Assembly (NCBI GenBank): GCA_902543375.1
Contig: CACBYE010000003.1
Coordinates: 28,501 to 92,500 of the forward strand
Direction of reading: 5' to 3'
Length of the DNA stretch: 64,000 bases
Source of the DNA: an uncultured Pelagibacteraceae bacterium
GTDB taxonomy: Bacteria; Pseudomonadota; Alphaproteobacteria; Pelagibacterales; Pelagibacteraceae
Shown here: piece after piece, positions 1 to 64,000 of the stretch
How positions within the stretch are numbered: the first letter of the stretch is position 1
How the letters are laid out: each line of letters begins with the position of its first letter
Made by a program: the position numbers and the translations under genes
Notes under the pieces: generated by a model
Database searches by the model: none
What the model was told of the DNA's origin: nothing
What the model saw: the letters and a program-made list of their open reading frames with translations, nothing else

Positions 1-642
1 TGTCAACTTGTCATATGATTTTCCAAAATTCTCTATTTTTTCGATTATTTTTGGAGGTATAGTGACTATATGACATCCAAGTTGTTTGGCTTGTAAATAA
101 TTATAAGGTTCTCGGACACTTGCCCAGAGAATCTCTACATTTTTATAATTTTTTGCTAATTTTAAACTATTCTTAAATTCTGGAACTGGATCATTTCCAC
201 AATCAGCAGATCTCCCCGCAAAAATTGAAATAATAACCTGAGTTTTTTTATCTAAACAACTTAATATTCTTTTTGTTTGTTTAGCACTATAAACAGCAGT
301 AATATTCAATTTTATTTTCTTTTTATTCAATTGATTAATTATTTTTCCTGAAAAAACTCCTTTAGAGTTTATAATGGGTATCTTAACAAAAACATTTTTA
401 CCCCAAGTATTTATCTTTAGTGCTTGATCGGTCATTGTTTTATTTGTATCTCCAAATACTTCAAATGAGATGGGCTTTTTTTTACAAACTTTCAGTATTT
501 TTTTACAATATTCTTTATAATTTTTGGCGCCAGCTTTCCTGATTAAACTTGGATTTGTAGTAAAACCTTTAACAATTTTTTTTTGATTAAATTTTTTTAT
601 TAAAGATAAATCTGCAATGTCACAATAAATTTTCGTTTTCAA
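1..642 (-). CDS. Transaldolase / fructose-6-phosphate aldolase family protein (partial, runs off left edge; TTG start)
   Basis: Minus-strand frame open from a TTG at 642 to base 1; reads LKTKIYCDIADLSLIKKF..KGFTTNPSLIRKAG..VFVKIPIIN..LNITAVYS, transaldolase motifs. Not in supplied ORF track. Confidence 0.85.
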   Translation of the reverse strand, partial: MKTKIYCDIADLSLIKKFNQKKIVKGFTTNPSLIRKAGAKNYKEYCKKILKVCKKKPISFEVFGDTNKTMTDQALKINTWGKNVFVKIPIINSKGVFSGKIINQLNKKKIKLNITAVYSAKQTKRILSCLDKKTQVIISIFAGRSADCGNDPVPEFKNSLKLAKNYKNVEILWASVREPYNYLQAKQLGCHIVTIPPKIIEKIENFGKSYDKLT

Positions 643-649
643 TGTAAAC

Positions 650-2047
650 CTATAAATTTTTTGTGATATCTTCTGTCATTTTTTTTGCATCTGCAAATAG
701 CATAAGAGTATTTTCTTTATAAAATAAATCATTATCTATTCCTGCATATCCAGGTGATAAACTTCTTTTTACAAAGAGCACTGATTTACACTTCTCTACA
801 TCTAAGACTGGCATTCCAAAAATTGGACTTTGTGGATCAGTTTTTGCAACAGGATTGGTTACATCATTTGCACCAATTACGAATGCAACATCAGCATTTG
901 CAAAATCATTATTGATTTCCTCTAACTCAAAAACCTCATCGTATGGAACATTAGCTTCGGCTAATAATACATTCATGTGTCCAGGCATTCTTCCAGCGAC
1001 TGGATGTATTGCATATGAAACTTTAATATCATTTTTCTTTAATGTATCTACCATTTCTCTCAAAGCATGCTGAGCTTGTGCTACTGCCATCCCATATCCT
1101 GGCACAATAATTACCGATGAGGCATTTTTCATTAAAAACGCTGCATCATCCGCATTACCACTTTTTACTGGTCTCTGTTCTTTTGTTGAAGAGCCTTTCA
1201 CTTCGTCAGTTGCACCCCATCCACCTAAAATCACATTGAAGAATGAACGATTCATACCCTTACACATAATGTAAGATAAAATTGCTCCAGAAGAGCCAAC
1301 AAGGGCACCTGTAATTATTAATGCAGAATTCTCTAAAGTAAAACCAATACCTGCTGCTGCCCAACCAGAATATGAATTAAGCATTGAAATTACCACTGGC
1401 ATATCTGCTCCACCAATTGGAATGATTAAAAGAAAACCAATTAAAAATGAAACTCCTAATAATATCCAAAATAGGTTGCTTGATTGTGTAGAGCAAAGTA
1501 AATAAATTAATAAGACGATTGAAATTAGGATTATTGCATTAAGAGGATGTTGACCTTTAAATGTGATTGGAGACCCTGACATTAATCCTTGAAGTTTTAA
1601 AAAAGCAATTACAGAACCTGAGAAAGTTATAGCTCCTACAGCTGCGCCGATGGACATTTCGATTAAACTCCCAAGTTTAATATTTCCTGGAACTCCAAGA
1701 TTGAATGCTTCGGGGTTTAAAAAAGCTGAAATTGCAACAAAGACAGCAGCAAGTCCTACCAAACTATGAAAGCCTGCCACTAATTCTGGCATAGCAGTCA
1801 TTGGTATTTTATAGGCTATAAAAGCTCCGATCGAACCTCCTACTAAAATAAAAATTAAAACATAAATGAAACCTGTTGAAAAGTTACCTATTAATAAAAA
1901 TGTCACGGTAACAGCAATAATCATTCCCAAAATCCCAAATAAATTACCTTGTCTGGATGTTTCGGGAGAAGATAATCCTCTTAGAGCAAGTATAAATAGT
2001 ACACCTGATACTAAATAAGAAATTGCAGATAAATTTGCTGAGATCAT
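650..2047 (-). CDS. pntB: NAD(P) transhydrogenase subunit beta
   Basis: 465 aa; ...VIIVPGYGMAVAQAQHALREM..HPVAGRMPGHMNVLLAEANVPYD..IGANDVTNPVAKTDPQSPIFGMPVLDV. Confidence 0.97.
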   Translation of the reverse strand: MISANLSAISYLVSGVLFILALRGLSSPETSRQGNLFGILGMIIAVTVTFLLIGNFSTGFIYVLIFILVGGSIGAFIAYKIPMTAMPELVAGFHSLVGLAAVFVAISAFLNPEAFNLGVPGNIKLGSLIEMSIGAAVGAITFSGSVIAFLKLQGLMSGSPITFKGQHPLNAIILISIVLLIYLLCSTQSSNLFWILLGVSFLIGFLLIIPIGGADMPVVISMLNSYSGWAAAGIGFTLENSALIITGALVGSSGAILSYIMCKGMNRSFFNVILGGWGATDEVKGSSTKEQRPVKSGNADDAAFLMKNASSVIIVPGYGMAVAQAQHALREMVDTLKKNDIKVSYAIHPVAGRMPGHMNVLLAEANVPYDEVFELEEINNDFANADVAFVIGANDVTNPVAKTDPQSPIFGMPVLDVEKCKSVLFVKRSLSPGYAGIDNDLFYKENTLMLFADAKKMTEDITKNL

Positions 2048-2355
2048 TTTTTATCTTTCTTCTTTTTTTTATACATTGCTAACATTCTTTGAGTAACTAG
2101 AAATCCACCAAAAATATTTATTGCTGCTAAAGAAATTGCCAAAAAACCAAAAATACTGGAACTATTAAATACTGAATCTGAGTTACCAGATAATCCTGCA
2201 ATTATAGCACCCACAATTATTACTGATGAAATCGCATTAGTAACTGACATTAAAGGTGTATGTAGAGATGGTGTTACGCTCCAAACAACATAATAACCAA
2301 TAAAGATTGATAGAATAAATATACTTAATCTAAATATTAAAGGATCTATTTCCAT
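2044..2355 (-). CDS. pntAB: NAD(P) transhydrogenase alpha subunit, C-terminal membrane part
   Basis: 103 aa; VTPSLHTPLMSVTNAISSVIIVGA motif; overlaps pntB by 4 nt. Confidence 0.95.
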   Translation of the reverse strand: MEIDPLIFRLSIFILSIFIGYYVVWSVTPSLHTPLMSVTNAISSVIIVGAIIAGLSGNSDSVFNSSSIFGFLAISLAAINIFGGFLVTQRMLAMYKKKKKDKK

Positions 2356-2359
2356 AATT

Positions 2360-3448
2360 TTATTTTATTAGAGTTTTTTCTATAATTTCGTCTTCTAATT
2401 TAATATTAATTTTTTTGTTTTCTTTATCGAGTAAATTATCTACAAAATTAAAAATATTTTTTGCATATAAACTCGATGCCGACTTTGGCAAATTATTTAG
2501 TATATTACTCTCGCCCATTATTTTTACACCATTTTTTTCAACTATTTTATCTACTTCAGTAAAAGCCGTATTTCCACCCTGTATCGCAGCCAAATCATAT
2601 ATTACTGATCCAGATTGCATATTAGTTACCATATAATCTTTAATAATAACTGGAGCTTTTTTTCCAGGAATAAGAGCAGTACAAATTACAATATCAATTT
2701 TTTTTAAAGTTTCAGATAATAACTCTTCTTGTTTTTTTTTAAAATCCTCCGTTGCTTCCTTTGCATAACCACCTTCTGTCTCCAAATTTTCAGAACCTTC
2801 GACAGTAATAAATTTTCCACCTAAACTTTCTACTTGTTCTTTTGATGCCATTCGAACGTCTGTAGCAAATACTATTGCTCCCATCCTTTTGGCTGTTGCA
2901 ATCGCTTGAAGTCCTGCGACTCCGGCTCCCACAACTAAAACTTTGGCCGCTGGAATTGTTCCTGCCGCTGTCATCATCATCGGAATAGCTTTCTCAAAAT
3001 TTGCAAAAGACTCTATTACTGCTTTATATCCAGCTAGGTTTGCTTGAGATGATAGTATGTCCATTGATTGAGCTCTGGTAATTCTAGGAAGCAATTCTAG
3101 TGAAAAAATATTAATCTTTTTTTTTACTAATTCTTCCAGTTTTTCTTTATTATTGTATGGATCTAAAACACCAATTAATATTTGCTTATCTTTAAGAAGA
3201 GAACTTTTTTCCTCGGATAACATACCCAATTGTAAAATTATGTCAGATGAATTTAAAATTTCTCTATCGTCTTTGTTTATATTTGCACCCATTTTGATGT
3301 AGTCATCATCTTTTATTCCAAGATGAGAACCATAATTTTCGCTTAAATTAATTTTAAATCCAAGAGATATATACTTTTTTACAATTTCGGGTGTAATTGC
3401 TATTCTTTTTTCAATTTTTCGATTTTCTGAAATAGATCCTATTTTCAT
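2360..3448 (-). CDS. pntA: NAD(P) transhydrogenase alpha subunit, NAD-binding part
   Basis: 362 aa; E-KRIAITPEIVKKY, VVGAGVAGLQAIATAKRMGAIVFATDVR. Confidence 0.95.
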   Translation of the reverse strand: MKIGSISENRKIEKRIAITPEIVKKYISLGFKINLSENYGSHLGIKDDDYIKMGANINKDDREILNSSDIILQLGMLSEEKSSLLKDKQILIGVLDPYNNKEKLEELVKKKINIFSLELLPRITRAQSMDILSSQANLAGYKAVIESFANFEKAIPMMMTAAGTIPAAKVLVVGAGVAGLQAIATAKRMGAIVFATDVRMASKEQVESLGGKFITVEGSENLETEGGYAKEATEDFKKKQEELLSETLKKIDIVICTALIPGKKAPVIIKDYMVTNMQSGSVIYDLAAIQGGNTAFTEVDKIVEKNGVKIMGESNILNNLPKSASSLYAKNIFNFVDNLLDKENKKINIKLEDEIIEKTLIK

Positions 3449-3455
3449 AAAAAAT

Positions 3456-3566
3456 TTATAATAAGAAAATTGCCATTAATATTAGAACAGTTACAACAGC
3501 AACGGATCCCCACAACACAAATTTTGTGAAATTATTCCAGGTTTTTTTATGGCTATCATTATCCAT
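3456..3566 (-). CDS. Small aa3-type cytochrome c oxidase subunit IV-like membrane protein (36 aa)
   Basis: Manual translation MDNDSHKKTWNNFTKFVLWGSVAVVTVLILMAIFLL*; resembles the bacterial aa3 oxidase subunit IV family. Below size cutoff of ORF track. Confidence 0.65.
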   Translation of the reverse strand: MDNDSHKKTWNNFTKFVLWGSVAVVTVLILMAIFLL

Positions 3567-3570
3567 GAAA

Positions 3571-3696
3571 TTACTTTTGTCTTGCTTTAAATTTTGGATT
3601 ATTTTTATTAATTATGTAAACTCTTCCTCTACGTCTAACCAACTTAGAGCCAAGATCTCTTTTTTTTAATGATTTTAAAGAACTTTTAATTTTCAT
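3571..3696 (-). CDS. rpmJ: 50S ribosomal protein L36
   Basis: [41 protein letters not shown], 41 aa; the supplied ORF start at 3801 is an artefact reaching into the 5S gene. Confidence 0.93.
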
Positions 3697-3705
3697 AAGA
3701 TTTAA

Positions 3706-3821
3706 TGCCGGCAACGTCCTACTCTTCCATGTCTTAAGACAAAGTACCATCGGCGCATAAAGGCTTGACTTCCGAGTTCGGAATGGGATCGGGTATAACA
3801 CTTTAGCAATAATTACCGGCA
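3706..3821 (-). rRNA. rrf: 5S ribosomal RNA
   Basis: Complement reads TGCCGGTAATTATTGCTAAAGTGTTATACCCGATCCCATTCCGAACTCGGAAGTCAAGCC...GATGGTACTTTG...GGAAGAGTAGGACGTTGCCGGCA; terminal stem TGCCGG/..CCGGCA. Confidence 0.97.
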
Positions 3822-3893
3822 GGGGATTTATACTTAAATAAGATAAAATGTAAATCCTAAAAAAGCGCTATTTAATCAAATAAATATCAAATT

Positions 3894-5051
3894 TTAAGCT
3901 TTATTTTCTTGTTTAAAAATTAATTCTTTTAGAAGCAGATAGTGCTTTAACAGCGAGTACTTTCTTATATTCTTTTTAACATTTATTTTCATTTGCTTTA
4001 ATTCCTGATCGTTAGAATTTAGATATCTAGTAATAATTTCTTTAAAAGAACCAATATCATTATTCTTAAATAAAAATCCTCCACTTCCATTTTCTAAAAT
4101 TTCTCTAGGTCCACTTTTACAATCACTAGAAATAATTGAGCAATTATTTATTGCTGATTCTATTAATACAAAACCAGGGTCTTCCCATAATGAAGTCATT
4201 ATAAAAATCTTACTAGTATAATAATATTTGTTTACGTTTTTTTTTGATCCTAACAAAAAAATGCAATCACTCAAATTATAATTTTCTATTAATTTTTTTA
4301 ATTTGTCCATTAGCTCTCCCTCTCCTAGTATATAAACTTTAAAATTCTTTAGCTCTTTATTTCTAAGATCTCTGAAAGCTTTTATCATTAATTCAAAATT
4401 TTTTTGTCTTGTTAGCCGTCCAACTAATAAAATATTATTTTTTTTAAATTTTATGTCAAAATTAGTTTGTTTTCTCTCTTTTAAAATATTTCTAATACTA
4501 AAAATAGGATCGTAAAGAACATCAATTTTTTCTGGTAAAAAAATTTTATTCTTAATTAATTCATCTTTTTGTTCCTTGGTGTTACAAAATATATTTTGGA
4601 TTTTATGACTCGATAATTTCCACAATAATGATCTAATAAAATTTAAATTAGGCTTCCCTGAAACTCTAAATAATAATTTAGTTTTGAAGTTAAATAAAAT
4701 AAATAAAATTAGTGGTAAACTTGAAATTAAATGTATCATTAAGTAATCGGGTTTTTCTTTTAAAATTAATTTTTTTAATTTAAAAAATGATGCAAAAAAA
4801 ATTTGAATAAAAGCTAATCTACTTTTAATAAATCCATATCTAGGCAAACCATCAAATATATTAGGTCCTAGGCTAAGATACTTTACATCTTCATTTTTTT
4901 TCTCATTGTTCCACTCACCAATTGCATTAATAATTACAGCCTCATATGAGGAAGAGTATTTATTAATTGATGTCGCTGAATTTAAGATAGCTTTTTTTGT
5001 ACCGATTCCTTTGTCAGTAAAAGGACCCCAGTAAAATATTTTTTTTTTCAT
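3894..5051 (-). CDS. Glycosyltransferase family 4
   Basis: VGRLTRQKNFELMIKAFRDL...LGEGELMDKLKKLI...TSLWEDPGFVLIESA; start set at MKKKIFYWGPF. Confidence 0.88.
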   Translation of the reverse strand: MKKKIFYWGPFTDKGIGTKKAILNSATSINKYSSSYEAVIINAIGEWNNEKKNEDVKYLSLGPNIFDGLPRYGFIKSRLAFIQIFFASFFKLKKLILKEKPDYLMIHLISSLPLILFILFNFKTKLLFRVSGKPNLNFIRSLLWKLSSHKIQNIFCNTKEQKDELIKNKIFLPEKIDVLYDPIFSIRNILKERKQTNFDIKFKKNNILLVGRLTRQKNFELMIKAFRDLRNKELKNFKVYILGEGELMDKLKKLIENYNLSDCIFLLGSKKNVNKYYYTSKIFIMTSLWEDPGFVLIESAINNCSIISSDCKSGPREILENGSGGFLFKNNDIGSFKEIITRYLNSNDQELKQMKINVKKNIRKYSLLKHYLLLKELIFKQENKA

Positions 5052-5138
5052 TAAAATTATTAATGAATATATAAATGATAACATATAAAAGTTAAACAAA
5101 CTTTTAAAAAAGTAATTTTAAAAATTAATTAAGAAATT

Positions 5139-6395
5139 GTGAAAAACTTAGATATTTCAGATAATAAGAATTTTAAAAATTTTTTAATTTTAATTTTTTC
5201 ATTATTGCCTGTCAGCATAATTCTTGGAAACGCTGTAATGGAAATTAATATTATATTAATCATTTTTTCTTTTATTGTTTTTATTTTCTCTAATAAAAAA
5301 TTAATTAAAAATATTAAGAATGAAAAATTATTACATTTACTTCTGATATTTTGGGCATATTTAATTTTAAACTCATTTTTTGGGATTGACTTTACAAATT
5401 CAATCAAAAGGAATTTTTTATTTATAAAATTTATTTTATTAATTTTTTCATTTAAATATTTGTTATTACACTTTGACATATTAAGGAAAATTATCTTTTC
5501 CTGGACTATGATCCTATTAATAGTTTGTATTGATGTATTTTTTGAATTTATTTTTGGATTTAATATTTTAGGTTTTGAAAGTTCCATGAAAAACGAACGA
5601 ATTGTAAGTTTTTTTAAAGATGAGTTAATTGTAGGAAGTTTTTTGTTTGCTTTTTTATTTATTATTATCGGATCACTGATATTTGATAACAGAATAAAAA
5701 TAGCATTTTTAATCACTTTTGTAGTTTCACTCGCAATTATTCTAACTGGAGAAAGATCCATAGTAATCAAATTACTATTTAGTTTTTTAATTTTTATTTT
5801 CTTTGTTCAAAATAATTTAAAGATAAAGTTTATCTCAATTTTTCTTTTATTTTTATCTGTTATAGCATTATTGAATCTAGATACTCTTAAAGTGAGATTT
5901 GTTGATCAAGTAAAGAAAGACTTAAACTTCAATCATAATGACATAAAACACAATTTACTTAAAACTAAATATTTAAATCAATCTGTTTTTTCTTATGAAA
6001 TTTTTAAAAATAATATTTTTTTTGGGGTTGGAAACAAAAATTATCATAAAGCTTGTATGAATTTAAAAGATATATCTGAAGATGAGTTAATTAAAGAGAT
6101 GTTTGTTCATTGCTATACCCATCCCCATCAAGTTTATTATGAATTTATTTCTGAACATGGTATTCTAGGAACATTAATTATTTTAGGTATAATTTTCAAA
6201 CTACTTTTTGATAAAGACAATCGTCCATTATTAAAAGAAAATAGGAAACTAATTCTTATTTTCAAAATATATTGTTTATCATCAATTATACCGATCGTTC
6301 CTACGGGTAGTTTTTTTTCAAGTTCTCAATTATTTTTATTTTTTTTAAATTATTCTTTTTATCAAGTTTACATTTTCAAAAAAAACCAAAAATAA
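5139..6395 (+). CDS. O-antigen ligase/polymerase-like (Wzy/WaaL) membrane protein
   Basis: Multi-TM, VSLAIILTGERSIVIKLL, FFGVGNKNYH..HPHQVYYEFISEHGILGTLIILG motif. Confidence 0.85.
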   Translation: MKNLDISDNKNFKNFLILIFSLLPVSIILGNAVMEINIILIIFSFIVFIFSNKKLIKNIKNEKLLHLLLIFWAYLILNSFFGIDFTNSIKRNFLFIKFILLIFSFKYLLLHFDILRKIIFSWTMILLIVCIDVFFEFIFGFNILGFESSMKNERIVSFFKDELIVGSFLFAFLFIIIGSLIFDNRIKIAFLITFVVSLAIILTGERSIVIKLLFSFLIFIFFVQNNLKIKFISIFLLFLSVIALLNLDTLKVRFVDQVKKDLNFNHNDIKHNLLKTKYLNQSVFSYEIFKNNIFFGVGNKNYHKACMNLKDISEDELIKEMFVHCYTHPHQVYYEFISEHGILGTLIILGIIFKLLFDKDNRPLLKENRKLILIFKIYCLSSIIPIVPTGSFFSSSQLFLFFLNYSFYQVYIFKKNQK

Positions 6396-6460
6396 ATTTA
6401 ATTTATTTATTTCCATACTCGATCAAATGATCTATAAAATTAAATCTAATTTGAGACTAA

Positions 6461-7444
6461 ATGAAAAAAATTTTAATAGTTGGTGGTGGTGGTTATGTTG
6501 GAACAGAGCTTACGCAAAAGTTATTAAAAAATAATTATGTTACAGTTTATGATTTGTTTTATTTCAATTGGCTTATTAAAAACAAAAATAAGGTTAAAAA
6601 TTCAGAAAGACTTTTTTTAATTAAAAAAGATATTTTAGAAGTAAATAAAAAAGATTTCAAAGATATTGAGATTGTTTGTGATTTAGCTGGAATTGCTAAC
6701 GATCCTTCCTCAGATTTAAATAAAAAATATTCTACAAAGATAAATTATGAAGCAAGATATAAATTTGCAAAAATTGCAAAAGAAAGTGGTGTTAAAAGAT
6801 ATATCTTTAATTCAACCTGTTCAATTTATGGCTTTAATAAAAAAAAAGTATTTGAAAAATCTAAGATTAATCCATTAAGTTGTTATGCAAAAGCAGTTCA
6901 AAAAGCAGAGAGAAAAATTTATTTACTTAAATCAAAAGAATTCAAAGTAAATATTTTAAGAAATGCTACATTATATGGTTTTTCAAATTCTATGCGTTTT
7001 GATTTAGTTATAAATCTATTTACGTATCTTCTATTGAAAAATAAAAATATTTTTATTGATGGTGATGGAAAACAATCAAGACCTTTTTTATCAGTTCAAG
7101 ATATTTCAAGGATGTATTTGCATATAATTCAGACACAGCCAAAATCATTTATAGTAAACGCTCTCTCTTTCAGCACAAACATTTATGATTTAACAAACAA
7201 AATTATAAAAATAATTAAGAAACCAAAAACATTAGTAAAGTTTAATTTGGAAAAAAAAGACCATAGAAATTATAATGTAGGAAGTAAAAATTTTAAGAAA
7301 TATTTTAAAAATTTTAAATTTACAGATTTAGGAAAAGATATAAAAAAAATGATTAAAAATATAAAGAAATTAAATTTAAGACCAAATATAAAAACTATCA
7401 GAGTTAAGTTTTATAAAAAAAAATTAAGTAGATTGAAATATTAA
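6461..7444 (+). CDS. NAD-dependent epimerase/dehydratase
   Basis: ILIVGGGGYVGTELTQKLL, NSTCSIYG, SCYAKAVQKAE. Confidence 0.88.
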   Translation: MKKILIVGGGGYVGTELTQKLLKNNYVTVYDLFYFNWLIKNKNKVKNSERLFLIKKDILEVNKKDFKDIEIVCDLAGIANDPSSDLNKKYSTKINYEARYKFAKIAKESGVKRYIFNSTCSIYGFNKKKVFEKSKINPLSCYAKAVQKAERKIYLLKSKEFKVNILRNATLYGFSNSMRFDLVINLFTYLLLKNKNIFIDGDGKQSRPFLSVQDISRMYLHIIQTQPKSFIVNALSFSTNIYDLTNKIIKIIKKPKTLVKFNLEKKDHRNYNVGSKNFKKYFKNFKFTDLGKDIKKMIKNIKKLNLRPNIKTIRVKFYKKKLSRLKY

Positions 7445-8399
7445 TTGTTAATACTAAAGATATTAAATTACTATTATTGATAAAATTTAGAGATATCAAA
7501 AAAATAATAATATTATAAAAATTAATTAAGAATGATGTAAATAAATTTGATTTAAACTCTTTTTCATTTTTATTTAATATTTTTAAAAAAATCTTTTGAT
7601 GTAAATGAGATCTATCAGGTAAAAATGGATTTTTCTTTTTTATTAATTTTCTTATAATTGAAAAAAAGATTTCAAAAGCTGGATACCATAATAATAACAC
7701 TATAAACAAAGATGAAACATTTTGATTTTGATTGTAAAATGAAATCAGAAAACTTCCTATTATAAATGATATTAAGTAAGAACCCGAGTCACCTATGAAG
7801 TTTTTATTTGTAACATTAAAAATAAGTAATATTAAAAGAATTAAAACTAAATTAACCACTAAATCTAAATCGATGTATAAATTAAATAAATTTGATGCTA
7901 GAGTTAATATTGATAAGACAATTATATAATAAGTGATTACTAGGCCATTTAATCCGTCAATAAAATTTGTACCATTGATTAAAATTAATAAACAAAATGC
8001 TGTAAAAAAAATTGAAAAATAATAATTCTCTAAAAATTTATCGATTATATTAATATCTGTAAAAAAAACATTATTTTGAAAAAAAGAAACAAAAAGTAAA
8101 GTAATTATTATCTGTGCAAAAAATCTTAATTTTGGTGAATTAATAAAATTTAAATCTGAAAATAAACCTATAAAAAAAATTAAAGAACCAAATATCTTTA
8201 ATTCAATAAACCCATCAACAAATATTAAAAATAATATTAGAAAAGTAATACCTCCAGTCAGAGGAAGATTTTTATTTTTTGTTAGCTCTTTATGAATAGA
8301 AAAATTAGGATTATCTAGCAAATAATTTTTTTTATTACAAAGAAAATTGGTCAATTGATGAATTATTAATCCTATAAAAAATTTTAAGAATAATATCAT
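7404..8399 (-). CDS. Undecaprenyl-phosphate sugar-1-phosphate transferase (WecA/MraY-like)
   Basis: LTGGITFLILF, NGTNFIDGLNGL, NFIGDSGSYLISFIIG, FLPDRSHLHQKI. Confidence 0.9.
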   Translation of the reverse strand: MILFLKFFIGLIIHQLTNFLCNKKNYLLDNPNFSIHKELTKNKNLPLTGGITFLILFLIFVDGFIELKIFGSLIFFIGLFSDLNFINSPKLRFFAQIIITLLFVSFFQNNVFFTDINIIDKFLENYYFSIFFTAFCLLILINGTNFIDGLNGLVITYYIIVLSILTLASNLFNLYIDLDLVVNLVLILLILLIFNVTNKNFIGDSGSYLISFIIGSFLISFYNQNQNVSSLFIVLLLWYPAFEIFFSIIRKLIKKKNPFLPDRSHLHQKIFLKILNKNEKEFKSNLFTSFLINFYNIIIFLISLNFINNSNLISLVLTINISIYLIFFYKT

Positions 8400-9160
8400 T
8401 AATTATTGATGGCCTGTTTTACCCTTTTTAACAAATAAAAAAAAGATAAACGTAAGGTAAATATAATTGATACCAAAAAATTATAATGCATTTTTTTGTT
8501 ATATAAAATTATTGAATCCTCGATTTTTTGAAAAAAACTTGAAGATAGAGACTCACTTACATTTCTCCACTTTGTCAAAAATTTTTTTATTCCATAGATA
8601 TTATTTTTTTTTGAAAGTTGTAACCAGAGATAATAATCCTCTTTTGTTTTTTGAGATGAAAATTTGTTATTATTTAAAATATTTTTTTTTATCATTACTG
8701 AAGATAGACAAATATCACATGATTTTATTAAATCATTAAAACTTAGATTTTCTTTAATATTCATTTTCCTTAATTTGTGATCATAATTATCAACAATTTC
8801 ATAGGAAGTGTGAGAAAAATAAATTTTATTTTTTTTCATAAACTCGTACTGAAATTTTATTTTATTTTTTTTCCATAAATCATCTGCATCTAGAAAAGCG
8901 ATATATTCACCTTTTGAATTTTTAATTCCTTTATTTCTTGAAAATCCTGCTCCAAGATTTTTTTTATTTATAATCAATTTAATTCGATTATCTTGCAAAC
9001 ATAAACTTTTTATATACTCTAAATCCTCTAAGCTTTCATCGTCATAAATAATGATTATCTCCAAATTTTTATAAGATTGTGATGTAGCTGATTTAATTGA
9101 CGATTTAATAAACTTTTTTTTTTTAAAATATGGTATAATTACTGATACAAGGCTGCTCAT
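8399..9160 (-). CDS. Glycosyltransferase family 2
   Basis: SVIIPYFKKKKFI..IIIYDDES..NLGAGFSRNKGI..GEYIAFLDADD. Confidence 0.93.
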   Translation of the reverse strand: MSSLVSVIIPYFKKKKFIKSSIKSATSQSYKNLEIIIIYDDESLEDLEYIKSLCLQDNRIKLIINKKNLGAGFSRNKGIKNSKGEYIAFLDADDLWKKNKIKFQYEFMKKNKIYFSHTSYEIVDNYDHKLRKMNIKENLSFNDLIKSCDICLSSVMIKKNILNNNKFSSQKTKEDYYLWLQLSKKNNIYGIKKFLTKWRNVSESLSSSFFQKIEDSIILYNKKMHYNFLVSIIFTLRLSFFYLLKRVKQAINN

Positions 9161-9195
9161 GAAAAATTACTATAATCAATTTTAGTAAAATTTAA

Positions 9196-10299
9196 ATGCA
9201 AAATAAAGAAATTGTAATATTTATGCCGTCAATAGAGTCTGGCGGAGTAGAGAAAAATCTCTTTATTATATCCAATTACTTATGTGAAAACTTTAAAAAA
9301 GTATCAATAGTCACTGCTGATAAAAATAGAATAATCTCAAAAAATAAAAAAATTTTAGTTTATGGACCATCTAGTAATTTTTTAATCCCAAAAAACAGAA
9401 TTTTTAAAATCATAATTTCATTGATTTATCTTTTGTTTAAAATTCTATTTTCAAAGAAATTTTTGATTCTTAGTTTTCAATCTAATATTTTTGCAATAAT
9501 CGTATCTACTATATTTAATTTTAAAATTATAATTAGAGCAAATTCTTCTCCAACTATTTGGGCAAAAAATAAATTTAAAAAAAATATTTTTACATTTTTT
9601 TTCCGAAAAGCAGATGCAATAATAGTGAATAGTTATGACTTACAAAAAGAATTTAGGAAAAAATTTAAGTTGAAATCATATTGTATTTATAATCCTCTTG
9701 ATAGACAGAAGATCCTACTTAATTCAAAAAAAAAAAATTATGAAAGTTTTTTTGATAATTGTAAGAATGTGCTTAAAATTGTAAATATTGGCAGATTAAC
9801 CGATCAAAAAAATCAAATAATTATATTAAAAGCTCTCGCAAATTTAAAAGATAAATTAAGTTTTAGGTTTATCATTATGGGAAGCGGAAATTTAAAAAAA
9901 AATTTACAAAATTATATTGATCAAAAAAACCTCAATGAGAATATTAAAATTATCAATTTTAAAAAAAATCCATTTCCTCTTTTAAAATCAGCAGATTTAT
10001 TTATACTTTCCTCAAAATATGAAGGTCTTCCAAATGTTTTACTCGAAGCATTAGTTTTAAAAAAACCAATTATTTCAAGCAATTGTCCTACTGGACCAAG
10101 AGAAATATTGGAAGGTGGAAAATATGGCCTACTATTTAAAAATGATAATAAATCAGACTTACAAAATAAAATTATTGAATTTTCAAATAATAAAAAAAAA
10201 TATTACAAAAAAGTTTTAAAATCACAAAAATCTTTAAATAAATTTAAATACAGCACAAATTTAAGTAAATATAAATTTCTTATTACTAAGCTAATTTAA
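9196..10299 (+). CDS. Glycosyltransferase family 4
   Basis: ESGGVEKNLFII, NIGRLTDQKNQIIILKAL, SSKYEGLPNVLLEALVLKKPIISSNCPTGPREIL. Confidence 0.93.
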   Translation: MQNKEIVIFMPSIESGGVEKNLFIISNYLCENFKKVSIVTADKNRIISKNKKILVYGPSSNFLIPKNRIFKIIISLIYLLFKILFSKKFLILSFQSNIFAIIVSTIFNFKIIIRANSSPTIWAKNKFKKNIFTFFFRKADAIIVNSYDLQKEFRKKFKLKSYCIYNPLDRQKILLNSKKKNYESFFDNCKNVLKIVNIGRLTDQKNQIIILKALANLKDKLSFRFIIMGSGNLKKNLQNYIDQKNLNENIKIINFKKNPFPLLKSADLFILSSKYEGLPNVLLEALVLKKPIISSNCPTGPREILEGGKYGLLFKNDNKSDLQNKIIEFSNNKKKYYKKVLKSQKSLNKFKYSTNLSKYKFLITKLI

Positions 10300-10311
10300 T
10301 TTTAGATATGT

Positions 10312-11274
10312 TTAATTAGATAAATTTTTTTTTATATTTTTTGTAATTGGGCTGTATCTTATTCTATTAATTACTCTTAAAAATATATTTTTTCTATTAT
10401 AAAAACCTTCATATAAAAAATTGTCATATTTTCTAGAAAAGATTATGTTTGGATTATGCTTTAATGGAAATTTAATGTCTTTTGTAACTAAATTTCTAAA
10501 TTTTTTAGCTCCTTTACCGGTAGGAGCGTTATAATACCCAATATTTTTTATCAAATTTACAGAGGGTAAAACGGTTTTAAAATTATTGAATATACAAGCA
10601 TAAACCCATTGAATATCCCAGGTGATTAACTTTTTTTGTCGAAATCTTTTTAAATAATGTGTGAAGAACCTTTTTTCACCTATCTTTAAATTTTTGTTGT
10701 TTAAAAATTCATAACGCTCTTTTTCCCAGTTTTTTAAATAAGGATCATAATATTTTTGCCATCTGTCTCTCCACGTTGCCCAACCCATGAATTGAGGGTA
10801 TTTAGAAAAAAAATAATCTTTGTCGTTTATTTTTTTTTTTTTTGATCCATAATACAAATTACATCCTGAAATATGGGCAATATCTTTATTTCTTTTGAAT
10901 TTTTTTAACATCAAATCGCAATATCTAAAAAAGCCGACTTCTGGAACACAATCATCTTCTAAAATTATTGTTTTCTCATGTTTTTTAAAAACCTCTTTAA
11001 TTATTTTATATCCAATCAAACTTTGACTTATATTCTCTTTATAAAAAATACTCTTATAGCTATAATTCTTTTTATATTTTAAAATAATTGATTTAGTATC
11101 TTTGTGATTTTGATTTTCTTCTCTAGTAAATCCTTTTTTTTTTCCGTCTTGAAAAACATAAAGATTTTTTGGTTTTAAGTTTAATATAATCTTTAATATT
11201 TTTTCAGTTTCATTAGGTCTTTTATAGGTTAAAAAAATTATTGGACAATTGAACATTAAATAAGTAATTAACAT
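10312..11274 (-). CDS. Glycosyltransferase, GT2/GNT-I-like
   Basis: PIIFLTYKRPNETEKIL, IILEDDCVPEVGFFRYCDLML, GWATWRDRW. Confidence 0.8.
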   Translation of the reverse strand: MLITYLMFNCPIIFLTYKRPNETEKILKIILNLKPKNLYVFQDGKKKGFTREENQNHKDTKSIILKYKKNYSYKSIFYKENISQSLIGYKIIKEVFKKHEKTIILEDDCVPEVGFFRYCDLMLKKFKRNKDIAHISGCNLYYGSKKKKINDKDYFFSKYPQFMGWATWRDRWQKYYDPYLKNWEKERYEFLNNKNLKIGEKRFFTHYLKRFRQKKLITWDIQWVYACIFNNFKTVLPSVNLIKNIGYYNAPTGKGAKKFRNLVTKDIKFPLKHNPNIIFSRKYDNFLYEGFYNRKNIFLRVINRIRYSPITKNIKKNLSN

Positions 11275-11313
11275 AAAAAAATAAATTTAAAAGTATATTT
11301 AATATTAAATTTC

Positions 11314-12594
11314 ATGAAGCTACAGCCTAGATCAAATATTAACGTTATCAAATTCAATAAAAAAAAATTTATAAATAAAAAATTTTGTGTTTTATGTAAT
11401 TCAATTAAGTTAAAAACTGTTTTAGATTTTGGAAAAACGCCTCTTGCGAATTCTTATCCAAAAAAATTTTTACAAAAAGAATTAACTTTTTCACTGAAAG
11501 TAAAAATATGTAAAAAATGTGGTCACCTTCAACTTAGTCAATTAGTTAATCCTAGTCTTATGTTTGATAATTATTTATATGTTTCAGGAACATCTAAAGT
11601 ATTAGTCAAACACTTTGAAGATTATTCAAAAAAAATTATCAAATTAACCAGAAGAGATAGAGAAACAAAAATACTAGATATTGCATGTAATGATGGTACT
11701 TTTTTAAATTTCTTTAAAAACAAATTTGATAAAGTTGTTGGAATTGATCCTGCAAAAAATCTTAAAAATTTAAACTTAAAGAAAAATATAGATATAATTT
11801 CTGATTATTTTTCAATGAAAACTAGCAAAAAAATAAAAAAAAAATTTGGTAAATTTAATGTAATCACAGCTAATAATGTATTTGCGCACAATCCTAATTT
11901 GCAAGATTTTACTCAAGGAGTTAAAAACTTGATGGAACCAAAAGGATTTTTTGTTTTAGAGGTCTCCTATTTACCTGTAGTTCTAAAAAAAAAGACATTT
12001 GATACTATATATCATGAACACATGAGCTATCATTCATTAAAACCTTTGGTAAGTTTCTTTAAAAAATTTAAATTAGAAATATTCGATTTTGAACTTATAA
12101 GTGCTCAGGGTGGATCAATTAGAATATTTGTAGCCAATGAAAATCAAAGAAAAGTAAAAACAAGAAAAATAAACAATCAAATTAAAAAGGAAAATCTTCA
12201 AAAAATATATGAAATTAAAACTTACCAAAACTTTTATAGAGATATTCAATATCAAAAAAATACACTGAGAAAATTAATTAACGAACTTAATTCTAAGAAA
12301 AAAACAATTATAGGATATGGGGCACCTGCTAAACTAACTACACTTAGTCATGTTTTAGATTTTAATTATAAAGATTTTAAAATTGTTATAGATGACAATA
12401 ATTTAAAGCAAAATAGATACGTTCCTGGAACAAAGTTCTTAATTCGTAGTTCTAAATTTTTGACCAAAAAAGATAACTCAACAATTATTATTTTAGCATG
12501 GAATTTTTTTAAAAGTATCAGAGCTAATTGTTTAAAAATTAATAAAAATTTTGATTTTATTAAGCCTTTTCCATTTCCTAGAAAAATTAAGTAA
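11314..12594 (+). CDS. Class I SAM C-methyltransferase (TylC3-like, zinc-binding N-terminus)
   Basis: CVLCNSIKLKTVLDFGKTPLANSY, CNDGTFLNFF, ANNVFAHNPNLQDF, IYHEHMSYHSL, GYGAPAKLTTL. Confidence 0.88.
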   Translation: MKLQPRSNINVIKFNKKKFINKKFCVLCNSIKLKTVLDFGKTPLANSYPKKFLQKELTFSLKVKICKKCGHLQLSQLVNPSLMFDNYLYVSGTSKVLVKHFEDYSKKIIKLTRRDRETKILDIACNDGTFLNFFKNKFDKVVGIDPAKNLKNLNLKKNIDIISDYFSMKTSKKIKKKFGKFNVITANNVFAHNPNLQDFTQGVKNLMEPKGFFVLEVSYLPVVLKKKTFDTIYHEHMSYHSLKPLVSFFKKFKLEIFDFELISAQGGSIRIFVANENQRKVKTRKINNQIKKENLQKIYEIKTYQNFYRDIQYQKNTLRKLINELNSKKKTIIGYGAPAKLTTLSHVLDFNYKDFKIVIDDNNLKQNRYVPGTKFLIRSSKFLTKKDNSTIIILAWNFFKSIRANCLKINKNFDFIKPFPFPRKIK

Positions 12595-12595
12595 G

Positions 12596-13480
12596 TTAGA
12601 TATAACTTTTTATTTTAATACCAAATAAACTTAAAAATGATCCGATAGATCTAAATAAGTACATAATGCTAAATAAAGAATTTTTTTTTGGATTTATTAT
12701 CACTAAGGCAAAATAATTAAAAAAAAATAATAATTCATAAAAAAATTTTAAAATAACGAAAAGTGACCCTTTAAATGATCCATAAGCTTCTTTATAAATT
12801 AAATTTGAGGATATTCCATATCTAAAACTTCTTTTTATAAACCATTTAAAATTTCTTTCTAAATTATTTTGATTTTCGAAAACTTTAGCATTAGAACACC
12901 ATCTTATTTCAAAACCTTTCAAATTTAATTGAGTGAAAAATAATTGATCTGATCCACCAATATTTGCCAATTTAGTTGAAAATTCTATATTGTGCTTATC
13001 TAAAATCTTTTTATCAATTACAACATTGTTTGTTGCAGCCCATCTTAACTTTTGAAAATTGTAAGGTGATTTTGAAAGGATCGAATGATATTGATTTTTT
13101 TGTTTTGGAATTTGAGGTCCTGTAACTATTTCAGATTTAATTTTTTTTTTAAACTCAATAATTTTTTCCATCCAATCTCTACTAATCTCACAATCATCAT
13201 CAAAAAAACATAGATAGCGCGCTTTTATTTTTTTCGATAACCTTAAAGCTTTGTTTCTAGCAAATGGAATACCAATCTTTTTTTCTAAAGAGTATTCAAA
13301 AGGAATATGTTTAATTAAAGTTTTGCCAATCAAAGACTTATGTTTTTTTTTTATTGAGTTTTCAATTATTAATAATTTAATCCTCCTATTTTTTATTTTT
13401 AAATTATTAACGCTTTTCAAAAACTTTGATAAAAATTTACTTTTCTCAGTTGTGCAAATTAAGAAAAGGAAATCATACAT
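12596..13480 (-). CDS. Glycosyltransferase family 2
   Basis: GIPFARNKALRLSKKIKARYLCFFDDDCEI; ANIGGSDQLFFTQLNLKGF. Confidence 0.85.
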   Translation of the reverse strand: MYDFLFLICTTEKSKFLSKFLKSVNNLKIKNRRIKLLIIENSIKKKHKSLIGKTLIKHIPFEYSLEKKIGIPFARNKALRLSKKIKARYLCFFDDDCEISRDWMEKIIEFKKKIKSEIVTGPQIPKQKNQYHSILSKSPYNFQKLRWAATNNVVIDKKILDKHNIEFSTKLANIGGSDQLFFTQLNLKGFEIRWCSNAKVFENQNNLERNFKWFIKRSFRYGISSNLIYKEAYGSFKGSLFVILKFFYELLFFFNYFALVIINPKKNSLFSIMYLFRSIGSFLSLFGIKIKSYI

Positions 13481-13491
13481 TTTTAAAATTC

Positions 13492-15309
13492 CTAGTTATT
13501 TAATCTATTTCGGTTAAATTCTAACATCATAAGAATAGACCACAAATAAGGGTGAACATCTCTTTTTTTTGATTGGTGAAGAATAAACAATTTTTTAACC
13601 TTATCTTGAATAATCGGTAATTTATTATAATTCTGCTGATCATAAATCAAATCTTTAGACCATTCGTATAAATCGTTTCTCAACCACTCTTTAATTGGTA
13701 TCTCGAAACCTCTCTTTTTTTTATTCAAAAGAAATTTTGGAAGATGTTTGTTTGCATAAGATCTTAAAAATAACTTTTTTCTAAAAAAGGAAATTTTTTG
13801 ATCAGAATTCAAGCTAGACGCAAAATTTGTTATTTTTTTACTTAAAAATGGTAATCTACATTCTAATGAATTATTCATGCTAGCTCTATCTAGTTTTACT
13901 AAATAGTTATCAATTAAATTATTATTGATATCATAATTTAAAATTGAATTTAAGGTATCAAAAGATAGATAATTATCAAAATTTTTAAGTTCTAAATCTT
14001 TTTCATCAAAATTTACCACATTAAAAAAATCTTTTTTTAAACTTTTTAAAAAAGTAAAAGAAGATTCTACATCTTTTTTAGAGAGAAAATTTTTTAAAAG
14101 AAGATATTTATGATTTCTATTTTTAGAAATAAGTTTTTCAATACCCAACCTTATCAAATAAGGTATTTTCAAATATGTAAGTTTATATCTCATTAATGTA
14201 TAATAATTATAGCCCCCAAATAGTTCATCTCCTCCATCCCCTGACAAACAGACATCTACTCCATTTGATTTTGCAAATCTTGTCATTATCAAAGTTGGTA
14301 TTAATGATGGATCAGTTATAGGTTCATCAAACATGCCTTTAATTTTCATTAGCTCACTTAATAAATCTTGTTCACTGATTATCTTTTCATAGTGTTTTGA
14401 TTGAATTAAATTTGCAAATTTTTTTGAAAGACTACTTTCATCATAAATTTTATTTTTAAAACCTATTGAAAAAGTTTTTAGATAGGAGTTTTCTTTTTTT
14501 GAAAGATGAGCAATAAGTGAGCTATCTATCCCACTAGATAAAAAAACACCTACAGGTCTATCAGAATTTAATTTATCTCTAACACTTTCTTTGATAATTG
14601 AGTCAAAATAATTTTTGTCTAAAGTTTTGAGAGTATTTTCTTTTAAATTATTATATTTGTAAAATGTAAATTGATCCCTTGAGTAATTAAAATAACTACC
14701 AGGAGGTAACTTAAATACTTTATCAAAAATAGTTTTTGAATTACTTGTATGACCAAAATTTACAAAATCACTTATTGATGAATTGTCATAATTAAAAAAT
14801 TCGTTGCTAATTGTTTCCAATGAGCTCAGTGAGGATGCAAAATAAAGATAATTATTTTTCTTATAATAAAAAAAAGGTTTCTCCCCATACCTGTCTCTTG
14901 CACAAAAAAGAGTTTTTTTGTTTATATCAAGAATTGCAAAAGCGAACATTCCGTCAAGTTTATTTACAAAATCATCACCCCAATAGATATATGAATTTAA
15001 TAAAACCTCCGTATCAGATTTACTTTTCCATTTGAACTTATCTTTTAATTTTTCAAAAATTTTTTTGTAGTTATATATTTCTCCATTAAAAACACATACA
15101 TATCTTCTGTTATCTGAAATCATTGGTTGGTTTCCAGCTTCTGTCAAATCAAGAATAGATAACCTTCTGAAACCAAAATGAGAAAAATTATTGGAAAAAT
15201 AACCTTCAGAGTCAGGTCCTCTTTTTATCATTAAATCATTTGCAGACTGAATTTTTATTTCATTATTCAAATTCTCTGAAAAATTTACAACCCCTACAAA
15301 TCCACACAT
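13492..15309 (-). CDS. asnB: Asparagine synthase-like glutamine amidotransferase
   Basis: MCGFVGVVNFS (Cys2 nucleophile), RRLSILDLTEAGNQPM, VFLSSGIDSSLIA, SGDGGDELFGGYNYY. Confidence 0.93.
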   Translation of the reverse strand: MCGFVGVVNFSENLNNEIKIQSANDLMIKRGPDSEGYFSNNFSHFGFRRLSILDLTEAGNQPMISDNRRYVCVFNGEIYNYKKIFEKLKDKFKWKSKSDTEVLLNSYIYWGDDFVNKLDGMFAFAILDINKKTLFCARDRYGEKPFFYYKKNNYLYFASSLSSLETISNEFFNYDNSSISDFVNFGHTSNSKTIFDKVFKLPPGSYFNYSRDQFTFYKYNNLKENTLKTLDKNYFDSIIKESVRDKLNSDRPVGVFLSSGIDSSLIAHLSKKENSYLKTFSIGFKNKIYDESSLSKKFANLIQSKHYEKIISEQDLLSELMKIKGMFDEPITDPSLIPTLIMTRFAKSNGVDVCLSGDGGDELFGGYNYYTLMRYKLTYLKIPYLIRLGIEKLISKNRNHKYLLLKNFLSKKDVESSFTFLKSLKKDFFNVVNFDEKDLELKNFDNYLSFDTLNSILNYDINNNLIDNYLVKLDRASMNNSLECRLPFLSKKITNFASSLNSDQKISFFRKKLFLRSYANKHLPKFLLNKKKRGFEIPIKEWLRNDLYEWSKDLIYDQQNYNKLPIIQDKVKKLFILHQSKKRDVHPYLWSILMMLEFNRNRLNN

Positions 15310-15424
15310 ATTAGATAGCTTTTATTATTTAAATTATAACTTTATTTGATACAACTAAATATTATTTAAACTCAAACTTAATTCTAATTTTATAAAAATA
15401 AAGTATAAAATATATTTTTTTCAT

Positions 15425-16522
15425 ATGATTAAGAAAATTAACTTAATTTTTTTCATTTCAAATTTTTCTTTTGGAGGAGCAGGTAACTCAATTGTTAGAC
15501 TTTGTTCACAATTAAGTAAAAAAAGATATTCTATAAATATAATTTGTATTGGTAAATCTGATTATAAAAAAATTCTTCAAAAACATGATATTGATGTAAT
15601 TGAAATTAATAAATCAAAGCTTTTATATTCTCTGTTTGATTTAGTTAGAATTATAAACAAATTAGTCAAAAAAGACGTAAAAAATATTTTAGTGTCCAAT
15701 ATACACTATAGTAACGTGATTATTATTTTAATACGTTACTTTATAAAACCTTTAAAAATTATTTTAGTAGAAAGAACTCCTATAGAAGAATTAGATATCT
15801 ACTTTAATTTAAAAGACTTCCTAAAGAAAAAAATTTTAAAGTTTTTAGTGAAATATACTTATCCTTTTGCAGATTTGATTATTTGTAATTCATTTGGAAT
15901 TAAAAAGGGTTTATATAAATTAATAAATAAAAAAATTTATGTAATTTATCCTCCATCTATTACAAAAGTGTTAAAAGAAAAAAATTTTAAAACTAATAAT
16001 ATTAAATTTTTCAGCTTTTCAAGATTATCAAATGAAAAAAATATCTTGCTAATTTTAAAAGCAATTAATTATTTAAAAAATCAAAATTATAATTACTTTT
16101 TAAATATATACGGCAATGGAAATGAGGAAAGTAATCTCAAACTTTATGTTAAACAAAATAATTTAAAGAAAAATATTAAGTTTAAGGGTTTCAGAAAAAA
16201 TATTAATCAATTAAAAGATCAAATTTATATTTGTGCATCATTATTTGAAGGATGTTGTAATGCAACCATAGAGGCATTAAACAATTCTAAAATTATTTTA
16301 TCTTCGGATTGCCCAGGTGGTAATAGGGAAATTATACTAAATGGTAGAGGAGGTGAATTATTTTTAAATAACAATTTTAAAAGCTTGGCAAGATCCATGA
16401 AATTAATTATCAACAATTTACCTAAGCAAATAAAAAAAGCAAAAATGGCAAGAAAAAATTTATACAGATTTAAATTACAAAACAATAAACTGTCTTATGA
16501 AAATATTTTCCATAATATATGA
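15425..16522 (+). CDS. Glycosyltransferase family 4
   Basis: FSFGGAGNSIVRL, FSRLSNEKNILLILKA, SLFEGCCNATIEALNNSKIILSSDCPGGNREII. Confidence 0.9.
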   Translation: MIKKINLIFFISNFSFGGAGNSIVRLCSQLSKKRYSINIICIGKSDYKKILQKHDIDVIEINKSKLLYSLFDLVRIINKLVKKDVKNILVSNIHYSNVIIILIRYFIKPLKIILVERTPIEELDIYFNLKDFLKKKILKFLVKYTYPFADLIICNSFGIKKGLYKLINKKIYVIYPPSITKVLKEKNFKTNNIKFFSFSRLSNEKNILLILKAINYLKNQNYNYFLNIYGNGNEESNLKLYVKQNNLKKNIKFKGFRKNINQLKDQIYICASLFEGCCNATIEALNNSKIILSSDCPGGNREIILNGRGGELFLNNNFKSLARSMKLIINNLPKQIKKAKMARKNLYRFKLQNNKLSYENIFHNI

Positions 16523-16644
16523 AGAGTAATTAATCAATATTCTTAATTGATATAATTTAATAAAAATAATAATAAATATTATTAATAAAAGGACTTTCTT
16601 TTCATGTTTATATGAATTAAAGATTATTTTTTATTTTTAGATTT

Positions 16645-17418
16645 ATGAATAAATATAGAGAAATAATAAAAAATATAATTAATAAATTTAATTTCAAAAT
16701 AGAACATAAAAATTCTTGGTATAAAAGAAATGAACATTTTATCGCAGAAATTTCAGACCTAGAACTTGAAATTTTAAAAAATATTTCTTACTATTCAATG
16801 AGTACTCCAGCAAATCATTGGGCTATTATCCAGTCTATAAAACATATCAAAGAAAATTCAATTAAGGGTGATTTAGTAGAATGTGGTGTGTGGAGAGGTG
16901 GTAATTTAATACTTTTCAAAAAATTAATCGATCAACATAAGCTAGACAAAAAAATTTTTGCATTTGATACTTTTGAAGGCATGCCAGAACCTACAATTAA
17001 TGATTATGATTTAAAAGATATTAAAGCTCAACAGATATATGATAATTATAAAACAAAGGATATAAAGTGGTGTTATTCAACTTTAGAAGAAGTTAAAAAA
17101 AATATTTTCAAATTTTATCCTGATTATGATGAATCTTTTAAATTTATAGAGGGTAAAGTAGAAACCACCCTAAAAAACTCAAAAAATTTGCCCGATCAAA
17201 TTTCATTACTGAGATTAGATACAGATTTTTATGAGTCAACTAAGATTGAATTAGAAATTTTATATCCAAAATTATCCAGTGGAGGTGTATTAATCATTGA
17301 TGACTATGGACACTGGAAAGGTTCAAGAAAAGCTGTCGATGAATATTTTGAATTAGATAAAAATTTTATGTGGCTTCATAGAATTGATTATGCAAGTAGA
17401 ATTCTCATAAAAAAATAA
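16645..17418 (+). CDS. TylF/macrocin O-methyltransferase family
   Basis: GDLVECGVWRGGNLILFKK, FAFDTFEGMPEP, LRLDTDFYESTKIELE, IDDYGHWKGSRKAVDEYF. Confidence 0.9.
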   Translation: MNKYREIIKNIINKFNFKIEHKNSWYKRNEHFIAEISDLELEILKNISYYSMSTPANHWAIIQSIKHIKENSIKGDLVECGVWRGGNLILFKKLIDQHKLDKKIFAFDTFEGMPEPTINDYDLKDIKAQQIYDNYKTKDIKWCYSTLEEVKKNIFKFYPDYDESFKFIEGKVETTLKNSKNLPDQISLLRLDTDFYESTKIELEILYPKLSSGGVLIIDDYGHWKGSRKAVDEYFELDKNFMWLHRIDYASRILIKK

Positions 17419-18552
17419 TTATTCAGTAATTTTTTTAAAAAATTTTACGAAATATTTTAAGCCCTCTTCGGTATAGACACTTTTACAAATATTCTGTGAG
17501 TTTAGTACTAATTCATCTCTTAAAATTTTATCATTTATAGCTAATTCTATTTTTTCAATCAAATCTGAAAAATCAAATTTATAACTAAGATAAGAAAAAT
17601 TGTCTTTATAAATATTCGGCCAAGTTTCAAGATAATCTACATTTGGAAAAACTACGGCCGCTCCCATTTTTACAGCTTCAAACTCTCTGTAACATATCTC
17701 TCCCCATCCAAAAGCTCCAACTGAAACCTTAGATCTTCCCAATCTCTCCAGATAACACTTATGATTTAAACGTTTTAAAGGTAAATCAAAATTTTTTTTT
17801 AAAATTTTGCTAATCTGATTTCTTTGAAAATGAATCGATTTTTTTGGATCGTCACTTCTTAAGTTAAAATTATAAAAAATATCCTGATTTTTAATTAAAT
17901 CTTTATAATAACCTAAAAAATACTTATCCAAAAATTTTAAATTATTATTAATTAATGATTTAGTGATACATCTATACTTTTGAATTTTATTAAATTGTAT
18001 TATGTTAAAATAATTTCCTACACCTATATTCCAGCCTAAAACTAGTTTATTTTCATACTCTTTTAGCAAAGGATAAACCTTAAAATCACTATCTTTTTCA
18101 AGCTGAAATTTTTTTTGGTAAAAATCAGCATAATATCTATCTCTAAAAAAAGTTTTTTTATATAAATTTTTATCCTTGTAAAATTGTTTTTTTACATATT
18201 TTTTCACCATTGGAAGAATTTCAAAAGAAGTATTGCCAGAACTGTCACCTAAATCAAACCAAATGATATTAGGATTTTTTTTTGATATCTTATTTATATT
18301 TTCTAAAAATTCGTTTTGTACATGCAGTCCTAATTTTTTTTTTACCTTATTGAAATTTGAATATTTAAAAAATCTGTTATCAATTATTATTAGATCTGAA
18401 TCGTAAAATTTATCATTAATAGAATTATAAAAATCTATCTGAAAACCATTATCTTTTAATTCTTCTTTAAAGTATTTAATAGGAAACCAATAACCAAAAT
18501 TTTTTCCCCAATTAAAAATTGGTCCTCTATTTAAAATATTTATTTTAATCAT
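17419..18552 (-). CDS. Glycosyltransferase-like protein
   Basis: GAFGWGEICYREFEAVKMGAAVVFPNVDYLETWPNIY; GT1-type C-terminal pattern. Confidence 0.65.
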   Translation of the reverse strand: MIKINILNRGPIFNWGKNFGYWFPIKYFKEELKDNGFQIDFYNSINDKFYDSDLIIIDNRFFKYSNFNKVKKKLGLHVQNEFLENINKISKKNPNIIWFDLGDSSGNTSFEILPMVKKYVKKQFYKDKNLYKKTFFRDRYYADFYQKKFQLEKDSDFKVYPLLKEYENKLVLGWNIGVGNYFNIIQFNKIQKYRCITKSLINNNLKFLDKYFLGYYKDLIKNQDIFYNFNLRSDDPKKSIHFQRNQISKILKKNFDLPLKRLNHKCYLERLGRSKVSVGAFGWGEICYREFEAVKMGAAVVFPNVDYLETWPNIYKDNFSYLSYKFDFSDLIEKIELAINDKILRDELVLNSQNICKSVYTEEGLKYFVKFFKKITE

Positions 18553-19660
18553 TTTTAATTTTTTTAAGATAAATATTATGAATTTTTTCAGATCTTTTTT
18601 TCCAAGTATTTTTTTCTGCAGTTGCTAAAGAATTTTTTGAAATATAATTTCTAAGAGAATAATTATTTGATAAATTCAAAATTGCTTTTTTCCAAGCAAA
18701 AGGATTTGTATAATTTTTCACTAGAACAGAATTTTTTTGATCTTTTAAAATTTCCCTTAGTACTTTTAAATCTGAACTGATTATTGGAATACCGGTAGCT
18801 AGATACTCGAACATTTTTAAGGGTGAAATAAATTGTGAAATATCATCATTAAAATTATCTGAATTTATCGAGACCTTTGTCTGATATGGCATTAGGAGAA
18901 GATCTGCTGATTTAATAAGATTAACAGATTCTCTATAGCTTACAACAGGATGTACCTTAAAGTTTTTAGATGAACTTATTTTTTCATCTCTAAGACCATA
19001 TAAATAATAATCTAAATCAGGTGTTAATTTTGACAGTTTTTGAATTATGTCTATTCCCCGTCCCTTATAAAAGCTACCAACATAAAAAATTTTTTTTACT
19101 TTTTTTCTAAGTTTTTTTCTTTCCCTAAAATCTTTTAAATCACAAGCATCATGTAAAATTATAAAATTATTATCTTTTATATCAAAAAATTTAGATAAAT
19201 TATTTGATATAAAGATTACTTTTGTAATATATTTTGAATTTATAAAATTTAAATTAATTAATAAAAATTTTGTAAGACCCTTAATTTCCTGATGGATTTC
19301 TATAAAATGTTTTACTCTGAATAAAGACAAAATGAAACTTGAGATTAAACTTCTTGAAATAATCAAATTATTTTCATTTCTTAATTTTATACCAACTTTA
19401 AGACCAAAAATCAGTCTCCTTAGGAATGAGTTTGAGTAAGCTTTTTTAAATAGATTATGTATTTCAATATCTTTATTGCTGTGTAAATTAAAATATTTTT
19501 TGAAAAATCCTTTTTGAATTTTTTTTTTTAAATTTGGACATATTAAAATTGCTTTATCTGAAAACTGTAAAAAATTATCTAATAATTTGAATATATGAAC
19601 AGCTTGAGCCTTATTTGAAGGTAATGATAAATCGGATATATAAATAATTTTTTTTAACAA
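18545..19660 (-). CDS. Glycosyltransferase family 4
   Basis: SDLSLPSNKAQAVHIFKL, FYVGSFYKGRGIDIIQKL, ISPLKMFEYLATGIPIISSDL. Confidence 0.9.
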   Translation of the reverse strand: MLKKIIYISDLSLPSNKAQAVHIFKLLDNFLQFSDKAILICPNLKKKIQKGFFKKYFNLHSNKDIEIHNLFKKAYSNSFLRRLIFGLKVGIKLRNENNLIISRSLISSFILSLFRVKHFIEIHQEIKGLTKFLLINLNFINSKYITKVIFISNNLSKFFDIKDNNFIILHDACDLKDFRERKKLRKKVKKIFYVGSFYKGRGIDIIQKLSKLTPDLDYYLYGLRDEKISSSKNFKVHPVVSYRESVNLIKSADLLLMPYQTKVSINSDNFNDDISQFISPLKMFEYLATGIPIISSDLKVLREILKDQKNSVLVKNYTNPFAWKKAILNLSNNYSLRNYISKNSLATAEKNTWKKRSEKIHNIYLKKIKND

Positions 19661-19664
19661 AATA

Positions 19665-20879
19665 TCAAAATAAATTTAAATATTTCTTATTAGTTTTTTT
19701 TATTTTTAAAATCTTATTTTTAAATAAATCATGATTTACGAAATTTAATATTAATTCATAATCATCAATATTAAAGTTGTGCAGTACTTTTATATTTTTA
19801 ATATTTTTTTTTGTTAAAAATGGATCGCAAGCTTCAAGATATTTAATCTTTTTTTTTAATAATCTATACAATTTAAGAGCAAAAGAATTTCTAATGTCAG
19901 ATACATTTTTTTTGTAGGTAAGACCTAAAACTAAAATCCTAGACTTTTTTATGTTCAATTTTAAATTTTTGATATCCTTTATAATTTTATTATACATATA
20001 TAGATACATTGAGTTATTAATTTTTCTTCCTGACAAGATCACTTCTGTTTTAATACCTTTTTTTTCAGCAAAATTTGAGAAGTAATAAGGGTCAACTGGT
20101 AGACAATGTCCACCAACTAAGCCTGGATCAAATTTTAAAAAATTCCACTTAGTGGAAGCTAATTTGATTACATTTGAAAAATTTATTTTTGAATTTACGC
20201 ATACTTTATAAACTTCATTCATCAATCCAATATTTAAATCTCTTTGAATATTTTCAATAACTTTTGCACTTTCTGCCTCTTTGATATTTTTATTTGTTAA
20301 AATTTTATTAGCTACTTTCTTATAAATTTTTTTAGCAACTTTTAAGGTATTATTGTTAGTAGCTGAAACAATTTTTACAACTTTTCCAATCGAGTGTTTT
20401 TTATCTCCTGGATTTATTCGCTCAGGTGAGTAACCAACAAAAAAATCTACACCAAGTTTTAAGCCACTTTTTTTTTCTAATAATCTTCCACAAAAGTTTT
20501 CTGTAACACCTGGATAAACAGTTGACTCAAAAAAAACAATGCTATTTTTAACTATAACTTTTCCAATAATCTCACAACTTTTTTTTAAATGAGACAAATC
20601 GGGGATATTTTTTTTTGATATTGGGGTTGGAACAGCCACTATAAAAAAATTGCAGAATTTTAAAAGATTTTTATCAGATGTAATTAAAGATTTTTTTTTT
20701 AAAACTAAATCCTTTTTTTTAAATTCACCATTTACATCTAAAAAAAATTTCAATTCTTTTACTCTTGTATCACTAATGTCGTAGCCAACTGTACTAATTT
20801 TATTTTGCAGTTTTAAAAATAGAGGTAATCCAACATAGCCTAACCCAACTACACAAGGTCTAATTAATGATTTTTTCAT
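19665..20879 (-). CDS. Nucleotide-sugar dehydrogenase (UDP-N-acetylhexosamine dehydrogenase type, TviB/WbpO-like)
   Basis: VVGLGYVGLPLFLKL, VPTPIS, ESTVYPGVTENFCGRLLE, GGHCLPVDPYY, LGLTYKKNVSDIRNS. Confidence 0.93.
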   Translation of the reverse strand: MKKSLIRPCVVGLGYVGLPLFLKLQNKISTVGYDISDTRVKELKFFLDVNGEFKKKDLVLKKKSLITSDKNLLKFCNFFIVAVPTPISKKNIPDLSHLKKSCEIIGKVIVKNSIVFFESTVYPGVTENFCGRLLEKKSGLKLGVDFFVGYSPERINPGDKKHSIGKVVKIVSATNNNTLKVAKKIYKKVANKILTNKNIKEAESAKVIENIQRDLNIGLMNEVYKVCVNSKINFSNVIKLASTKWNFLKFDPGLVGGHCLPVDPYYFSNFAEKKGIKTEVILSGRKINNSMYLYMYNKIIKDIKNLKLNIKKSRILVLGLTYKKNVSDIRNSFALKLYRLLKKKIKYLEACDPFLTKKNIKNIKVLHNFNIDDYELILNFVNHDLFKNKILKIKKTNKKYLNLF

Positions 20880-22623
20880 TAAAATTTTTTTTAATTATTG
20901 ATAAAGATATTAAACTATAAATTTGTTTATTTAATAAAATAAGTTTATTTTTTTTTATATTATTTTTTAAAATACTCCACCTAAAAATCTCACAATCTTG
21001 GTCTGGTATAAAACTTATTATTTTTTCTACAAACTCATCTCTCTTTAACCATTCTAAAGGCGCCGTCCAACCAGTTTTCAATATATTATTGGATATTAAA
21101 GGATGTAATTTTTCTTTATATATTTGTCTTATCTCGGGTTTATTAACTTTTGCAACAAATTTTTCCTTATGCATTCGCTCAAAGAAGTATCTACGTAAAT
21201 CTAAGTCAGAAAAAGGACTTCTGACTTCTAAGCTATTTTTCATACCAAGCTTATCTGCTCTTAGAAAAATTTCATTTGGCAACCAATTAAATTGATCCAA
21301 AAAACAATAATATTTTGAAACATGATCTATTTTGGATGTGTAAAAATTTTCGTAAAATTTTTTTGAATACAGGCTATTTTTAAAAGTAGAATATTTATTT
21401 TTAAGATTCAATAAACTATTTTTGAAATACTGCTGTGGAGTTTCATAACGAAGATATTCCTTAAACCACATAAAAGAGGAAATAACTTTTGAAATTTTAA
21501 AATTATTTATTATCTTTTTCTTTAATCCTATTCTTTTATAATAATCGTATCCAATAAATATTTCATCGCCACCATCACCTGAAAGAATAGATCTATAATT
21601 ATTATTTTTTTGGTTGATATAATTGATATAATAAGCTGGATTATTAATGTTTCTATTTATTTCTTCTATATGTGAAAAAGATTTTTCAAAATTATTTAGA
21701 TAATCATCAAAAGTAATGTTTGTGGTGTATAGATTTAAACCATAGTGCTTAGCAATTTTTTGTGCCAAATAATAGTCATGATTATAAATTTCATTAGGTG
21801 TTTCAAATTTTGTTGAAAATACTGAAATATTTGAATTAAAATTCAGTGATTCATACAAAATTATATTAGAATCTAATCCACCACTTAAATTAATTGCAAT
21901 TTTTTTTTTTGTTAATAAATGATTTCTAATTGTTTCTCTTATAACACCTGATGGATCCTCATTGTCAAACTTTTTCGTTATTTGATCAAAAAAACTTTTA
22001 TGAATTTTTTTTTTATCATCGATGATAAGATGTTCCCCTGGTAAAACTCTGTTAATATTTTTAAATGGTGTAAATTTATTTATTGGATAACCTAAAATTA
22101 AGCTAGAAGGTAAGTTTTGATTATCAAAACTAAAATTTTGTAAGATACTTATAATTGGTTTAATTTCAGAGCAAATAATTAATTCATTATTATTAAGATA
22201 GTAATATAAATGTTTTTGACCTGAGGGGTCTCTAAAGAGATGAATTTTCCTAGTATGAATATCATAAATTAATATTGAAAACATTCCTTTAACAAATCTT
22301 ATAAACTCTAATCCTACCTGATTTATAATTTGAATTAAAATTTCTGTGTCTAAATCAATTTCCTTATTTATAGAAAATCTTATTTTTAATTCTTCTGTAT
22401 TGTATATTTGTCCATTAAAAGAGATTATATATTTACTATTTTTTGCATATTTTGGTTGTTTCGAAGAATTAAACTCACCTCTAATTTGTAATAAATTATG
22501 GCCAATGATCAAGTCATCGGATTGTACATGATTTTCAAAATCAGGACCTCTATGTTTTAATAAATTAAAAGTTTGATTTAATTTATGATTGAATTTTTTT
22601 GATAAACAGATTATTCCACACAT
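20860..22623 (-). CDS. asnB: Asparagine synthase-like glutamine amidotransferase (second copy)
   Basis: MCGIICLSKKF, LKHRGPD, INLSGGLDSNIIL, SGDGGDEIFIGYDYY; 20 nt overlap with the dehydrogenase. Confidence 0.92.
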   Translation of the reverse strand: MCGIICLSKKFNHKLNQTFNLLKHRGPDFENHVQSDDLIIGHNLLQIRGEFNSSKQPKYAKNSKYIISFNGQIYNTEELKIRFSINKEIDLDTEILIQIINQVGLEFIRFVKGMFSILIYDIHTRKIHLFRDPSGQKHLYYYLNNNELIICSEIKPIISILQNFSFDNQNLPSSLILGYPINKFTPFKNINRVLPGEHLIIDDKKKIHKSFFDQITKKFDNEDPSGVIRETIRNHLLTKKKIAINLSGGLDSNIILYESLNFNSNISVFSTKFETPNEIYNHDYYLAQKIAKHYGLNLYTTNITFDDYLNNFEKSFSHIEEINRNINNPAYYINYINQKNNNYRSILSGDGGDEIFIGYDYYKRIGLKKKIINNFKISKVISSFMWFKEYLRYETPQQYFKNSLLNLKNKYSTFKNSLYSKKFYENFYTSKIDHVSKYYCFLDQFNWLPNEIFLRADKLGMKNSLEVRSPFSDLDLRRYFFERMHKEKFVAKVNKPEIRQIYKEKLHPLISNNILKTGWTAPLEWLKRDEFVEKIISFIPDQDCEIFRWSILKNNIKKNKLILLNKQIYSLISLSIIKKNFNEKIIN

Positions 22624-22678
22624 AATTAAATTTTAATAATTAATATACATTTTTTTACACATATGCTAATCGTTTATA

Positions 22679-23413
22679 ATGCTAAATTTATCTAATCATT
22701 CATTTGATTATGAACCATATCCTCTAGGACATTTTAAGGAAATTTTTACCAATGATTTATACAAATCCTTATGTGAAGAATATCCAGATGTATCAGAATT
22801 GAAAATTTCTGAAGACAAGAAAAAATACAATATAAATAAATTTAATAAATTTAGTTTAACAAATGACCACACTGAATTTAGTGAGTTGTTAAAAAGAAAA
22901 AAAAATTTTTTTAATCTTTACAACTTTTTGAACAGTAGGGAATTCTTTTTAAAAATTTCTGAAATTCTTTTAAAAAACAATATTGATTTGCAACTAAATT
23001 TTGAAAAAAGAGGGTTCCTCTTAAAAAAAAGAAAATATAATTTATTTTTTGAATTTTCATCAATTCCTTGTAACGGTGGTTTTATTCTCCCTCACACTGA
23101 TGCTCCAAAAAAGATCATTACTTTTATTGTGCCCATTATTAAAGATACTGAAAAAGAAATTGAGAACTTTAAAAAAGTTGGCACATCAATATTATCTATG
23201 ACTGATCCAAAATATTCATTTAATTATTTTAATAGAACTATGAGGCTGGAAGAAACAACTGAAAAAAAATATGTAAGTTTTAGTCCTAACAAAATGTTAA
23301 TGTTCATCAAAACTCATAATTCATTACACAGTGTTGGTCCAGTTGAACCATTAAATGATAATATCAAATTTAGAAACAGTATTACCTTTGCATTTAGAAA
23401 AAATTTTGATTAA
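22679..23413 (+). CDS. 2OG-Fe(II) oxygenase-like protein
   Basis: GFILPHTDAPKKIITFIVPI ... FIKTHNSLHSVGPVEP: HxD...H arrangement. Confidence 0.65.
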   Translation: MLNLSNHSFDYEPYPLGHFKEIFTNDLYKSLCEEYPDVSELKISEDKKKYNINKFNKFSLTNDHTEFSELLKRKKNFFNLYNFLNSREFFLKISEILLKNNIDLQLNFEKRGFLLKKRKYNLFFEFSSIPCNGGFILPHTDAPKKIITFIVPIIKDTEKEIENFKKVGTSILSMTDPKYSFNYFNRTMRLEETTEKKYVSFSPNKMLMFIKTHNSLHSVGPVEPLNDNIKFRNSITFAFRKNFD

Positions 23414-24630
23414 TACCAAATTTTTCTTTTAATTTTTTCTAATTTATTTTTGCCTTTTTTTGTATTTAATTGATTTTTTAAAATTTTAAATCTTCCTAAC
23501 TGCTGTAATTCAAAAACAGTTTTTTCTTTTAGATAATCTTTTAAATAAAAATTATTATTAGTTAACATAATAGGAAAAACGTTATATAAAGAAGCTTCTA
23601 ATAATGCTGTTGAATAATAAGCAATTAAATATTTAATATTATTTTTATTAACTACATCATAGAACGAGTTTTCTTTTAGGATAACAATCTTTTTTGAATT
23701 TAAAAAATTTATAAAATTTTCTGGATAATTGAGAGTACTTCTAAGTCTTATAAAAACTTTTTTATTTGGGATGTGTTTACAAATTAACTTTATATCTTTG
23801 ATAATTTGATTTATTGGTATTTTTTGTTCACATAAATACAACAAATTGTCAGCATTTTCTTTTGATTTAAGTTTTTTAAATCTAAAATTTAAAATTTTAA
23901 TTTTCTTTTGATTGTAATTTCTATTTATTTTAATTATTTTTTTTTTAAAAAATTTACTCCAGACCACGTACTCATCAAATGTTTTTCCTTTTAAACCAAG
24001 CTGAAATTCATGAAATCTTCCATGTTGATAAGCTACTGTTCTAATTTTTAATTGAATTGATGCATCTAGAAGAGTTTGGATTAACCTATAATCATCAATA
24101 CAAATTAGTTTTTTAATATTTTTTTTTACGAGAAATTTTTGAAGATTTTTTGAGATTGCTCTCTCATTTTTTTCGTAAAATAAGCATTTATTTTTTAAAT
24201 TGTTTAGCATTTTAATTTCGTGAAATGAGTTTATTTTTTGAAATCCGTTTAAAAAAATTATATTTGGTACAGAAAATAATAAGTATAGAGATGAAAAAAG
24301 TGAATTTGTTCTAACTAGATTAATTTGATTTTTTATTAATTTAGTACTTAAAAAATATTTAGATCTATGGTCAATTACATTTTTTGAATTTGATAATGGT
24401 ATCCAATAATGAATCGTTGATAATTTGTTATTTCTAATTTTCAAACCACAAATATAATTAAATAACTTATATAAGAAGATATAAAAATTTTGCTTAAAGT
24501 TAGTTATTCTTGAAATTCGAAAAACTTTATCAAAACTCTCAAAAATATTTTGATGCGAAATATAATTGGTCTTAATATATCCTTTCTTAAGTAAATAATG
24601 ATATTTTTTTAATTTTGAATAATTAGACAA
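23410..24630 (-). CDS. Putative surface-polysaccharide glycosyltransferase (family uncertain)
   Basis: RTVAYQHGRFHEFQ..DEYVVWSKFFKK, resembling capsule/GT-B type transferases. Confidence 0.4.
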   Translation of the reverse strand: MSNYSKLKKYHYLLKKGYIKTNYISHQNIFESFDKVFRISRITNFKQNFYIFLYKLFNYICGLKIRNNKLSTIHYWIPLSNSKNVIDHRSKYFLSTKLIKNQINLVRTNSLFSSLYLLFSVPNIIFLNGFQKINSFHEIKMLNNLKNKCLFYEKNERAISKNLQKFLVKKNIKKLICIDDYRLIQTLLDASIQLKIRTVAYQHGRFHEFQLGLKGKTFDEYVVWSKFFKKKIIKINRNYNQKKIKILNFRFKKLKSKENADNLLYLCEQKIPINQIIKDIKLICKHIPNKKVFIRLRSTLNYPENFINFLNSKKIVILKENSFYDVVNKNNIKYLIAYYSTALLEASLYNVFPIMLTNNNFYLKDYLKEKTVFELQQLGRFKILKNQLNTKKGKNKLEKIKRKIWY

Positions 24631-24660
24631 TTTATGTAGATTAAATTTTTATATTTTTAT

Positions 24661-25506
24661 ATGAAAATTTACATTTGTACAAATAAATTTCAAAAGCTAG
24701 CAGCTAAAGTGGCTGCTTACTCATTTTCTAAATTAGGTTATCATGAAATTGAAATTTTAGAATTGGAAAAAAATGAGTTTTTAAAAAGTAAATTGAATTT
24801 AACATATTTGAGAAATGGAAAATTAACAAAGTTTGTGGATGATCTTCAGTCTTTTACATTATTGAGATTTTTACCTTTCACTATAAATAATACTAAAAAA
24901 TGCCTGATAATAGATCCTGATGTATTCGCATTACAAGATCCTAAAAATAGAATTAATAAAATTTTTGATGAAGAAAATTTCCAAATAGCTTGTACCAAGA
25001 TAGGTAATAACTTTAGAAGTGAAGTAATGTTCTTGAAAAATACAAACACAGATTGGAGCTTCGAAGATATTATAAATGATTTGTTTAATCACAAGATTGA
25101 TTATAAAGAATTGATAAATTTGACATCAAAAAGATATTTTTCAAATATTTTTACATTACCAATTTTTTTTAATCATCATGATAAAATTGAAAATGATACA
25201 ATTTTTTTGCATACATCAAAACGAATAACACAACCTTGGAAGGAGGGGCTACAGGTTGATTTCTATAATGAAAATACAACCAAATACTATAAATTTAAAC
25301 AATTCTTAAAAAAAATTTTAAATCTTAGATACGACAAAAGTTCACTTTCAAACCATTATATAAAACATCCAAATATAATTGTAAGTAAGAAAGTACTATA
25401 TTTATTTAAAGAAACGCTTAAGTCAGGCTTTATCAAATCAGACGAACTGGAATCAGCAATAAAAAGTAATTATATTTCAGAAAAATTTATTAACAAACAA
25501 GTTTGA
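24661..25506 (+). CDS. Putative GT8-like glycosyltransferase
   Basis: YICTNKFQKLAAKVAAYSF, KCLIIDPDVFAL (DxD), FFNHHDKIENDTIFLHTS. Confidence 0.5.
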   Translation: MKIYICTNKFQKLAAKVAAYSFSKLGYHEIEILELEKNEFLKSKLNLTYLRNGKLTKFVDDLQSFTLLRFLPFTINNTKKCLIIDPDVFALQDPKNRINKIFDEENFQIACTKIGNNFRSEVMFLKNTNTDWSFEDIINDLFNHKIDYKELINLTSKRYFSNIFTLPIFFNHHDKIENDTIFLHTSKRITQPWKEGLQVDFYNENTTKYYKFKQFLKKILNLRYDKSSLSNHYIKHPNIIVSKKVLYLFKETLKSGFIKSDELESAIKSNYISEKFINKQV

Positions 25507-25522
25507 AATATAAATAATCCTA

Positions 25523-25832
25523 TCATTTTATTAATTTAGAAATTTTTTGTAATAAAATTTCATGTCCTGTACAATTTAAATGATATCCATCTTTTGTAAA
25601 ATGAGTTTTTTTAAATTTGTTGTCTATAAAATTTCTATTAAAAAAATTTTTTAATTCTTTATTATATATCTCGACAGATTTAAAAGTATTTGGTCTTAAC
25701 TTATCTATTTTTTTACTAGTATGGACACCAATCCAAATAATCTTAGATTTAATAAAATTTTTTTTTAGTTTTTTTGCATCCTCTAATAATTTTAAGTAAC
25801 TTACTTTATTTGTGCTTAAAAATTTTGCATAT
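25523..25832 (-). pseudogene. 3' remnant of SGNH/GDSL-type hydrolase
   Basis: Minus-strand frame without start: AKFLSTNKVSYLKLLEDAKKLKKNFIKSKIIWIGVHTSKKIDKLRPNTFKSVEIYNKELKNFFNRNFIDNKFKKTHFTKDGYHLNCTGHEILLQKISKLIK*; DGYHLN..GHEIL resembles the SGNH DxxH block. Confidence 0.6.
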
Positions 25833-26255
25833 ATTCCCCAAAATTTTTACATTTTAGACAATACTATATTAGAGAACATATTATTTGGTGAATATGAAAA
25901 TAAAATAAATGATAATCTTTTGTCTGAAGCCTTAAAATTTTCATCTTTAGATGAGTTCATTAACAATCTCCCAGAAAAACTTTATACAATTGTAGGTCCT
26001 AATGGAAAGAAACTTTCTGGGGGACAATCTCAAAGATTAGTAATTGCTAGAGCTATTTATCAGAATACTAATATATTAGTTTTTGATGAAGCCACTAACT
26101 CATTAGATAAAAAAACAGAGGAAGAGATAATAAATAAGATTTATAAATTAAAGGGTAATAAAACAATAATCATAATTACTCATAATCCTAAAATCTTACA
26201 TAAATGTGATAAAATTTTTGAAATTCAAGAAGGTATTTTAAAGCTTCAAACTTAA
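25824..26255 (+). pseudogene. C-terminal remnant of ABC transporter ATPase (no Walker A, no TM domain)
   Basis: YIPQNFYILDNTILENILFGE...LSGGQSQRLVIARAIYQNTNILVFDEATNSLDKKTEEE; colinear with the C-terminus of 46819..48546. Confidence 0.85.
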
Positions 26256-26806
26256 TCAACCAAACTACAGAAAATATGTCCAATTAAGTGATGTATTTCT
26301 TGAATGTTAGCAGTTGATGAAGAAGGAACTACGTAGCTATAACTTGAAATTTTCTTACATTGACCTCCAGTTTTTCCAAGCAAAGCTATTGACTTTATCC
26401 TCATTTTTTTTGATTTCTTTAAAAGATTCACAATATTTTTGCTTTGACCTGATGTGGAAAATACAATCAATAAATCTCCTTTTTGCCCAAGACCCTCTAG
26501 TTGTCTTTCAAATATTCTTTCATATCCAAAATCATTCGCGATACAAGTGAGTACTGAGGTATCAGTTGTTAAAGAAATGGCTTTATAAGGTTTTCTATTT
26601 TTTTTATATCTTCCAACCAATTCACCTGCAAGATGTTCACAGTCTGCTGCACTACCTCCGTTACCAGCAAAAAAAATTGTCTTTTTATTATTAAGCGTCT
26701 CTTTTATATCTTTTGCAATTTTCTCAACGCAATCAAAAATATCTTTTTGATTTTCGTTAATGAGTTTGATGTGTTGATATATATGTTTAAAAATTTTTTT
26801 TTTCAT
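26252..26806 (-). CDS. gmhA: Phosphoheptose isomerase
   Basis: FFAGNGGSAADCEHLAGELVGRYKKNRKPYKAISLTTDTSVLTCIANDFGYERIFERQLEGLGQKGDLLIVFSTSGQSKNI. Confidence 0.95.
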   Translation of the reverse strand: MKKKIFKHIYQHIKLINENQKDIFDCVEKIAKDIKETLNNKKTIFFAGNGGSAADCEHLAGELVGRYKKNRKPYKAISLTTDTSVLTCIANDFGYERIFERQLEGLGQKGDLLIVFSTSGQSKNIVNLLKKSKKMRIKSIALLGKTGGQCKKISSYSYVVPSSSTANIQEIHHLIGHIFCSLVD

Positions 26807-26827
26807 CTTTTTATTTCATCAATTATT

Positions 26828-27349
26828 TCAAATAATATTTTTTTCTATTTTGTAAAAATAATTCTTAATTTTGTCTACACAAGCAAATGTGAGATAACTG
26901 AAAAAAATAGTAGACAAAAGTGTATTTGAAAAAAAAGGAACAGCTAGTAAATAACATTGAATTAGGCCATCGATATTTTTTTCATATAAATCACTGTAAG
27001 TCCAAACGAAAAAATTTGTGACTGAATAAAAAATAAAAGAACCGAAAATTGAATGAAAAATTAGATTTTTGTATGTAATCTTATAAAAAATAAAATAATA
27101 TATTAAACCAATAAGTGTTAAAGCAATATAAGTAAATATCATTCCTGGATATAGACCTATAATAAAATCACTAATAAACATTGAGCTAAAAAAAACAATA
27201 ATTGTCAGAGTAAATGTTTGGAACAAAATTCCACCTAGAATAACGATAGATATAATTGGCGTAAAATTTGGAGGATGCGGTATAAGTCTAGAAAAAACTA
27301 AAAGAGTTATTAAAAAACAAATACTACTATTTTTATTAATTATTTTCAT
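26828..27349 (-). CDS. DUF6580-like small membrane protein (candidate ECF S-component-like transporter)
   Basis: FSRLIPHPPNFTPIISIVILGGILF N-terminal pattern, ~5 TM, directly downstream of riboswitch-controlled TonB receptor. Confidence 0.7.
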   Translation of the reverse strand: MKIINKNSSICFLITLLVFSRLIPHPPNFTPIISIVILGGILFQTFTLTIIVFFSSMFISDFIIGLYPGMIFTYIALTLIGLIYYFIFYKITYKNLIFHSIFGSFIFYSVTNFFVWTYSDLYEKNIDGLIQCYLLAVPFFSNTLLSTIFFSYLTFACVDKIKNYFYKIEKNII

Positions 27350-27384
27350 AATTAAATCTTTATCAGATTTAGATAAAATAAGTA

Positions 27385-29313
27385 CTAAAAATTATTCTTA
27401 AAACCAAAATTAAATGTTCTGGGCAATTGCGAATAATCTCTTACTGTTTCATATTTTTCATCAAATAAATTTATAATATTAAAATATAACTTATTATTTT
27501 CTGATAATTTATAATTTATATTCAAATCATTAACAAAATAATCGTCAGTTCTTTCGTCATCAAAAGTTCTATTTCCATTTCCGTAATCTCTTGCTACATC
27601 AGACCACTTAGTACTTAATAAAAAATTAAAATTTTTAAGACCAGATATCTTAAAATTAGTATTTAAATTCAATAAGTTTCTAGGAACTCTTACTAACTGA
27701 GCATTAGTTTGACCTGAGCTCTTATTTGGATTGTCTTGTTCTGCTCCGTCATAAGTAGAGGTATAAGTATAATTTAAATCGAAATTCAAAAATTTGTTTA
27801 ATTTGAAATTTGACATTAATTCTAATCCTTGAGATTTAACTGTGCCTGGATGATTACCAGCGTCCCAGCCTGATGCTTGCCAACCTTCAAGCACATCATG
27901 ATATTTAATATTAAAATAACTCATATCAATTTTTAAACCTATCTCTGGAAATGATTTTTCAATACCGACATCAAAACTCTCGCTATTTTCAGCTTTTTCA
28001 TTTCCGTCATAACCACTTCCTGATTGATAAAAATAAAATTCATATAAAGAGGGATATCTAAAACCTGTGCCGTAAGAGCTTTTTATTTTAGTAAACTTAT
28101 CATCAAAAAGATATGCTAATGTTAGCCTGTGAGAATCCTCATTTCCAGCTAAAGAGTGATTATCAAATCGCGATCCAAATGTTGCAAAAATATTTTCGGA
28201 AAATCTTTTTTGAAAATCGAAATATTTAGAAGTTACGTATGCATCTTTGTAGTCCATTCCTGTCATATTTTTGTTGTAACCAATTGAATCATCCTCTCTT
28301 TCAAGACCAAAAACTATACTATTATCTAAATTCAAATTGTAGTTTCCTTGATATAGAAAGGAGTATCTTTCACCATAATAGCTATCTTGCTTTGTATTGT
28401 TGCTATTAATTGCAGCATTGTAAATTCTTTTTATATACGTATTTGCAACAGTAAATTTATTTTCAAGATTTTTTAATGGTTTGTGTATCAAACTTATATT
28501 TCCAGATGACTCAATTGCATCCACATCTTCAGCATGGTCATAACTAGGTGAACAACCAAACAAATTAGAAACACATGTTGCATCATATTGCAAATATGTA
28601 TCTGCAATCCTGTAATTACTGTTTAACTCAAAATTATCAAAAAAATTATAATTATAACTAGCTATTATACTGTTATTTCTGTACCTATCTTTTTCATCGT
28701 TATGCATCATTTGAGAAATTCCCTCAGTCTGAAATCTTTCAAATCCAACAAAATAATTTTTATAATCATCACCTCCAGAAATTGAAGTCGATAAATTATG
28801 TGTTCCTTCAGAGCCTGTTAAATAATTTAGATTTTTATTAAACCCAGGCTTACCTTTTTTGGTGGTAATATGAATTGTTCCCCCTATAGCTCCACTTCCG
28901 TAAATAGAGCTTTGATTTCCTTTTAATATTTCAACTCTTGATATTTGACTCGTTAAAATATTATTAAAGTCAAAATCGTTTGAAACACTAGACGGATCAG
29001 ACATTTTTACTCCATCAATGTAAACTGTGGAATATCTTTTTGGCATTCCTCTTAGCTGAATTGCAGAAGCTGTTCCATGGCCACCACTTTGAAAAAAATT
29101 CGCACTTGTTGTCTTTGAGGATAAAACATCTCCCAAAAAATATTCAGTACTATTATTCAAATATTCTTCATCAAATATCACAACAGATGTCCCAACAACT
29201 GATAATGATTGAGGTTTTTTATTTGGTGCAATAACAATAATTGGAATTTCTTTTGAATAAGAATTTAAAGGAAAGATTAGCAAAAAAAATAAAATACACA
29301 CTTTTAACAGCAT
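27385..29313 (-). CDS. btuB: TonB-dependent receptor, BtuB-like (vitamin B12)
   Basis: IPIIVIAPNKKPQSLSVVGTSVVIFDEEYL, GTASAIQLRGMPKRYSTVYIDGVKMSDPS, VEILKGNQSSIYGSGAIGGTIHITTKKG, beta-barrel C-terminus ending in F. Confidence 0.88.
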   Translation of the reverse strand: MLLKVCILFFLLIFPLNSYSKEIPIIVIAPNKKPQSLSVVGTSVVIFDEEYLNNSTEYFLGDVLSSKTTSANFFQSGGHGTASAIQLRGMPKRYSTVYIDGVKMSDPSSVSNDFDFNNILTSQISRVEILKGNQSSIYGSGAIGGTIHITTKKGKPGFNKNLNYLTGSEGTHNLSTSISGGDDYKNYFVGFERFQTEGISQMMHNDEKDRYRNNSIIASYNYNFFDNFELNSNYRIADTYLQYDATCVSNLFGCSPSYDHAEDVDAIESSGNISLIHKPLKNLENKFTVANTYIKRIYNAAINSNNTKQDSYYGERYSFLYQGNYNLNLDNSIVFGLEREDDSIGYNKNMTGMDYKDAYVTSKYFDFQKRFSENIFATFGSRFDNHSLAGNEDSHRLTLAYLFDDKFTKIKSSYGTGFRYPSLYEFYFYQSGSGYDGNEKAENSESFDVGIEKSFPEIGLKIDMSYFNIKYHDVLEGWQASGWDAGNHPGTVKSQGLELMSNFKLNKFLNFDLNYTYTSTYDGAEQDNPNKSSGQTNAQLVRVPRNLLNLNTNFKISGLKNFNFLLSTKWSDVARDYGNGNRTFDDERTDDYFVNDLNINYKLSENNKLYFNIINLFDEKYETVRDYSQLPRTFNFGFKNNF

Positions 29314-29354
29314 TTAGTACCTCATAATTAACTAAACATTAAAGTTTAGATTTA

Positions 29355-29520
29355 TTTATTATATGCCGCTGTTAATTTTACATTGCAGAATTAGACTTTT
29401 CCTGGCCTTCATTCAACATCGGACTTTACTGGGTGGCGCTCCGACTTTAACGGTTGCAGGTACAGCCAATGTATTTCACACTGATTTCCCACCATGCATT
29501 TCAGTATGATTCTCTTATAA
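29355..29520 (-). promoter_or_regulatory. Cobalamin riboswitch
   Basis: Complement contains GGTGGGAAATCAGTGTGAAATACATTGGCTGTACCTGCAACCGTTAAAGTCGGAGCGCCACCCAGTAAAGTCCGATG, matching the GGTG..GCAACCGT..AGTCGGA.GCCACC core; sits directly upstream of the TonB receptor. Confidence 0.88.
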
Positions 29521-29571
29521 ATTTATTAAAATAGATTGTAAAGAGAAAAAATAATAAAACTAATTATTCAT

Positions 29572-30735
29572 TCACCGTAGTTTGGATTCAAAATTAAGTA
29601 TTCTAAATTTAATTTTTGCATTTATCGCTGTTTGTTTGTCAGTCTGACTGTCTCCAATTAAAAAAGACTGGCTCATTTTAATACAAAACTCTTCCCTAGC
29701 TTTTTGAATCATTCCAATATTAGGTTTTCTTAGGTTTTTTTGTAATCGATATTTATTCACTTTTGAGTCTTTGAAATATGGTGCAAAATATATTCTATCA
29801 ATATTTCCACCATGTGATCTTATTTTATCTACCATCCAGCTATGTAATTTGAGCACATCCTTTTCCTTATAATATCCTCTGCCAATGCCTGATTGATTTG
29901 TAATTATGAATATATAAAAATTTTTTTTATTATATTTCTTTATAAAGTTGATTATATTTTTCCTCCAAATAAATCTATTTTTCTCAAAAACATATCCTGT
30001 ATCCTTATTAATTACGCCATCTCTATCAAGAAAAAGAGCGGGTTTAGTAAATATCTTATTAATGAATTTCGGTAATTTTTTTAAAGTAGAAATATGCCCC
30101 ATATCAATAAAATCATCAGAATAGACACTTCCAGATATTTTTTTAATTCTAATTAACTTTGTAAATACATCTTTTTCTAAGGAGCCTAATTTAACTAAAT
30201 ATGGTATAATTTTTTTAGACAAAATACATATACCTGAATTAATTAAATTTAATTTTTTATCACTGTCTTGTGTAAGTAATTTTTTTTTATCAAGGCCAAA
30301 GAAGTCGTAACTTCCTCTAATTTTCATTTTCTTAAGTGCAATAAATGCTATTTTTTTACTTTTGTGATAATTGTAAATTAAATCAGATATATTTATATCA
30401 AAAAAAGTGTCTCCGTTACAAAATAAAAAATCTTTTTCTAATTTTTTTCTAGCATGGTACAGGGCCCCTGAAGAACCTAAAAGTTTTTTTTCTTGAATAC
30501 AAAATACCTTTACTCCAAAAAATATCTTATTATGAAATTTTTTTTCAAATAATGAATACTTATAGTGACCCAATAAAATTACTTTTTTAATTCCAAATCG
30601 ACTTAGGTTTTTAATTATATGTTCCAACACAGTAAGATTTTTAACATTTATTAATGGTTTAGGTGTTTTAAGAGTTAACTTTCCAAGCCTCTTACCGTAG
30701 CCACCACAAACTATTACTGCTTGAGTAATACTCAT
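29572..30735 (-). CDS. Fused heptose-1-phosphate nucleotidyltransferase (HddC-like) / heptose-1,7-bisphosphate phosphatase (GmhB-like)
   Basis: N-term AVIVCGGYGKRLGKLTLKTPKPLINV; C-term ALFLDRDGVINKDTGYV...IITNQSGIGRGYY...KPNIGMIQKAREEF...FLIGDSQTDKQTAINA. Confidence 0.92.
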   Translation of the reverse strand: MSITQAVIVCGGYGKRLGKLTLKTPKPLINVKNLTVLEHIIKNLSRFGIKKVILLGHYKYSLFEKKFHNKIFFGVKVFCIQEKKLLGSSGALYHARKKLEKDFLFCNGDTFFDINISDLIYNYHKSKKIAFIALKKMKIRGSYDFFGLDKKKLLTQDSDKKLNLINSGICILSKKIIPYLVKLGSLEKDVFTKLIRIKKISGSVYSDDFIDMGHISTLKKLPKFINKIFTKPALFLDRDGVINKDTGYVFEKNRFIWRKNIINFIKKYNKKNFYIFIITNQSGIGRGYYKEKDVLKLHSWMVDKIRSHGGNIDRIYFAPYFKDSKVNKYRLQKNLRKPNIGMIQKAREEFCIKMSQSFLIGDSQTDKQTAINAKIKFRILNFESKLR

Positions 30736-30736
30736 T

Positions 30737-31681
30737 TTAATAATTGTTTTTATTGTCCCTGAAATTAAAGGTATTAAATAAATTTTTTAGTTCAATGATA
30801 CCATCATCTAAAGATATTGAGGGTCGAAAACCTAATTTTTCGATCTTTTTATTACTAACAAAATAATCTCTTTTATCAGGATCTTTTTTATTTTTAAGAA
30901 GATTAATTTTGATACCTTTAATATTTTTTGTTATTCGTTTTGCTAATTGTAATTTTGTTAAATTCGCATTTGATAATCCTACATTATAGATGTTTCCCTT
31001 CATCTTACTAAAATTTTCTAGTGCAAAGATAAAAGCATTTGCAACATCAATTACGTGAATATAATTTCTTCTAAAATGTGGTTCAAAAATAGTTATTTTT
31101 TTATTTCTTATAGCCATATTAACCAAAAAATTAACCAATAAGTCTGTTCTCATTCTATATGAATAACCAAAAACTGTAGCTAATCTAAATACGATAGAAT
31201 TTCTGTGCCTCAAAATAATTTTTTCTGCTTCAACTTTAGTTCTGCCATATAAAGATATAGGCTTTAAAGGGGATTTTTCATCGCAAAATTTATTTTTATC
31301 TCCTATGCCATACCCAGAATTAGTGTTTGGATAGATTATTTTTTGAGAAGTCTTAAGTTTGGATAGAATAAACTTTACGCATTTATAATTTATTTCTAAG
31401 GTTTTTTTCGGATATTTTGCACATAAAGGAGCACCAACGAGAGCAGCTAAAGGAATAATTATATCATTTTTTCTCAACTCCTTGGTCATTAATTTTTTAT
31501 CTCTAACATCACCGTTTATGAATTTAAAATTATTTTTTACAAAAAGATGAGATAAAGAAATTTTATTAAATTCTAAAATATCAATGACAGTCACATCATA
31601 ACCTAAATACACTAATTTGGTTGTTAAAATAGAGCCTAGGTAGCCAGCACCACCGGTTATAAGTATTTTTTGTTTTTTCAT
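30737..31681 (-). CDS. NAD-dependent nucleotide-sugar epimerase/dehydratase
   Basis: ILITGGAGYLGSILTTKLVYLGYDVTVID, SLYGRTKVEAE. Confidence 0.9.
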   Translation of the reverse strand: MKKQKILITGGAGYLGSILTTKLVYLGYDVTVIDILEFNKISLSHLFVKNNFKFINGDVRDKKLMTKELRKNDIIIPLAALVGAPLCAKYPKKTLEINYKCVKFILSKLKTSQKIIYPNTNSGYGIGDKNKFCDEKSPLKPISLYGRTKVEAEKIILRHRNSIVFRLATVFGYSYRMRTDLLVNFLVNMAIRNKKITIFEPHFRRNYIHVIDVANAFIFALENFSKMKGNIYNVGLSNANLTKLQLAKRITKNIKGIKINLLKNKKDPDKRDYFVSNKKIEKLGFRPSISLDDGIIELKNLFNTFNFRDNKNNY

Positions 31682-31760
31682 AAAAGAGGTATAACTCGAT
31701 TAGTATTCTAATTAAATAAGTTTGTAAAAAATTAGAAATATTTTTTTTATTCTAATATTA

Positions 31761-32747
31761 TCATATTTTCTTAGAATTGATTTTTCTCCTATAATTAAGC
31801 AAATCATCCAACGACTCATTTAATTTCATTTTAGGTTTCCATTTAGTATCTTTAAAAAATTTTTTTGAATTTGGTATTTGCAAAGTTACGTCTACTGGAC
31901 GGATCAAAGATTTATCAACTTTTGTCTTGATCTTAATTTTTGAGCGACGAATTAAATCTTTTAAAATTCCTCCCACAGATACAACAGAATTTCCTCCGAT
32001 GTTGTAAATTTCACCTATTTTTCCTTTTTTTGCAACCAACCAATATGCTCTCATTGCATCACTTATACTTATAAAAGTTCTAATACTTTTTAAATTACCA
32101 TGATATAAAAAATTTCCTTTTTTATTTTTTTTTTCTAATTTTGAAATTTGATCAGCAAAACTAGTCTGAAATAAGTTTGTTCTTTTTGGATTTATATAAG
32201 AGAACATTCTTGTTATAATTATTTTTTGTTTATAAACTTTGAAATAAATTTGACTTAGTAGATCTTGATAAACTTTGGATAAAGCATATGGACTAGCAGG
32301 ATTAAACCTCTGGGACTCTTTAATCGGTATATCTTTTTTATTTACTAAACCATAAACTTCTGAGGTACTACATATAATAATTAATGGATTTATTTTACTA
32401 GACCTAATTGCCTCTAATAAATTAATTGTAATTTTATAATTATTATTAATTATTTGCATCGGCTCATCGAAGGATTTTCTTACATCAGCATTTGATGCTA
32501 AATGATATATAAGATCAGGCTTAATTTCATTAATATTTTGCTTAATTTTTTTATAACTCATCAAATCAATTTTCTTAAATTTTATTTTTTTTCGTACTGT
32601 ACTATCAATCATTTCTAATTTTTTTTGATTTCTATAAAAACCATATAATTGGATTTTTTTTTCATATTTGGAAATATATTCTGCTAAATAACTACCTCCA
32701 GATCCTGTAATTCCAGTGATTAAACATTTTTTAAATTTTCTATTCAT
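31761..32747 (-). CDS. GDP-mannose (or GDP-heptose) 4,6-dehydratase-like SDR
   Basis: ITGITGSGGSYLAEYI, YHLASNADVRKSFDEP, STSEVYG, SPYALSKVYQD, GGNSVVSVGGIL. Confidence 0.85.
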   Translation of the reverse strand: MNRKFKKCLITGITGSGGSYLAEYISKYEKKIQLYGFYRNQKKLEMIDSTVRKKIKFKKIDLMSYKKIKQNINEIKPDLIYHLASNADVRKSFDEPMQIINNNYKITINLLEAIRSSKINPLIIICSTSEVYGLVNKKDIPIKESQRFNPASPYALSKVYQDLLSQIYFKVYKQKIIITRMFSYINPKRTNLFQTSFADQISKLEKKNKKGNFLYHGNLKSIRTFISISDAMRAYWLVAKKGKIGEIYNIGGNSVVSVGGILKDLIRRSKIKIKTKVDKSLIRPVDVTLQIPNSKKFFKDTKWKPKMKLNESLDDLLNYRRKINSKKI

Positions 32748-32786
32748 TTCACTAAATTTTTTGTATTTATAATATTTGTATTATTT

Positions 32787-33779
32787 TTAAAAACTTTTAT
32801 AAATAATTTCACTTCCTGCTTCATTTCCCGATATCCTAAAATGGACTTTATTTTTAAGACTTTTTACTAATCTTTTTTGATTTTTTTCATTTTCTGTTAA
32901 AAAAAGAATATATCCTCCACCACCAGCGCCTAAAAGTTTTCCACCAACTGCTCCATTATTAATGCCAAAATTATAGAGTTTTTCTATTTTTGAGTTACTG
33001 ACCATGTGAGATAATTTTTTCTTTATATGCCAGCTTCTATTTAATAATTTACCAATTTCAATTAAGAAATCGTTATTGTTTGACTCTAAAATCTTTTTAG
33101 CTTCTTGGGTAATCTTATTGAGTTCAGACAAATTTTTGAAATTCTTCATAATATTTTTTTGTTTATCTTTTTCAATTGGATCTGCTTTTCGTTGAATACC
33201 TGAAAATACTATTAGGCTATTCTTAAAGATTTTTTTTTTTTTACTTGCTAATATTTTTAATGGTCTGACTCCAACATTTCTCTTGGAATATTTAATTACA
33301 TTGAATCCCCCAAAAGCACTTGAATACTGATCTTGATAACCGACAGACTCTTTGAGCATATTTCTTTCTACATAGATTGCTTTTTCAGATATTTTTTTTT
33401 TACTTAAGTGAATATCATTCCATTCGTGAATAGAGTTTATTAAAGAAACTGTAAAAGCAGAACTAGAGCCTAAGCCAGAAAGACCAGGTATGTCTGAACT
33501 ATGATAAATTTCAAAATTACAATCTGTGATGTTATATTTTTTTAAAATAGCTTTTATACTTGGGTGTCTTACATCAGAAATATTTTTTGGTGTTTCGGTT
33601 TTAAAATATCTCAACCTGTACTTAAAAGGAAACGTTTTCGGTAATTCTCTTATTAATATGTAGCAATATTTATCTATTGCCATTGAAATTGTCATTCCGT
33701 TATATTTATTGAACCAAGTTGGAAAGTCTGTACCACCACCAAATAGTGAAACTCTTAAGGGTGTCTTACATAATATCAT
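32787..33779 (-). CDS. GHMP kinase, D-glycero-D-manno-heptose 7-phosphate kinase-like
   Basis: CKTPLRVSLFGGGTDFPTWF, IPGLSGLGSSSAFTVSLI, GGKLLGAGGGGYILF. Confidence 0.92.
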   Translation of the reverse strand: MILCKTPLRVSLFGGGTDFPTWFNKYNGMTISMAIDKYCYILIRELPKTFPFKYRLRYFKTETPKNISDVRHPSIKAILKKYNITDCNFEIYHSSDIPGLSGLGSSSAFTVSLINSIHEWNDIHLSKKKISEKAIYVERNMLKESVGYQDQYSSAFGGFNVIKYSKRNVGVRPLKILASKKKKIFKNSLIVFSGIQRKADPIEKDKQKNIMKNFKNLSELNKITQEAKKILESNNNDFLIEIGKLLNRSWHIKKKLSHMVSNSKIEKLYNFGINNGAVGGKLLGAGGGGYILFLTENEKNQKRLVKSLKNKVHFRISGNEAGSEIIYKSF

Positions 33780-33797
33780 TGATTTGTTTTACTTGAT

Positions 33798-34784
33798 TTG
33801 AATAAATTATTAAATATAAATTATATTATTTTGAAAGTTAATAAAATCATTATTTTTGGAGCAAGTGGATTTATAGGAAAAAATATTGCTCTAAATTTTA
33901 AAAAAAAATTTAAAAACACAAAAATTATTGGCACTTATTTTAAAAATAAACCTTATGTAAAAGGGATTCGTTTTATAAAGTGTGATCTTAGGAATAAAAA
34001 AAGTGTAGATAAGATATTAAAAAAAGCTGACATAATTATTCAAGCTGCTGCTATTACTTCTGGCGCAAAAGAAATAATCAATAAACCAAATATACACGTA
34101 AGTCAAAATGCAATTATGAACTCTATAGTCACTCAATCTGCTTTTGAAAACTATGTGAAACATGTAATTTTATTTAGCTGCACCTTAATGTATAAATCTT
34201 CAAATAAAGCACTAAGAGAGATTGACTTTAATGCAAATGAAGAGATGTATCCTAATTATTTTGGGGGTGGATGGATGAAAGTATTTGTTGAGAAGCTTGG
34301 GGAGTTTTATTCTCGATTGAATAGAAACAAATATACACTGATAAGACACTCAAATATTTATGGACCTCATGATAAATTTGATTTAGAAAAATCTCATGTT
34401 TTTGGAGCATCTATTAATAAAGTAGTCAATTCTAATAATAATATGCTTACTGTATGGGGTAAGGGTTTGGAGGGTAGAGATTTATTATATATTGATGATC
34501 TTGTGAGATTTGTAGAATTAGCAATAAAAAATCAAAAAAAACAATTCGGACTTTATAATGTTGGCTATGGAAAACTTATAACTATTAATAATCTGGTAAA
34601 AAGAATTATTAGAATTTATGGTAAAAAAATTGATGTTTATAATGATTTATCAAAAAAAAGTTTAAAAAATAGCGTTTTTTTAAATTGTAATAAGGCTTAT
34701 AAAGAGTTGCGATGGAAAAAAAAAATATCTTTAAATCAAGGTATAAAAAAAACTTTAAAATGGTATTTAGAAAATAATAAATGA
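33798..34784 (+). CDS. NAD-dependent epimerase (GDP-L-fucose synthase-like)
   Basis: IIIFGASGFIGKNIALNF, FSCTLMYKSSNKALRE, NIYGPHDKFDLEKSHV; true start may be internal. Confidence 0.85.
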   Translation: MNKLLNINYIILKVNKIIIFGASGFIGKNIALNFKKKFKNTKIIGTYFKNKPYVKGIRFIKCDLRNKKSVDKILKKADIIIQAAAITSGAKEIINKPNIHVSQNAIMNSIVTQSAFENYVKHVILFSCTLMYKSSNKALREIDFNANEEMYPNYFGGGWMKVFVEKLGEFYSRLNRNKYTLIRHSNIYGPHDKFDLEKSHVFGASINKVVNSNNNMLTVWGKGLEGRDLLYIDDLVRFVELAIKNQKKQFGLYNVGYGKLITINNLVKRIIRIYGKKIDVYNDLSKKSLKNSVFLNCNKAYKELRWKKKISLNQGIKKTLKWYLENNK

Positions 34785-35314
34785 AAAAAAGTGCAATAAT
34801 TTTATCTGGAAATCTTGTTCAAGATCATGAATTTATCTATCCATTTTATAGGTTATTAGAAGAAGGTTTTAATGTGGAAGTATGTCTGAATGAGGGAAAA
34901 CCTGTAAAAGGAATTCTAGGAACAGATATACCTCCTAATAAAAACCATGCAGTTAAAGATATCAAATCTGTTGACACAAAAAATTACGATTTTTTAGTAA
35001 TACCTGGTGGTGTAAAATCACTCGAAAAAGTTCGTCAAAACAGAGATATAATTAATTTTATATCACAATTTCACAAAGAGAGTAAAATTATTGCATGTAT
35101 TTGCAGCGGTGCCCAATTATTAATATCAGCAAAAATTGTTAAAGGAAAAAAAATATCTGGATACTATAGTATGAAAGATGATATTGAAAATGCAGGAGCA
35201 ATTTATACAGATCTACCAGCAGTAATTGATAGTAAAATAATTACGACTGCTCATTACAAAGACTTGGGTCCATGGATGAAGGCAGCTTTAGATTTGTATT
35301 ATAAAGAAAAATAA
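34781..35314 (+). CDS. DJ-1/PfpI family protein
   Basis: YDFLVIPGGVKSLEKVRQN, IACICSGAQLLISA (nucleophile-elbow Cys). Confidence 0.9.
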   Translation: MKKSAIILSGNLVQDHEFIYPFYRLLEEGFNVEVCLNEGKPVKGILGTDIPPNKNHAVKDIKSVDTKNYDFLVIPGGVKSLEKVRQNRDIINFISQFHKESKIIACICSGAQLLISAKIVKGKKISGYYSMKDDIENAGAIYTDLPAVIDSKIITTAHYKDLGPWMKAALDLYYKEK

Positions 35315-35318
35315 TTAA

Positions 35319-35984
35319 ATGAAAAACTTTTTAGTAAAAAAGCCATGGGGAGAGGAATATATTATATGTAAGACTAACAAGGCAGCCACTTGGCATTTGA
35401 AAATTAATCCAAGAAAGAAAACCTCACTACATTGTCATCCAAATAAAAAAACAGGTTTTATTCTTCTAGACGGAAAAGTTGAGGTCATGATTGGCTTTTA
35501 CGAAAAAAGAGTCTTAAAAGCTCCTGATAAATTAATGATAAGACCTGGTTTATTTCACTCAACTAAAGGATTATCAAAAAAAGATAGTGTTGTTCTAGAA
35601 ATTGAAACACCAATTAACAAAAATGATCTAGTTAGATATAAAGACAATTACGGTAGAGAAAACAAACCATATGAGGGGAAAAACTACATGAAAAAATTAA
35701 AAAATGAGATTATTTTTAGAATCCCAAAAAAATTTTCATGTAATATTTATAAATATAAAGATCTAAAAATTACAGTTGAGAAAATTAAAAGTTTAAAAAA
35801 ACTTACTTTAAACAGAAAAAAAGATACAATCTTTGGAATATTGGATGGAGGGTTGGTTGATAAAAATAAAAAGTATGTTTTGTCAGCAGGTGATATAGTG
35901 AGAACAAATACTGTGAGAAAACTAACTGAAGCTTTTAAAATTAACAAACAAATTACGATACTAACTTGTTCAAAAAGTGCATAA
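35319..35984 (+). CDS. Cupin-domain protein (mannose-6-phosphate isomerase type II-like)
   Basis: KPWGEEYIICKTNKAATWHLKINPRKKTSLHCHPNKKTGFILLDGKVEVMIG. Confidence 0.85.
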   Translation: MKNFLVKKPWGEEYIICKTNKAATWHLKINPRKKTSLHCHPNKKTGFILLDGKVEVMIGFYEKRVLKAPDKLMIRPGLFHSTKGLSKKDSVVLEIETPINKNDLVRYKDNYGRENKPYEGKNYMKKLKNEIIFRIPKKFSCNIYKYKDLKITVEKIKSLKKLTLNRKKDTIFGILDGGLVDKNKKYVLSAGDIVRTNTVRKLTEAFKINKQITILTCSKSA

Positions 35985-36819
35985 AAATCTAAGAATAAAA
36001 ATTTTTGAGAAAGCTTCTCTTTGCCGTCATTTTGAGACTAATGCTTACAAATTTTCAGAAAAAAAGTTAATAAAAATACCTATTTATTTATCTGCAGGTC
36101 AAGAGTTTATCTCTGCAAGTCTTGCAACAATAATAAACGACATATATAAAATTAAACCTTTAATTTTTGCTCAACATAGATGTCATTCAACTTATTTATC
36201 TTTTGGAGGGGAAATAGATAATTTAATTGCTGAATTATTAGGAAATTACAGATTAAGTAATACAAAATGTATGGGCGGGTCTGCTTCAATCTATTCAAAA
36301 AAAATAAATATGTTTGGGCATGATGGTCATATGGGAACTCAAGTTCCTATAGGAATTGGGGCCTGTTTTACATCAAAAAAACCCACCATTGTTTTTATGG
36401 GAGACGCGTCTGCTGAAGAAGATTACGTTTTGGGTGCTTTAGGTTGGGCCGCTACAAAAAAACTACCAATATTATTTATTGTTGAAGATAATAACCTATC
36501 AATTTTAACTGAAAAAAAAGTGAGAAGAAATTGGGATATGCACGATGTAGCTAGATCATTCAAAATGAAAGGTTTTAATTTAAAGGATAGTCCTCGTGAA
36601 ATTGAAAAATACAAAAAATTTTTTTTTAAAGAACCAATGCTCTTAAATATAAATACAAATAGAATGTTTTGGCATGCTGGAGCTGGTAAGGATAGTGATA
36701 AGACATTTGATAGATATTTAAAAGAAAAAAAAATTTTAGGTAAAGAGGCAGAAAAAATTGACAAAAAATTCAATTCTATGGTTAAAAAATTATGGGAAAA
36801 ACACTTAAAGAAACAATAA
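35977..36819 (+). CDS. TPP-dependent 2-oxoacid dehydrogenase E1 alpha-like (stand-alone)
   Basis: AGQEFISASLATIIN, AQHRCHSTYLSFGG, KCMGGSASIYSKKINMFGHDGHMGTQVPIGIGACF, FMGDASAEEDYVLGALGWAATKKLPILFIVEDNN (TPP motif, GDA). Confidence 0.88.
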   Translation: MHKNLRIKIFEKASLCRHFETNAYKFSEKKLIKIPIYLSAGQEFISASLATIINDIYKIKPLIFAQHRCHSTYLSFGGEIDNLIAELLGNYRLSNTKCMGGSASIYSKKINMFGHDGHMGTQVPIGIGACFTSKKPTIVFMGDASAEEDYVLGALGWAATKKLPILFIVEDNNLSILTEKKVRRNWDMHDVARSFKMKGFNLKDSPREIEKYKKFFFKEPMLLNINTNRMFWHAGAGKDSDKTFDRYLKEKKILGKEAEKIDKKFNSMVKKLWEKHLKKQ

Positions 36820-37700
36820 AAGAAATTATAAGAAAACACCTTAAAAATAAAAAAGGTAAAGTATTTGGACAATGCTTAACTGCAGTTGGATGGGTCGGTG
36901 GTACTTTGCCAGAATTGTATGAAAAAGATGGTATGATTGAGCTGTCTATGGCAGATGTTGCTGGTGGAGGAATTGTTACGGGCTCTGCACTCATGAAAGA
37001 AAAACCTATATATGTAATAAGATATCAGGGCTTTAATTGGTACAATGCTCCTATGATCGTAAACTATGCAGCAAAAAGCAAGGAGATATGGAATACACCA
37101 TGTCCAGTTTTTGTAAGAGGAATTGGAATGGAGGGAGGAATTGGTCCGGTTGCAGGATCATCACACCACTCACTTTATTATAGAATGCCAGGATTGAAAA
37201 TTGTGTCTCCTATGACACCCAACGAATACAAAAAGATTTATGATAGTTTTATGAAAGATAATGAAGTTTATTATGTATCAGAACATCGTGGAAGCTTTAA
37301 TAACAGAATAGAATTAAAAAACGATATTAAGGGAAGAAAGGATTTTGTAATTATTGCGATTTCAATTACTAGATTTGAGGCAATTAAGGCTAAAGAAATC
37401 CTTGAAAAAAAAGGCCTCAAAATTGGAATTATTAATATATTATGGATCAAGCCTTTAAAAGTTTCTAAAGCATCAATTAAATGTATAGCTAACTCTAAGT
37501 TTGGAGCCTTGATACTTGATGATGATTATGTTGATGGAATTTCAAATAGTATTGCAAATAAACTAAGTCATCTTACTAATAAAAAAATATTTACTCTTGG
37601 CTTATCGGATAAAAGTGCTGGCTTCCATAAAAGAGTTGATAATTTACCCCCAAACTCTAGTCAAATAGTCAAAAAAATTATTTCCTTAATCAGAAACTAG
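36792..37700 (+). CDS. TPP-dependent E1 beta-like / transketolase C-terminal-like protein
   Basis: IELSMADVAGGGIVTGSAL, GIGMEGGIGPVAGSSHHSLYYRMPGLKIVSPMTPNEYKKI; 28 nt overlap with E1 alpha. Confidence 0.88.
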   Translation: MGKTLKETIKEIIRKHLKNKKGKVFGQCLTAVGWVGGTLPELYEKDGMIELSMADVAGGGIVTGSALMKEKPIYVIRYQGFNWYNAPMIVNYAAKSKEIWNTPCPVFVRGIGMEGGIGPVAGSSHHSLYYRMPGLKIVSPMTPNEYKKIYDSFMKDNEVYYVSEHRGSFNNRIELKNDIKGRKDFVIIAISITRFEAIKAKEILEKKGLKIGIINILWIKPLKVSKASIKCIANSKFGALILDDDYVDGISNSIANKLSHLTNKKIFTLGLSDKSAGFHKRVDNLPPNSSQIVKKIISLIRN

Positions 37701-38257
37701 AAAGTTTTTTTCATAATTAAAAAATAAGAAATTGCAGCATACGAGATTAAATCAAAAGTATGAGGCTTTTCTAACATTTTCTTAATTTTTTTAAGATTAA
37801 AGAAATAGATTTTACCTGTACCAACTTCTTTTTGTCTTAATCTAAAATTTGAAGAATCTAAATTTTTTAAGGAGGCAAAATATATTGCTAGCTTTGACTT
37901 TACTAGACTATGCATGGGTAAAATCTTACAAAGATATCTAATATTTTTTTTGTCAATTTTAAGACCAGTTTCCTCTAGTATTTCACGTTTTATTGCAACC
38001 GAAGAAGTTTCATTCTTGTCGCAAAATCCTTGAACAAGAGAATATAAATATTGTTTTAGAATAGGACTATAAACTTTCATAAGACCAATTTTTTTTTTGT
38101 TAGATATTATACAACAAACACCACCAAATCTTTTTCCAGCGACTTCGAGTGTAAGGTAGTCTTTAATAATGTAATGTTTACTTTTAATATAATTTGAGTA
38201 AGCTTTATAAACTTGATTTTTAAAAACCAATTTTTTTTTTTTGATAATTTGCACCAA
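37697..38257 (-). CDS. NUDIX hydrolase
   Basis: VQGFCDKNETSSVAIKREILEETGLKI Nudix box-like. Confidence 0.85.
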   Translation of the reverse strand: MVQIIKKKKLVFKNQVYKAYSNYIKSKHYIIKDYLTLEVAGKRFGGVCCIISNKKKIGLMKVYSPILKQYLYSLVQGFCDKNETSSVAIKREILEETGLKIDKKNIRYLCKILPMHSLVKSKLAIYFASLKNLDSSNFRLRQKEVGTGKIYFFNLKKIKKMLEKPHTFDLISYAAISYFLIMKKTF

Positions 38258-38265
38258 AAGTTTAT

Positions 38266-39234
38266 ATGAAATATTTTAAATTAGGTAAATATAATATTTC
38301 AAAATATTGTTTAGGAACATGGTCTTTAGGAAGTGATAGGGAAAAAAATATTTCATACGGTACTATATCTGACTCGAAGGTTAACAAAATTCTTGAATAC
38401 TCATATAACAAAGGAATTAATTTTTTTGATACAGCAAATGTTTATGGTGACTCAGAAAAAAAAATTGGAAATTACTTTCATAAAAAAAGGGATAAAGTTT
38501 TTTTTGCTACAAAAGTCGGGTGTGTATCTTTTAAAAAAAAACTTAATTTCTCTAAGAAAATAATTCAATCTCAAATAGACAATTCTTTGAAAAATTTAAA
38601 AAGTGACTACATTGATATAGTTCAACTATATAATCCTGACTCTAACGATAATAATTTGAAATATGCAATTGAGCATCTAGATAATTTAAAGAATAAAAAA
38701 AAGATTAATTTCATAGGTATAAGTCTCGGTCAACCCTCTGATTATATCAAAATAAGAAATCTTTATAAATTTAGTTCTATTCAATGCAACTTCAATATAC
38801 TTGATCAGAGAGTTCTAAATAACAAAATTAATCAAATAATTAAAAAAGATAAAGTAAAAATTTTAGCAAGAACAATTTTAAATTTTGGAATATTCACAGA
38901 AGAATTTTTGATGCGAAAGATTATTAAGTTTAATAAGAATGACCACAGATTTTACTGGGACTTAAAACAGATAAAACTTTGGATAAAATATATAAATAAA
39001 GTTAAGTTAAATTCAAATAGATCAATAGAAAATACTTGCTATAGATTTTGTAATTCATTTAAAATTGACTCATTAATTATTGGTGCAAATAACTTAAGCC
39101 ACTTAAACACAGCACTAAATAAGAATAATGATATAAAACTTAAAAGTAACGAACTTAAGTATATTTCTAAAATTTACAAAGAATATGCAAAAAATAAAAT
39201 GATTAAACCAAAAATTGGGATGAAGTTAACTTAA
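38266..39234 (+). CDS. Aldo/keto reductase
   Basis: YCLGTWSLGS, INFFDTANVYGDSEKKIGNYF, DYIDIVQLYNPD. Confidence 0.93.
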   Translation: MKYFKLGKYNISKYCLGTWSLGSDREKNISYGTISDSKVNKILEYSYNKGINFFDTANVYGDSEKKIGNYFHKKRDKVFFATKVGCVSFKKKLNFSKKIIQSQIDNSLKNLKSDYIDIVQLYNPDSNDNNLKYAIEHLDNLKNKKKINFIGISLGQPSDYIKIRNLYKFSSIQCNFNILDQRVLNNKINQIIKKDKVKILARTILNFGIFTEEFLMRKIIKFNKNDHRFYWDLKQIKLWIKYINKVKLNSNRSIENTCYRFCNSFKIDSLIIGANNLSHLNTALNKNNDIKLKSNELKYISKIYKEYAKNKMIKPKIGMKLT

Positions 39235-41279
39235 ACTATATAAGGACCTAAAAGTCTCCCTGCATTTTCATCTGTAGCAGTTTCAGCTAAATTTTTTTCT
39301 TTATCATCAATGGTAGTGCTCTCAATTTTTTCAATATTACATAAATATTTACCACTTCTGTGTCCATACCAAATCACTTCTCTCATCCAATGCTGAATAT
39401 CATTAAATTTCATATCGGTTCTAGTAATTTTGACTCTATTATTTTTTGCAATAATATTTGGTTTATTAAGTTTTAGGATGTCTCGATAGCTTTCTATGAT
39501 GTTGTAACTCAAATTTAATATTTCATCATCATCACTCCAAGGTAATCGCATCATTTTTTTGTTTAATTCAACACTTTCTGAAAAAATTCTCTGAGTTTTT
39601 TCACTTTTACAAAATTTTAAAAAATGTTGCTTAAATTCAATGTAAAATTGATCAAGTTTTTTATCAGCCACTAATTTGATATATTCAAATTCTCCTGGAG
39701 GCCAATAAATATCCAAAAAACCTTCTTTATATAAAAATTCACTTTTACCTTTAGATATTTGCTCTGCATGTAGCTCAAAATTACGATTTATTGACTTTAA
39801 GGTTTCGAAATCATCTCCACATTTAGAAAAATGTTCAAACAAATCTCTAAATTTTATTTTTTCTAATTCATTTATTACTAGCAATGGAATTTGAGTAATT
39901 TTATTGAAATATAAAAACTCAGAAATAGATGCATATACTCTTGTTCTTTTCCAATCATTAAATGGTAAAGATTTTGTAGAAATAACTAATTGCTGACTTT
40001 CATTAATATTATCCTCAGGAGTTTCATCTAATGATCCATGAACATTCACTATAGGACAACTAACTGTCATGATTTTATCTTTTTCCATATTTTGTGGTTC
40101 AGCCATTTCAGCATTGGGTAAAATTGACAAATTGTTGAATTGAATCCTATTGTGTTGTCCAGATTGGATTACATTAGATACACCTTCAGCAAATGAAGAA
40201 TATGTGTCACCCGGTAAAGCAAGAATAAATTCAGTGTAGGTAGCAATACCATCGTTTGTAAATCTTTTTTGAAGTTCCTCGTAATCTTCTGTGGAAATAT
40301 TGTCTCTTTTAATTGCTTCAAGTGTGTGTGGATCCACACTTTGCATTGCAAGTGTTACTCCTTTACTCAAACCAGAGTCAGCAAGTAATTTCTGAACTTT
40401 GTAAGCTCTTTCTCTTGCATTTTTTGTATTTTGAACTGAGAGGACATGTGGGTATCCGTACTTTTTTTTATTTTCAGCTGCTCTGAGAGCTATATCATAA
40501 TCCCTTGGAAGCATTCCAAAATTTGCGTCACAACAAAATATAAATTCAACTTTATTTTTTGAGAACCAATCTAGTTCTGCATATACTCTGTCGAGATGCA
40601 TTCTAGAAACCTTGCTATTAGTTGCTGAACCCCAATCACAATATGTACATGAGAATGGGCATCCTCTATTAGTTTCCCAGCTAGCTAACCACTTTTCTTC
40701 TGGATTTTCTTTTATTAGTTCATCAAATATTCCAGTCAGGTAAGGAGAAGGCACCTTATCAAAATCTCTTAACCTCGGTAAATTAGGATTATTTCTATAC
40801 TCTCCATTTTTTGCTATATAACTTATGTTAGGGGTATCCTCAAATTTGTTATTCGGAAATTCATCTAATAGTTTTAAAATCGTTCTCTCACCCTCTTGAT
40901 GTGACAGAACATCAATAAAAGGATATTTTCTAATAAATTCTTCTGCTTTGCCAAATTTATTGTCAGGAACAGAAGGTCCACCAAAAATAATAAATTTATT
41001 TTTGTCGAATTTTTTTAACTTCTCGGCAATAGCTAGAGAAATTTTTTCATTCCATACATAGGTGCTAAATAAAACTACATCTCTATCTTTTAAATGCTCA
41101 AAGCACTCATTTAATAATTTTCTCTTATAAATGATACTATTAAAACTAAATTTTTCAGGATTTTCCGAATTACGAAGAATAAATGCATAAAGCAACCCTA
41201 TTGAATATGGTAAATAAAATTGACCAGAAAAACCATTATTGATCTGTGTTGCACCAATCTTAATTTTTTGTTGTTTCAT
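39231..41279 (-). CDS. B12-binding-domain radical SAM protein
   Basis: N-term Rossmann-like VVLFSTYVWNEKISLAIAEKLKKFDKNKFIIFGGPSVPD; WETNRGCPFSCTYCDWGSAT (CxxxCxxC). Confidence 0.88.
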   Translation of the reverse strand: MKQQKIKIGATQINNGFSGQFYLPYSIGLLYAFILRNSENPEKFSFNSIIYKRKLLNECFEHLKDRDVVLFSTYVWNEKISLAIAEKLKKFDKNKFIIFGGPSVPDNKFGKAEEFIRKYPFIDVLSHQEGERTILKLLDEFPNNKFEDTPNISYIAKNGEYRNNPNLPRLRDFDKVPSPYLTGIFDELIKENPEEKWLASWETNRGCPFSCTYCDWGSATNSKVSRMHLDRVYAELDWFSKNKVEFIFCCDANFGMLPRDYDIALRAAENKKKYGYPHVLSVQNTKNARERAYKVQKLLADSGLSKGVTLAMQSVDPHTLEAIKRDNISTEDYEELQKRFTNDGIATYTEFILALPGDTYSSFAEGVSNVIQSGQHNRIQFNNLSILPNAEMAEPQNMEKDKIMTVSCPIVNVHGSLDETPEDNINESQQLVISTKSLPFNDWKRTRVYASISEFLYFNKITQIPLLVINELEKIKFRDLFEHFSKCGDDFETLKSINRNFELHAEQISKGKSEFLYKEGFLDIYWPPGEFEYIKLVADKKLDQFYIEFKQHFLKFCKSEKTQRIFSESVELNKKMMRLPWSDDDEILNLSYNIIESYRDILKLNKPNIIAKNNRVKITRTDMKFNDIQHWMREVIWYGHRSGKYLCNIEKIESTTIDDKEKNLAETATDENAGRLLGPYIV

Positions 41280-41317
41280 AATTTAACTAAGTTACTAATA
41301 GCACTTTAATACTTATT

Positions 41318-42028
41318 ATGAAAACAATTTTAGTCACAGGTGGTAGTAAAGGGATTGGAAAATCCTTGGTTTTTCAAGCTGCATCGAAAGACTACAAAGT
41401 AATATTTACTTATAATAAGAGTTTTAAAGATGCAAAAAAAATATGCAACAAATTAAAAGACAAATGTAAAGCTCTTAAAATTGACCTTTCAAAAGAAAAA
41501 GAAAGGAATAAAATTTTTAGTTATTTAAAAAAAAATAAGGTCAAAATAGATTGTTTAGTAAATAATGCTGCTTACGACGTTAAAAGAACAAAATTTGATA
41601 AACTTAAATTAACAGAAATTAAAAAAGTTTATGAAGTAAATGTTTTTGCTATTTATGATATTATCAAGAAAAGTATTAAATTTATGAAAAAGAAAAAAAC
41701 ATGGAATTCAATTATTAATATGTCCTCAACTGCAGCCAAATATGGTGGAAAAAATTTTACTCATTATGCACCAACTAAAGCAGCAATTGAAAACTTAACA
41801 ATTGGTTTATCCAGAGAATTAGTGGATAAAAAAATACGAGTTTTGAGTGTATCTCCAGGTGTAATCTCAACAAAATTACAAAATATTAAAAATAAAAACT
41901 TAATAAATTCTATTCCACAAGGAAGATTGGGGACAGCTGATGAAGTTGCTAAGCTTATTTTATGGCTGGACACTCAAGATGCAGAGTATGTAAATGGCAC
42001 AAACATTACTATTTCTGGTGGAAAGTAA
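41318..42028 (+). CDS. Short-chain dehydrogenase/reductase
   Basis: ILVTGGSKGIGKSLV, NMSSTAAKYGGKNFTHYAPTKAAIENLT. Confidence 0.93.
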   Translation: MKTILVTGGSKGIGKSLVFQAASKDYKVIFTYNKSFKDAKKICNKLKDKCKALKIDLSKEKERNKIFSYLKKNKVKIDCLVNNAAYDVKRTKFDKLKLTEIKKVYEVNVFAIYDIIKKSIKFMKKKKTWNSIINMSSTAAKYGGKNFTHYAPTKAAIENLTIGLSRELVDKKIRVLSVSPGVISTKLQNIKNKNLINSIPQGRLGTADEVAKLILWLDTQDAEYVNGTNITISGGK

Positions 42029-42033
42029 TTTTA

Positions 42034-42840
42034 TTAATTAAGAAATTTAACTTCTCTTTTTGAATTAAACCCAGGATCAAATTTTTCTCCATAAGGTATA
42101 TAACCCAAAGATAAAAGTGGTCTTGGATCGTTTGAATTATTATTAGAGGATTTATGAACGCACAATCCATGCATAAAAAGTACATCTCCTTTTTTTAATT
42201 CACACGCAACAGGTTTTATATGCTTAATATCAACCTCTTTAACTTTATTTCCTGGCTTTCCATCCTTCTCCCTGTAACTTATTTTTTTTTCTGAATCTAG
42301 ATTGCCTAATTTATGACTTCCAGGAAAAAGAAATAATCCACCATTCTTTTCGCTCATATAATTAAAAGCAACATTTACAGTGACATACAAACCATTTTCA
42401 TTTGAAAGATAATTGTTATCTTGATGAGGTAACCATTCTTGATTTGAATATTTTGTTCCCGGTTCTTTAAAAAATATATTTGTTAACAATCCAGTCATTT
42501 GCCTCGAATATAACCAATCAAGATAATTTGTTATATCTGGATTTTTTAAAAGTTCTTCGTAATGTTTTGAAATTTGTTTAATCTTTTTTATAAATAAAAC
42601 TTTTTCATTTAAATTATTTAAACTTTCAATTTTTTTAGAAGATTGAGAAATCAAATATTCTTCTCTATGCAAGTGCATAATTTGTCCATAGTCATCATCT
42701 GCAACTATTCTGGCTAGTGAATTACTATATTCACAAATTTCAGGGGACAACATGTCTTTAATAATAATAAAACCATCATTCCAATATTTCTCAAAATTAT
42801 CCTTTGAGAATATAGTATTTTCTTGAAATTTTTTTGTCAT
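42034..42840 (-). CDS. Phytanoyl-CoA dioxygenase (PhyH) family protein
   Basis: GFIIIKDMLSPEIC, LPHQDNNYL, GGLFLFPGSHKLG, GDVLFMHGLCVHKSSNNNS. Confidence 0.9.
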   Translation of the reverse strand: MTKKFQENTIFSKDNFEKYWNDGFIIIKDMLSPEICEYSNSLARIVADDDYGQIMHLHREEYLISQSSKKIESLNNLNEKVLFIKKIKQISKHYEELLKNPDITNYLDWLYSRQMTGLLTNIFFKEPGTKYSNQEWLPHQDNNYLSNENGLYVTVNVAFNYMSEKNGGLFLFPGSHKLGNLDSEKKISYREKDGKPGNKVKEVDIKHIKPVACELKKGDVLFMHGLCVHKSSNNNSNDPRPLLSLGYIPYGEKFDPGFNSKREVKFLN

Positions 42841-42876
42841 TTTAAAATTTATTCAAATTAGTGTTTATCATATTTA

Positions 42877-44457
42877 TTATAATTTTCTCAACGTTTTTAA
42901 AATAGTTTTTTTAAAAAAGTTACGAAAATTCAGATATATAAAATATACCTTATACAGAAATATATTTGATAGTCTTTTTTTTGTTTTTTGAATGATCAAT
43001 TTCTTATTAAAAAGATCTCTTTTATAATCCTTGTTTATTAAAACTCCATAATCTTCAAAATTCATAAATTCATCAAAACTTTTGAGTTTTGGCTCATTTA
43101 AATGTGTGTTTTTTTTGAATATAATAAAAGATATGAATTTCATATATTTATTAATATCTTGAAAATTCAAATTGTCAAAAAAAACGACAAATGAAAAATT
43201 TTTTTTATTTTTAAAAAGCTTATGAATACTTTCTAACTTTGTAATTTCAAATTTTCCAATTGCATTTTGAGTTTGTAAATAAAGTTTTTTAAAAAAGGAA
43301 TTAGAAAAGAAATCTGAATTTAAGTGTTTCTCCTTTGAACAATGATAAACGTTTAAAATTTTAAAACAATTTTGAATAGATATAACGGAATTTAAATTGT
43401 TTTTTGAAAAGCTTATAAAATCTAAATTCTTTGTATAATTAAATATGTAATAGAATATGATAATTAAAGTTAAGTTTTTAAGTTGAAATGAATTGTCTAC
43501 ATGAGCTGATTTTAAAAATTCTAAAAAATTTTCATTTTCTGGCTCATTTTTGTTATGTAAAAAATTGAAGTTTTGTTTATCTATTTTTTTTAAATTCTTA
43601 TTTTTTACTTTTTGAAAATTATATTCAGGCAAACCCCAATTTTCGTTATTCTTATAATAATCATCCTTTATATAAAATGAACGATTAATTTTAATCAACT
43701 CATTTCTTTTTGATAAATTTAAAGTTGGAAATTTAAAACTATAAACTCCAATATTTCTTCCATCTATAAACCTAGATTTTTCATTAGAAAATTTTAAATG
43801 TATATCGAAATCACATGCAAAGTCTGGCTTTTCATAATACCCTTTTACTCTTTTGATCAACTTACTAGTTGCAACAAACGAACAACCAGAACCTGTATTG
43901 AACTTAAACATTGAACCTTGCTTAAAATTAAAATTTGAATTTAATATATAATTATTAACATCCTCAAAGTCAGGATTTTTGATTAAGAATTCCTTACTAA
44001 TTAAATACCTTGGAAAATATACAACAGTCTTTATCAATTTTTTTTCAAAACTGTTTTTTAAAAATGATAATAAATTATTCCAACAAAATGTTGGTAGAAA
44101 TTGATCATGGGCTAAGTGCATAATAAATTTGCTTTTTGATCTTCTAAAACCAATATTAGCAGCTAAAGATCCATGATAAAAATTCAAAGTTTCTTTTGAG
44201 AATTTTTTTGCTATTTTGTGAGGTACATTTATAAAATCAACTTTGTTTTTATATTTTTTTTCAAATTCAATGCAATTGGAAAAATTTTTTTTACTTCCCC
44301 AGTCTACAATTGTAAATTTTACATCTTTATAAAAATCAGAGTTTTTTAAAAAATGTAGATTGAATTCAAGACTTTTTTGAAAACGTTCTGATAATTTATA
44401 ATGAAAATTATCATTTGTATTTGTGTATAAAATTTCTAACATAGTATTACTAAACAA
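42877..44457 (-). CDS. Glycosyltransferase family 2-like protein with long C-terminal extension
   Basis: VKFTIVDWGSKKNFS..INVPHKIAKKFSKETLNFYHGSLAANIGFRRSKSKFIMHLAHDQ. Confidence 0.6.
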   Translation of the reverse strand: MFSNTMLEILYTNTNDNFHYKLSERFQKSLEFNLHFLKNSDFYKDVKFTIVDWGSKKNFSNCIEFEKKYKNKVDFINVPHKIAKKFSKETLNFYHGSLAANIGFRRSKSKFIMHLAHDQFLPTFCWNNLLSFLKNSFEKKLIKTVVYFPRYLISKEFLIKNPDFEDVNNYILNSNFNFKQGSMFKFNTGSGCSFVATSKLIKRVKGYYEKPDFACDFDIHLKFSNEKSRFIDGRNIGVYSFKFPTLNLSKRNELIKINRSFYIKDDYYKNNENWGLPEYNFQKVKNKNLKKIDKQNFNFLHNKNEPENENFLEFLKSAHVDNSFQLKNLTLIIIFYYIFNYTKNLDFISFSKNNLNSVISIQNCFKILNVYHCSKEKHLNSDFFSNSFFKKLYLQTQNAIGKFEITKLESIHKLFKNKKNFSFVVFFDNLNFQDINKYMKFISFIIFKKNTHLNEPKLKSFDEFMNFEDYGVLINKDYKRDLFNKKLIIQKTKKRLSNIFLYKVYFIYLNFRNFFKKTILKTLRKL

Positions 44458-44518
44458 AAATTAACTTTGCCTATAGATTAATAACTTCGAATATTTGTAT
44501 AAATTTAAACTTTTTCAT

Positions 44519-45469
44519 TTATTCGTAAATAAAAGATTTTAGATCTACATCAAACTCATCAAATCTCATTTTGATATAGCCTATGTCTTCTTCGCTTAAT
44601 ATATTTTTCCATTTTCCTATTTTTGCATCTTTCAATTGTCTATCTGTTTTATTTTGATACGCTTTACTTATAGGTTCTCCATATGCGTTTTCTAATTTTA
44701 TTATAGACTCTTTGCTGGACAATTTAATTGCTTCATCAAATTTAATTTTTTCGACGTCATGGCCTATAAAATTAAGAACTTTTAAAAAGTTTTCCTGAGG
44801 ATTTTTAACCATATTTTCATAATATAATATTAGTATATTTTCAGGAAAAATATTTTTTAAAAGTTTGAAAGATAAGTAATGCTTCAAATACATATCAATA
44901 CCTGCTTTTCTCAAAAAATCGTGTATATCAAGAAATTTTATTTTTTTTTTTAAAGAAGTATCGTAATAATACTTTAGTTCTTTATCCAAGTGATTTTGTA
45001 TTGCACTAAAATATGAAACATTTTGATCAAAAGGATTTCTTAAATAATATATTATTTTAGCATTTTTATTAACATAAGGATTCAATTTATTTATTACATT
45101 TTTTTTCCTCATAATTTTTGTATATTTGCCTGGTATATGATTAGAGTAAAAATATAAATCATCCCATTTAGATCGATATTCTCCGTTATAATTTAATTCA
45201 AAACCTGGACATAGAAAGTGTTGAATAAAAACCGAGTTATAAGAAAAATTATTTTTTAAATTTATTAAGTATTTTATTTTAATCTTATTTTCAATCATGT
45301 TCTCAATAATATCTTTTGATTTTTCTCCGTTAAGAAGTCTACTGTAAAAGTAAAAAAATTCTCGATTATACCAAGTCCCAGATCTTCCCATCGTGGATAT
45401 AAGAAAAGGATTATAATGTTTTAATTTATCCTTAAATCTATTAAATATTTTTAAAAGAAAGTTGGCCAT
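44519..45469 (-). CDS. Sulfotransferase-family protein
   Basis: FLISTMGRSGTWYNREFF (5'-PSB-like), IIYYLRNPFDQNVSYFSAIQNHL (3'-PB-like), ILILYYENMVKNPQENFLKVLNFIG. Confidence 0.82.
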   Translation of the reverse strand: MANFLLKIFNRFKDKLKHYNPFLISTMGRSGTWYNREFFYFYSRLLNGEKSKDIIENMIENKIKIKYLINLKNNFSYNSVFIQHFLCPGFELNYNGEYRSKWDDLYFYSNHIPGKYTKIMRKKNVINKLNPYVNKNAKIIYYLRNPFDQNVSYFSAIQNHLDKELKYYYDTSLKKKIKFLDIHDFLRKAGIDMYLKHYLSFKLLKNIFPENILILYYENMVKNPQENFLKVLNFIGHDVEKIKFDEAIKLSSKESIIKLENAYGEPISKAYQNKTDRQLKDAKIGKWKNILSEEDIGYIKMRFDEFDVDLKSFIYE

Positions 45470-45492
45470 TTAATTAAAGGTTGATAAAAAAA

Positions 45493-46485
45493 TTAAAATT
45501 TCTTTGCATTATACGCACTTATGCATTTTTTTAGAAAAATTACGCACTCTATTGGATTCTTGCCTATTGCACTTTCTGCTGCTAAAACTAACCCAGAAGC
45601 TCCTTGATTTAAAGTAGAATAAATATCGTGGCTTTCTGCTCTGGTGGGAGAAGAATCCTTAATCATAGTCTCTAGTAAATTTGTAGCAACATATACAGGT
45701 TTTTTGTTTTTTTTAGACTCCTTTATAATGTACTCTTGAGCTAGAGGTATTTTTTCAATCGGGACTTCTCTTGATAAATCGCCACGATCAATTAAAACTG
45801 CATTAGATATTTTTGATATTTCTTTTAAATTATTAATTGCATTTAATGTTTCAATTTTTGAAATCAAAAAACTATCAAATCCAATAATCTCTCTGATTGT
45901 TTTAGTATCATTTCCACTATTAACAAAAGACATTGCAAAATTTTTAATTCCTTGCTTTTTCGCAAATTTAATTGCAGAGCGGTCTTTACTGGTTAAACAA
46001 TCAAGTTTAATTTTTTTTTCAATATGAACTCCTTTATTAGAATCTAAAAAACCAGAATTTAAAACTTTTCCTATCAAGCAATTTTTTTTTAAATCTTTCT
46101 TTATAATCTTTAAAATAATACCATCAAAACCTACGAAAATTTTAGTATTCTTAGGTGTAGATAAAATATTAAATTTTGGATAAAGGTAAATATTATCTTT
46201 ATTTGATAACTTATTTTCGTTAAAAATATTAACAATTTTTTTTTTTTTTATAAAAACTTTTTTTCTCACTAGTGTTGTTCTCAATTGAGCTCCCTCTGTA
46301 TCAATACATATTTTATCTTTACCAACATACTTTTTTAAGTTTTTAAGAATATTTGGTAGTTTTGATAATTTAGTATGAGACATGTTTATCCTAAAGATAT
46401 TCACACCCTCTTTTTTAAGTTTGTTTAATGTAGCTAGGTTGTATGAGGAGGGACCTATGGTACAAATAATTTTAGTTTTTTTCAT
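45493..46485 (-). CDS. Pyruvate kinase-like barrel protein lacking C-terminal regulatory domain
   Basis: KTKIICTIGPSS, FRINMSHT, DTEGAQLRT, ISKIET, LIDRGDLSREVPIEKIPLAQ, NLLETMIKDSSPTRAE; 330 aa. Confidence 0.85.
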   Translation of the reverse strand: MKKTKIICTIGPSSYNLATLNKLKKEGVNIFRINMSHTKLSKLPNILKNLKKYVGKDKICIDTEGAQLRTTLVRKKVFIKKKKIVNIFNENKLSNKDNIYLYPKFNILSTPKNTKIFVGFDGIILKIIKKDLKKNCLIGKVLNSGFLDSNKGVHIEKKIKLDCLTSKDRSAIKFAKKQGIKNFAMSFVNSGNDTKTIREIIGFDSFLISKIETLNAINNLKEISKISNAVLIDRGDLSREVPIEKIPLAQEYIIKESKKNKKPVYVATNLLETMIKDSSPTRAESHDIYSTLNQGASGLVLAAESAIGKNPIECVIFLKKCISAYNAKKF

Positions 46486-46623
46486 TAAATATATTTTTTA
46501 ATAAATTTTAGCTCTTTATATTTAAAAAGCTAATAAAGTATAGTGATAAACAATTCAAATTATAAAATATTCAAAAAATTAATTAAAATTTTTATTATAA
46601 TACCTTGTATATGTTTAATTTTA

Positions 46624-46692
46624 CTAATAAAGGCCTACATACCCTAGCCCAATAACAGCATATTTAATTTTTGATTGTTTATAGGTTTGCAT
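46624..46692 (-). pseudogene. 5' stub of nucleotide-sugar dehydrogenase
   Basis: Minus translation MQTYKQSKIKYAVIGLGYVGLY*; GLGYVGL is the N-terminal Rossmann motif, then stop. Confidence 0.65.
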
Positions 46693-46818
46693 TGTGGATT
46701 TAGTAATGATATTTTTTATAAAATAATAAATCCATAAACTAAATAATTAACGATATAAACGAAAGAAATATTTTTTAAATGTTATGTCTGAAAATTTTTT
46801 TGTAAATTTTATTAATTA

Positions 46819-48546
46819 ATGCTCTTTAAGAAAATAAATAAAATTAAATTAATACTTGGTAAAAGAAATTCTGTATATTTATTATATTATTTTTTGTTTT
46901 CTTCATTTGTAGTTCTGCTAGAGGCCATAGGTATTGGGTTAATACCTGTAATTTTTTCTGGTTTAATGGACCAATCTTTAATTTTAAATAAATTAGATTT
47001 TAATGAGACAGTTTATAATTTTGTATATAACGTTTTTAATAATAAAAATTTTTTTGTATTAATTCCAATTATAATTTTTTTATTTTTTTTAATAAAATTA
47101 TCAATTAACGTAATTTTTATTTTCTTTGAGTCAAAATTTTTTAAATTAATAGTGGTTAATTTGACTACAAATGTTTTTGAAATATATCTTAAAAAAAATT
47201 ATCTATTTCATGCTTTAAATAACCCATTAATATTAGGTAGAAATATTACTGCAGAAGTAAACAATACGATTAATCATATAAGAAATTTTTTACTTATATT
47301 TAGAGAAAGCTTTCAAGTTATCATAATTGGAATGGTGCTTTTGTTTGCTCATTTTAAAGTTACAATTTTAATTTTCCTTATAATCGTTTTTTTTGGAATA
47401 ATTTTTTTTTATTTAACTGGTAATAAGTTGAAGCAAAAAGAAAAGATTTCTTTTTTTGAAAGGGGTGAGAAATCTAAAATTATTAATCAAATTATTAATT
47501 CTATAATAGAGGTTAAACTCTATCAAAAAGCAATTTTTTTCATAGAGAAATATAAAAAATCAACAAATAATGAATTAGACTCAAATTACTTTCAACAAAT
47601 AATTTCAAAATTACCGAAGCAAATAATAGAATTTATAATTGTTTTCGCATTAATTTTAGCTATTTTTTACGCCTCATTTCAAGGATTGAAAATTGAAGCA
47701 ATGATTGCTTTAATATTGTTATATTTTTTTGCTGCATTAAAAATTTATCCTTCAATAAACAATTTATTAATAAATAGACTTGGCTTAATCAAAACTGGTA
47801 TTTCTTTTGATGTAATTCATAAAACAATTAAAAATAAGAATGAAGATTCAGAGCCTATTAAAATAACAAATAAATTTGATTTTCAAGATAAAATAAAACT
47901 AGTTAATGTAAATTTTAGTTATCAAGGAAGAAATAAATCTTTAAAAGATATTAATCTTGAAGTGAAAAAAAATGAAATGATAGGTTTAGTTGGAAAAACT
48001 GGATCAGGCAAAAGTACTTTAATAAAAATAATTATGGGACTTATAACTCCTCATAGTGGTGAATTTACTGTTGATGGAAAAAATATTGAAAACATAAAAT
48101 ATAAATGGCAAAAAAATATTTCTTATATTCCCCAAAATTTTTTTATTTTAGATGATACTATAAAAAAAAATATAATTTTTGGTGAAAATGAAAATGATAT
48201 AAATTATAATCTGCTGGAAAAAAGTATTAAATTTTCTTCATTAGACGCCTTTATATCTCAATTACCAAAAAAACTTGATACTTTTGTTGGTGCGAATGGG
48301 AGAAAAATTTCTGGTGGTCAAGCTCAACGTTTAATAATTGCCAGAGCAATTTATAAAAATACTGACTTAATAATACTAGACGAAGCCACAAATTCTCTTG
48401 ATAAAAAAACTGAATTAGAAATAATGGAAAATATTTATAAGCTAAAAGGAAAAAAAACTATTTTTTTGATTACACACAATCAAAAAATTTTAAATGGTTG
48501 TGATAAAATTTTTGATATTAGTGATGGAAATTTAGTTAAAAAATAA
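46819..48546 (+). CDS. ABC transporter, fused TM + ATPase (MsbA/PglK-like glycolipid flippase candidate)
   Basis: 6-TM N-term; LVGKTGSGKSTLIKIIMGL, YIPQNFFILDDTI, ISGGQAQRLIIARAIYKNTDLIILDEATNSLDKKTE. Confidence 0.93.
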   Translation: MLFKKINKIKLILGKRNSVYLLYYFLFSSFVVLLEAIGIGLIPVIFSGLMDQSLILNKLDFNETVYNFVYNVFNNKNFFVLIPIIIFLFFLIKLSINVIFIFFESKFFKLIVVNLTTNVFEIYLKKNYLFHALNNPLILGRNITAEVNNTINHIRNFLLIFRESFQVIIIGMVLLFAHFKVTILIFLIIVFFGIIFFYLTGNKLKQKEKISFFERGEKSKIINQIINSIIEVKLYQKAIFFIEKYKKSTNNELDSNYFQQIISKLPKQIIEFIIVFALILAIFYASFQGLKIEAMIALILLYFFAALKIYPSINNLLINRLGLIKTGISFDVIHKTIKNKNEDSEPIKITNKFDFQDKIKLVNVNFSYQGRNKSLKDINLEVKKNEMIGLVGKTGSGKSTLIKIIMGLITPHSGEFTVDGKNIENIKYKWQKNISYIPQNFFILDDTIKKNIIFGENENDINYNLLEKSIKFSSLDAFISQLPKKLDTFVGANGRKISGGQAQRLIIARAIYKNTDLIILDEATNSLDKKTELEIMENIYKLKGKKTIFLITHNQKILNGCDKIFDISDGNLVKK

Positions 48547-48555
48547 ATCTTTTGA

Positions 48556-48688
48556 TTAATCAACTAATCTACAAAATATATGACTTATTAAATGATGGAC
48601 TTCCTGTATATTCACAGTAAATGTTGATGGAACTACATATGAATAATCAGATATAATTTTAGATATTCCACCATTGTTCACAAGTAAG
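48556..48688 (-). pseudogene. 3' remnant of gmhA
   Basis: Minus translation SLLVNNGGISKIISDYSYVVPSTFTVNIQEVHHLISHIFCRLVD* vs intact gmhA IALLGKTGGQCKKISSYSYVVPSSSTANIQEIHHLIGHIFCSLVD*. Confidence 0.88.
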
Positions 48689-48689
48689 C

Positions 48690-48892
48690 TGAAGTAATTA
48701 TGTTAGTGGCACCAGGACCGCTCTTATGGATAATACAACTCCTGGCACTATTTTTATCTTGCTATACCACTCAGCCATAAAACCTGCTGTCTATTCATGA
48801 AATGGACAAATATAATCTATTTTCTTGCTTCTAGTAAAAGCGTCAACCAGCTCACTTGTTCCATAAACATAAAAAACTTTATCAATTTTTAG
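48690..48892 (-). pseudogene. Internal N-terminal-domain remnant of acetolactate-synthase-like TPP enzyme
   Basis: Minus: LKIDKVFYVYGTSELVDAFTRSKKIDYICPFHE*TAGFMAEWYSKIKIVPGVVLSI then frameshift SGPGATNIITSAY; HEQ(TAG)TAGFMAE and SGPGATN are diagnostic. Confidence 0.82.
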
Positions 48893-49099
48893 CACTATTT
48901 CAATTTATAATATTTTTAATATTTTTTGATCTAAATATTGAGATTAAAATTTATTTTCAAATTTTAGTATTTGTACCTTTAAGTATATTAATAGGAAATT
49001 ACCTAGTTAAGTATATTTATTAAAAAAGATTTAAGGTTTTAATAGAAATTTTTGGTTTATTTGCATGTACAATTTTATTGATAAAATAACTGATAAAAT

Positions 49100-49624
49100 C
49101 TAGACAGTTATCTTTTTTAAAATTTTATCAATACTTTTATTTATACTAAGAACATCGGTATTAATTCTAATGTTAGGATAATTCGATTTTTCGTATTTAA
49201 CACTTGAATTAAAACCTATCAAGTTATCAATTTTTTTTTCAATAGCTTTTTTATATAATTTTTTTGTATCTCTATGGATTAATGTTTTTATTCTACAATG
49301 TAAGTAAATTTCAAAATAATCATCTTTAAATTTTTTTTTTGCATGTAATCGGGTTTTTATTAACGGTGATATAACTGATACTAATATATAGTCGAAATTA
49401 TTTTTACGTTTACCTATATATCTTATTATATCAAAATTATTTTCTAAAATATTTTTTCGAGAAAAATTTTTAAAATTTTTTTTTCTTTTCCTGAACTTAT
49501 CGCCATCTAATTTCAAAATTTTATTTTTTTTTTTTAAAATATCGTAAAGTTTATTTGAGAGTGTAGTTTTGCCTACTCCAGAAAGACCTGTGAACCAGAT
49601 TATTTTAGCTTCATTTTTTTTCAT
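49100..49624 (-). CDS. cysC: Adenylylsulfate (APS) kinase-like protein
   Basis: IIWFTGLSGVGKTTLSNKL, KLDGDKFRK, FSRKNILENN, RDTKKLYKKAIEKKIDNLIGFNSSVKYEKSNYPNIRINTD. Confidence 0.85.
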   Translation of the reverse strand: MKKNEAKIIWFTGLSGVGKTTLSNKLYDILKKKNKILKLDGDKFRKRKKNFKNFSRKNILENNFDIIRYIGKRKNNFDYILVSVISPLIKTRLHAKKKFKDDYFEIYLHCRIKTLIHRDTKKLYKKAIEKKIDNLIGFNSSVKYEKSNYPNIRINTDVLSINKSIDKILKKITV

Positions 49625-49661
49625 AAAAATAATTAAATCAATTTACATGGTCATTATTTAT

Positions 49662-50936
49662 CTAAATATAATTGATAATATAATTTGAGAAATTAACTCT
49701 TGAAATTTTTTTGATTTTTTTTGTAAATTTTTCTACATTAATGTCATTCCTATTATTTAGATCATCATAAAATATAATTTCTTCATTTAATAACTTTAAA
49801 AAATAATCGTTTCCATAGCTTTTCATATCTAAAGATTTTAAACAATATACTTGAATATTTTTGCAACTTTTTTTAATGTCACTTAGGGCTGTGCTTAACA
49901 TGCCAAATGCAATTTTATAATTACAAGAAATATTTTCTAAAATAACATCAGATTTAATAAATTTAATTTTAAATTTATTTTTTATTTTATCTTTAAAAAT
50001 TTTATTAATTTTTATGATATTTTTATCCATTGGGTGATGCTTGATATGAAGCTCTTTTTTATTTATATCATTTTTATTTATAGTATAAAAAAAATTAATA
50101 ACTCTATCTATTTGATTAGATAACTCATCAAAGTTTTCGTCCATGAACGACGATAAAAAAAGTATTTTATTTTTATTGGAATTGTTACAAATGCAATTAT
50201 TTTCATGCTTACATAATATCACATCATTTTTATTATATATTTGTTTCCAAAATAAATAATTTGAATAATAGAATACAATTTTTTTTTCAAATTTATCTGT
50301 TTCCATAAGATTCAAATCGTATGTTTTATAATTAAAAACTTTTTTTTGAAACAACAAGCTTAAAATTACTCTATCAACTATAATATCTAAAAATCTTTCT
50401 TTAACATTAGAAAATTTTTTAATTAAATTTTTTTCTTTTTTTCTTCTATTTTCGCTATAAATTCTAAGCTTATGAAGCTTTGTTAAAAACCTTTCCAATT
50501 TTTGACCTTGAAGAATTTTTTTGAAAACTTTTAAATTTAATGCAATAGATCCTGTCGTTATTCCTAATTTTTTACATTCTTTTGAAAGATAGTTTTCAAG
50601 AATAATTCTTTGCCATATAAAAAAATTATTATCAGAAATACAAATCTCAAAATCTTTAAATAATATTTTCTTTTTGATTTTTAAAAGATAAATATGATTA
50701 TAAATTATTCTAAATAAAGATCTTTTATTATCTGTTCCATAATATGGGATAATAAAAATCTTAATATTATTAATTTTTTTTAATGTTATTTTGTTTATTT
50801 TATATTTAGTTGAAAGAGTATTATTACTTGTTAAAATAGTAATATCAAATTTATCTTTTAATTTATTAAGATCATGTAAATAATTTTTAATCATATAAAA
50901 ATTATTCAAACAAAATAATAGTTTTTTTTTCTTCAT
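49662..50936 (-). CDS. Putative polysaccharide transferase/hypothetical protein
   Basis: Rossmann-like; ELHIKHHPMDKNIIKINKIF; resembles sialyl/capsule transferase pattern but not certain. Confidence 0.35.
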   Translation of the reverse strand: MKKKKLLFCLNNFYMIKNYLHDLNKLKDKFDITILTSNNTLSTKYKINKITLKKINNIKIFIIPYYGTDNKRSLFRIIYNHIYLLKIKKKILFKDFEICISDNNFFIWQRIILENYLSKECKKLGITTGSIALNLKVFKKILQGQKLERFLTKLHKLRIYSENRRKKEKNLIKKFSNVKERFLDIIVDRVILSLLFQKKVFNYKTYDLNLMETDKFEKKIVFYYSNYLFWKQIYNKNDVILCKHENNCICNNSNKNKILFLSSFMDENFDELSNQIDRVINFFYTINKNDINKKELHIKHHPMDKNIIKINKIFKDKIKNKFKIKFIKSDVILENISCNYKIAFGMLSTALSDIKKSCKNIQVYCLKSLDMKSYGNDYFLKLLNEEIIFYDDLNNRNDINVEKFTKKIKKISRVNFSNYIINYI

Positions 50937-50970
50937 TTTAAATATTAAACTTTATTTTCATGTAATTTAA

Positions 50971-51846
50971 TTATGTAATTTTTAATTCTTTTTTTTTATT
51001 AAACTCTTTTAATTTTTTTAAAAACTCAAAACTTAAAAATGAAATTTTATCATAGTTTGAACCATTTTTTTTCCCTAACGATAAGTAATCTTTTTCTGTT
51101 TTTTTAAAAGCATAAGGAAAATTTATTCTTTGAATAATTTTTTTTTTTTTAAAAACGGTAAACTGACTAAATCTTAATATTAATCTATATCCTTTTAAGA
51201 AAACCATTTTATCATTTTTGTTTTTTGATGTTTGAATTGAAATCTGTTTTTGACTTGTGTTAATTGAAATTTTGCCTAATGCTTCGTGATAACTATTTCT
51301 TTTTGAATTAATTATTCTTTTCAAATTTAAATTTATTTCAATTTTTTGTATTTTTCTAAAACAAAAGTCTAAATAATGAATAGTATTCGATAACAACGTA
51401 CCCTCTGGAACAAAAATTTTTACATTATTATTTTTAATATTTTTTGGAAGTTTTAAATTTCTATATAAATAATCACCCCATGTATTAACCTTAAGAATTA
51501 AATCTTTATAATTTTCAGAAAACTTTGCAAATTTTTTATATTGAACAATTTTGGGAAAAATAAATTTTTCTAAAATTACTTTATTGACTTTATTAAATTT
51601 AAGTATTTTTTTTAATAACAAAAATCTTATATCAGAGGATGTTGCTATTATTACACAATCATATTTTTTTTTCTTTGGAAATTTTTTTAAAAAATTAACT
51701 TTGTTAAAATAATTTGATATTTCAATTTTTGAATAATTTTTTTTATCATAGATTGAAATTTGATATTTATGTTTACTATTTATAAATGAATATAAATGAG
51801 ATTTTCCCATCATCCCAAACCCTATTATTAAAATCCTTTTAATCAT
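50971..51846 (-). CDS. Gfo/Idh/MocA-like oxidoreductase (divergent)
   Basis: ILIIGFGMMGKSHLYSFINSKHKYQISIYDKK ... VILEKFIFPKIVQYKKF. Confidence 0.65.
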   Translation of the reverse strand: MIKRILIIGFGMMGKSHLYSFINSKHKYQISIYDKKNYSKIEISNYFNKVNFLKKFPKKKKYDCVIIATSSDIRFLLLKKILKFNKVNKVILEKFIFPKIVQYKKFAKFSENYKDLILKVNTWGDYLYRNLKLPKNIKNNNVKIFVPEGTLLSNTIHYLDFCFRKIQKIEINLNLKRIINSKRNSYHEALGKISINTSQKQISIQTSKNKNDKMVFLKGYRLILRFSQFTVFKKKKIIQRINFPYAFKKTEKDYLSLGKKNGSNYDKISFLSFEFLKKLKEFNKKKELKIT

Positions 51847-51872
51847 TAGAGTTTATATATATTGTATAACTA

Positions 51873-52778
51873 ATGTTTAAAATTCTTTTCATTGGATCAT
51901 CTAAAATTGTTGAAGAACACATAAAAGTTGCTCTTGAGTTAAAATTTAAATTATTTAGTCTTAATTCTACTAGATTAAATTCTAAAAATGAATTGTTTAT
52001 TAACAAAAAATATAAATTTGAAAAAAAATTCAATAATTGGAAATCTGCAGTAGATTATTCTGCAAATAAAAAAAATATAGTTTTTTTTATTGCTTCAAGA
52101 ATTGAAGATACTGAGAATATACTAAAATATTGTTCAAAATTTAAAAATAAAATTTTTGTTGAAAAACCAATAACTTATAAGAATAAAATTATTACTTTTA
52201 ATAAGAATATTTTTGTGGGATATAATAGATTATTTTTTAATTCTCTAAAAAAAATTAATAAAACTTATATAAATAAATTTTATTGCAATGTTGTGATTTC
52301 ATATACTATTTTTGATGAAGTGAAAATGAATATTTCTCATCTTCTGTCTATTTTATTATATTTGTTTGGAGATCTTAAAATTTTAAGAAAAATTAAAAAT
52401 GGTAATAATATAAATATTATTTTACGAGATAAAAAAAAAAATCTCATATTTTTTAATATACTGAATACGTCTACTGATAGCTATTCAATAAATATAATTT
52501 CTAAAAAAATTAATTACGTATTTAAACCATTAGAAATATTGAATATTTACAACTCAATTAAAAGAAATTATTTTTCAGGTAATAAGAAAAAACTTTATGT
52601 TACACAACTCTTAATTAAAAAGTTTAATGAATTTGAATCTAATAATTTTAAACCTGGTTTTTTAAATCAAATGATTAATTTTAAAAACTTTTGTTACAAA
52701 AAAAATAAAAAAATTTTTAATAATATTAATTTTGCTAATAAAGTTATAAATCTCTCACACAAAATTCTAAAAAGATAA
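51873..52778 (+). CDS. Gfo/Idh/MocA-like oxidoreductase (divergent)
   Basis: ILFIGSSKIVEEHIKVALEL ... KIFVEKPITYKNKIITFNKNIFVGYNRLFF (EKP motif). Confidence 0.65.
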   Translation: MFKILFIGSSKIVEEHIKVALELKFKLFSLNSTRLNSKNELFINKKYKFEKKFNNWKSAVDYSANKKNIVFFIASRIEDTENILKYCSKFKNKIFVEKPITYKNKIITFNKNIFVGYNRLFFNSLKKINKTYINKFYCNVVISYTIFDEVKMNISHLLSILLYLFGDLKILRKIKNGNNINIILRDKKKNLIFFNILNTSTDSYSINIISKKINYVFKPLEILNIYNSIKRNYFSGNKKKLYVTQLLIKKFNEFESNNFKPGFLNQMINFKNFCYKKNKKIFNNINFANKVINLSHKILKR

Positions 52779-52781
52779 AAA

Positions 52782-53618
52782 TTATTCCCAATATCTAAGT
52801 TTTTTAGCTACTGGCTTTTCACATTCTAATATTTTTTTTTCTTTTGATGAGCCAATGACTATTGGGATTTTTCTTACAATAGAAATAAGTTCATTAAATC
52901 CTTTTTCTTCAAGAGATGCTGCTTGATCACTGCCATACATGGATCTATCTAGAGTTATATGTCTTTCAAGACTTGTTGCTCCCAAACTAACGGCAATAAT
53001 ACTTGGGGAAACAGAGCTTTCATGGCCACTGTAGCCTACATTGCAACCATATCTTTCTCTCATTACTGTAATAAGATTTAAATTAAGTTGGTCTTCAGGA
53101 CACGGATAAGCTGACACTGAATGCATTAATTCATATTTACAATCATTTTTATTAAAAATCTCCACTGCCTTATCAATTACTTTGAAGTCAGACATCCCAG
53201 TAGATATGAAAGTATATTTTTTTCTTTTTGAAAGAGACTCTAAAAATTCTATATTGGTAATCATTGCCGATGCAACTTTTTGATATTCAAGATTATAATT
53301 ATCTAAAAATTCTAAACTTTTCGTATCCCATGCTGATGCGAACCATTGAATTTTAAGACTTTCACAGTAATTATTTATTTCATCATATTCTTTTTTGCCA
53401 AATTCTAACCCTTCTTTTTGTTCCCTAGTAGTGCTACCCCATGGACTTTCCCTGGGTTTGTCTAGCTCTGCTTTGGTATAAACTGTCTCGATATCTCTTT
53501 TTTGAAACTTTACCGCATCAAATCCACATTTCTTTGCAGACTCAACAAGCTTTTTTGCGATAGTTAAATCTCCATTGTGATTAATACCTATTTCAGCAAT
53601 TATCTTACAATTATTCAT
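52782..53618 (-). CDS. NeuB-family nonulosonate synthase-like protein (PEP-condensing)
   Basis: IAEIGINHNGDLTIAKKLVESAKKCGFDAVKFQKRD, VASAMITNIEFLE, STGMSD, LMHSVSAYPCPEDQLNLNLI, VGYSGHE, LERHITLDRSMYGSDQAASLE. Confidence 0.93.
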   Translation of the reverse strand: MNNCKIIAEIGINHNGDLTIAKKLVESAKKCGFDAVKFQKRDIETVYTKAELDKPRESPWGSTTREQKEGLEFGKKEYDEINNYCESLKIQWFASAWDTKSLEFLDNYNLEYQKVASAMITNIEFLESLSKRKKYTFISTGMSDFKVIDKAVEIFNKNDCKYELMHSVSAYPCPEDQLNLNLITVMRERYGCNVGYSGHESSVSPSIIAVSLGATSLERHITLDRSMYGSDQAASLEEKGFNELISIVRKIPIVIGSSKEKKILECEKPVAKKLRYWE

Positions 53619-53627
53619 AAATTTTTT

Positions 53628-54455
53628 TTACCAAATACTTCTTCCACCATCAATTACTAAATTATGGCCAGTCATATAACTTGAGGCATCTGAACATAAA
53701 AATTTTATAGCAGACTTATATTCAGATTTATGTGCCATTCGATTTAATGGAATAAGTTTTGCTATTTTTTTTTTAAATTTTATTGATTGATTAAGTTCAA
53801 TTCCACCTGGTGAAAGAGAATTACACCTTATATTTGTCTCTGGCCAATAGGTTGACAGATACTTTGTAAGTCCAATTAATCCATGTTTAATAACTGAGTA
53901 AGTTACTGGTTTATAATTTTTATTTTTTTTTGAAGATGAATATAACCTTTGATCAGGAGCTATAACTGAAAGATCTGAGGCTATATTTAATATTACACCT
54001 TTTTTTCTTTTGGACATAGCAGAGCCAAATATTTGTGAACATAACATTGAACCTGTTAATCCAACTGATATTTGCTTCTCCCATTCATTTAATGAAAATT
54101 TTTCAAACGAATTTGAATTTCTAACTACTTTTCCTTTTACTTTTGAGTCAATTGCTGCATTATTAATTAATATTTCAACATATATTTTATTTTTTTTTAA
54201 TTTATTAAAAACTTTTTTAATATCTTTAGTTTTAGTGACATCCATTTTAAAAAATAGGATATTGGCTTTTTTAAATTTATTCTTAATATTTTTTGCCATT
54301 TTTTTTAATTTTTTTGAATCAATATCTGTTAAAATTAAATTGCCGTTAATTTCAAGTATTGCTTCCGCATGTTCATGGCCTAATAACCCTGCTGCTCCAG
54401 TAATAAGACAAAATTTTTTGTTCAATGAAAATTTTTTATCTAACATTTTTACCAA
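53628..54455 (-). CDS. SDR oxidoreductase (PtmA-like)
   Basis: FCLITGAAGLLGHEHAEAILEINGNLILTDID, YSVIKHGLIGLTKYLSTYWP, SPGGIE, MTGHNLVIDGG. Confidence 0.88.
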   Translation of the reverse strand: MVKMLDKKFSLNKKFCLITGAAGLLGHEHAEAILEINGNLILTDIDSKKLKKMAKNIKNKFKKANILFFKMDVTKTKDIKKVFNKLKKNKIYVEILINNAAIDSKVKGKVVRNSNSFEKFSLNEWEKQISVGLTGSMLCSQIFGSAMSKRKKGVILNIASDLSVIAPDQRLYSSSKKNKNYKPVTYSVIKHGLIGLTKYLSTYWPETNIRCNSLSPGGIELNQSIKFKKKIAKLIPLNRMAHKSEYKSAIKFLCSDASSYMTGHNLVIDGGRSIW

Positions 54456-55204
54456 CTTTTAAGTTGACCTCCATCAATTTTAAAAATGGACCCAGTAATA
54501 TATTTTGCTTCATCCGAAGCTAAATAAAGAGTCATGTTTGAAATATCACTTGTTTTGCCAAGAATTTTCAAAGCAACATTTTTATTTATATATTTTTTTG
54601 TATTAGATGGAGATTTTTTCATTTTTTTTGACCAAGTTGAACCATTAAACATAATATTGCCAGGTGCAATAGCATTAATTCTCACTTTAAAATTTCCAAA
54701 AAATTTTGATTGATTTACCACAAACGAATTAAGTGCTGACTTAGCTACAGAATAAGGAATAGGAGCGCCTTTAATATTCTCCAAGCCACATATTGATGAA
54801 ATACAAATTATCGAACTATTTGATTTAATTAGAATTTTTTTTGAACTATTAATAATATTTACTGTACTCCAAAAGTTAATGTCAAATGATTGATGCCATT
54901 CCTTTATATCAGGTATTTTTTTTTTTGCTTTTCCGCTTCCAACATTACAAACAAGAATATCTAATTTTTCAAAATATTTATTAAACTTTTTTATGACCAA
55001 ATTTGCTTCATTGTATTTTGAAACATCTCCTCTTATAGCAACACAGTTGTGCAATCTTTTTTTAGCTATATTTAATTTTGATTGATTTTTACCATTAATA
55101 ACTATTTTACATCCATTGTCCTGTAAAGTTTTTGCAATATCAAAACCTATTCCTTCTGATGAGCCAGTTATTAAAGCATTTTTTCCTTTAAGATTAATTT
55201 TCAT
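54449..55204 (-). CDS. SDR oxidoreductase
   Basis: ALITGSSEGIGFDIAKTL, VCNVGSG, SICGLENIKGAPIPYSVAKSAL, ITGSIFKIDGGQ. Confidence 0.92.
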   Translation of the reverse strand: MKINLKGKNALITGSSEGIGFDIAKTLQDNGCKIVINGKNQSKLNIAKKRLHNCVAIRGDVSKYNEANLVIKKFNKYFEKLDILVCNVGSGKAKKKIPDIKEWHQSFDINFWSTVNIINSSKKILIKSNSSIICISSICGLENIKGAPIPYSVAKSALNSFVVNQSKFFGNFKVRINAIAPGNIMFNGSTWSKKMKKSPSNTKKYINKNVALKILGKTSDISNMTLYLASDEAKYITGSIFKIDGGQLKSW

Positions 55205-56041
55205 TTAGTAAAACCATTTTTTTAAATAATTGAGATTAATTGAAATTTCTTTTTTATGTTGACCTTTTTTTGCTCTTGCTGTTTGTAAAATAAAGTTTCC
55301 ATTATATTTAATTTTTTTTAAGTTAATAAAAACTTCATGAAAATCTGCATCACCTTTTCCCAATCTAACAGTAGTTCCTTTAAAATGCCTATCTTTTATG
55401 TGAACATTTTTAATGAAATTACCATAAGTTTTGATTTCATCCTTTGATTGGAAGCCAAGTGAAGAGCTATTTCCTATATCATAATTTATTCCAAAATAAT
55501 TTTTATCAAATTTTTTTATAAAACTTAAGGCTTTTGTTGGGTTGAAATTTAATTCGAAAAGTATTTCTTGTTTATTCTTTTTTAAAATAGGAATAAATTT
55601 TTTAAGTGTAGATATTAAAATTTTAAGCTGTTGATTGTTTTTAACTGAACCATTATCTACAAGCGGCAGGATTATTTTTTTTACTCCAATCTTTGAACTA
55701 TTTTGTAAAACCTGTTTAAAAATATTTATTAGTTTATCTTTTTTTTTTCCTTTTTGTTTCCAAAATGGTTTTTGCATAAAACAATCGCCAGTTAATGAAT
55801 TAATATCTATTTTATATTTATTTTTTAAATCAACTATTTCCTTTTTTCCCTCTATAGTATTAATTGGATTTTTAATTATTTCTTTATGATCTAATGTCCA
55901 TTCCATCATATTTATTTTTAATTCACGAATTTTTTTAAATTCATTTCGCCAATGATATTTCGGAAAAGATTGAATTTTATTGTTATATAAAGGAGATAAT
56001 CTTCCTTGCATTATCCCTATTTTTTTTTTGTTAAAATACAT
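55205..56041 (-). CDS. Sugar-phosphate isomerase/epimerase, TIM-barrel (xylose isomerase-like) family
   Basis: GIMQGRLSP, NMMEWTLDH, NYFGINYDIGNSSSLGF, NVHIKDRHFKGTTVRLGKGDADFHEVF. Confidence 0.88.
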   Translation of the reverse strand: MYFNKKKIGIMQGRLSPLYNNKIQSFPKYHWRNEFKKIRELKINMMEWTLDHKEIIKNPINTIEGKKEIVDLKNKYKIDINSLTGDCFMQKPFWKQKGKKKDKLINIFKQVLQNSSKIGVKKIILPLVDNGSVKNNQQLKILISTLKKFIPILKKNKQEILFELNFNPTKALSFIKKFDKNYFGINYDIGNSSSLGFQSKDEIKTYGNFIKNVHIKDRHFKGTTVRLGKGDADFHEVFINLKKIKYNGNFILQTARAKKGQHKKEISINLNYLKKWFY

Positions 56042-56470
56042 TTATATTTCTTCAACAAGTTCTAAAAATGCTCCTTCTGGAGTTTTACAATATGTCATTA
56101 TAACTTTGCCATCTGCAGAAACTCTTGGCTCTGAGTTGAATCTTATTTTTCTTTTAATCAAGAATTTATAAAGATTGTTAATATTTTTTACTGTTAAAGA
56201 TATATGAGTAATTCCAATTGAATAGGGTTTAATTTTATTTTGCTTAGTTCTTGGTGAGTTTTTGAATGAGAGTAATTCGATTATTAATCCACTAGAATCT
56301 TTTAATTTAATTGTTTTAACTTTTACATCTTTATATAACATTATTTTATCAATAAGTTGACCGCTTTCGTCTGCTTGTTTAAAAATTTTAAATTTTAAAT
56401 ACTTATTCCAAAATAATAGTGACTTCTTAAGATTATTAGTCACTATACCTGTATGTCTAATTTTGCTCAT
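56042..56470 (-). CDS. VOC/glyoxalase superfamily protein
   Basis: IRHTGIVTNNLKKSLLFWNKYLKF, GITHISLTVKNINNLYKFL, YCKTPEGAFLELVEEI. Confidence 0.9.
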   Translation of the reverse strand: MSKIRHTGIVTNNLKKSLLFWNKYLKFKIFKQADESGQLIDKIMLYKDVKVKTIKLKDSSGLIIELLSFKNSPRTKQNKIKPYSIGITHISLTVKNINNLYKFLIKRKIRFNSEPRVSADGKVIMTYCKTPEGAFLELVEEI

Positions 56471-57797
56471 TTTTAAATATTCTCTCTACACTTTCTTCAA
56501 TAATTTTCAGACCTTCTTTTAGGGCTTCTTTAGTTATAGTTAACGGTGGTCCGATTTTTATAGATTCTCTTCCTGTATAACATAATAAAAGTCCATTTTT
56601 CATAGCATCCTCAACAATTAATTTTAATTTGTAATTAATATTTGGAACCCTTTTATCAAATATCATAGAAGCGATTAAACCCTTCCCATAAACATCAAAT
56701 AAACTTGGAAATTTTCTTTTTATATTATTTAAACCTTTATGCAGATAGGCACCTAATTTTTTTGATTTAAGAGTTAATTTTTTTTTTTGTATTTCTTCTA
56801 TAACTGCAAGACCTGCGCTACAAGCAATTGGGTTTGCAGAATTTGTGCTGCTCATGTTACCCACATCAGGTAAATCCATTATTTTTTTTTTTCCAATTAC
56901 ACCTGACACAGCAATTCCACCACCCATTCCTTTTCCACAACAAACTATGTCTGGCTTTATATTATAATGTTCAAAACCAAAGTTCTTTCCTGTTCTGCTA
57001 AATCCTGCTTGCATTTCATCAAAAGCTATTAAAATATTATTTTTTTTACAAATTTTTGCAAAAAGCTGAACGTATTTTAATGGATAAAAAATAGCACCCC
57101 ACCCTTGGAATGTTTCGAACATTACCCCACAGACATCTTTTTTAAGATTTATTTTTTTCTTTAATTTTTTCAAAGAATTTTCTAAAAATTTTTCTGCTTT
57201 TTTTTCATTTGTTTTCCATGGAAAAGGAAATGGAATATGATGTATATTTTTGTCATGATAACCTATCCATTCACTTTGTTTTTTATTGCCACTCATCATT
57301 TGAGAAGCCATAGTTCTGCCATGCCAGTTACCCTCAAAACAAATTATTCCAAGTTTTCTTTTTTTTTGGTTTTTACCATACATTCTCATTAATTTAAAAG
57401 CTGCCTCAGTTGCTTCTGTTCCAGCTGACATTAGAAATGCTTTTTCTAAACCGTTTCCAGAAAATTTAACTAATTTTTTTAAATATTTTTCCCTTAACTT
57501 ATGTATGTATGCATAACTATGAAGAAAATTATTTTTAAGTGACATTTGAATATATTTTTTAATTCTTGGATTTGAATGACCTGTGTTTGATACAAAAATT
57601 GTAGAAGTGAAATCAATAAACTTATTACCTGCAATATCAAAAATATTAAAATTTTCAGCTTTTGACCATGCAATAGGAATCTGACCATGCATTGATCTGG
57701 ACTCATATTTTTGAATATTTTTAAATATTTTATTAGTTCCAGGTGCAGGTATTTTTGTAAATATCAACCTGTTCTTTGTTCTAATTATTTTTTCCAT
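56457..57797 (-). CDS. Class III (PLP) aminotransferase
   Basis: LMSAGTEATEAAFKLMRMYG, FEGNWHGRTMASQMMSG, IAFDEMQAGFSRTGKNFGFEHYNIKPDIVCCGKGMGGGIAVSGVIG. Confidence 0.93.
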   Translation of the reverse strand: MEKIIRTKNRLIFTKIPAPGTNKIFKNIQKYESRSMHGQIPIAWSKAENFNIFDIAGNKFIDFTSTIFVSNTGHSNPRIKKYIQMSLKNNFLHSYAYIHKLREKYLKKLVKFSGNGLEKAFLMSAGTEATEAAFKLMRMYGKNQKKRKLGIICFEGNWHGRTMASQMMSGNKKQSEWIGYHDKNIHHIPFPFPWKTNEKKAEKFLENSLKKLKKKINLKKDVCGVMFETFQGWGAIFYPLKYVQLFAKICKKNNILIAFDEMQAGFSRTGKNFGFEHYNIKPDIVCCGKGMGGGIAVSGVIGKKKIMDLPDVGNMSSTNSANPIACSAGLAVIEEIQKKKLTLKSKKLGAYLHKGLNNIKRKFPSLFDVYGKGLIASMIFDKRVPNINYKLKLIVEDAMKNGLLLCYTGRESIKIGPPLTITKEALKEGLKIIEESVERIFKNEQN

Positions 57798-58474
57798 ATT
57801 TTTTTTAGGTATTTTAAATCATCCTTTGTGTCTATTTCTTGACTAAAAGGAGTAATAAATGCTTTAGATTTTTTTCCTAATAGCAGTTTATTTTTTAAAA
57901 TAAATTTTTTTCTATAAATATCAATGATCCCATTTGGTAAATATGTCTTATTAAAACTTTGTCTTGGCATATTTAAATCGTCTAATGATGAATTTAGGTT
58001 TTTGAGCGGTTCAAGCATACCATTTTTGATCTCAAATGTTTTATATGCTGTTTCTGACATTTCGTGAACAGATCTTAAAGACGAATAGTTTGATTTTATA
58101 AATTCCTTTATTGCTTTTCTCATTTGACTAATTTTTCTTAGCGGGGAAGTGGGTCTTATATGTGCAATAAAGTCGTAAGGTATGTTTATATTTTTCATTG
58201 CGTGGATAATCATTTCATAATCGGTTGATCTACTAGAGCTTATTTTTTTTGGCCTTAAGATTATTTCAACTTTTCCAAAAGTTTTTGCAATTTTTGCATA
58301 TTTTTTTGAGTCTGTTGATAAATAAATTCTAGAAAATAAATTAGATTTTATACAGTGATGTATTGCCCATCCTATTAATGGTTTATTACCCAGATACTTC
58401 AAATTTTTATGTTTGACTCCTTTTGATCCAGATCTAGCAGGAATTATAGCTATTATATTTTTCATTATATTCAA
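57785..58474 (-). CDS. Acylneuraminate cytidylyltransferase-like (NeuA family)
   Basis: IAIIPARSGSKGVKHKNLKYLGNKPLIGWAI, YLSTDSKKYAKIA, HIRPTSPLR. Confidence 0.93.
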   Translation of the reverse strand: MNIMKNIIAIIPARSGSKGVKHKNLKYLGNKPLIGWAIHHCIKSNLFSRIYLSTDSKKYAKIAKTFGKVEIILRPKKISSSRSTDYEMIIHAMKNINIPYDFIAHIRPTSPLRKISQMRKAIKEFIKSNYSSLRSVHEMSETAYKTFEIKNGMLEPLKNLNSSLDDLNMPRQSFNKTYLPNGIIDIYRKKFILKNKLLLGKKSKAFITPFSQEIDTKDDLKYLKKIWKK

Positions 58475-58559
58475 AATACTCCTAAGTTTTAACTTATATT
58501 CCTAATAATTAATACATTGAAAAATTTTTTTATAATTATTTAAAAGTTTGAAAATGTAT

Positions 58560-59657
58560 TTAATCACACTCATGATCTAAAATTAAGATTATTCTATTCA
58601 ACTCTAAATGATTTATCATAATATTTTCTGACTCTAAAATATTTATTTTTTTTGATAAGTTTAGTTCTTTTTTTTTAAATTCAATTTTTTTAAAAAAATT
58701 TTTAATTTTTCTAAAGTCAAAAATTTTTAAAATACGAATAATTTTTCTGGGAATTAATTTCGATACTCTTGATAAATATCTAGTGATCATGTTGGTTTTA
58801 TTTAAGTAAATTTTTTTAAAAAATATTTCTAATAATATTGAAATATATTTTTCATCCAATAAATACTTAGAATTTTCTTTAATTTCTTTGCAAGCGTCAC
58901 TCATTATTTTAAAAAAATCTTCACGTTCATGTTGTAGGTTTTGGTCAAACCACCATTTAAGTCTTCCAGAATGAACATTATCCAATGAAGGGCTAGTTCC
59001 TCTTATTGGTTTAACCATAAAATTTCTCATATGCATTAATTCAGGGATAATTTTAGTTTTTCCTGAAAAAGATAATAAGAATTCTATTTGAAGCTCAAAA
59101 GCTGCATATAAAGCAAATTCTTTTTTAAAAACATGTTTGCAAATGACATCCCATTTGCAAGTTCTTATAACTGAATATACATGTGCAACTGTATAATTCT
59201 CCATATGTTTTTTTACTCTTTCTAAGGCACAATTTTCATTTAAAGAAAATTTTTTTAATTCTGTATAAGCATCCCTTCCAACAATTTGATTATTATCTTT
59301 TTTAAAACCAAGTTTTATACCTCCACATGTAGAGTAAGATTGATTATGTATCAAAAAATTTACACATGAGGATAAGGCAGATGGTAAGTAAAATTCATCA
59401 TCACACCCTAGGATCATAAATTCAGTATCAATGTATTCAAAAGAACTTTTTAATCGCTGATAAAGTCCCCTGGGATCATAAACATATTTTATATTTGGTA
59501 ATTGGATAAGTTCATCCTCTAATTTAATAGAACTTCCATCAAGAACTAAAATTTTTATATTATAGCTTGACCAATATTTGAGCGTTCTTTTTAAATACCT
59601 ATGTCTATTATAAGTATAAATAACAATAGTAAGTTTCTCTAGAAATTGTTCTTGCAT
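58560..59657 (-). CDS. Glycosyltransferase family 2-like (TIGR00180-type)
   Basis: LTIVIYTYNRHRYLKRTLKYW, FMILGCDDEFYLPSALSSCVNFL. Confidence 0.8.
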   Translation of the reverse strand: MQEQFLEKLTIVIYTYNRHRYLKRTLKYWSSYNIKILVLDGSSIKLEDELIQLPNIKYVYDPRGLYQRLKSSFEYIDTEFMILGCDDEFYLPSALSSCVNFLIHNQSYSTCGGIKLGFKKDNNQIVGRDAYTELKKFSLNENCALERVKKHMENYTVAHVYSVIRTCKWDVICKHVFKKEFALYAAFELQIEFLLSFSGKTKIIPELMHMRNFMVKPIRGTSPSLDNVHSGRLKWWFDQNLQHEREDFFKIMSDACKEIKENSKYLLDEKYISILLEIFFKKIYLNKTNMITRYLSRVSKLIPRKIIRILKIFDFRKIKNFFKKIEFKKKELNLSKKINILESENIMINHLELNRIILILDHECD

Positions 59658-59667
59658 TTTTTATCTA

Positions 59668-60438
59668 TTATGAAACTTTTTTCAAATAACCTTCGGGAGC
59701 AACGCTAATCATTAATTTATTATCAATATTTTTATCAATTTCAAATTCAGGATGGTTCTTTAAATACTCTCTTACAGCGGTTTTTGGATTATCCCCGACA
59801 TCCCAGGCTTTGTCTTCAAATGTACCCTTTGGCATATCTTCAATAATTGTATCAAATACTACGCAGTAACTATTAATACTAGTAAGCGGTGCATAGGCAT
59901 TTAGTTCCAATAAAACATGATTGTGTGTATGATTTGAGTCTAAACATACTAAAATTTTCTTATAATTTTTTGATATACTTTTTACTTTTTCTATTATTTT
60001 TGGATCAATACTTGAGCCTTCTAATAGTTCGATCCTTGAAACCATTGGATGATTTTCAATAGCAGATCTATTATGTTTTCGAATGTCAATGTCAATTCCT
60101 ATAACTTTTCGATTAGATTTATTTGGGTCAAATTTTTGTTTATTTTTTATAGCTTCACAAATATCTAACAAAGCTAGTGCTGATGCAGACATGATAACAG
60201 ATCCACCATGAGCAATACCTGTTTCAATTATTAAATCTGGTTTGACCTCCCATATTAATTCCTGAATTGCTATCATATCTTGGGGATATTGAATAATTGG
60301 ACAACCTAATGCAAAATAATTATATGAATATTTTGGCTTTGTCGATTTAATCATAAAATTTTTCGATGCATCAATTAATGATTGATTAGTACCATTATTA
60401 TTTAATCTTTGAATTACTTCTTTAAAAAATTCACTCAT
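59668..60438 (-). CDS. CmcI/rhamnosyl O-methyltransferase family protein
   Basis: LIIETGIAHGGSVIMSAS, VIGIDIDIRKHNRSAIENH, VCLDSNHTHNHVLLELNAYAPL. Confidence 0.9.
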   Translation of the reverse strand: MSEFFKEVIQRLNNNGTNQSLIDASKNFMIKSTKPKYSYNYFALGCPIIQYPQDMIAIQELIWEVKPDLIIETGIAHGGSVIMSASALALLDICEAIKNKQKFDPNKSNRKVIGIDIDIRKHNRSAIENHPMVSRIELLEGSSIDPKIIEKVKSISKNYKKILVCLDSNHTHNHVLLELNAYAPLTSINSYCVVFDTIIEDMPKGTFEDKAWDVGDNPKTAVREYLKNHPEFEIDKNIDNKLMISVAPEGYLKKVS

Positions 60439-60461
60439 CTTAGTATGTGTAATATAATAAT

Positions 60462-61304
60462 TTATAAATTACAATTTGGAACTCCAACTATACAATCTAT
60501 TTTTGAAAAATTGTCACTTTTTTTTTTATAATGCAATAAATGACGTCTATTGTACTTATTAGCAATTTGCTCAGCAAGCTTTTTAATTGTAATTGGTCTG
60601 CCAGAGCAAATATTAATAACTTTCACATTGTCATTATTTATAACTTTTACTATCATCATTGCTGCCTTAGATACATTCAAATAATCACGGATTGAATTAT
60701 AATTTTTTAATTGTACTTTTTTTTTATATCTTAATTTTCTATTAATATAAGGTACAAGCCTATCCTTATGTTCACCTTGACCATATAGATAAAATACACG
60801 ACACCATGAAAATTTAATTAAATTTTTTCCTAAAATTTTTAAAAGTTTTTTGAATAGACTTGTTTTTGTTTTAGCGTAGAGAGTTATTGGCTTTAATGGT
60901 GTATCAATAGAGAGCAAATTATAGGTCAAATCATATTCCAAACAAGTTCCAATACCAATTAATTTTTTAACTTTTGCTTTAACCGCTCCTTTGGCTAAGT
61001 TAATAGATCCTTTCAAGCAATCTTTATTTTTATAAGAGTTCAAATATTTTCCAGGTTTTGTATACCAGGCAGCATGAATAATAACATCCACACCTATACA
61101 GTTTTTTTGCCACCAGGATACATTTTCCTTAAAAATATCTTTAGAAATTACAATTTTCTTTACATGATTGTAATTTTTTAAGTTTATTTTTTTTTCAGAT
61201 CCTGATCGAATTACTAAAATAATATTCATTTTTTTTTGATTTAAAACTTTTAGTATATTTCTTCCTAGAAAACCTGTGGCACCAGTTAAAAGAACTGTTT
61301 TCAT
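60462..61304 (-). CDS. NAD-dependent epimerase/dehydratase
   Basis: VLLTGATGFLGRNILKVL, GIGTCLEYD, TLYAKTKTSL. Confidence 0.9.
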   Translation of the reverse strand: MKTVLLTGATGFLGRNILKVLNQKKMNIILVIRSGSEKKINLKNYNHVKKIVISKDIFKENVSWWQKNCIGVDVIIHAAWYTKPGKYLNSYKNKDCLKGSINLAKGAVKAKVKKLIGIGTCLEYDLTYNLLSIDTPLKPITLYAKTKTSLFKKLLKILGKNLIKFSWCRVFYLYGQGEHKDRLVPYINRKLRYKKKVQLKNYNSIRDYLNVSKAAMMIVKVINNDNVKVINICSGRPITIKKLAEQIANKYNRRHLLHYKKKSDNFSKIDCIVGVPNCNL

Positions 61305-62524
61305 AAAATTTTAAGATGAGGTATTGCAACAACAAATTTTGTACGTTTTTTTAAGATAGTTGAGTTTTGTAATTTTACTTCTTTAGAAATATTTCTTGGC
61401 AAAATTAATACAAAATCTGGTTTTGCATTAATTATCTCTTTAGACGGTAAAATAGGGATATGACTTCCGGGCATGAATTTTCCATGTTTAGATTTTGCTA
61501 AATCATAAACATATGGGAGCAAATCGGATTTTATACCCGCATAATTAAGTAATGTGTTTCCTTTTGCAGCTGCACCATATGCTACAACTTTTTTACCTTT
61601 ATTTTTTTGATTAATTAAAAATGAAAGAAGTTTATTTTTAACTAAATCTATTTTGTTTTGAAAATTCTTATAAGTATCTAGTTTATTCAAGCCTTTGTTA
61701 TATTCTCTATTGAGTATTTTATTTACAGATACATTTATACGACGTGTCTCATTTTCATGGCAACCGTAAATTCGTATGCTTCCACCATGAGTAACTATTT
61801 CTTCAACATTGTAAATTTTTAATCCAAAACTTTTGAATATTCTATTTACAGTCAATAAAGATAAATATGAAAAATGTTCATGATATATTGTATCAAATTG
61901 TAAATTGTCTATTAGCTTCATTAAATGCGGAAATTCTAATGTAATTGTTCCCTTTGGTTTTAATAAAACTTTTAACCCTCTGGTAAAATCATTAATATTT
62001 GGCACATGTGCAAATACATTATTGCCTATGATTAAATCAGCTTTTTTATTATTATCAGCTAATTGTTTGGCGAGTTTTTCACTAAAGAATTTTTTAATTA
62101 CTGGAATTTTTAAATTTTCAGCTTCATGAGCAGTGCCTTTTGTTGGCTCTATACCCAAACAAGGAATTTTCATATCTATAAAGTTTTTTAAAAGATAACC
62201 ATCATTTGATGCTATTTCTACAACATGGCTCTGACTACTTAATTGTAGTTCTTTAGTAATTTTTTTTACAAAGTATTTTGCATGTGCCAACCATGTTTTA
62301 GAGGTGCTGGAAAAGTAAGCATAATCATTTTTAAAAATGTTTTTTTTATCAATATAATCTTCTGTTTGAACTAACCAGCATTTATCACAAACTTTAATTC
62401 TAAGTGGCAAATACATTTCGGGAAGTTTCAAATTTTCTTTAGTTAAATAAGAATTAGAAAGTGGAGCAAATCCTAAATCTAAAAATAAGTTTGAAACTAA
62501 TTTTTTACAATGTCTACATTTCAT
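61301..62524 (-). CDS. Class I SAM C-methyltransferase (TylC3-like)
   Basis: CRHCKKLVSNLFLDLGFAPLSNSY, IASNDGYLLKNF, NVFAHVPNINDF, IYHEHFSYLSL, AYGAAAKGNTLLNY. Confidence 0.93.
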   Translation of the reverse strand: MKCRHCKKLVSNLFLDLGFAPLSNSYLTKENLKLPEMYLPLRIKVCDKCWLVQTEDYIDKKNIFKNDYAYFSSTSKTWLAHAKYFVKKITKELQLSSQSHVVEIASNDGYLLKNFIDMKIPCLGIEPTKGTAHEAENLKIPVIKKFFSEKLAKQLADNNKKADLIIGNNVFAHVPNINDFTRGLKVLLKPKGTITLEFPHLMKLIDNLQFDTIYHEHFSYLSLLTVNRIFKSFGLKIYNVEEIVTHGGSIRIYGCHENETRRINVSVNKILNREYNKGLNKLDTYKNFQNKIDLVKNKLLSFLINQKNKGKKVVAYGAAAKGNTLLNYAGIKSDLLPYVYDLAKSKHGKFMPGSHIPILPSKEIINAKPDFVLILPRNISKEVKLQNSTILKKRTKFVVAIPHLKIL

Positions 62525-63084
62525 TATAACTCTATGCCTTTAAAATTTTCTGTTAACATGGCATGAGAAATATCTCTTGTTGAGCGCATTGTTATAGGTT
62601 TTGGCCACTTAATATTTATCATTGGATCAAGTGCATTTATTGCTCCCTCTGAAGATTTATTATAATCTTCTGTGTGGAGATATAACATTTCACAATTTGA
62701 AGTCATTGTTTGAAAACCATGAGCAAAACCAGCTGGCACAAAATAACTAGTTAAATCATCTTCAGATAACAAAATTGCATGATATTTTAAAAAAGTTGAT
62801 GATCCTTTTCTTAAATCAACTGCTACATCCCATACTTTGCCTTTTAAACAAGATACAATTTTAATTTCCTGATGTGGTGAATATTGGAAATGTAAGCCAC
62901 GAACTGTACCTTTTTTTTTTGTGAAAGTTTTATTTACCTGTTTAATAGTTTTATTTCCAACTAAATTCTCAAGTTTTTTTTGAGAAAACATTTTTTTGAG
63001 AAATCCACGCTCATCTAAAATTGAAACATATTCAATTACTTTAAGGTCCATTATTGGCGTTTTCTTTATATTGAATTGCTTCAT
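62524..63084 (-). CDS. rfbC: dTDP-4-dehydrorhamnose 3,5-epimerase family protein
   Basis: DERGFLKKMFSQ, GTVRGLHFQYSPHQEIKIVSCLKGKVWDVAVDLRKGSSTF, VPAGFAHGFQTMTS. Confidence 0.93.
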   Translation of the reverse strand: MKQFNIKKTPIMDLKVIEYVSILDERGFLKKMFSQKKLENLVGNKTIKQVNKTFTKKKGTVRGLHFQYSPHQEIKIVSCLKGKVWDVAVDLRKGSSTFLKYHAILLSEDDLTSYFVPAGFAHGFQTMTSNCEMLYLHTEDYNKSSEGAINALDPMINIKWPKPITMRSTRDISHAMLTENFKGIEL

Positions 63085-64000
63085 TTAGCCTAATTGATAA
63101 GATTTAATCTGCTCTAAAGAATATTCATACATAGTATCGACATTTTCATTTGACATTTGGTACCATTTCACTGTCATATCTAAAGCTTTTTCAATAGACC
63201 AACGTGGTTTCCAGCCTAACTTTGATTTAGCTTTAGTTATATCTAATTTGAGCAAATTTGCCTCTTTAAATTTTTTTTGATTTTTTATAAATTTCCACCT
63301 TGTATTTGGAACTAATTTAATTAATTGATTTACTACCCACAAAACTGTTTTTTCACCTAATTGATCGGGTCCAAAATTCCAAGACTCTGAAAAATTATCA
63401 CTAGTCTCAACCATTTTTTCACAAAGCAATAAATATCCAGAAAGTGGTTCAAGTACGTGTTGCCAAGGTCGTATTGAATTAGGAGATCTAATATTTAATG
63501 TTTTATTAGACTTATTAGCTCTAAAAAAATCTGGTATTAATCTATTTTCAGCCCAGTCACCTCCACCTATAACATTGCCTGCACGCACACTAGCTAATTT
63601 AATATTCGAATTATTCAAAAAAGATTCTTTATAAGCTAATGCCACCAATTCCGCACAAGCTTTACTACTTGAATATGGATCTTTTCCGCCAAGCCTATCT
63701 TTCTCAGAATATGGTTTTAGAGTTTCTAAATTTTCATAACATTTATCAGATGTAACATTCAATATTGCTTTTACAGATTTAATGTCTTTAGCAACATCGA
63801 TTACATTTGCCGTACCAATTACATTTGTCATGTAAGTTTCCAAAGGTTCTATAAAAGATTTGCTGACTAATGATTGAGCAGCCATATGAATTATTATTGT
63901 TGGCTTTGAATCATTCATTGACTTAGAAAGAAAGGATTTGTCTGTAATATTGCCAATAATTGATTTATTGATTTTATCTTTTAAATTTGTTTGACTAAAA
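63085..64000 (-). CDS. rfbG: CDP-glucose 4,6-dehydratase (5' end beyond right edge)
   Basis: IIHMAAQSLVSKSFIEPLETYMTNVIGT, DPYSSSKACAELV, GNVIGGGDWAENRLIPDFFRA, RPWQHVLEPLSGYLLL; frame stays open upstream of 63918 to the window end (FSQTNLKDKINKSIIGNITDKSF..). Confidence 0.9.
   Translation of the reverse strand, partial: FSQTNLKDKINKSIIGNITDKSFLSKSMNDSKPTIIIHMAAQSLVSKSFIEPLETYMTNVIGTANVIDVAKDIKSVKAILNVTSDKCYENLETLKPYSEKDRLGGKDPYSSSKACAELVALAYKESFLNNSNIKLASVRAGNVIGGGDWAENRLIPDFFRANKSNKTLNIRSPNSIRPWQHVLEPLSGYLLLCEKMVETSDNFSESWNFGPDQLGEKTVLWVVNQLIKLVPNTRWKFIKNQKKFKEANLLKLDITKAKSKLGWKPRWSIEKALDMTVKWYQMSNENVDTMYEYSLEQIKSYQLG

Follow-up and report, generated by a model that had tools for sequence, protein, structure and literature searches.

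In a stretch of 64,000 nucleotides from an uncultured Pelagibacteraceae (SAR11) bacterium, termed the window in the following, a cassette of seven genes was found which is probably mobile and, judging from its sequences, probably directs the synthesis of a CMP-activated 3-deoxy-2-ulosonic (sialic-acid-like) sugar that would not originate from an N-acetylhexosamine. Nonulosonic acids are normally predicted from the genes NeuC, LegBCHG or PseBCHG, and genomes which contain NeuB and NeuA only are annotated as "sialic acid" producers by default. SAR11 is an abundant ocean clade with hypervariable surface sugars, which are probably exposed to phages. The recurrent cassette, together with its diagnostic NeuB synthase devoid of a SAF domain, would provide a concrete signature of a different sugar family in SAR11.

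Operon layout and genomic setting

All seven open reading frames are located on the minus strand, between positions 52782 and 58474 of the window. In the order from NeuA to NeuB, they encode a NeuA-type CMP-sugar cytidylyltransferase (57785–58474; 229 aa; PF02348, 89.5 bits), a class III PLP aminotransferase (AT3; 56457–57797; 446 aa; PF00202, E = 2e-91), a VOC/glyoxalase-fold protein (VOC; 56042–56470; 142 aa; PF00903, 34.9 bits), a xylose-isomerase-like protein (TIM; 55205–56041; 278 aa; PF01261 AP_endonuc_2, 66.9 bits), SDR1 (54449–55204; 251 aa; PF13561, E = 9.6e-43), the PRK09186/PtmA-related SDR2 (53628–54455; 275 aa; PF13561, E = 7e-42) and a SAF-less NeuB synthase (52782–53618; 278 aa; PF03102, 221 bits, E = 1.7e-65). 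Both SDRs match PF13561/PF00106. The distances between the genes are, in the same order, -13 (the overlap of neuA and the AT3 gene), -14, 0, 0, -7 and +9 bp; this spacing, from -14 to +9 bp, indicates an operon-like arrangement. ORF coordinates and Pfam matches thus bear out the initial annotation, which had described seven packed minus-strand genes of these families. The listed starts of NeuA (58474) and SDR2 (54455) are TTG codons with an ATG three codons inside, and the true starts may therefore be slightly internal.

The operon is set in an island of surface-sugar genes (HVR2), which is bounded by a 5S rRNA gene (3706–3820, minus strand; RF00001, 85.1 bits). In HTCC1062, HVR2 is located between the 23S and 5S genes (PMC2217521).

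With the canonical pathways (NeuBCA, LegBCHGIF, PseBCHGIF) the operon shares the PEP condensation (PF03102) and the CMP activation (PF02348). In contrast to them, it contains no NeuC, 4,6-dehydratase, DegT aminotransferase, acetyltransferase or NDP-sugar hydrolase; its NeuB is without SAF domain, and a class III aminotransferase is present in place of DegT. The absence of canonical precursor genes from the operon had been noted at the outset and extends to the genome as searched, although absences are soft, since the assembly is about 92% complete. Epimerase_2/NeuC (PF02350) gave no match in this genome (G000), nor in three other AT3-type genomes (G185, G532, G440). The best match for LegB in G000 reached 138.4 bits versus a cut-off of 475 (G606 was positive), and that for PseB 47.7 bits versus 407.75. 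Within this 92%-complete assembly, the single NeuB is that of the operon, and the sole full-length DegT aminotransferase of the genome sits in another cluster. This DegT cluster, on contig C4, was considered as a hidden Leg/Pse operon and rejected, because no NeuB-type gene is nearby.

The NeuB synthase and its partner proteins

NeuB (278 aa) ends directly after the barrel, and a profile search with it gave no match to PF08666 (SAF/antifreeze). Truncation by a frameshift was ruled out, since every close homologue stops at the same place, i.e., 11–20 residues past alignment column 266. The PF03102 catalytic domain has its PEP/metal residues intact: E9, K37, Q39, K114 and Y171 correspond to E25, K53, Q55, K129 and Y186 of NmeNeuB, and S197, H199, E218, H220 and D231 to S213, H215, E234, H236 and D247. 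Scores against TIGR03569 (NeuB_NnaB; 234.8 bits) and the PseI model (172.5 bits) were below the cut-offs of 399.65 and 340.25, respectively. The closest solved fold is the Leptospira synthetase 6ncs. In the phylogenetic tree the SAF-less NeuBs form a supported clade (23 rows, 93/97; core of 18 rows, 96/100), and their alignment contains a loop motif, WG-x-T ... K ... EF, which may resemble that of human NANS. Arg314 in the SAF domain of sialic acid synthase holds the N-acetyl group of ManNAc in position; the exchange R314A leads to loss of activity (PMC6795526). A NeuB without this domain, which belongs to a SAF-less clade, suggests a KDN-like, non-N-acetylated acceptor.

NeuA scored 116.5 bits against TIGR03584 (PseF), below the cut-off of 205.7. 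SDR2 had initially been called PtmA-like; it is indeed a distant relative of Campylobacter PtmA (flagellin modification), but with 123.1 bits against NF050062, far under the cut-off of 350, the label is loose, and PtmE/PtmF-type partners are absent here. Its best model was PRK09186, also under the cut-off, as was NF006619 (178.9 bits). SDR2 often accompanies SAF-less NeuB, and SDR1 adjoins TIM in most TIM loci.

The PLP lysine of AT3, K289, is invariant. In class III aminotransferases of the GABA/ornithine type, the Glu of the QGEGG motif and a C-terminal Arg presumably serve dual substrate recognition; this signature is lacking in the AT3 family, which has Trp or Tyr at the QGEGG Glu of GabT/PuuE-type enzymes and Lys at the C-terminal Arg. 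Plasmid matches of AT3 in Priestia, Ilyobacter and Vibrio (31–33% identity), of which the Vibrio one is in an unannotated region, were rejected as GABA-aminotransferase-like, and an AT3-like match of merely 60 bits in Methylomagnum (L018) was left out of the AT3 counts. VOC has four residues (H6, E65, H89, E137) which are invariant across 10 homologues, and is probably a metal-dependent epimerase or isomerase.

For TIM, a predicted model (pLDDT 80) was compared by Foldseek; the nearest fold was that of the L-xylulose-5-P 3-epimerase UlaE (E = 2.6e-13, TM 0.78, about 17% identity), with ketose 3-epimerases also near. The score with TIGR00542 was 48.4 bits, below the cut-off of 272. The invariant residues of the TIM family are E163, D188, H214 and Q253, the Gln falling at the fourth metal-ligand position; the metal site would therefore read E-D-H-Q, versus E-D-H-E in UlaE/DTE-type ketose 3-epimerases of matching fold. 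We assume that the residue replaced by Gln is the second catalytic Glu of ketose 3-epimerases, so that plain epimerisation is not assured, and TIM is regarded as a putative sugar (phosphate) epimerase or isomerase.

Recurrence and probable transfer of the gene set

TIM and AT3 were each searched singly in 386 alphaproteobacterial genomes. The three genomes with AT3 were all among the four with TIM (P about 4e-7 assuming independent genomes, two of which are from the same genus), and all four TIM loci adjoin NeuB and NeuA. Searches with TIM only yielded 14 other genomes; NeuB was present in the fetched neighbourhood of 13, and the fourteenth showed the order NeuA-AT3-VOC-MT-TIM-SDR1-SDR2. A collinear form of eight genes, NeuB-NeuA-AT3-VOC-methyltransferase-TIM-SDR1-SDR2, was found in three distant loci (L027, L062, L063). 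A third SDR (SDR3) stands in place of AT3-VOC-methyltransferase in six of the TIM loci; AT3 (nine TIM loci) and SDR3 were never found together (Fisher p 0.002, ignoring kinship), which suggests one intermediate that is either aminated or reduced. The genomes were drawn from groups of unequal kinship, and thus the counts are not independent. The neighbourhood search proposed in the initial annotation yielded the same genes beside NeuB/NeuA in other genomes, and this conserved neighbourhood supports the view that the seven genes act as one pathway.

In L014 and L015 the AT3-VOC pair occurs without TIM; its neighbours there are heptose-type genes and another NeuB, of full length. The pair may therefore act on something common to more than one ulosonate, or serve to form a separate substituent. 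NeuB and an AP_endonuc_2/COG1082 domain are contained in a single chain in L026, and clusters of this type retain the SAF domain. In L011, L016, L018, L020, L059, L061, L062, L063 and L068, a KdsC-like HAD adjoins the SAF-less NeuB or the accompanying NeuA, or is fused to one of them. A genome scan with NeuB as single query gave six loci only, since the search patterns reach close relatives alone, and viral contigs searched with NeuB gave no match.

Positions 52781–58182 (minus strand) are shared with AG-422-N14 at 99.76% identity (blastn, 5402 bp, 13 mismatches), whereas pntAB of the same two genomes are only 74% identical. The common stretch ends at the stop codon of neuB; its left limit in the AG-422-N14 contig is masked by Ns. 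The difference between core genes and cassette points to a recent transfer between relatives, unless contamination is involved, and the cassette would thus appear, with some probability, to be horizontally mobile.

Possible product and alternative explanations

In Serratia marcescens KL1/KL2, whose NeuB carries an additional COG1082 domain, neuB is required for sialic acid, and KDN exceeds Neu5Ac by about 20:1 (PMC9000132). As in the SAR11 operon, NeuB is tied there to an AP_endonuc_2/COG1082 TIM and to NeuA, and no N-acetyl precursor genes are described alongside; in contrast, the Serratia TIM domain forms part of the NeuB chain, and a set of AT3, VOC and SDRs is not described, whereas the SAR11 TIM is separate and its NeuB SAF-less. 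The gene combination of a KDN type, namely a short or fused NeuB, an AP_endonuc_2 TIM and NeuA, is present in the operon, with TIM as the PF01261 partner. In Leptospira interrogans (LA_1613–LA_1615), a NeuB with a C-terminal "endonuclease/phosphatase" domain, a PLP aminotransferase and NeuA are likewise side by side; the published reading takes the domain for a phosphatase and the genes for an animal-like route to Neu5Ac (PMC3438082, PMC4758666). Judged by the published description, the extra domain could be AP_endonuc_2 and the aminotransferase of class III, and the present finding would prompt a fresh look at the "animal-like Neu5Ac" reading of this fusion. A literature search of open-licence papers yielded no description of the exact gene set; the novelty claimed initially is softened by the Serratia and Leptospira precedents.

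There is perhaps an even chance that the product is an undescribed CMP-activated amino-ulosonic acid, in which the class III aminotransferase would aminate a keto intermediate of a KDN-like, non-N-acetylated skeleton, the pathway being one of several modular SAF-less-NeuB pathways which swap AT3-VOC-methyltransferase for SDR3. In such a scheme SDR2 would oxidise a sugar alcohol to the ketone, TIM would epimerise or isomerise the position next to it, and SDR1 would carry out a reduction. AT3 would aminate a keto or aldehyde position, where SDR3 would reduce in other lineages, and VOC would reset the adjacent stereocentre. The acceptor which NeuB would condense with PEP would be KDN-like and of hexose type, and may carry a phosphate in lineages with a KdsC-like phosphatase; NeuA would transfer CMP, for use in surface polysaccharide. 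Amination could occur either before or after the NeuB step. The earlier proposal that the accessory enzymes build the NeuB acceptor is retained as regards one pathway; that all five do so is not established, since the modular distribution fits equally well with AT3 and VOC acting on a later keto intermediate.

It is hardly credible that the genes for AT3, TIM, VOC and the SDRs form a catabolic operon of unrelated function, placed between neuA and neuB by chance: all are from large families in which catabolic members are numerous, but the same genes are collinear beside NeuB/NeuA in many unrelated genomes, and the island carries surface-sugar genes. An operon of the ordinary kind for sialic, legionaminic or pseudaminic acid, with the precursor made elsewhere in the genome, would be compatible with the homology of NeuA and NeuB to the canonical enzymes and with an incomplete assembly. 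It is nevertheless very improbable, considering that NeuC, LegB and PseB gave nothing at the cut-offs, the single full-length DegT is not beside NeuB-type genes, the SAF-less NeuB is far under the NeuB_NnaB and PseI cut-offs, and there would be no reason for AT3, TIM and the SDRs to track such an operon. Neither complete canonical genes elsewhere nor an unrelated catabolic role, either of which would have spoken against a separate pathway, emerged from what was searched.

Rather unlikely, too, is the formation of KDN or a simple KDN isomer by NeuB, TIM and NeuA, with AT3, VOC and the relatives' methyltransferase supplying a separate group, amino or methylated, to be attached later to the sugar or the polysaccharide. 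The mainly KDN product of the Serratia NeuB-COG1082 plus NeuA (PMC9000132) and the presence of AT3-VOC without TIM in L014 and L015 would fit this; the mutual exclusion of AT3 and SDR3 in TIM loci and their placement between NeuA and TIM, which together suggest one shared intermediate, as well as the overlap of the AT3 gene with neuA argue against it. Possible, if still doubtful, is a mode of action of the SAF-less NeuB like that of the 9-phosphate synthases, with a phosphorylated hexose as acceptor and a HAD phosphatase acting before NeuA. The KdsC-like HADs near many SAF-less NeuBs, the resemblance of TIM to the sugar-phosphate epimerase UlaE and the loop motif, presumably NANS-like, point in this direction. 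KDN synthases which use a phospho-acceptor are known (PMC6200933). On the other side, no KdsC-type phosphatase was found in G000, G185, G532 or G440, for which reason a phosphatase-dependent route was held back as leading explanation in the case of G000; since phosphatases are redundant, the absence of KdsC is not decisive either way. A 9-phosphate route is also compatible with the scheme outlined above.

Conserved neighbourhood of the cassette

The cassette lies on the minus strand at 52782-58474, on contig 3 of a 1.07-Mb genome that its close hits place in Pelagibacteraceae, and consists of seven packed genes with intergenic gaps of -13, -14, 0, 0, -7 and +9 bp. All seven families named in the initial annotation were recovered in a domain search: NeuA, a class III aminotransferase (AT3), a glyoxalase-fold protein (VOC), a xylose-isomerase-like barrel (TIM), two short-chain dehydrogenases/reductases (SDR1, SDR2) and NeuB. 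Glycosyltransferases, nucleotide-sugar enzymes and methyltransferases flank the operon on both sides; an RMNT_CmcI-family O-methyltransferase is found nearby (59668-60438). A 424-aa protein at 49662-50936, with a weak Capsule_synth match below the cut-off and KxHP/SS-like motifs, is a candidate transferase for the CMP-sugar.

TIM and AT3 were each queried singly against 386 alphaproteobacterial genomes, sampled evenly. TIM had matches in four genomes besides its own and AT3 in three, every one among these four (P about 4e-7 assuming independence, two of the genomes being from one genus); all four TIM loci adjoin NeuB and NeuA. Widening of the TIM search to the phylum added ten genomes (14 in total), with NeuB in the fetched neighbourhood of 13, while the remaining locus, L064, contains NeuA-AT3-VOC-MT-TIM-SDR1-SDR2, where MT is a methyltransferase of the relatives. 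L027, L062 and L063 share the collinear arrangement NeuB-NeuA-AT3-VOC-MT-TIM-SDR1-SDR2; the window matches it from NeuA to SDR2, with NeuB last instead, and no MT homologue was found for its cassette in the neighbourhood comparison. L028 and L029 carry a minimal set (NeuB, NeuA, AT3, TIM, SDR2). AT3 is rare in the order (5/248 genomes, own included). The gene-neighbourhood search proposed in the initial annotation thus located the same genes beside NeuB/NeuA in other genomes and, since TIM/AT3 loci repeatedly adjoin NeuB/NeuA in collinear or minimal sets, it is very unlikely that catabolic genes came to lie there by coincidence. This independent evidence supports the core idea of that annotation, a non-canonical NeuB/NeuA pathway.

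The genome (assembly about 92% complete) contains a single NeuB, no Epimerase_2 (NeuC) and no PseB or LegB reaching the cut-off, the homologues for which the initial annotation had suggested a search; its sole full-length DegT is on contig 4, amid epimerases and a malate/lactate dehydrogenase-like gene. LegB-like and NeuC-family genes are present in two other genomes that carry cassettes (G606, G623), adjoining or away from their cassettes, and therefore a canonical system and the cassette can coexist.

NeuB without an antifreeze-like domain

The window NeuB scored 234.8 against a cut-off of 399.65 (NeuB_NnaB) and 172.5 against 340.25 (PseI). No C-terminal antifreeze-like (SAF) domain was found in it by domain search, and its relatives terminate at the same place. 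In a tree of 38 rows, where two long rows render some placements unsure, SAF-less sequences formed one clade (23 rows, support 93/97); within it, the 18-row core that includes the window was strongly supported (96/100). Among solved folds, the Leptospira synthetase 6ncs comes closest, then PseI and NmeNeuB. Catalytic residues of the Neisseria enzyme are kept; its N74, T110, F112 and N184 are replaced by E, S, W and S. In the Neisseria enzyme, Arg314 of the antifreeze domain touches the N-acetyl group of ManNAc, and activity is lost in R314A (PMC6795526). Because the domain bearing this residue is absent, the window NeuB should, by analogy, work without an N-acetyl group on its acceptor.

In nine loci a KdsC-like HAD adjoins, or is fused with, either a SAF-less NeuB or the accompanying NeuA, and some members may plausibly use an acceptor that bears a phosphate; a TIGR01670 (KdsC) search of the window genome and of G185, G532 and G440 gave no match. 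In Nonomuraea gerenzanensis (L020:7627-9816), NeuA, KdsC-like HAD and SAF-less NeuB are fused in a single 730-aa frame. A Methylomagnum ishizawai plasmid (L018:4841-10453) carries a split transketolase, a class III aminotransferase, an SDR2-like SDR, SAF-less NeuB and KdsC-like HAD in an uninterrupted series, another variant, and one that hints at a pentose or heptose phosphate precursor. A thaumarchaeote single cell, AG-464-C10 (L012:626-1450), has a SAF-less NeuB with 59% identity to that of the window, beside an SDR3-type protein on a marine archaeal contig; this could be transfer or contamination. In Marine virus AG-345-L05 (MH319754.1, filed under Kyanoviridae; L072:6355-10136), the genes for SDR2, an SpsF-like nucleotidyltransferase, a DegT-like aminotransferase, SAF-less NeuB and a HAD-like protein are consecutive.

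In Serratia marcescens KL1/KL2, NeuB carries an extra COG1082 domain; these strains produce KDN, with Neu5Ac present at about 1:20 relative to it, and neuB mutants are without sialic acid (PMC9000132). L026 resembles this NeuB in architecture (PF03102, SAF, PF01261). A Leptospira NeuB, LA_1613, carries at its C-terminus an "endonuclease" domain that has been interpreted as a phosphatase, and has a PLP aminotransferase and NeuA as neighbours (PMC3438082; PMC4758666). The family name AP_endonuc_2 gives a lead that this domain may instead be the same isomerase-type barrel, and the cluster a relative of the window cassette.

Accessory enzymes and exchange of modules

Ketose 3-epimerases are two-glutamate epimerases. 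They and UlaE are the nearest folds of the TIM model (pLDDT 80, from two sequences), followed by 3-keto-glycoside enzymes. The predicted metal ligands E163, D188, H214 and Q253 are invariant in the family alignment, the fourth position being Gln in contrast to the two-glutamate enzymes. VOC has four invariant residues (H6, E65, H89 and E137) that point to the metal site of an isomerase or epimerase. AT3 retains the PLP lysine; the QGEGG Glu and C-terminal Arg of GABA/acetylornithine-type enzymes are replaced by an aromatic residue and Lys, and its substrate and amine donor are therefore probably different from those of these families.

In six TIM loci (L016, L026, L059, L065, L066, L068), a third SDR family, SDR3 (44-91% mutual identity), occupies the place of AT3-VOC-MT. 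Among the TIM loci, 9 have AT3, 6 have SDR3 and none has both (Fisher p 0.002, kinship not taken into account). Reduction of ketones is the chemistry of SDRs, and amination of ketones or aldehydes that of class III aminotransferases; both modules would act on one common keto intermediate. AT3-VOC occurs without TIM in two loci, next to a full-length NeuB and heptose-type genes, and therefore the amination step is not bound to a single acceptor. L014:4517-12307 comprises full-length NeuB, NeuA-AT3-VOC, a GmhA-like SIS isomerase, a GHMP kinase and a transaldolase-like protein; L015:2792-11642 is similar, with a HAD phosphatase and a methyltransferase in addition. Possibly these clusters make a heptose-derived, longer ulosonic acid.

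Probable recent transfer of the cassette, and features of the island

Window positions 52781-58182 are 99.76% identical to SAR11 cell AG-422-N14 (5402 bp aligned without gaps, 13 of them mismatched), whereas the pntAB regions of the two genomes share 74% identity. Beyond the neuB stop codon the identity is lost; on the left, its limit is masked by Ns after a 23S rRNA in AG-422-N14, which agrees with a location in HVR2, the SAR11 surface-sugar island. Contamination between single-cell assemblies is a possible source of such identity, but the 13 differences argue against the same cell as origin, and recent transfer is the simplest reading.

A split thiamine-diphosphate enzyme-like pair of E1/transketolase type (35977-37700, read by eye) has heptose-type neighbours: GmhA-like at 26252, a nucleotidyltransferase-HAD fusion at 29572 and a GHMP kinase at 32787. 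Within the surface-sugar island of this SAR11 genome, an AdoCbl-II (B12) riboswitch (29426-29507) precedes genes for a TonB-dependent receptor-like protein and a small membrane protein (26828-29313).
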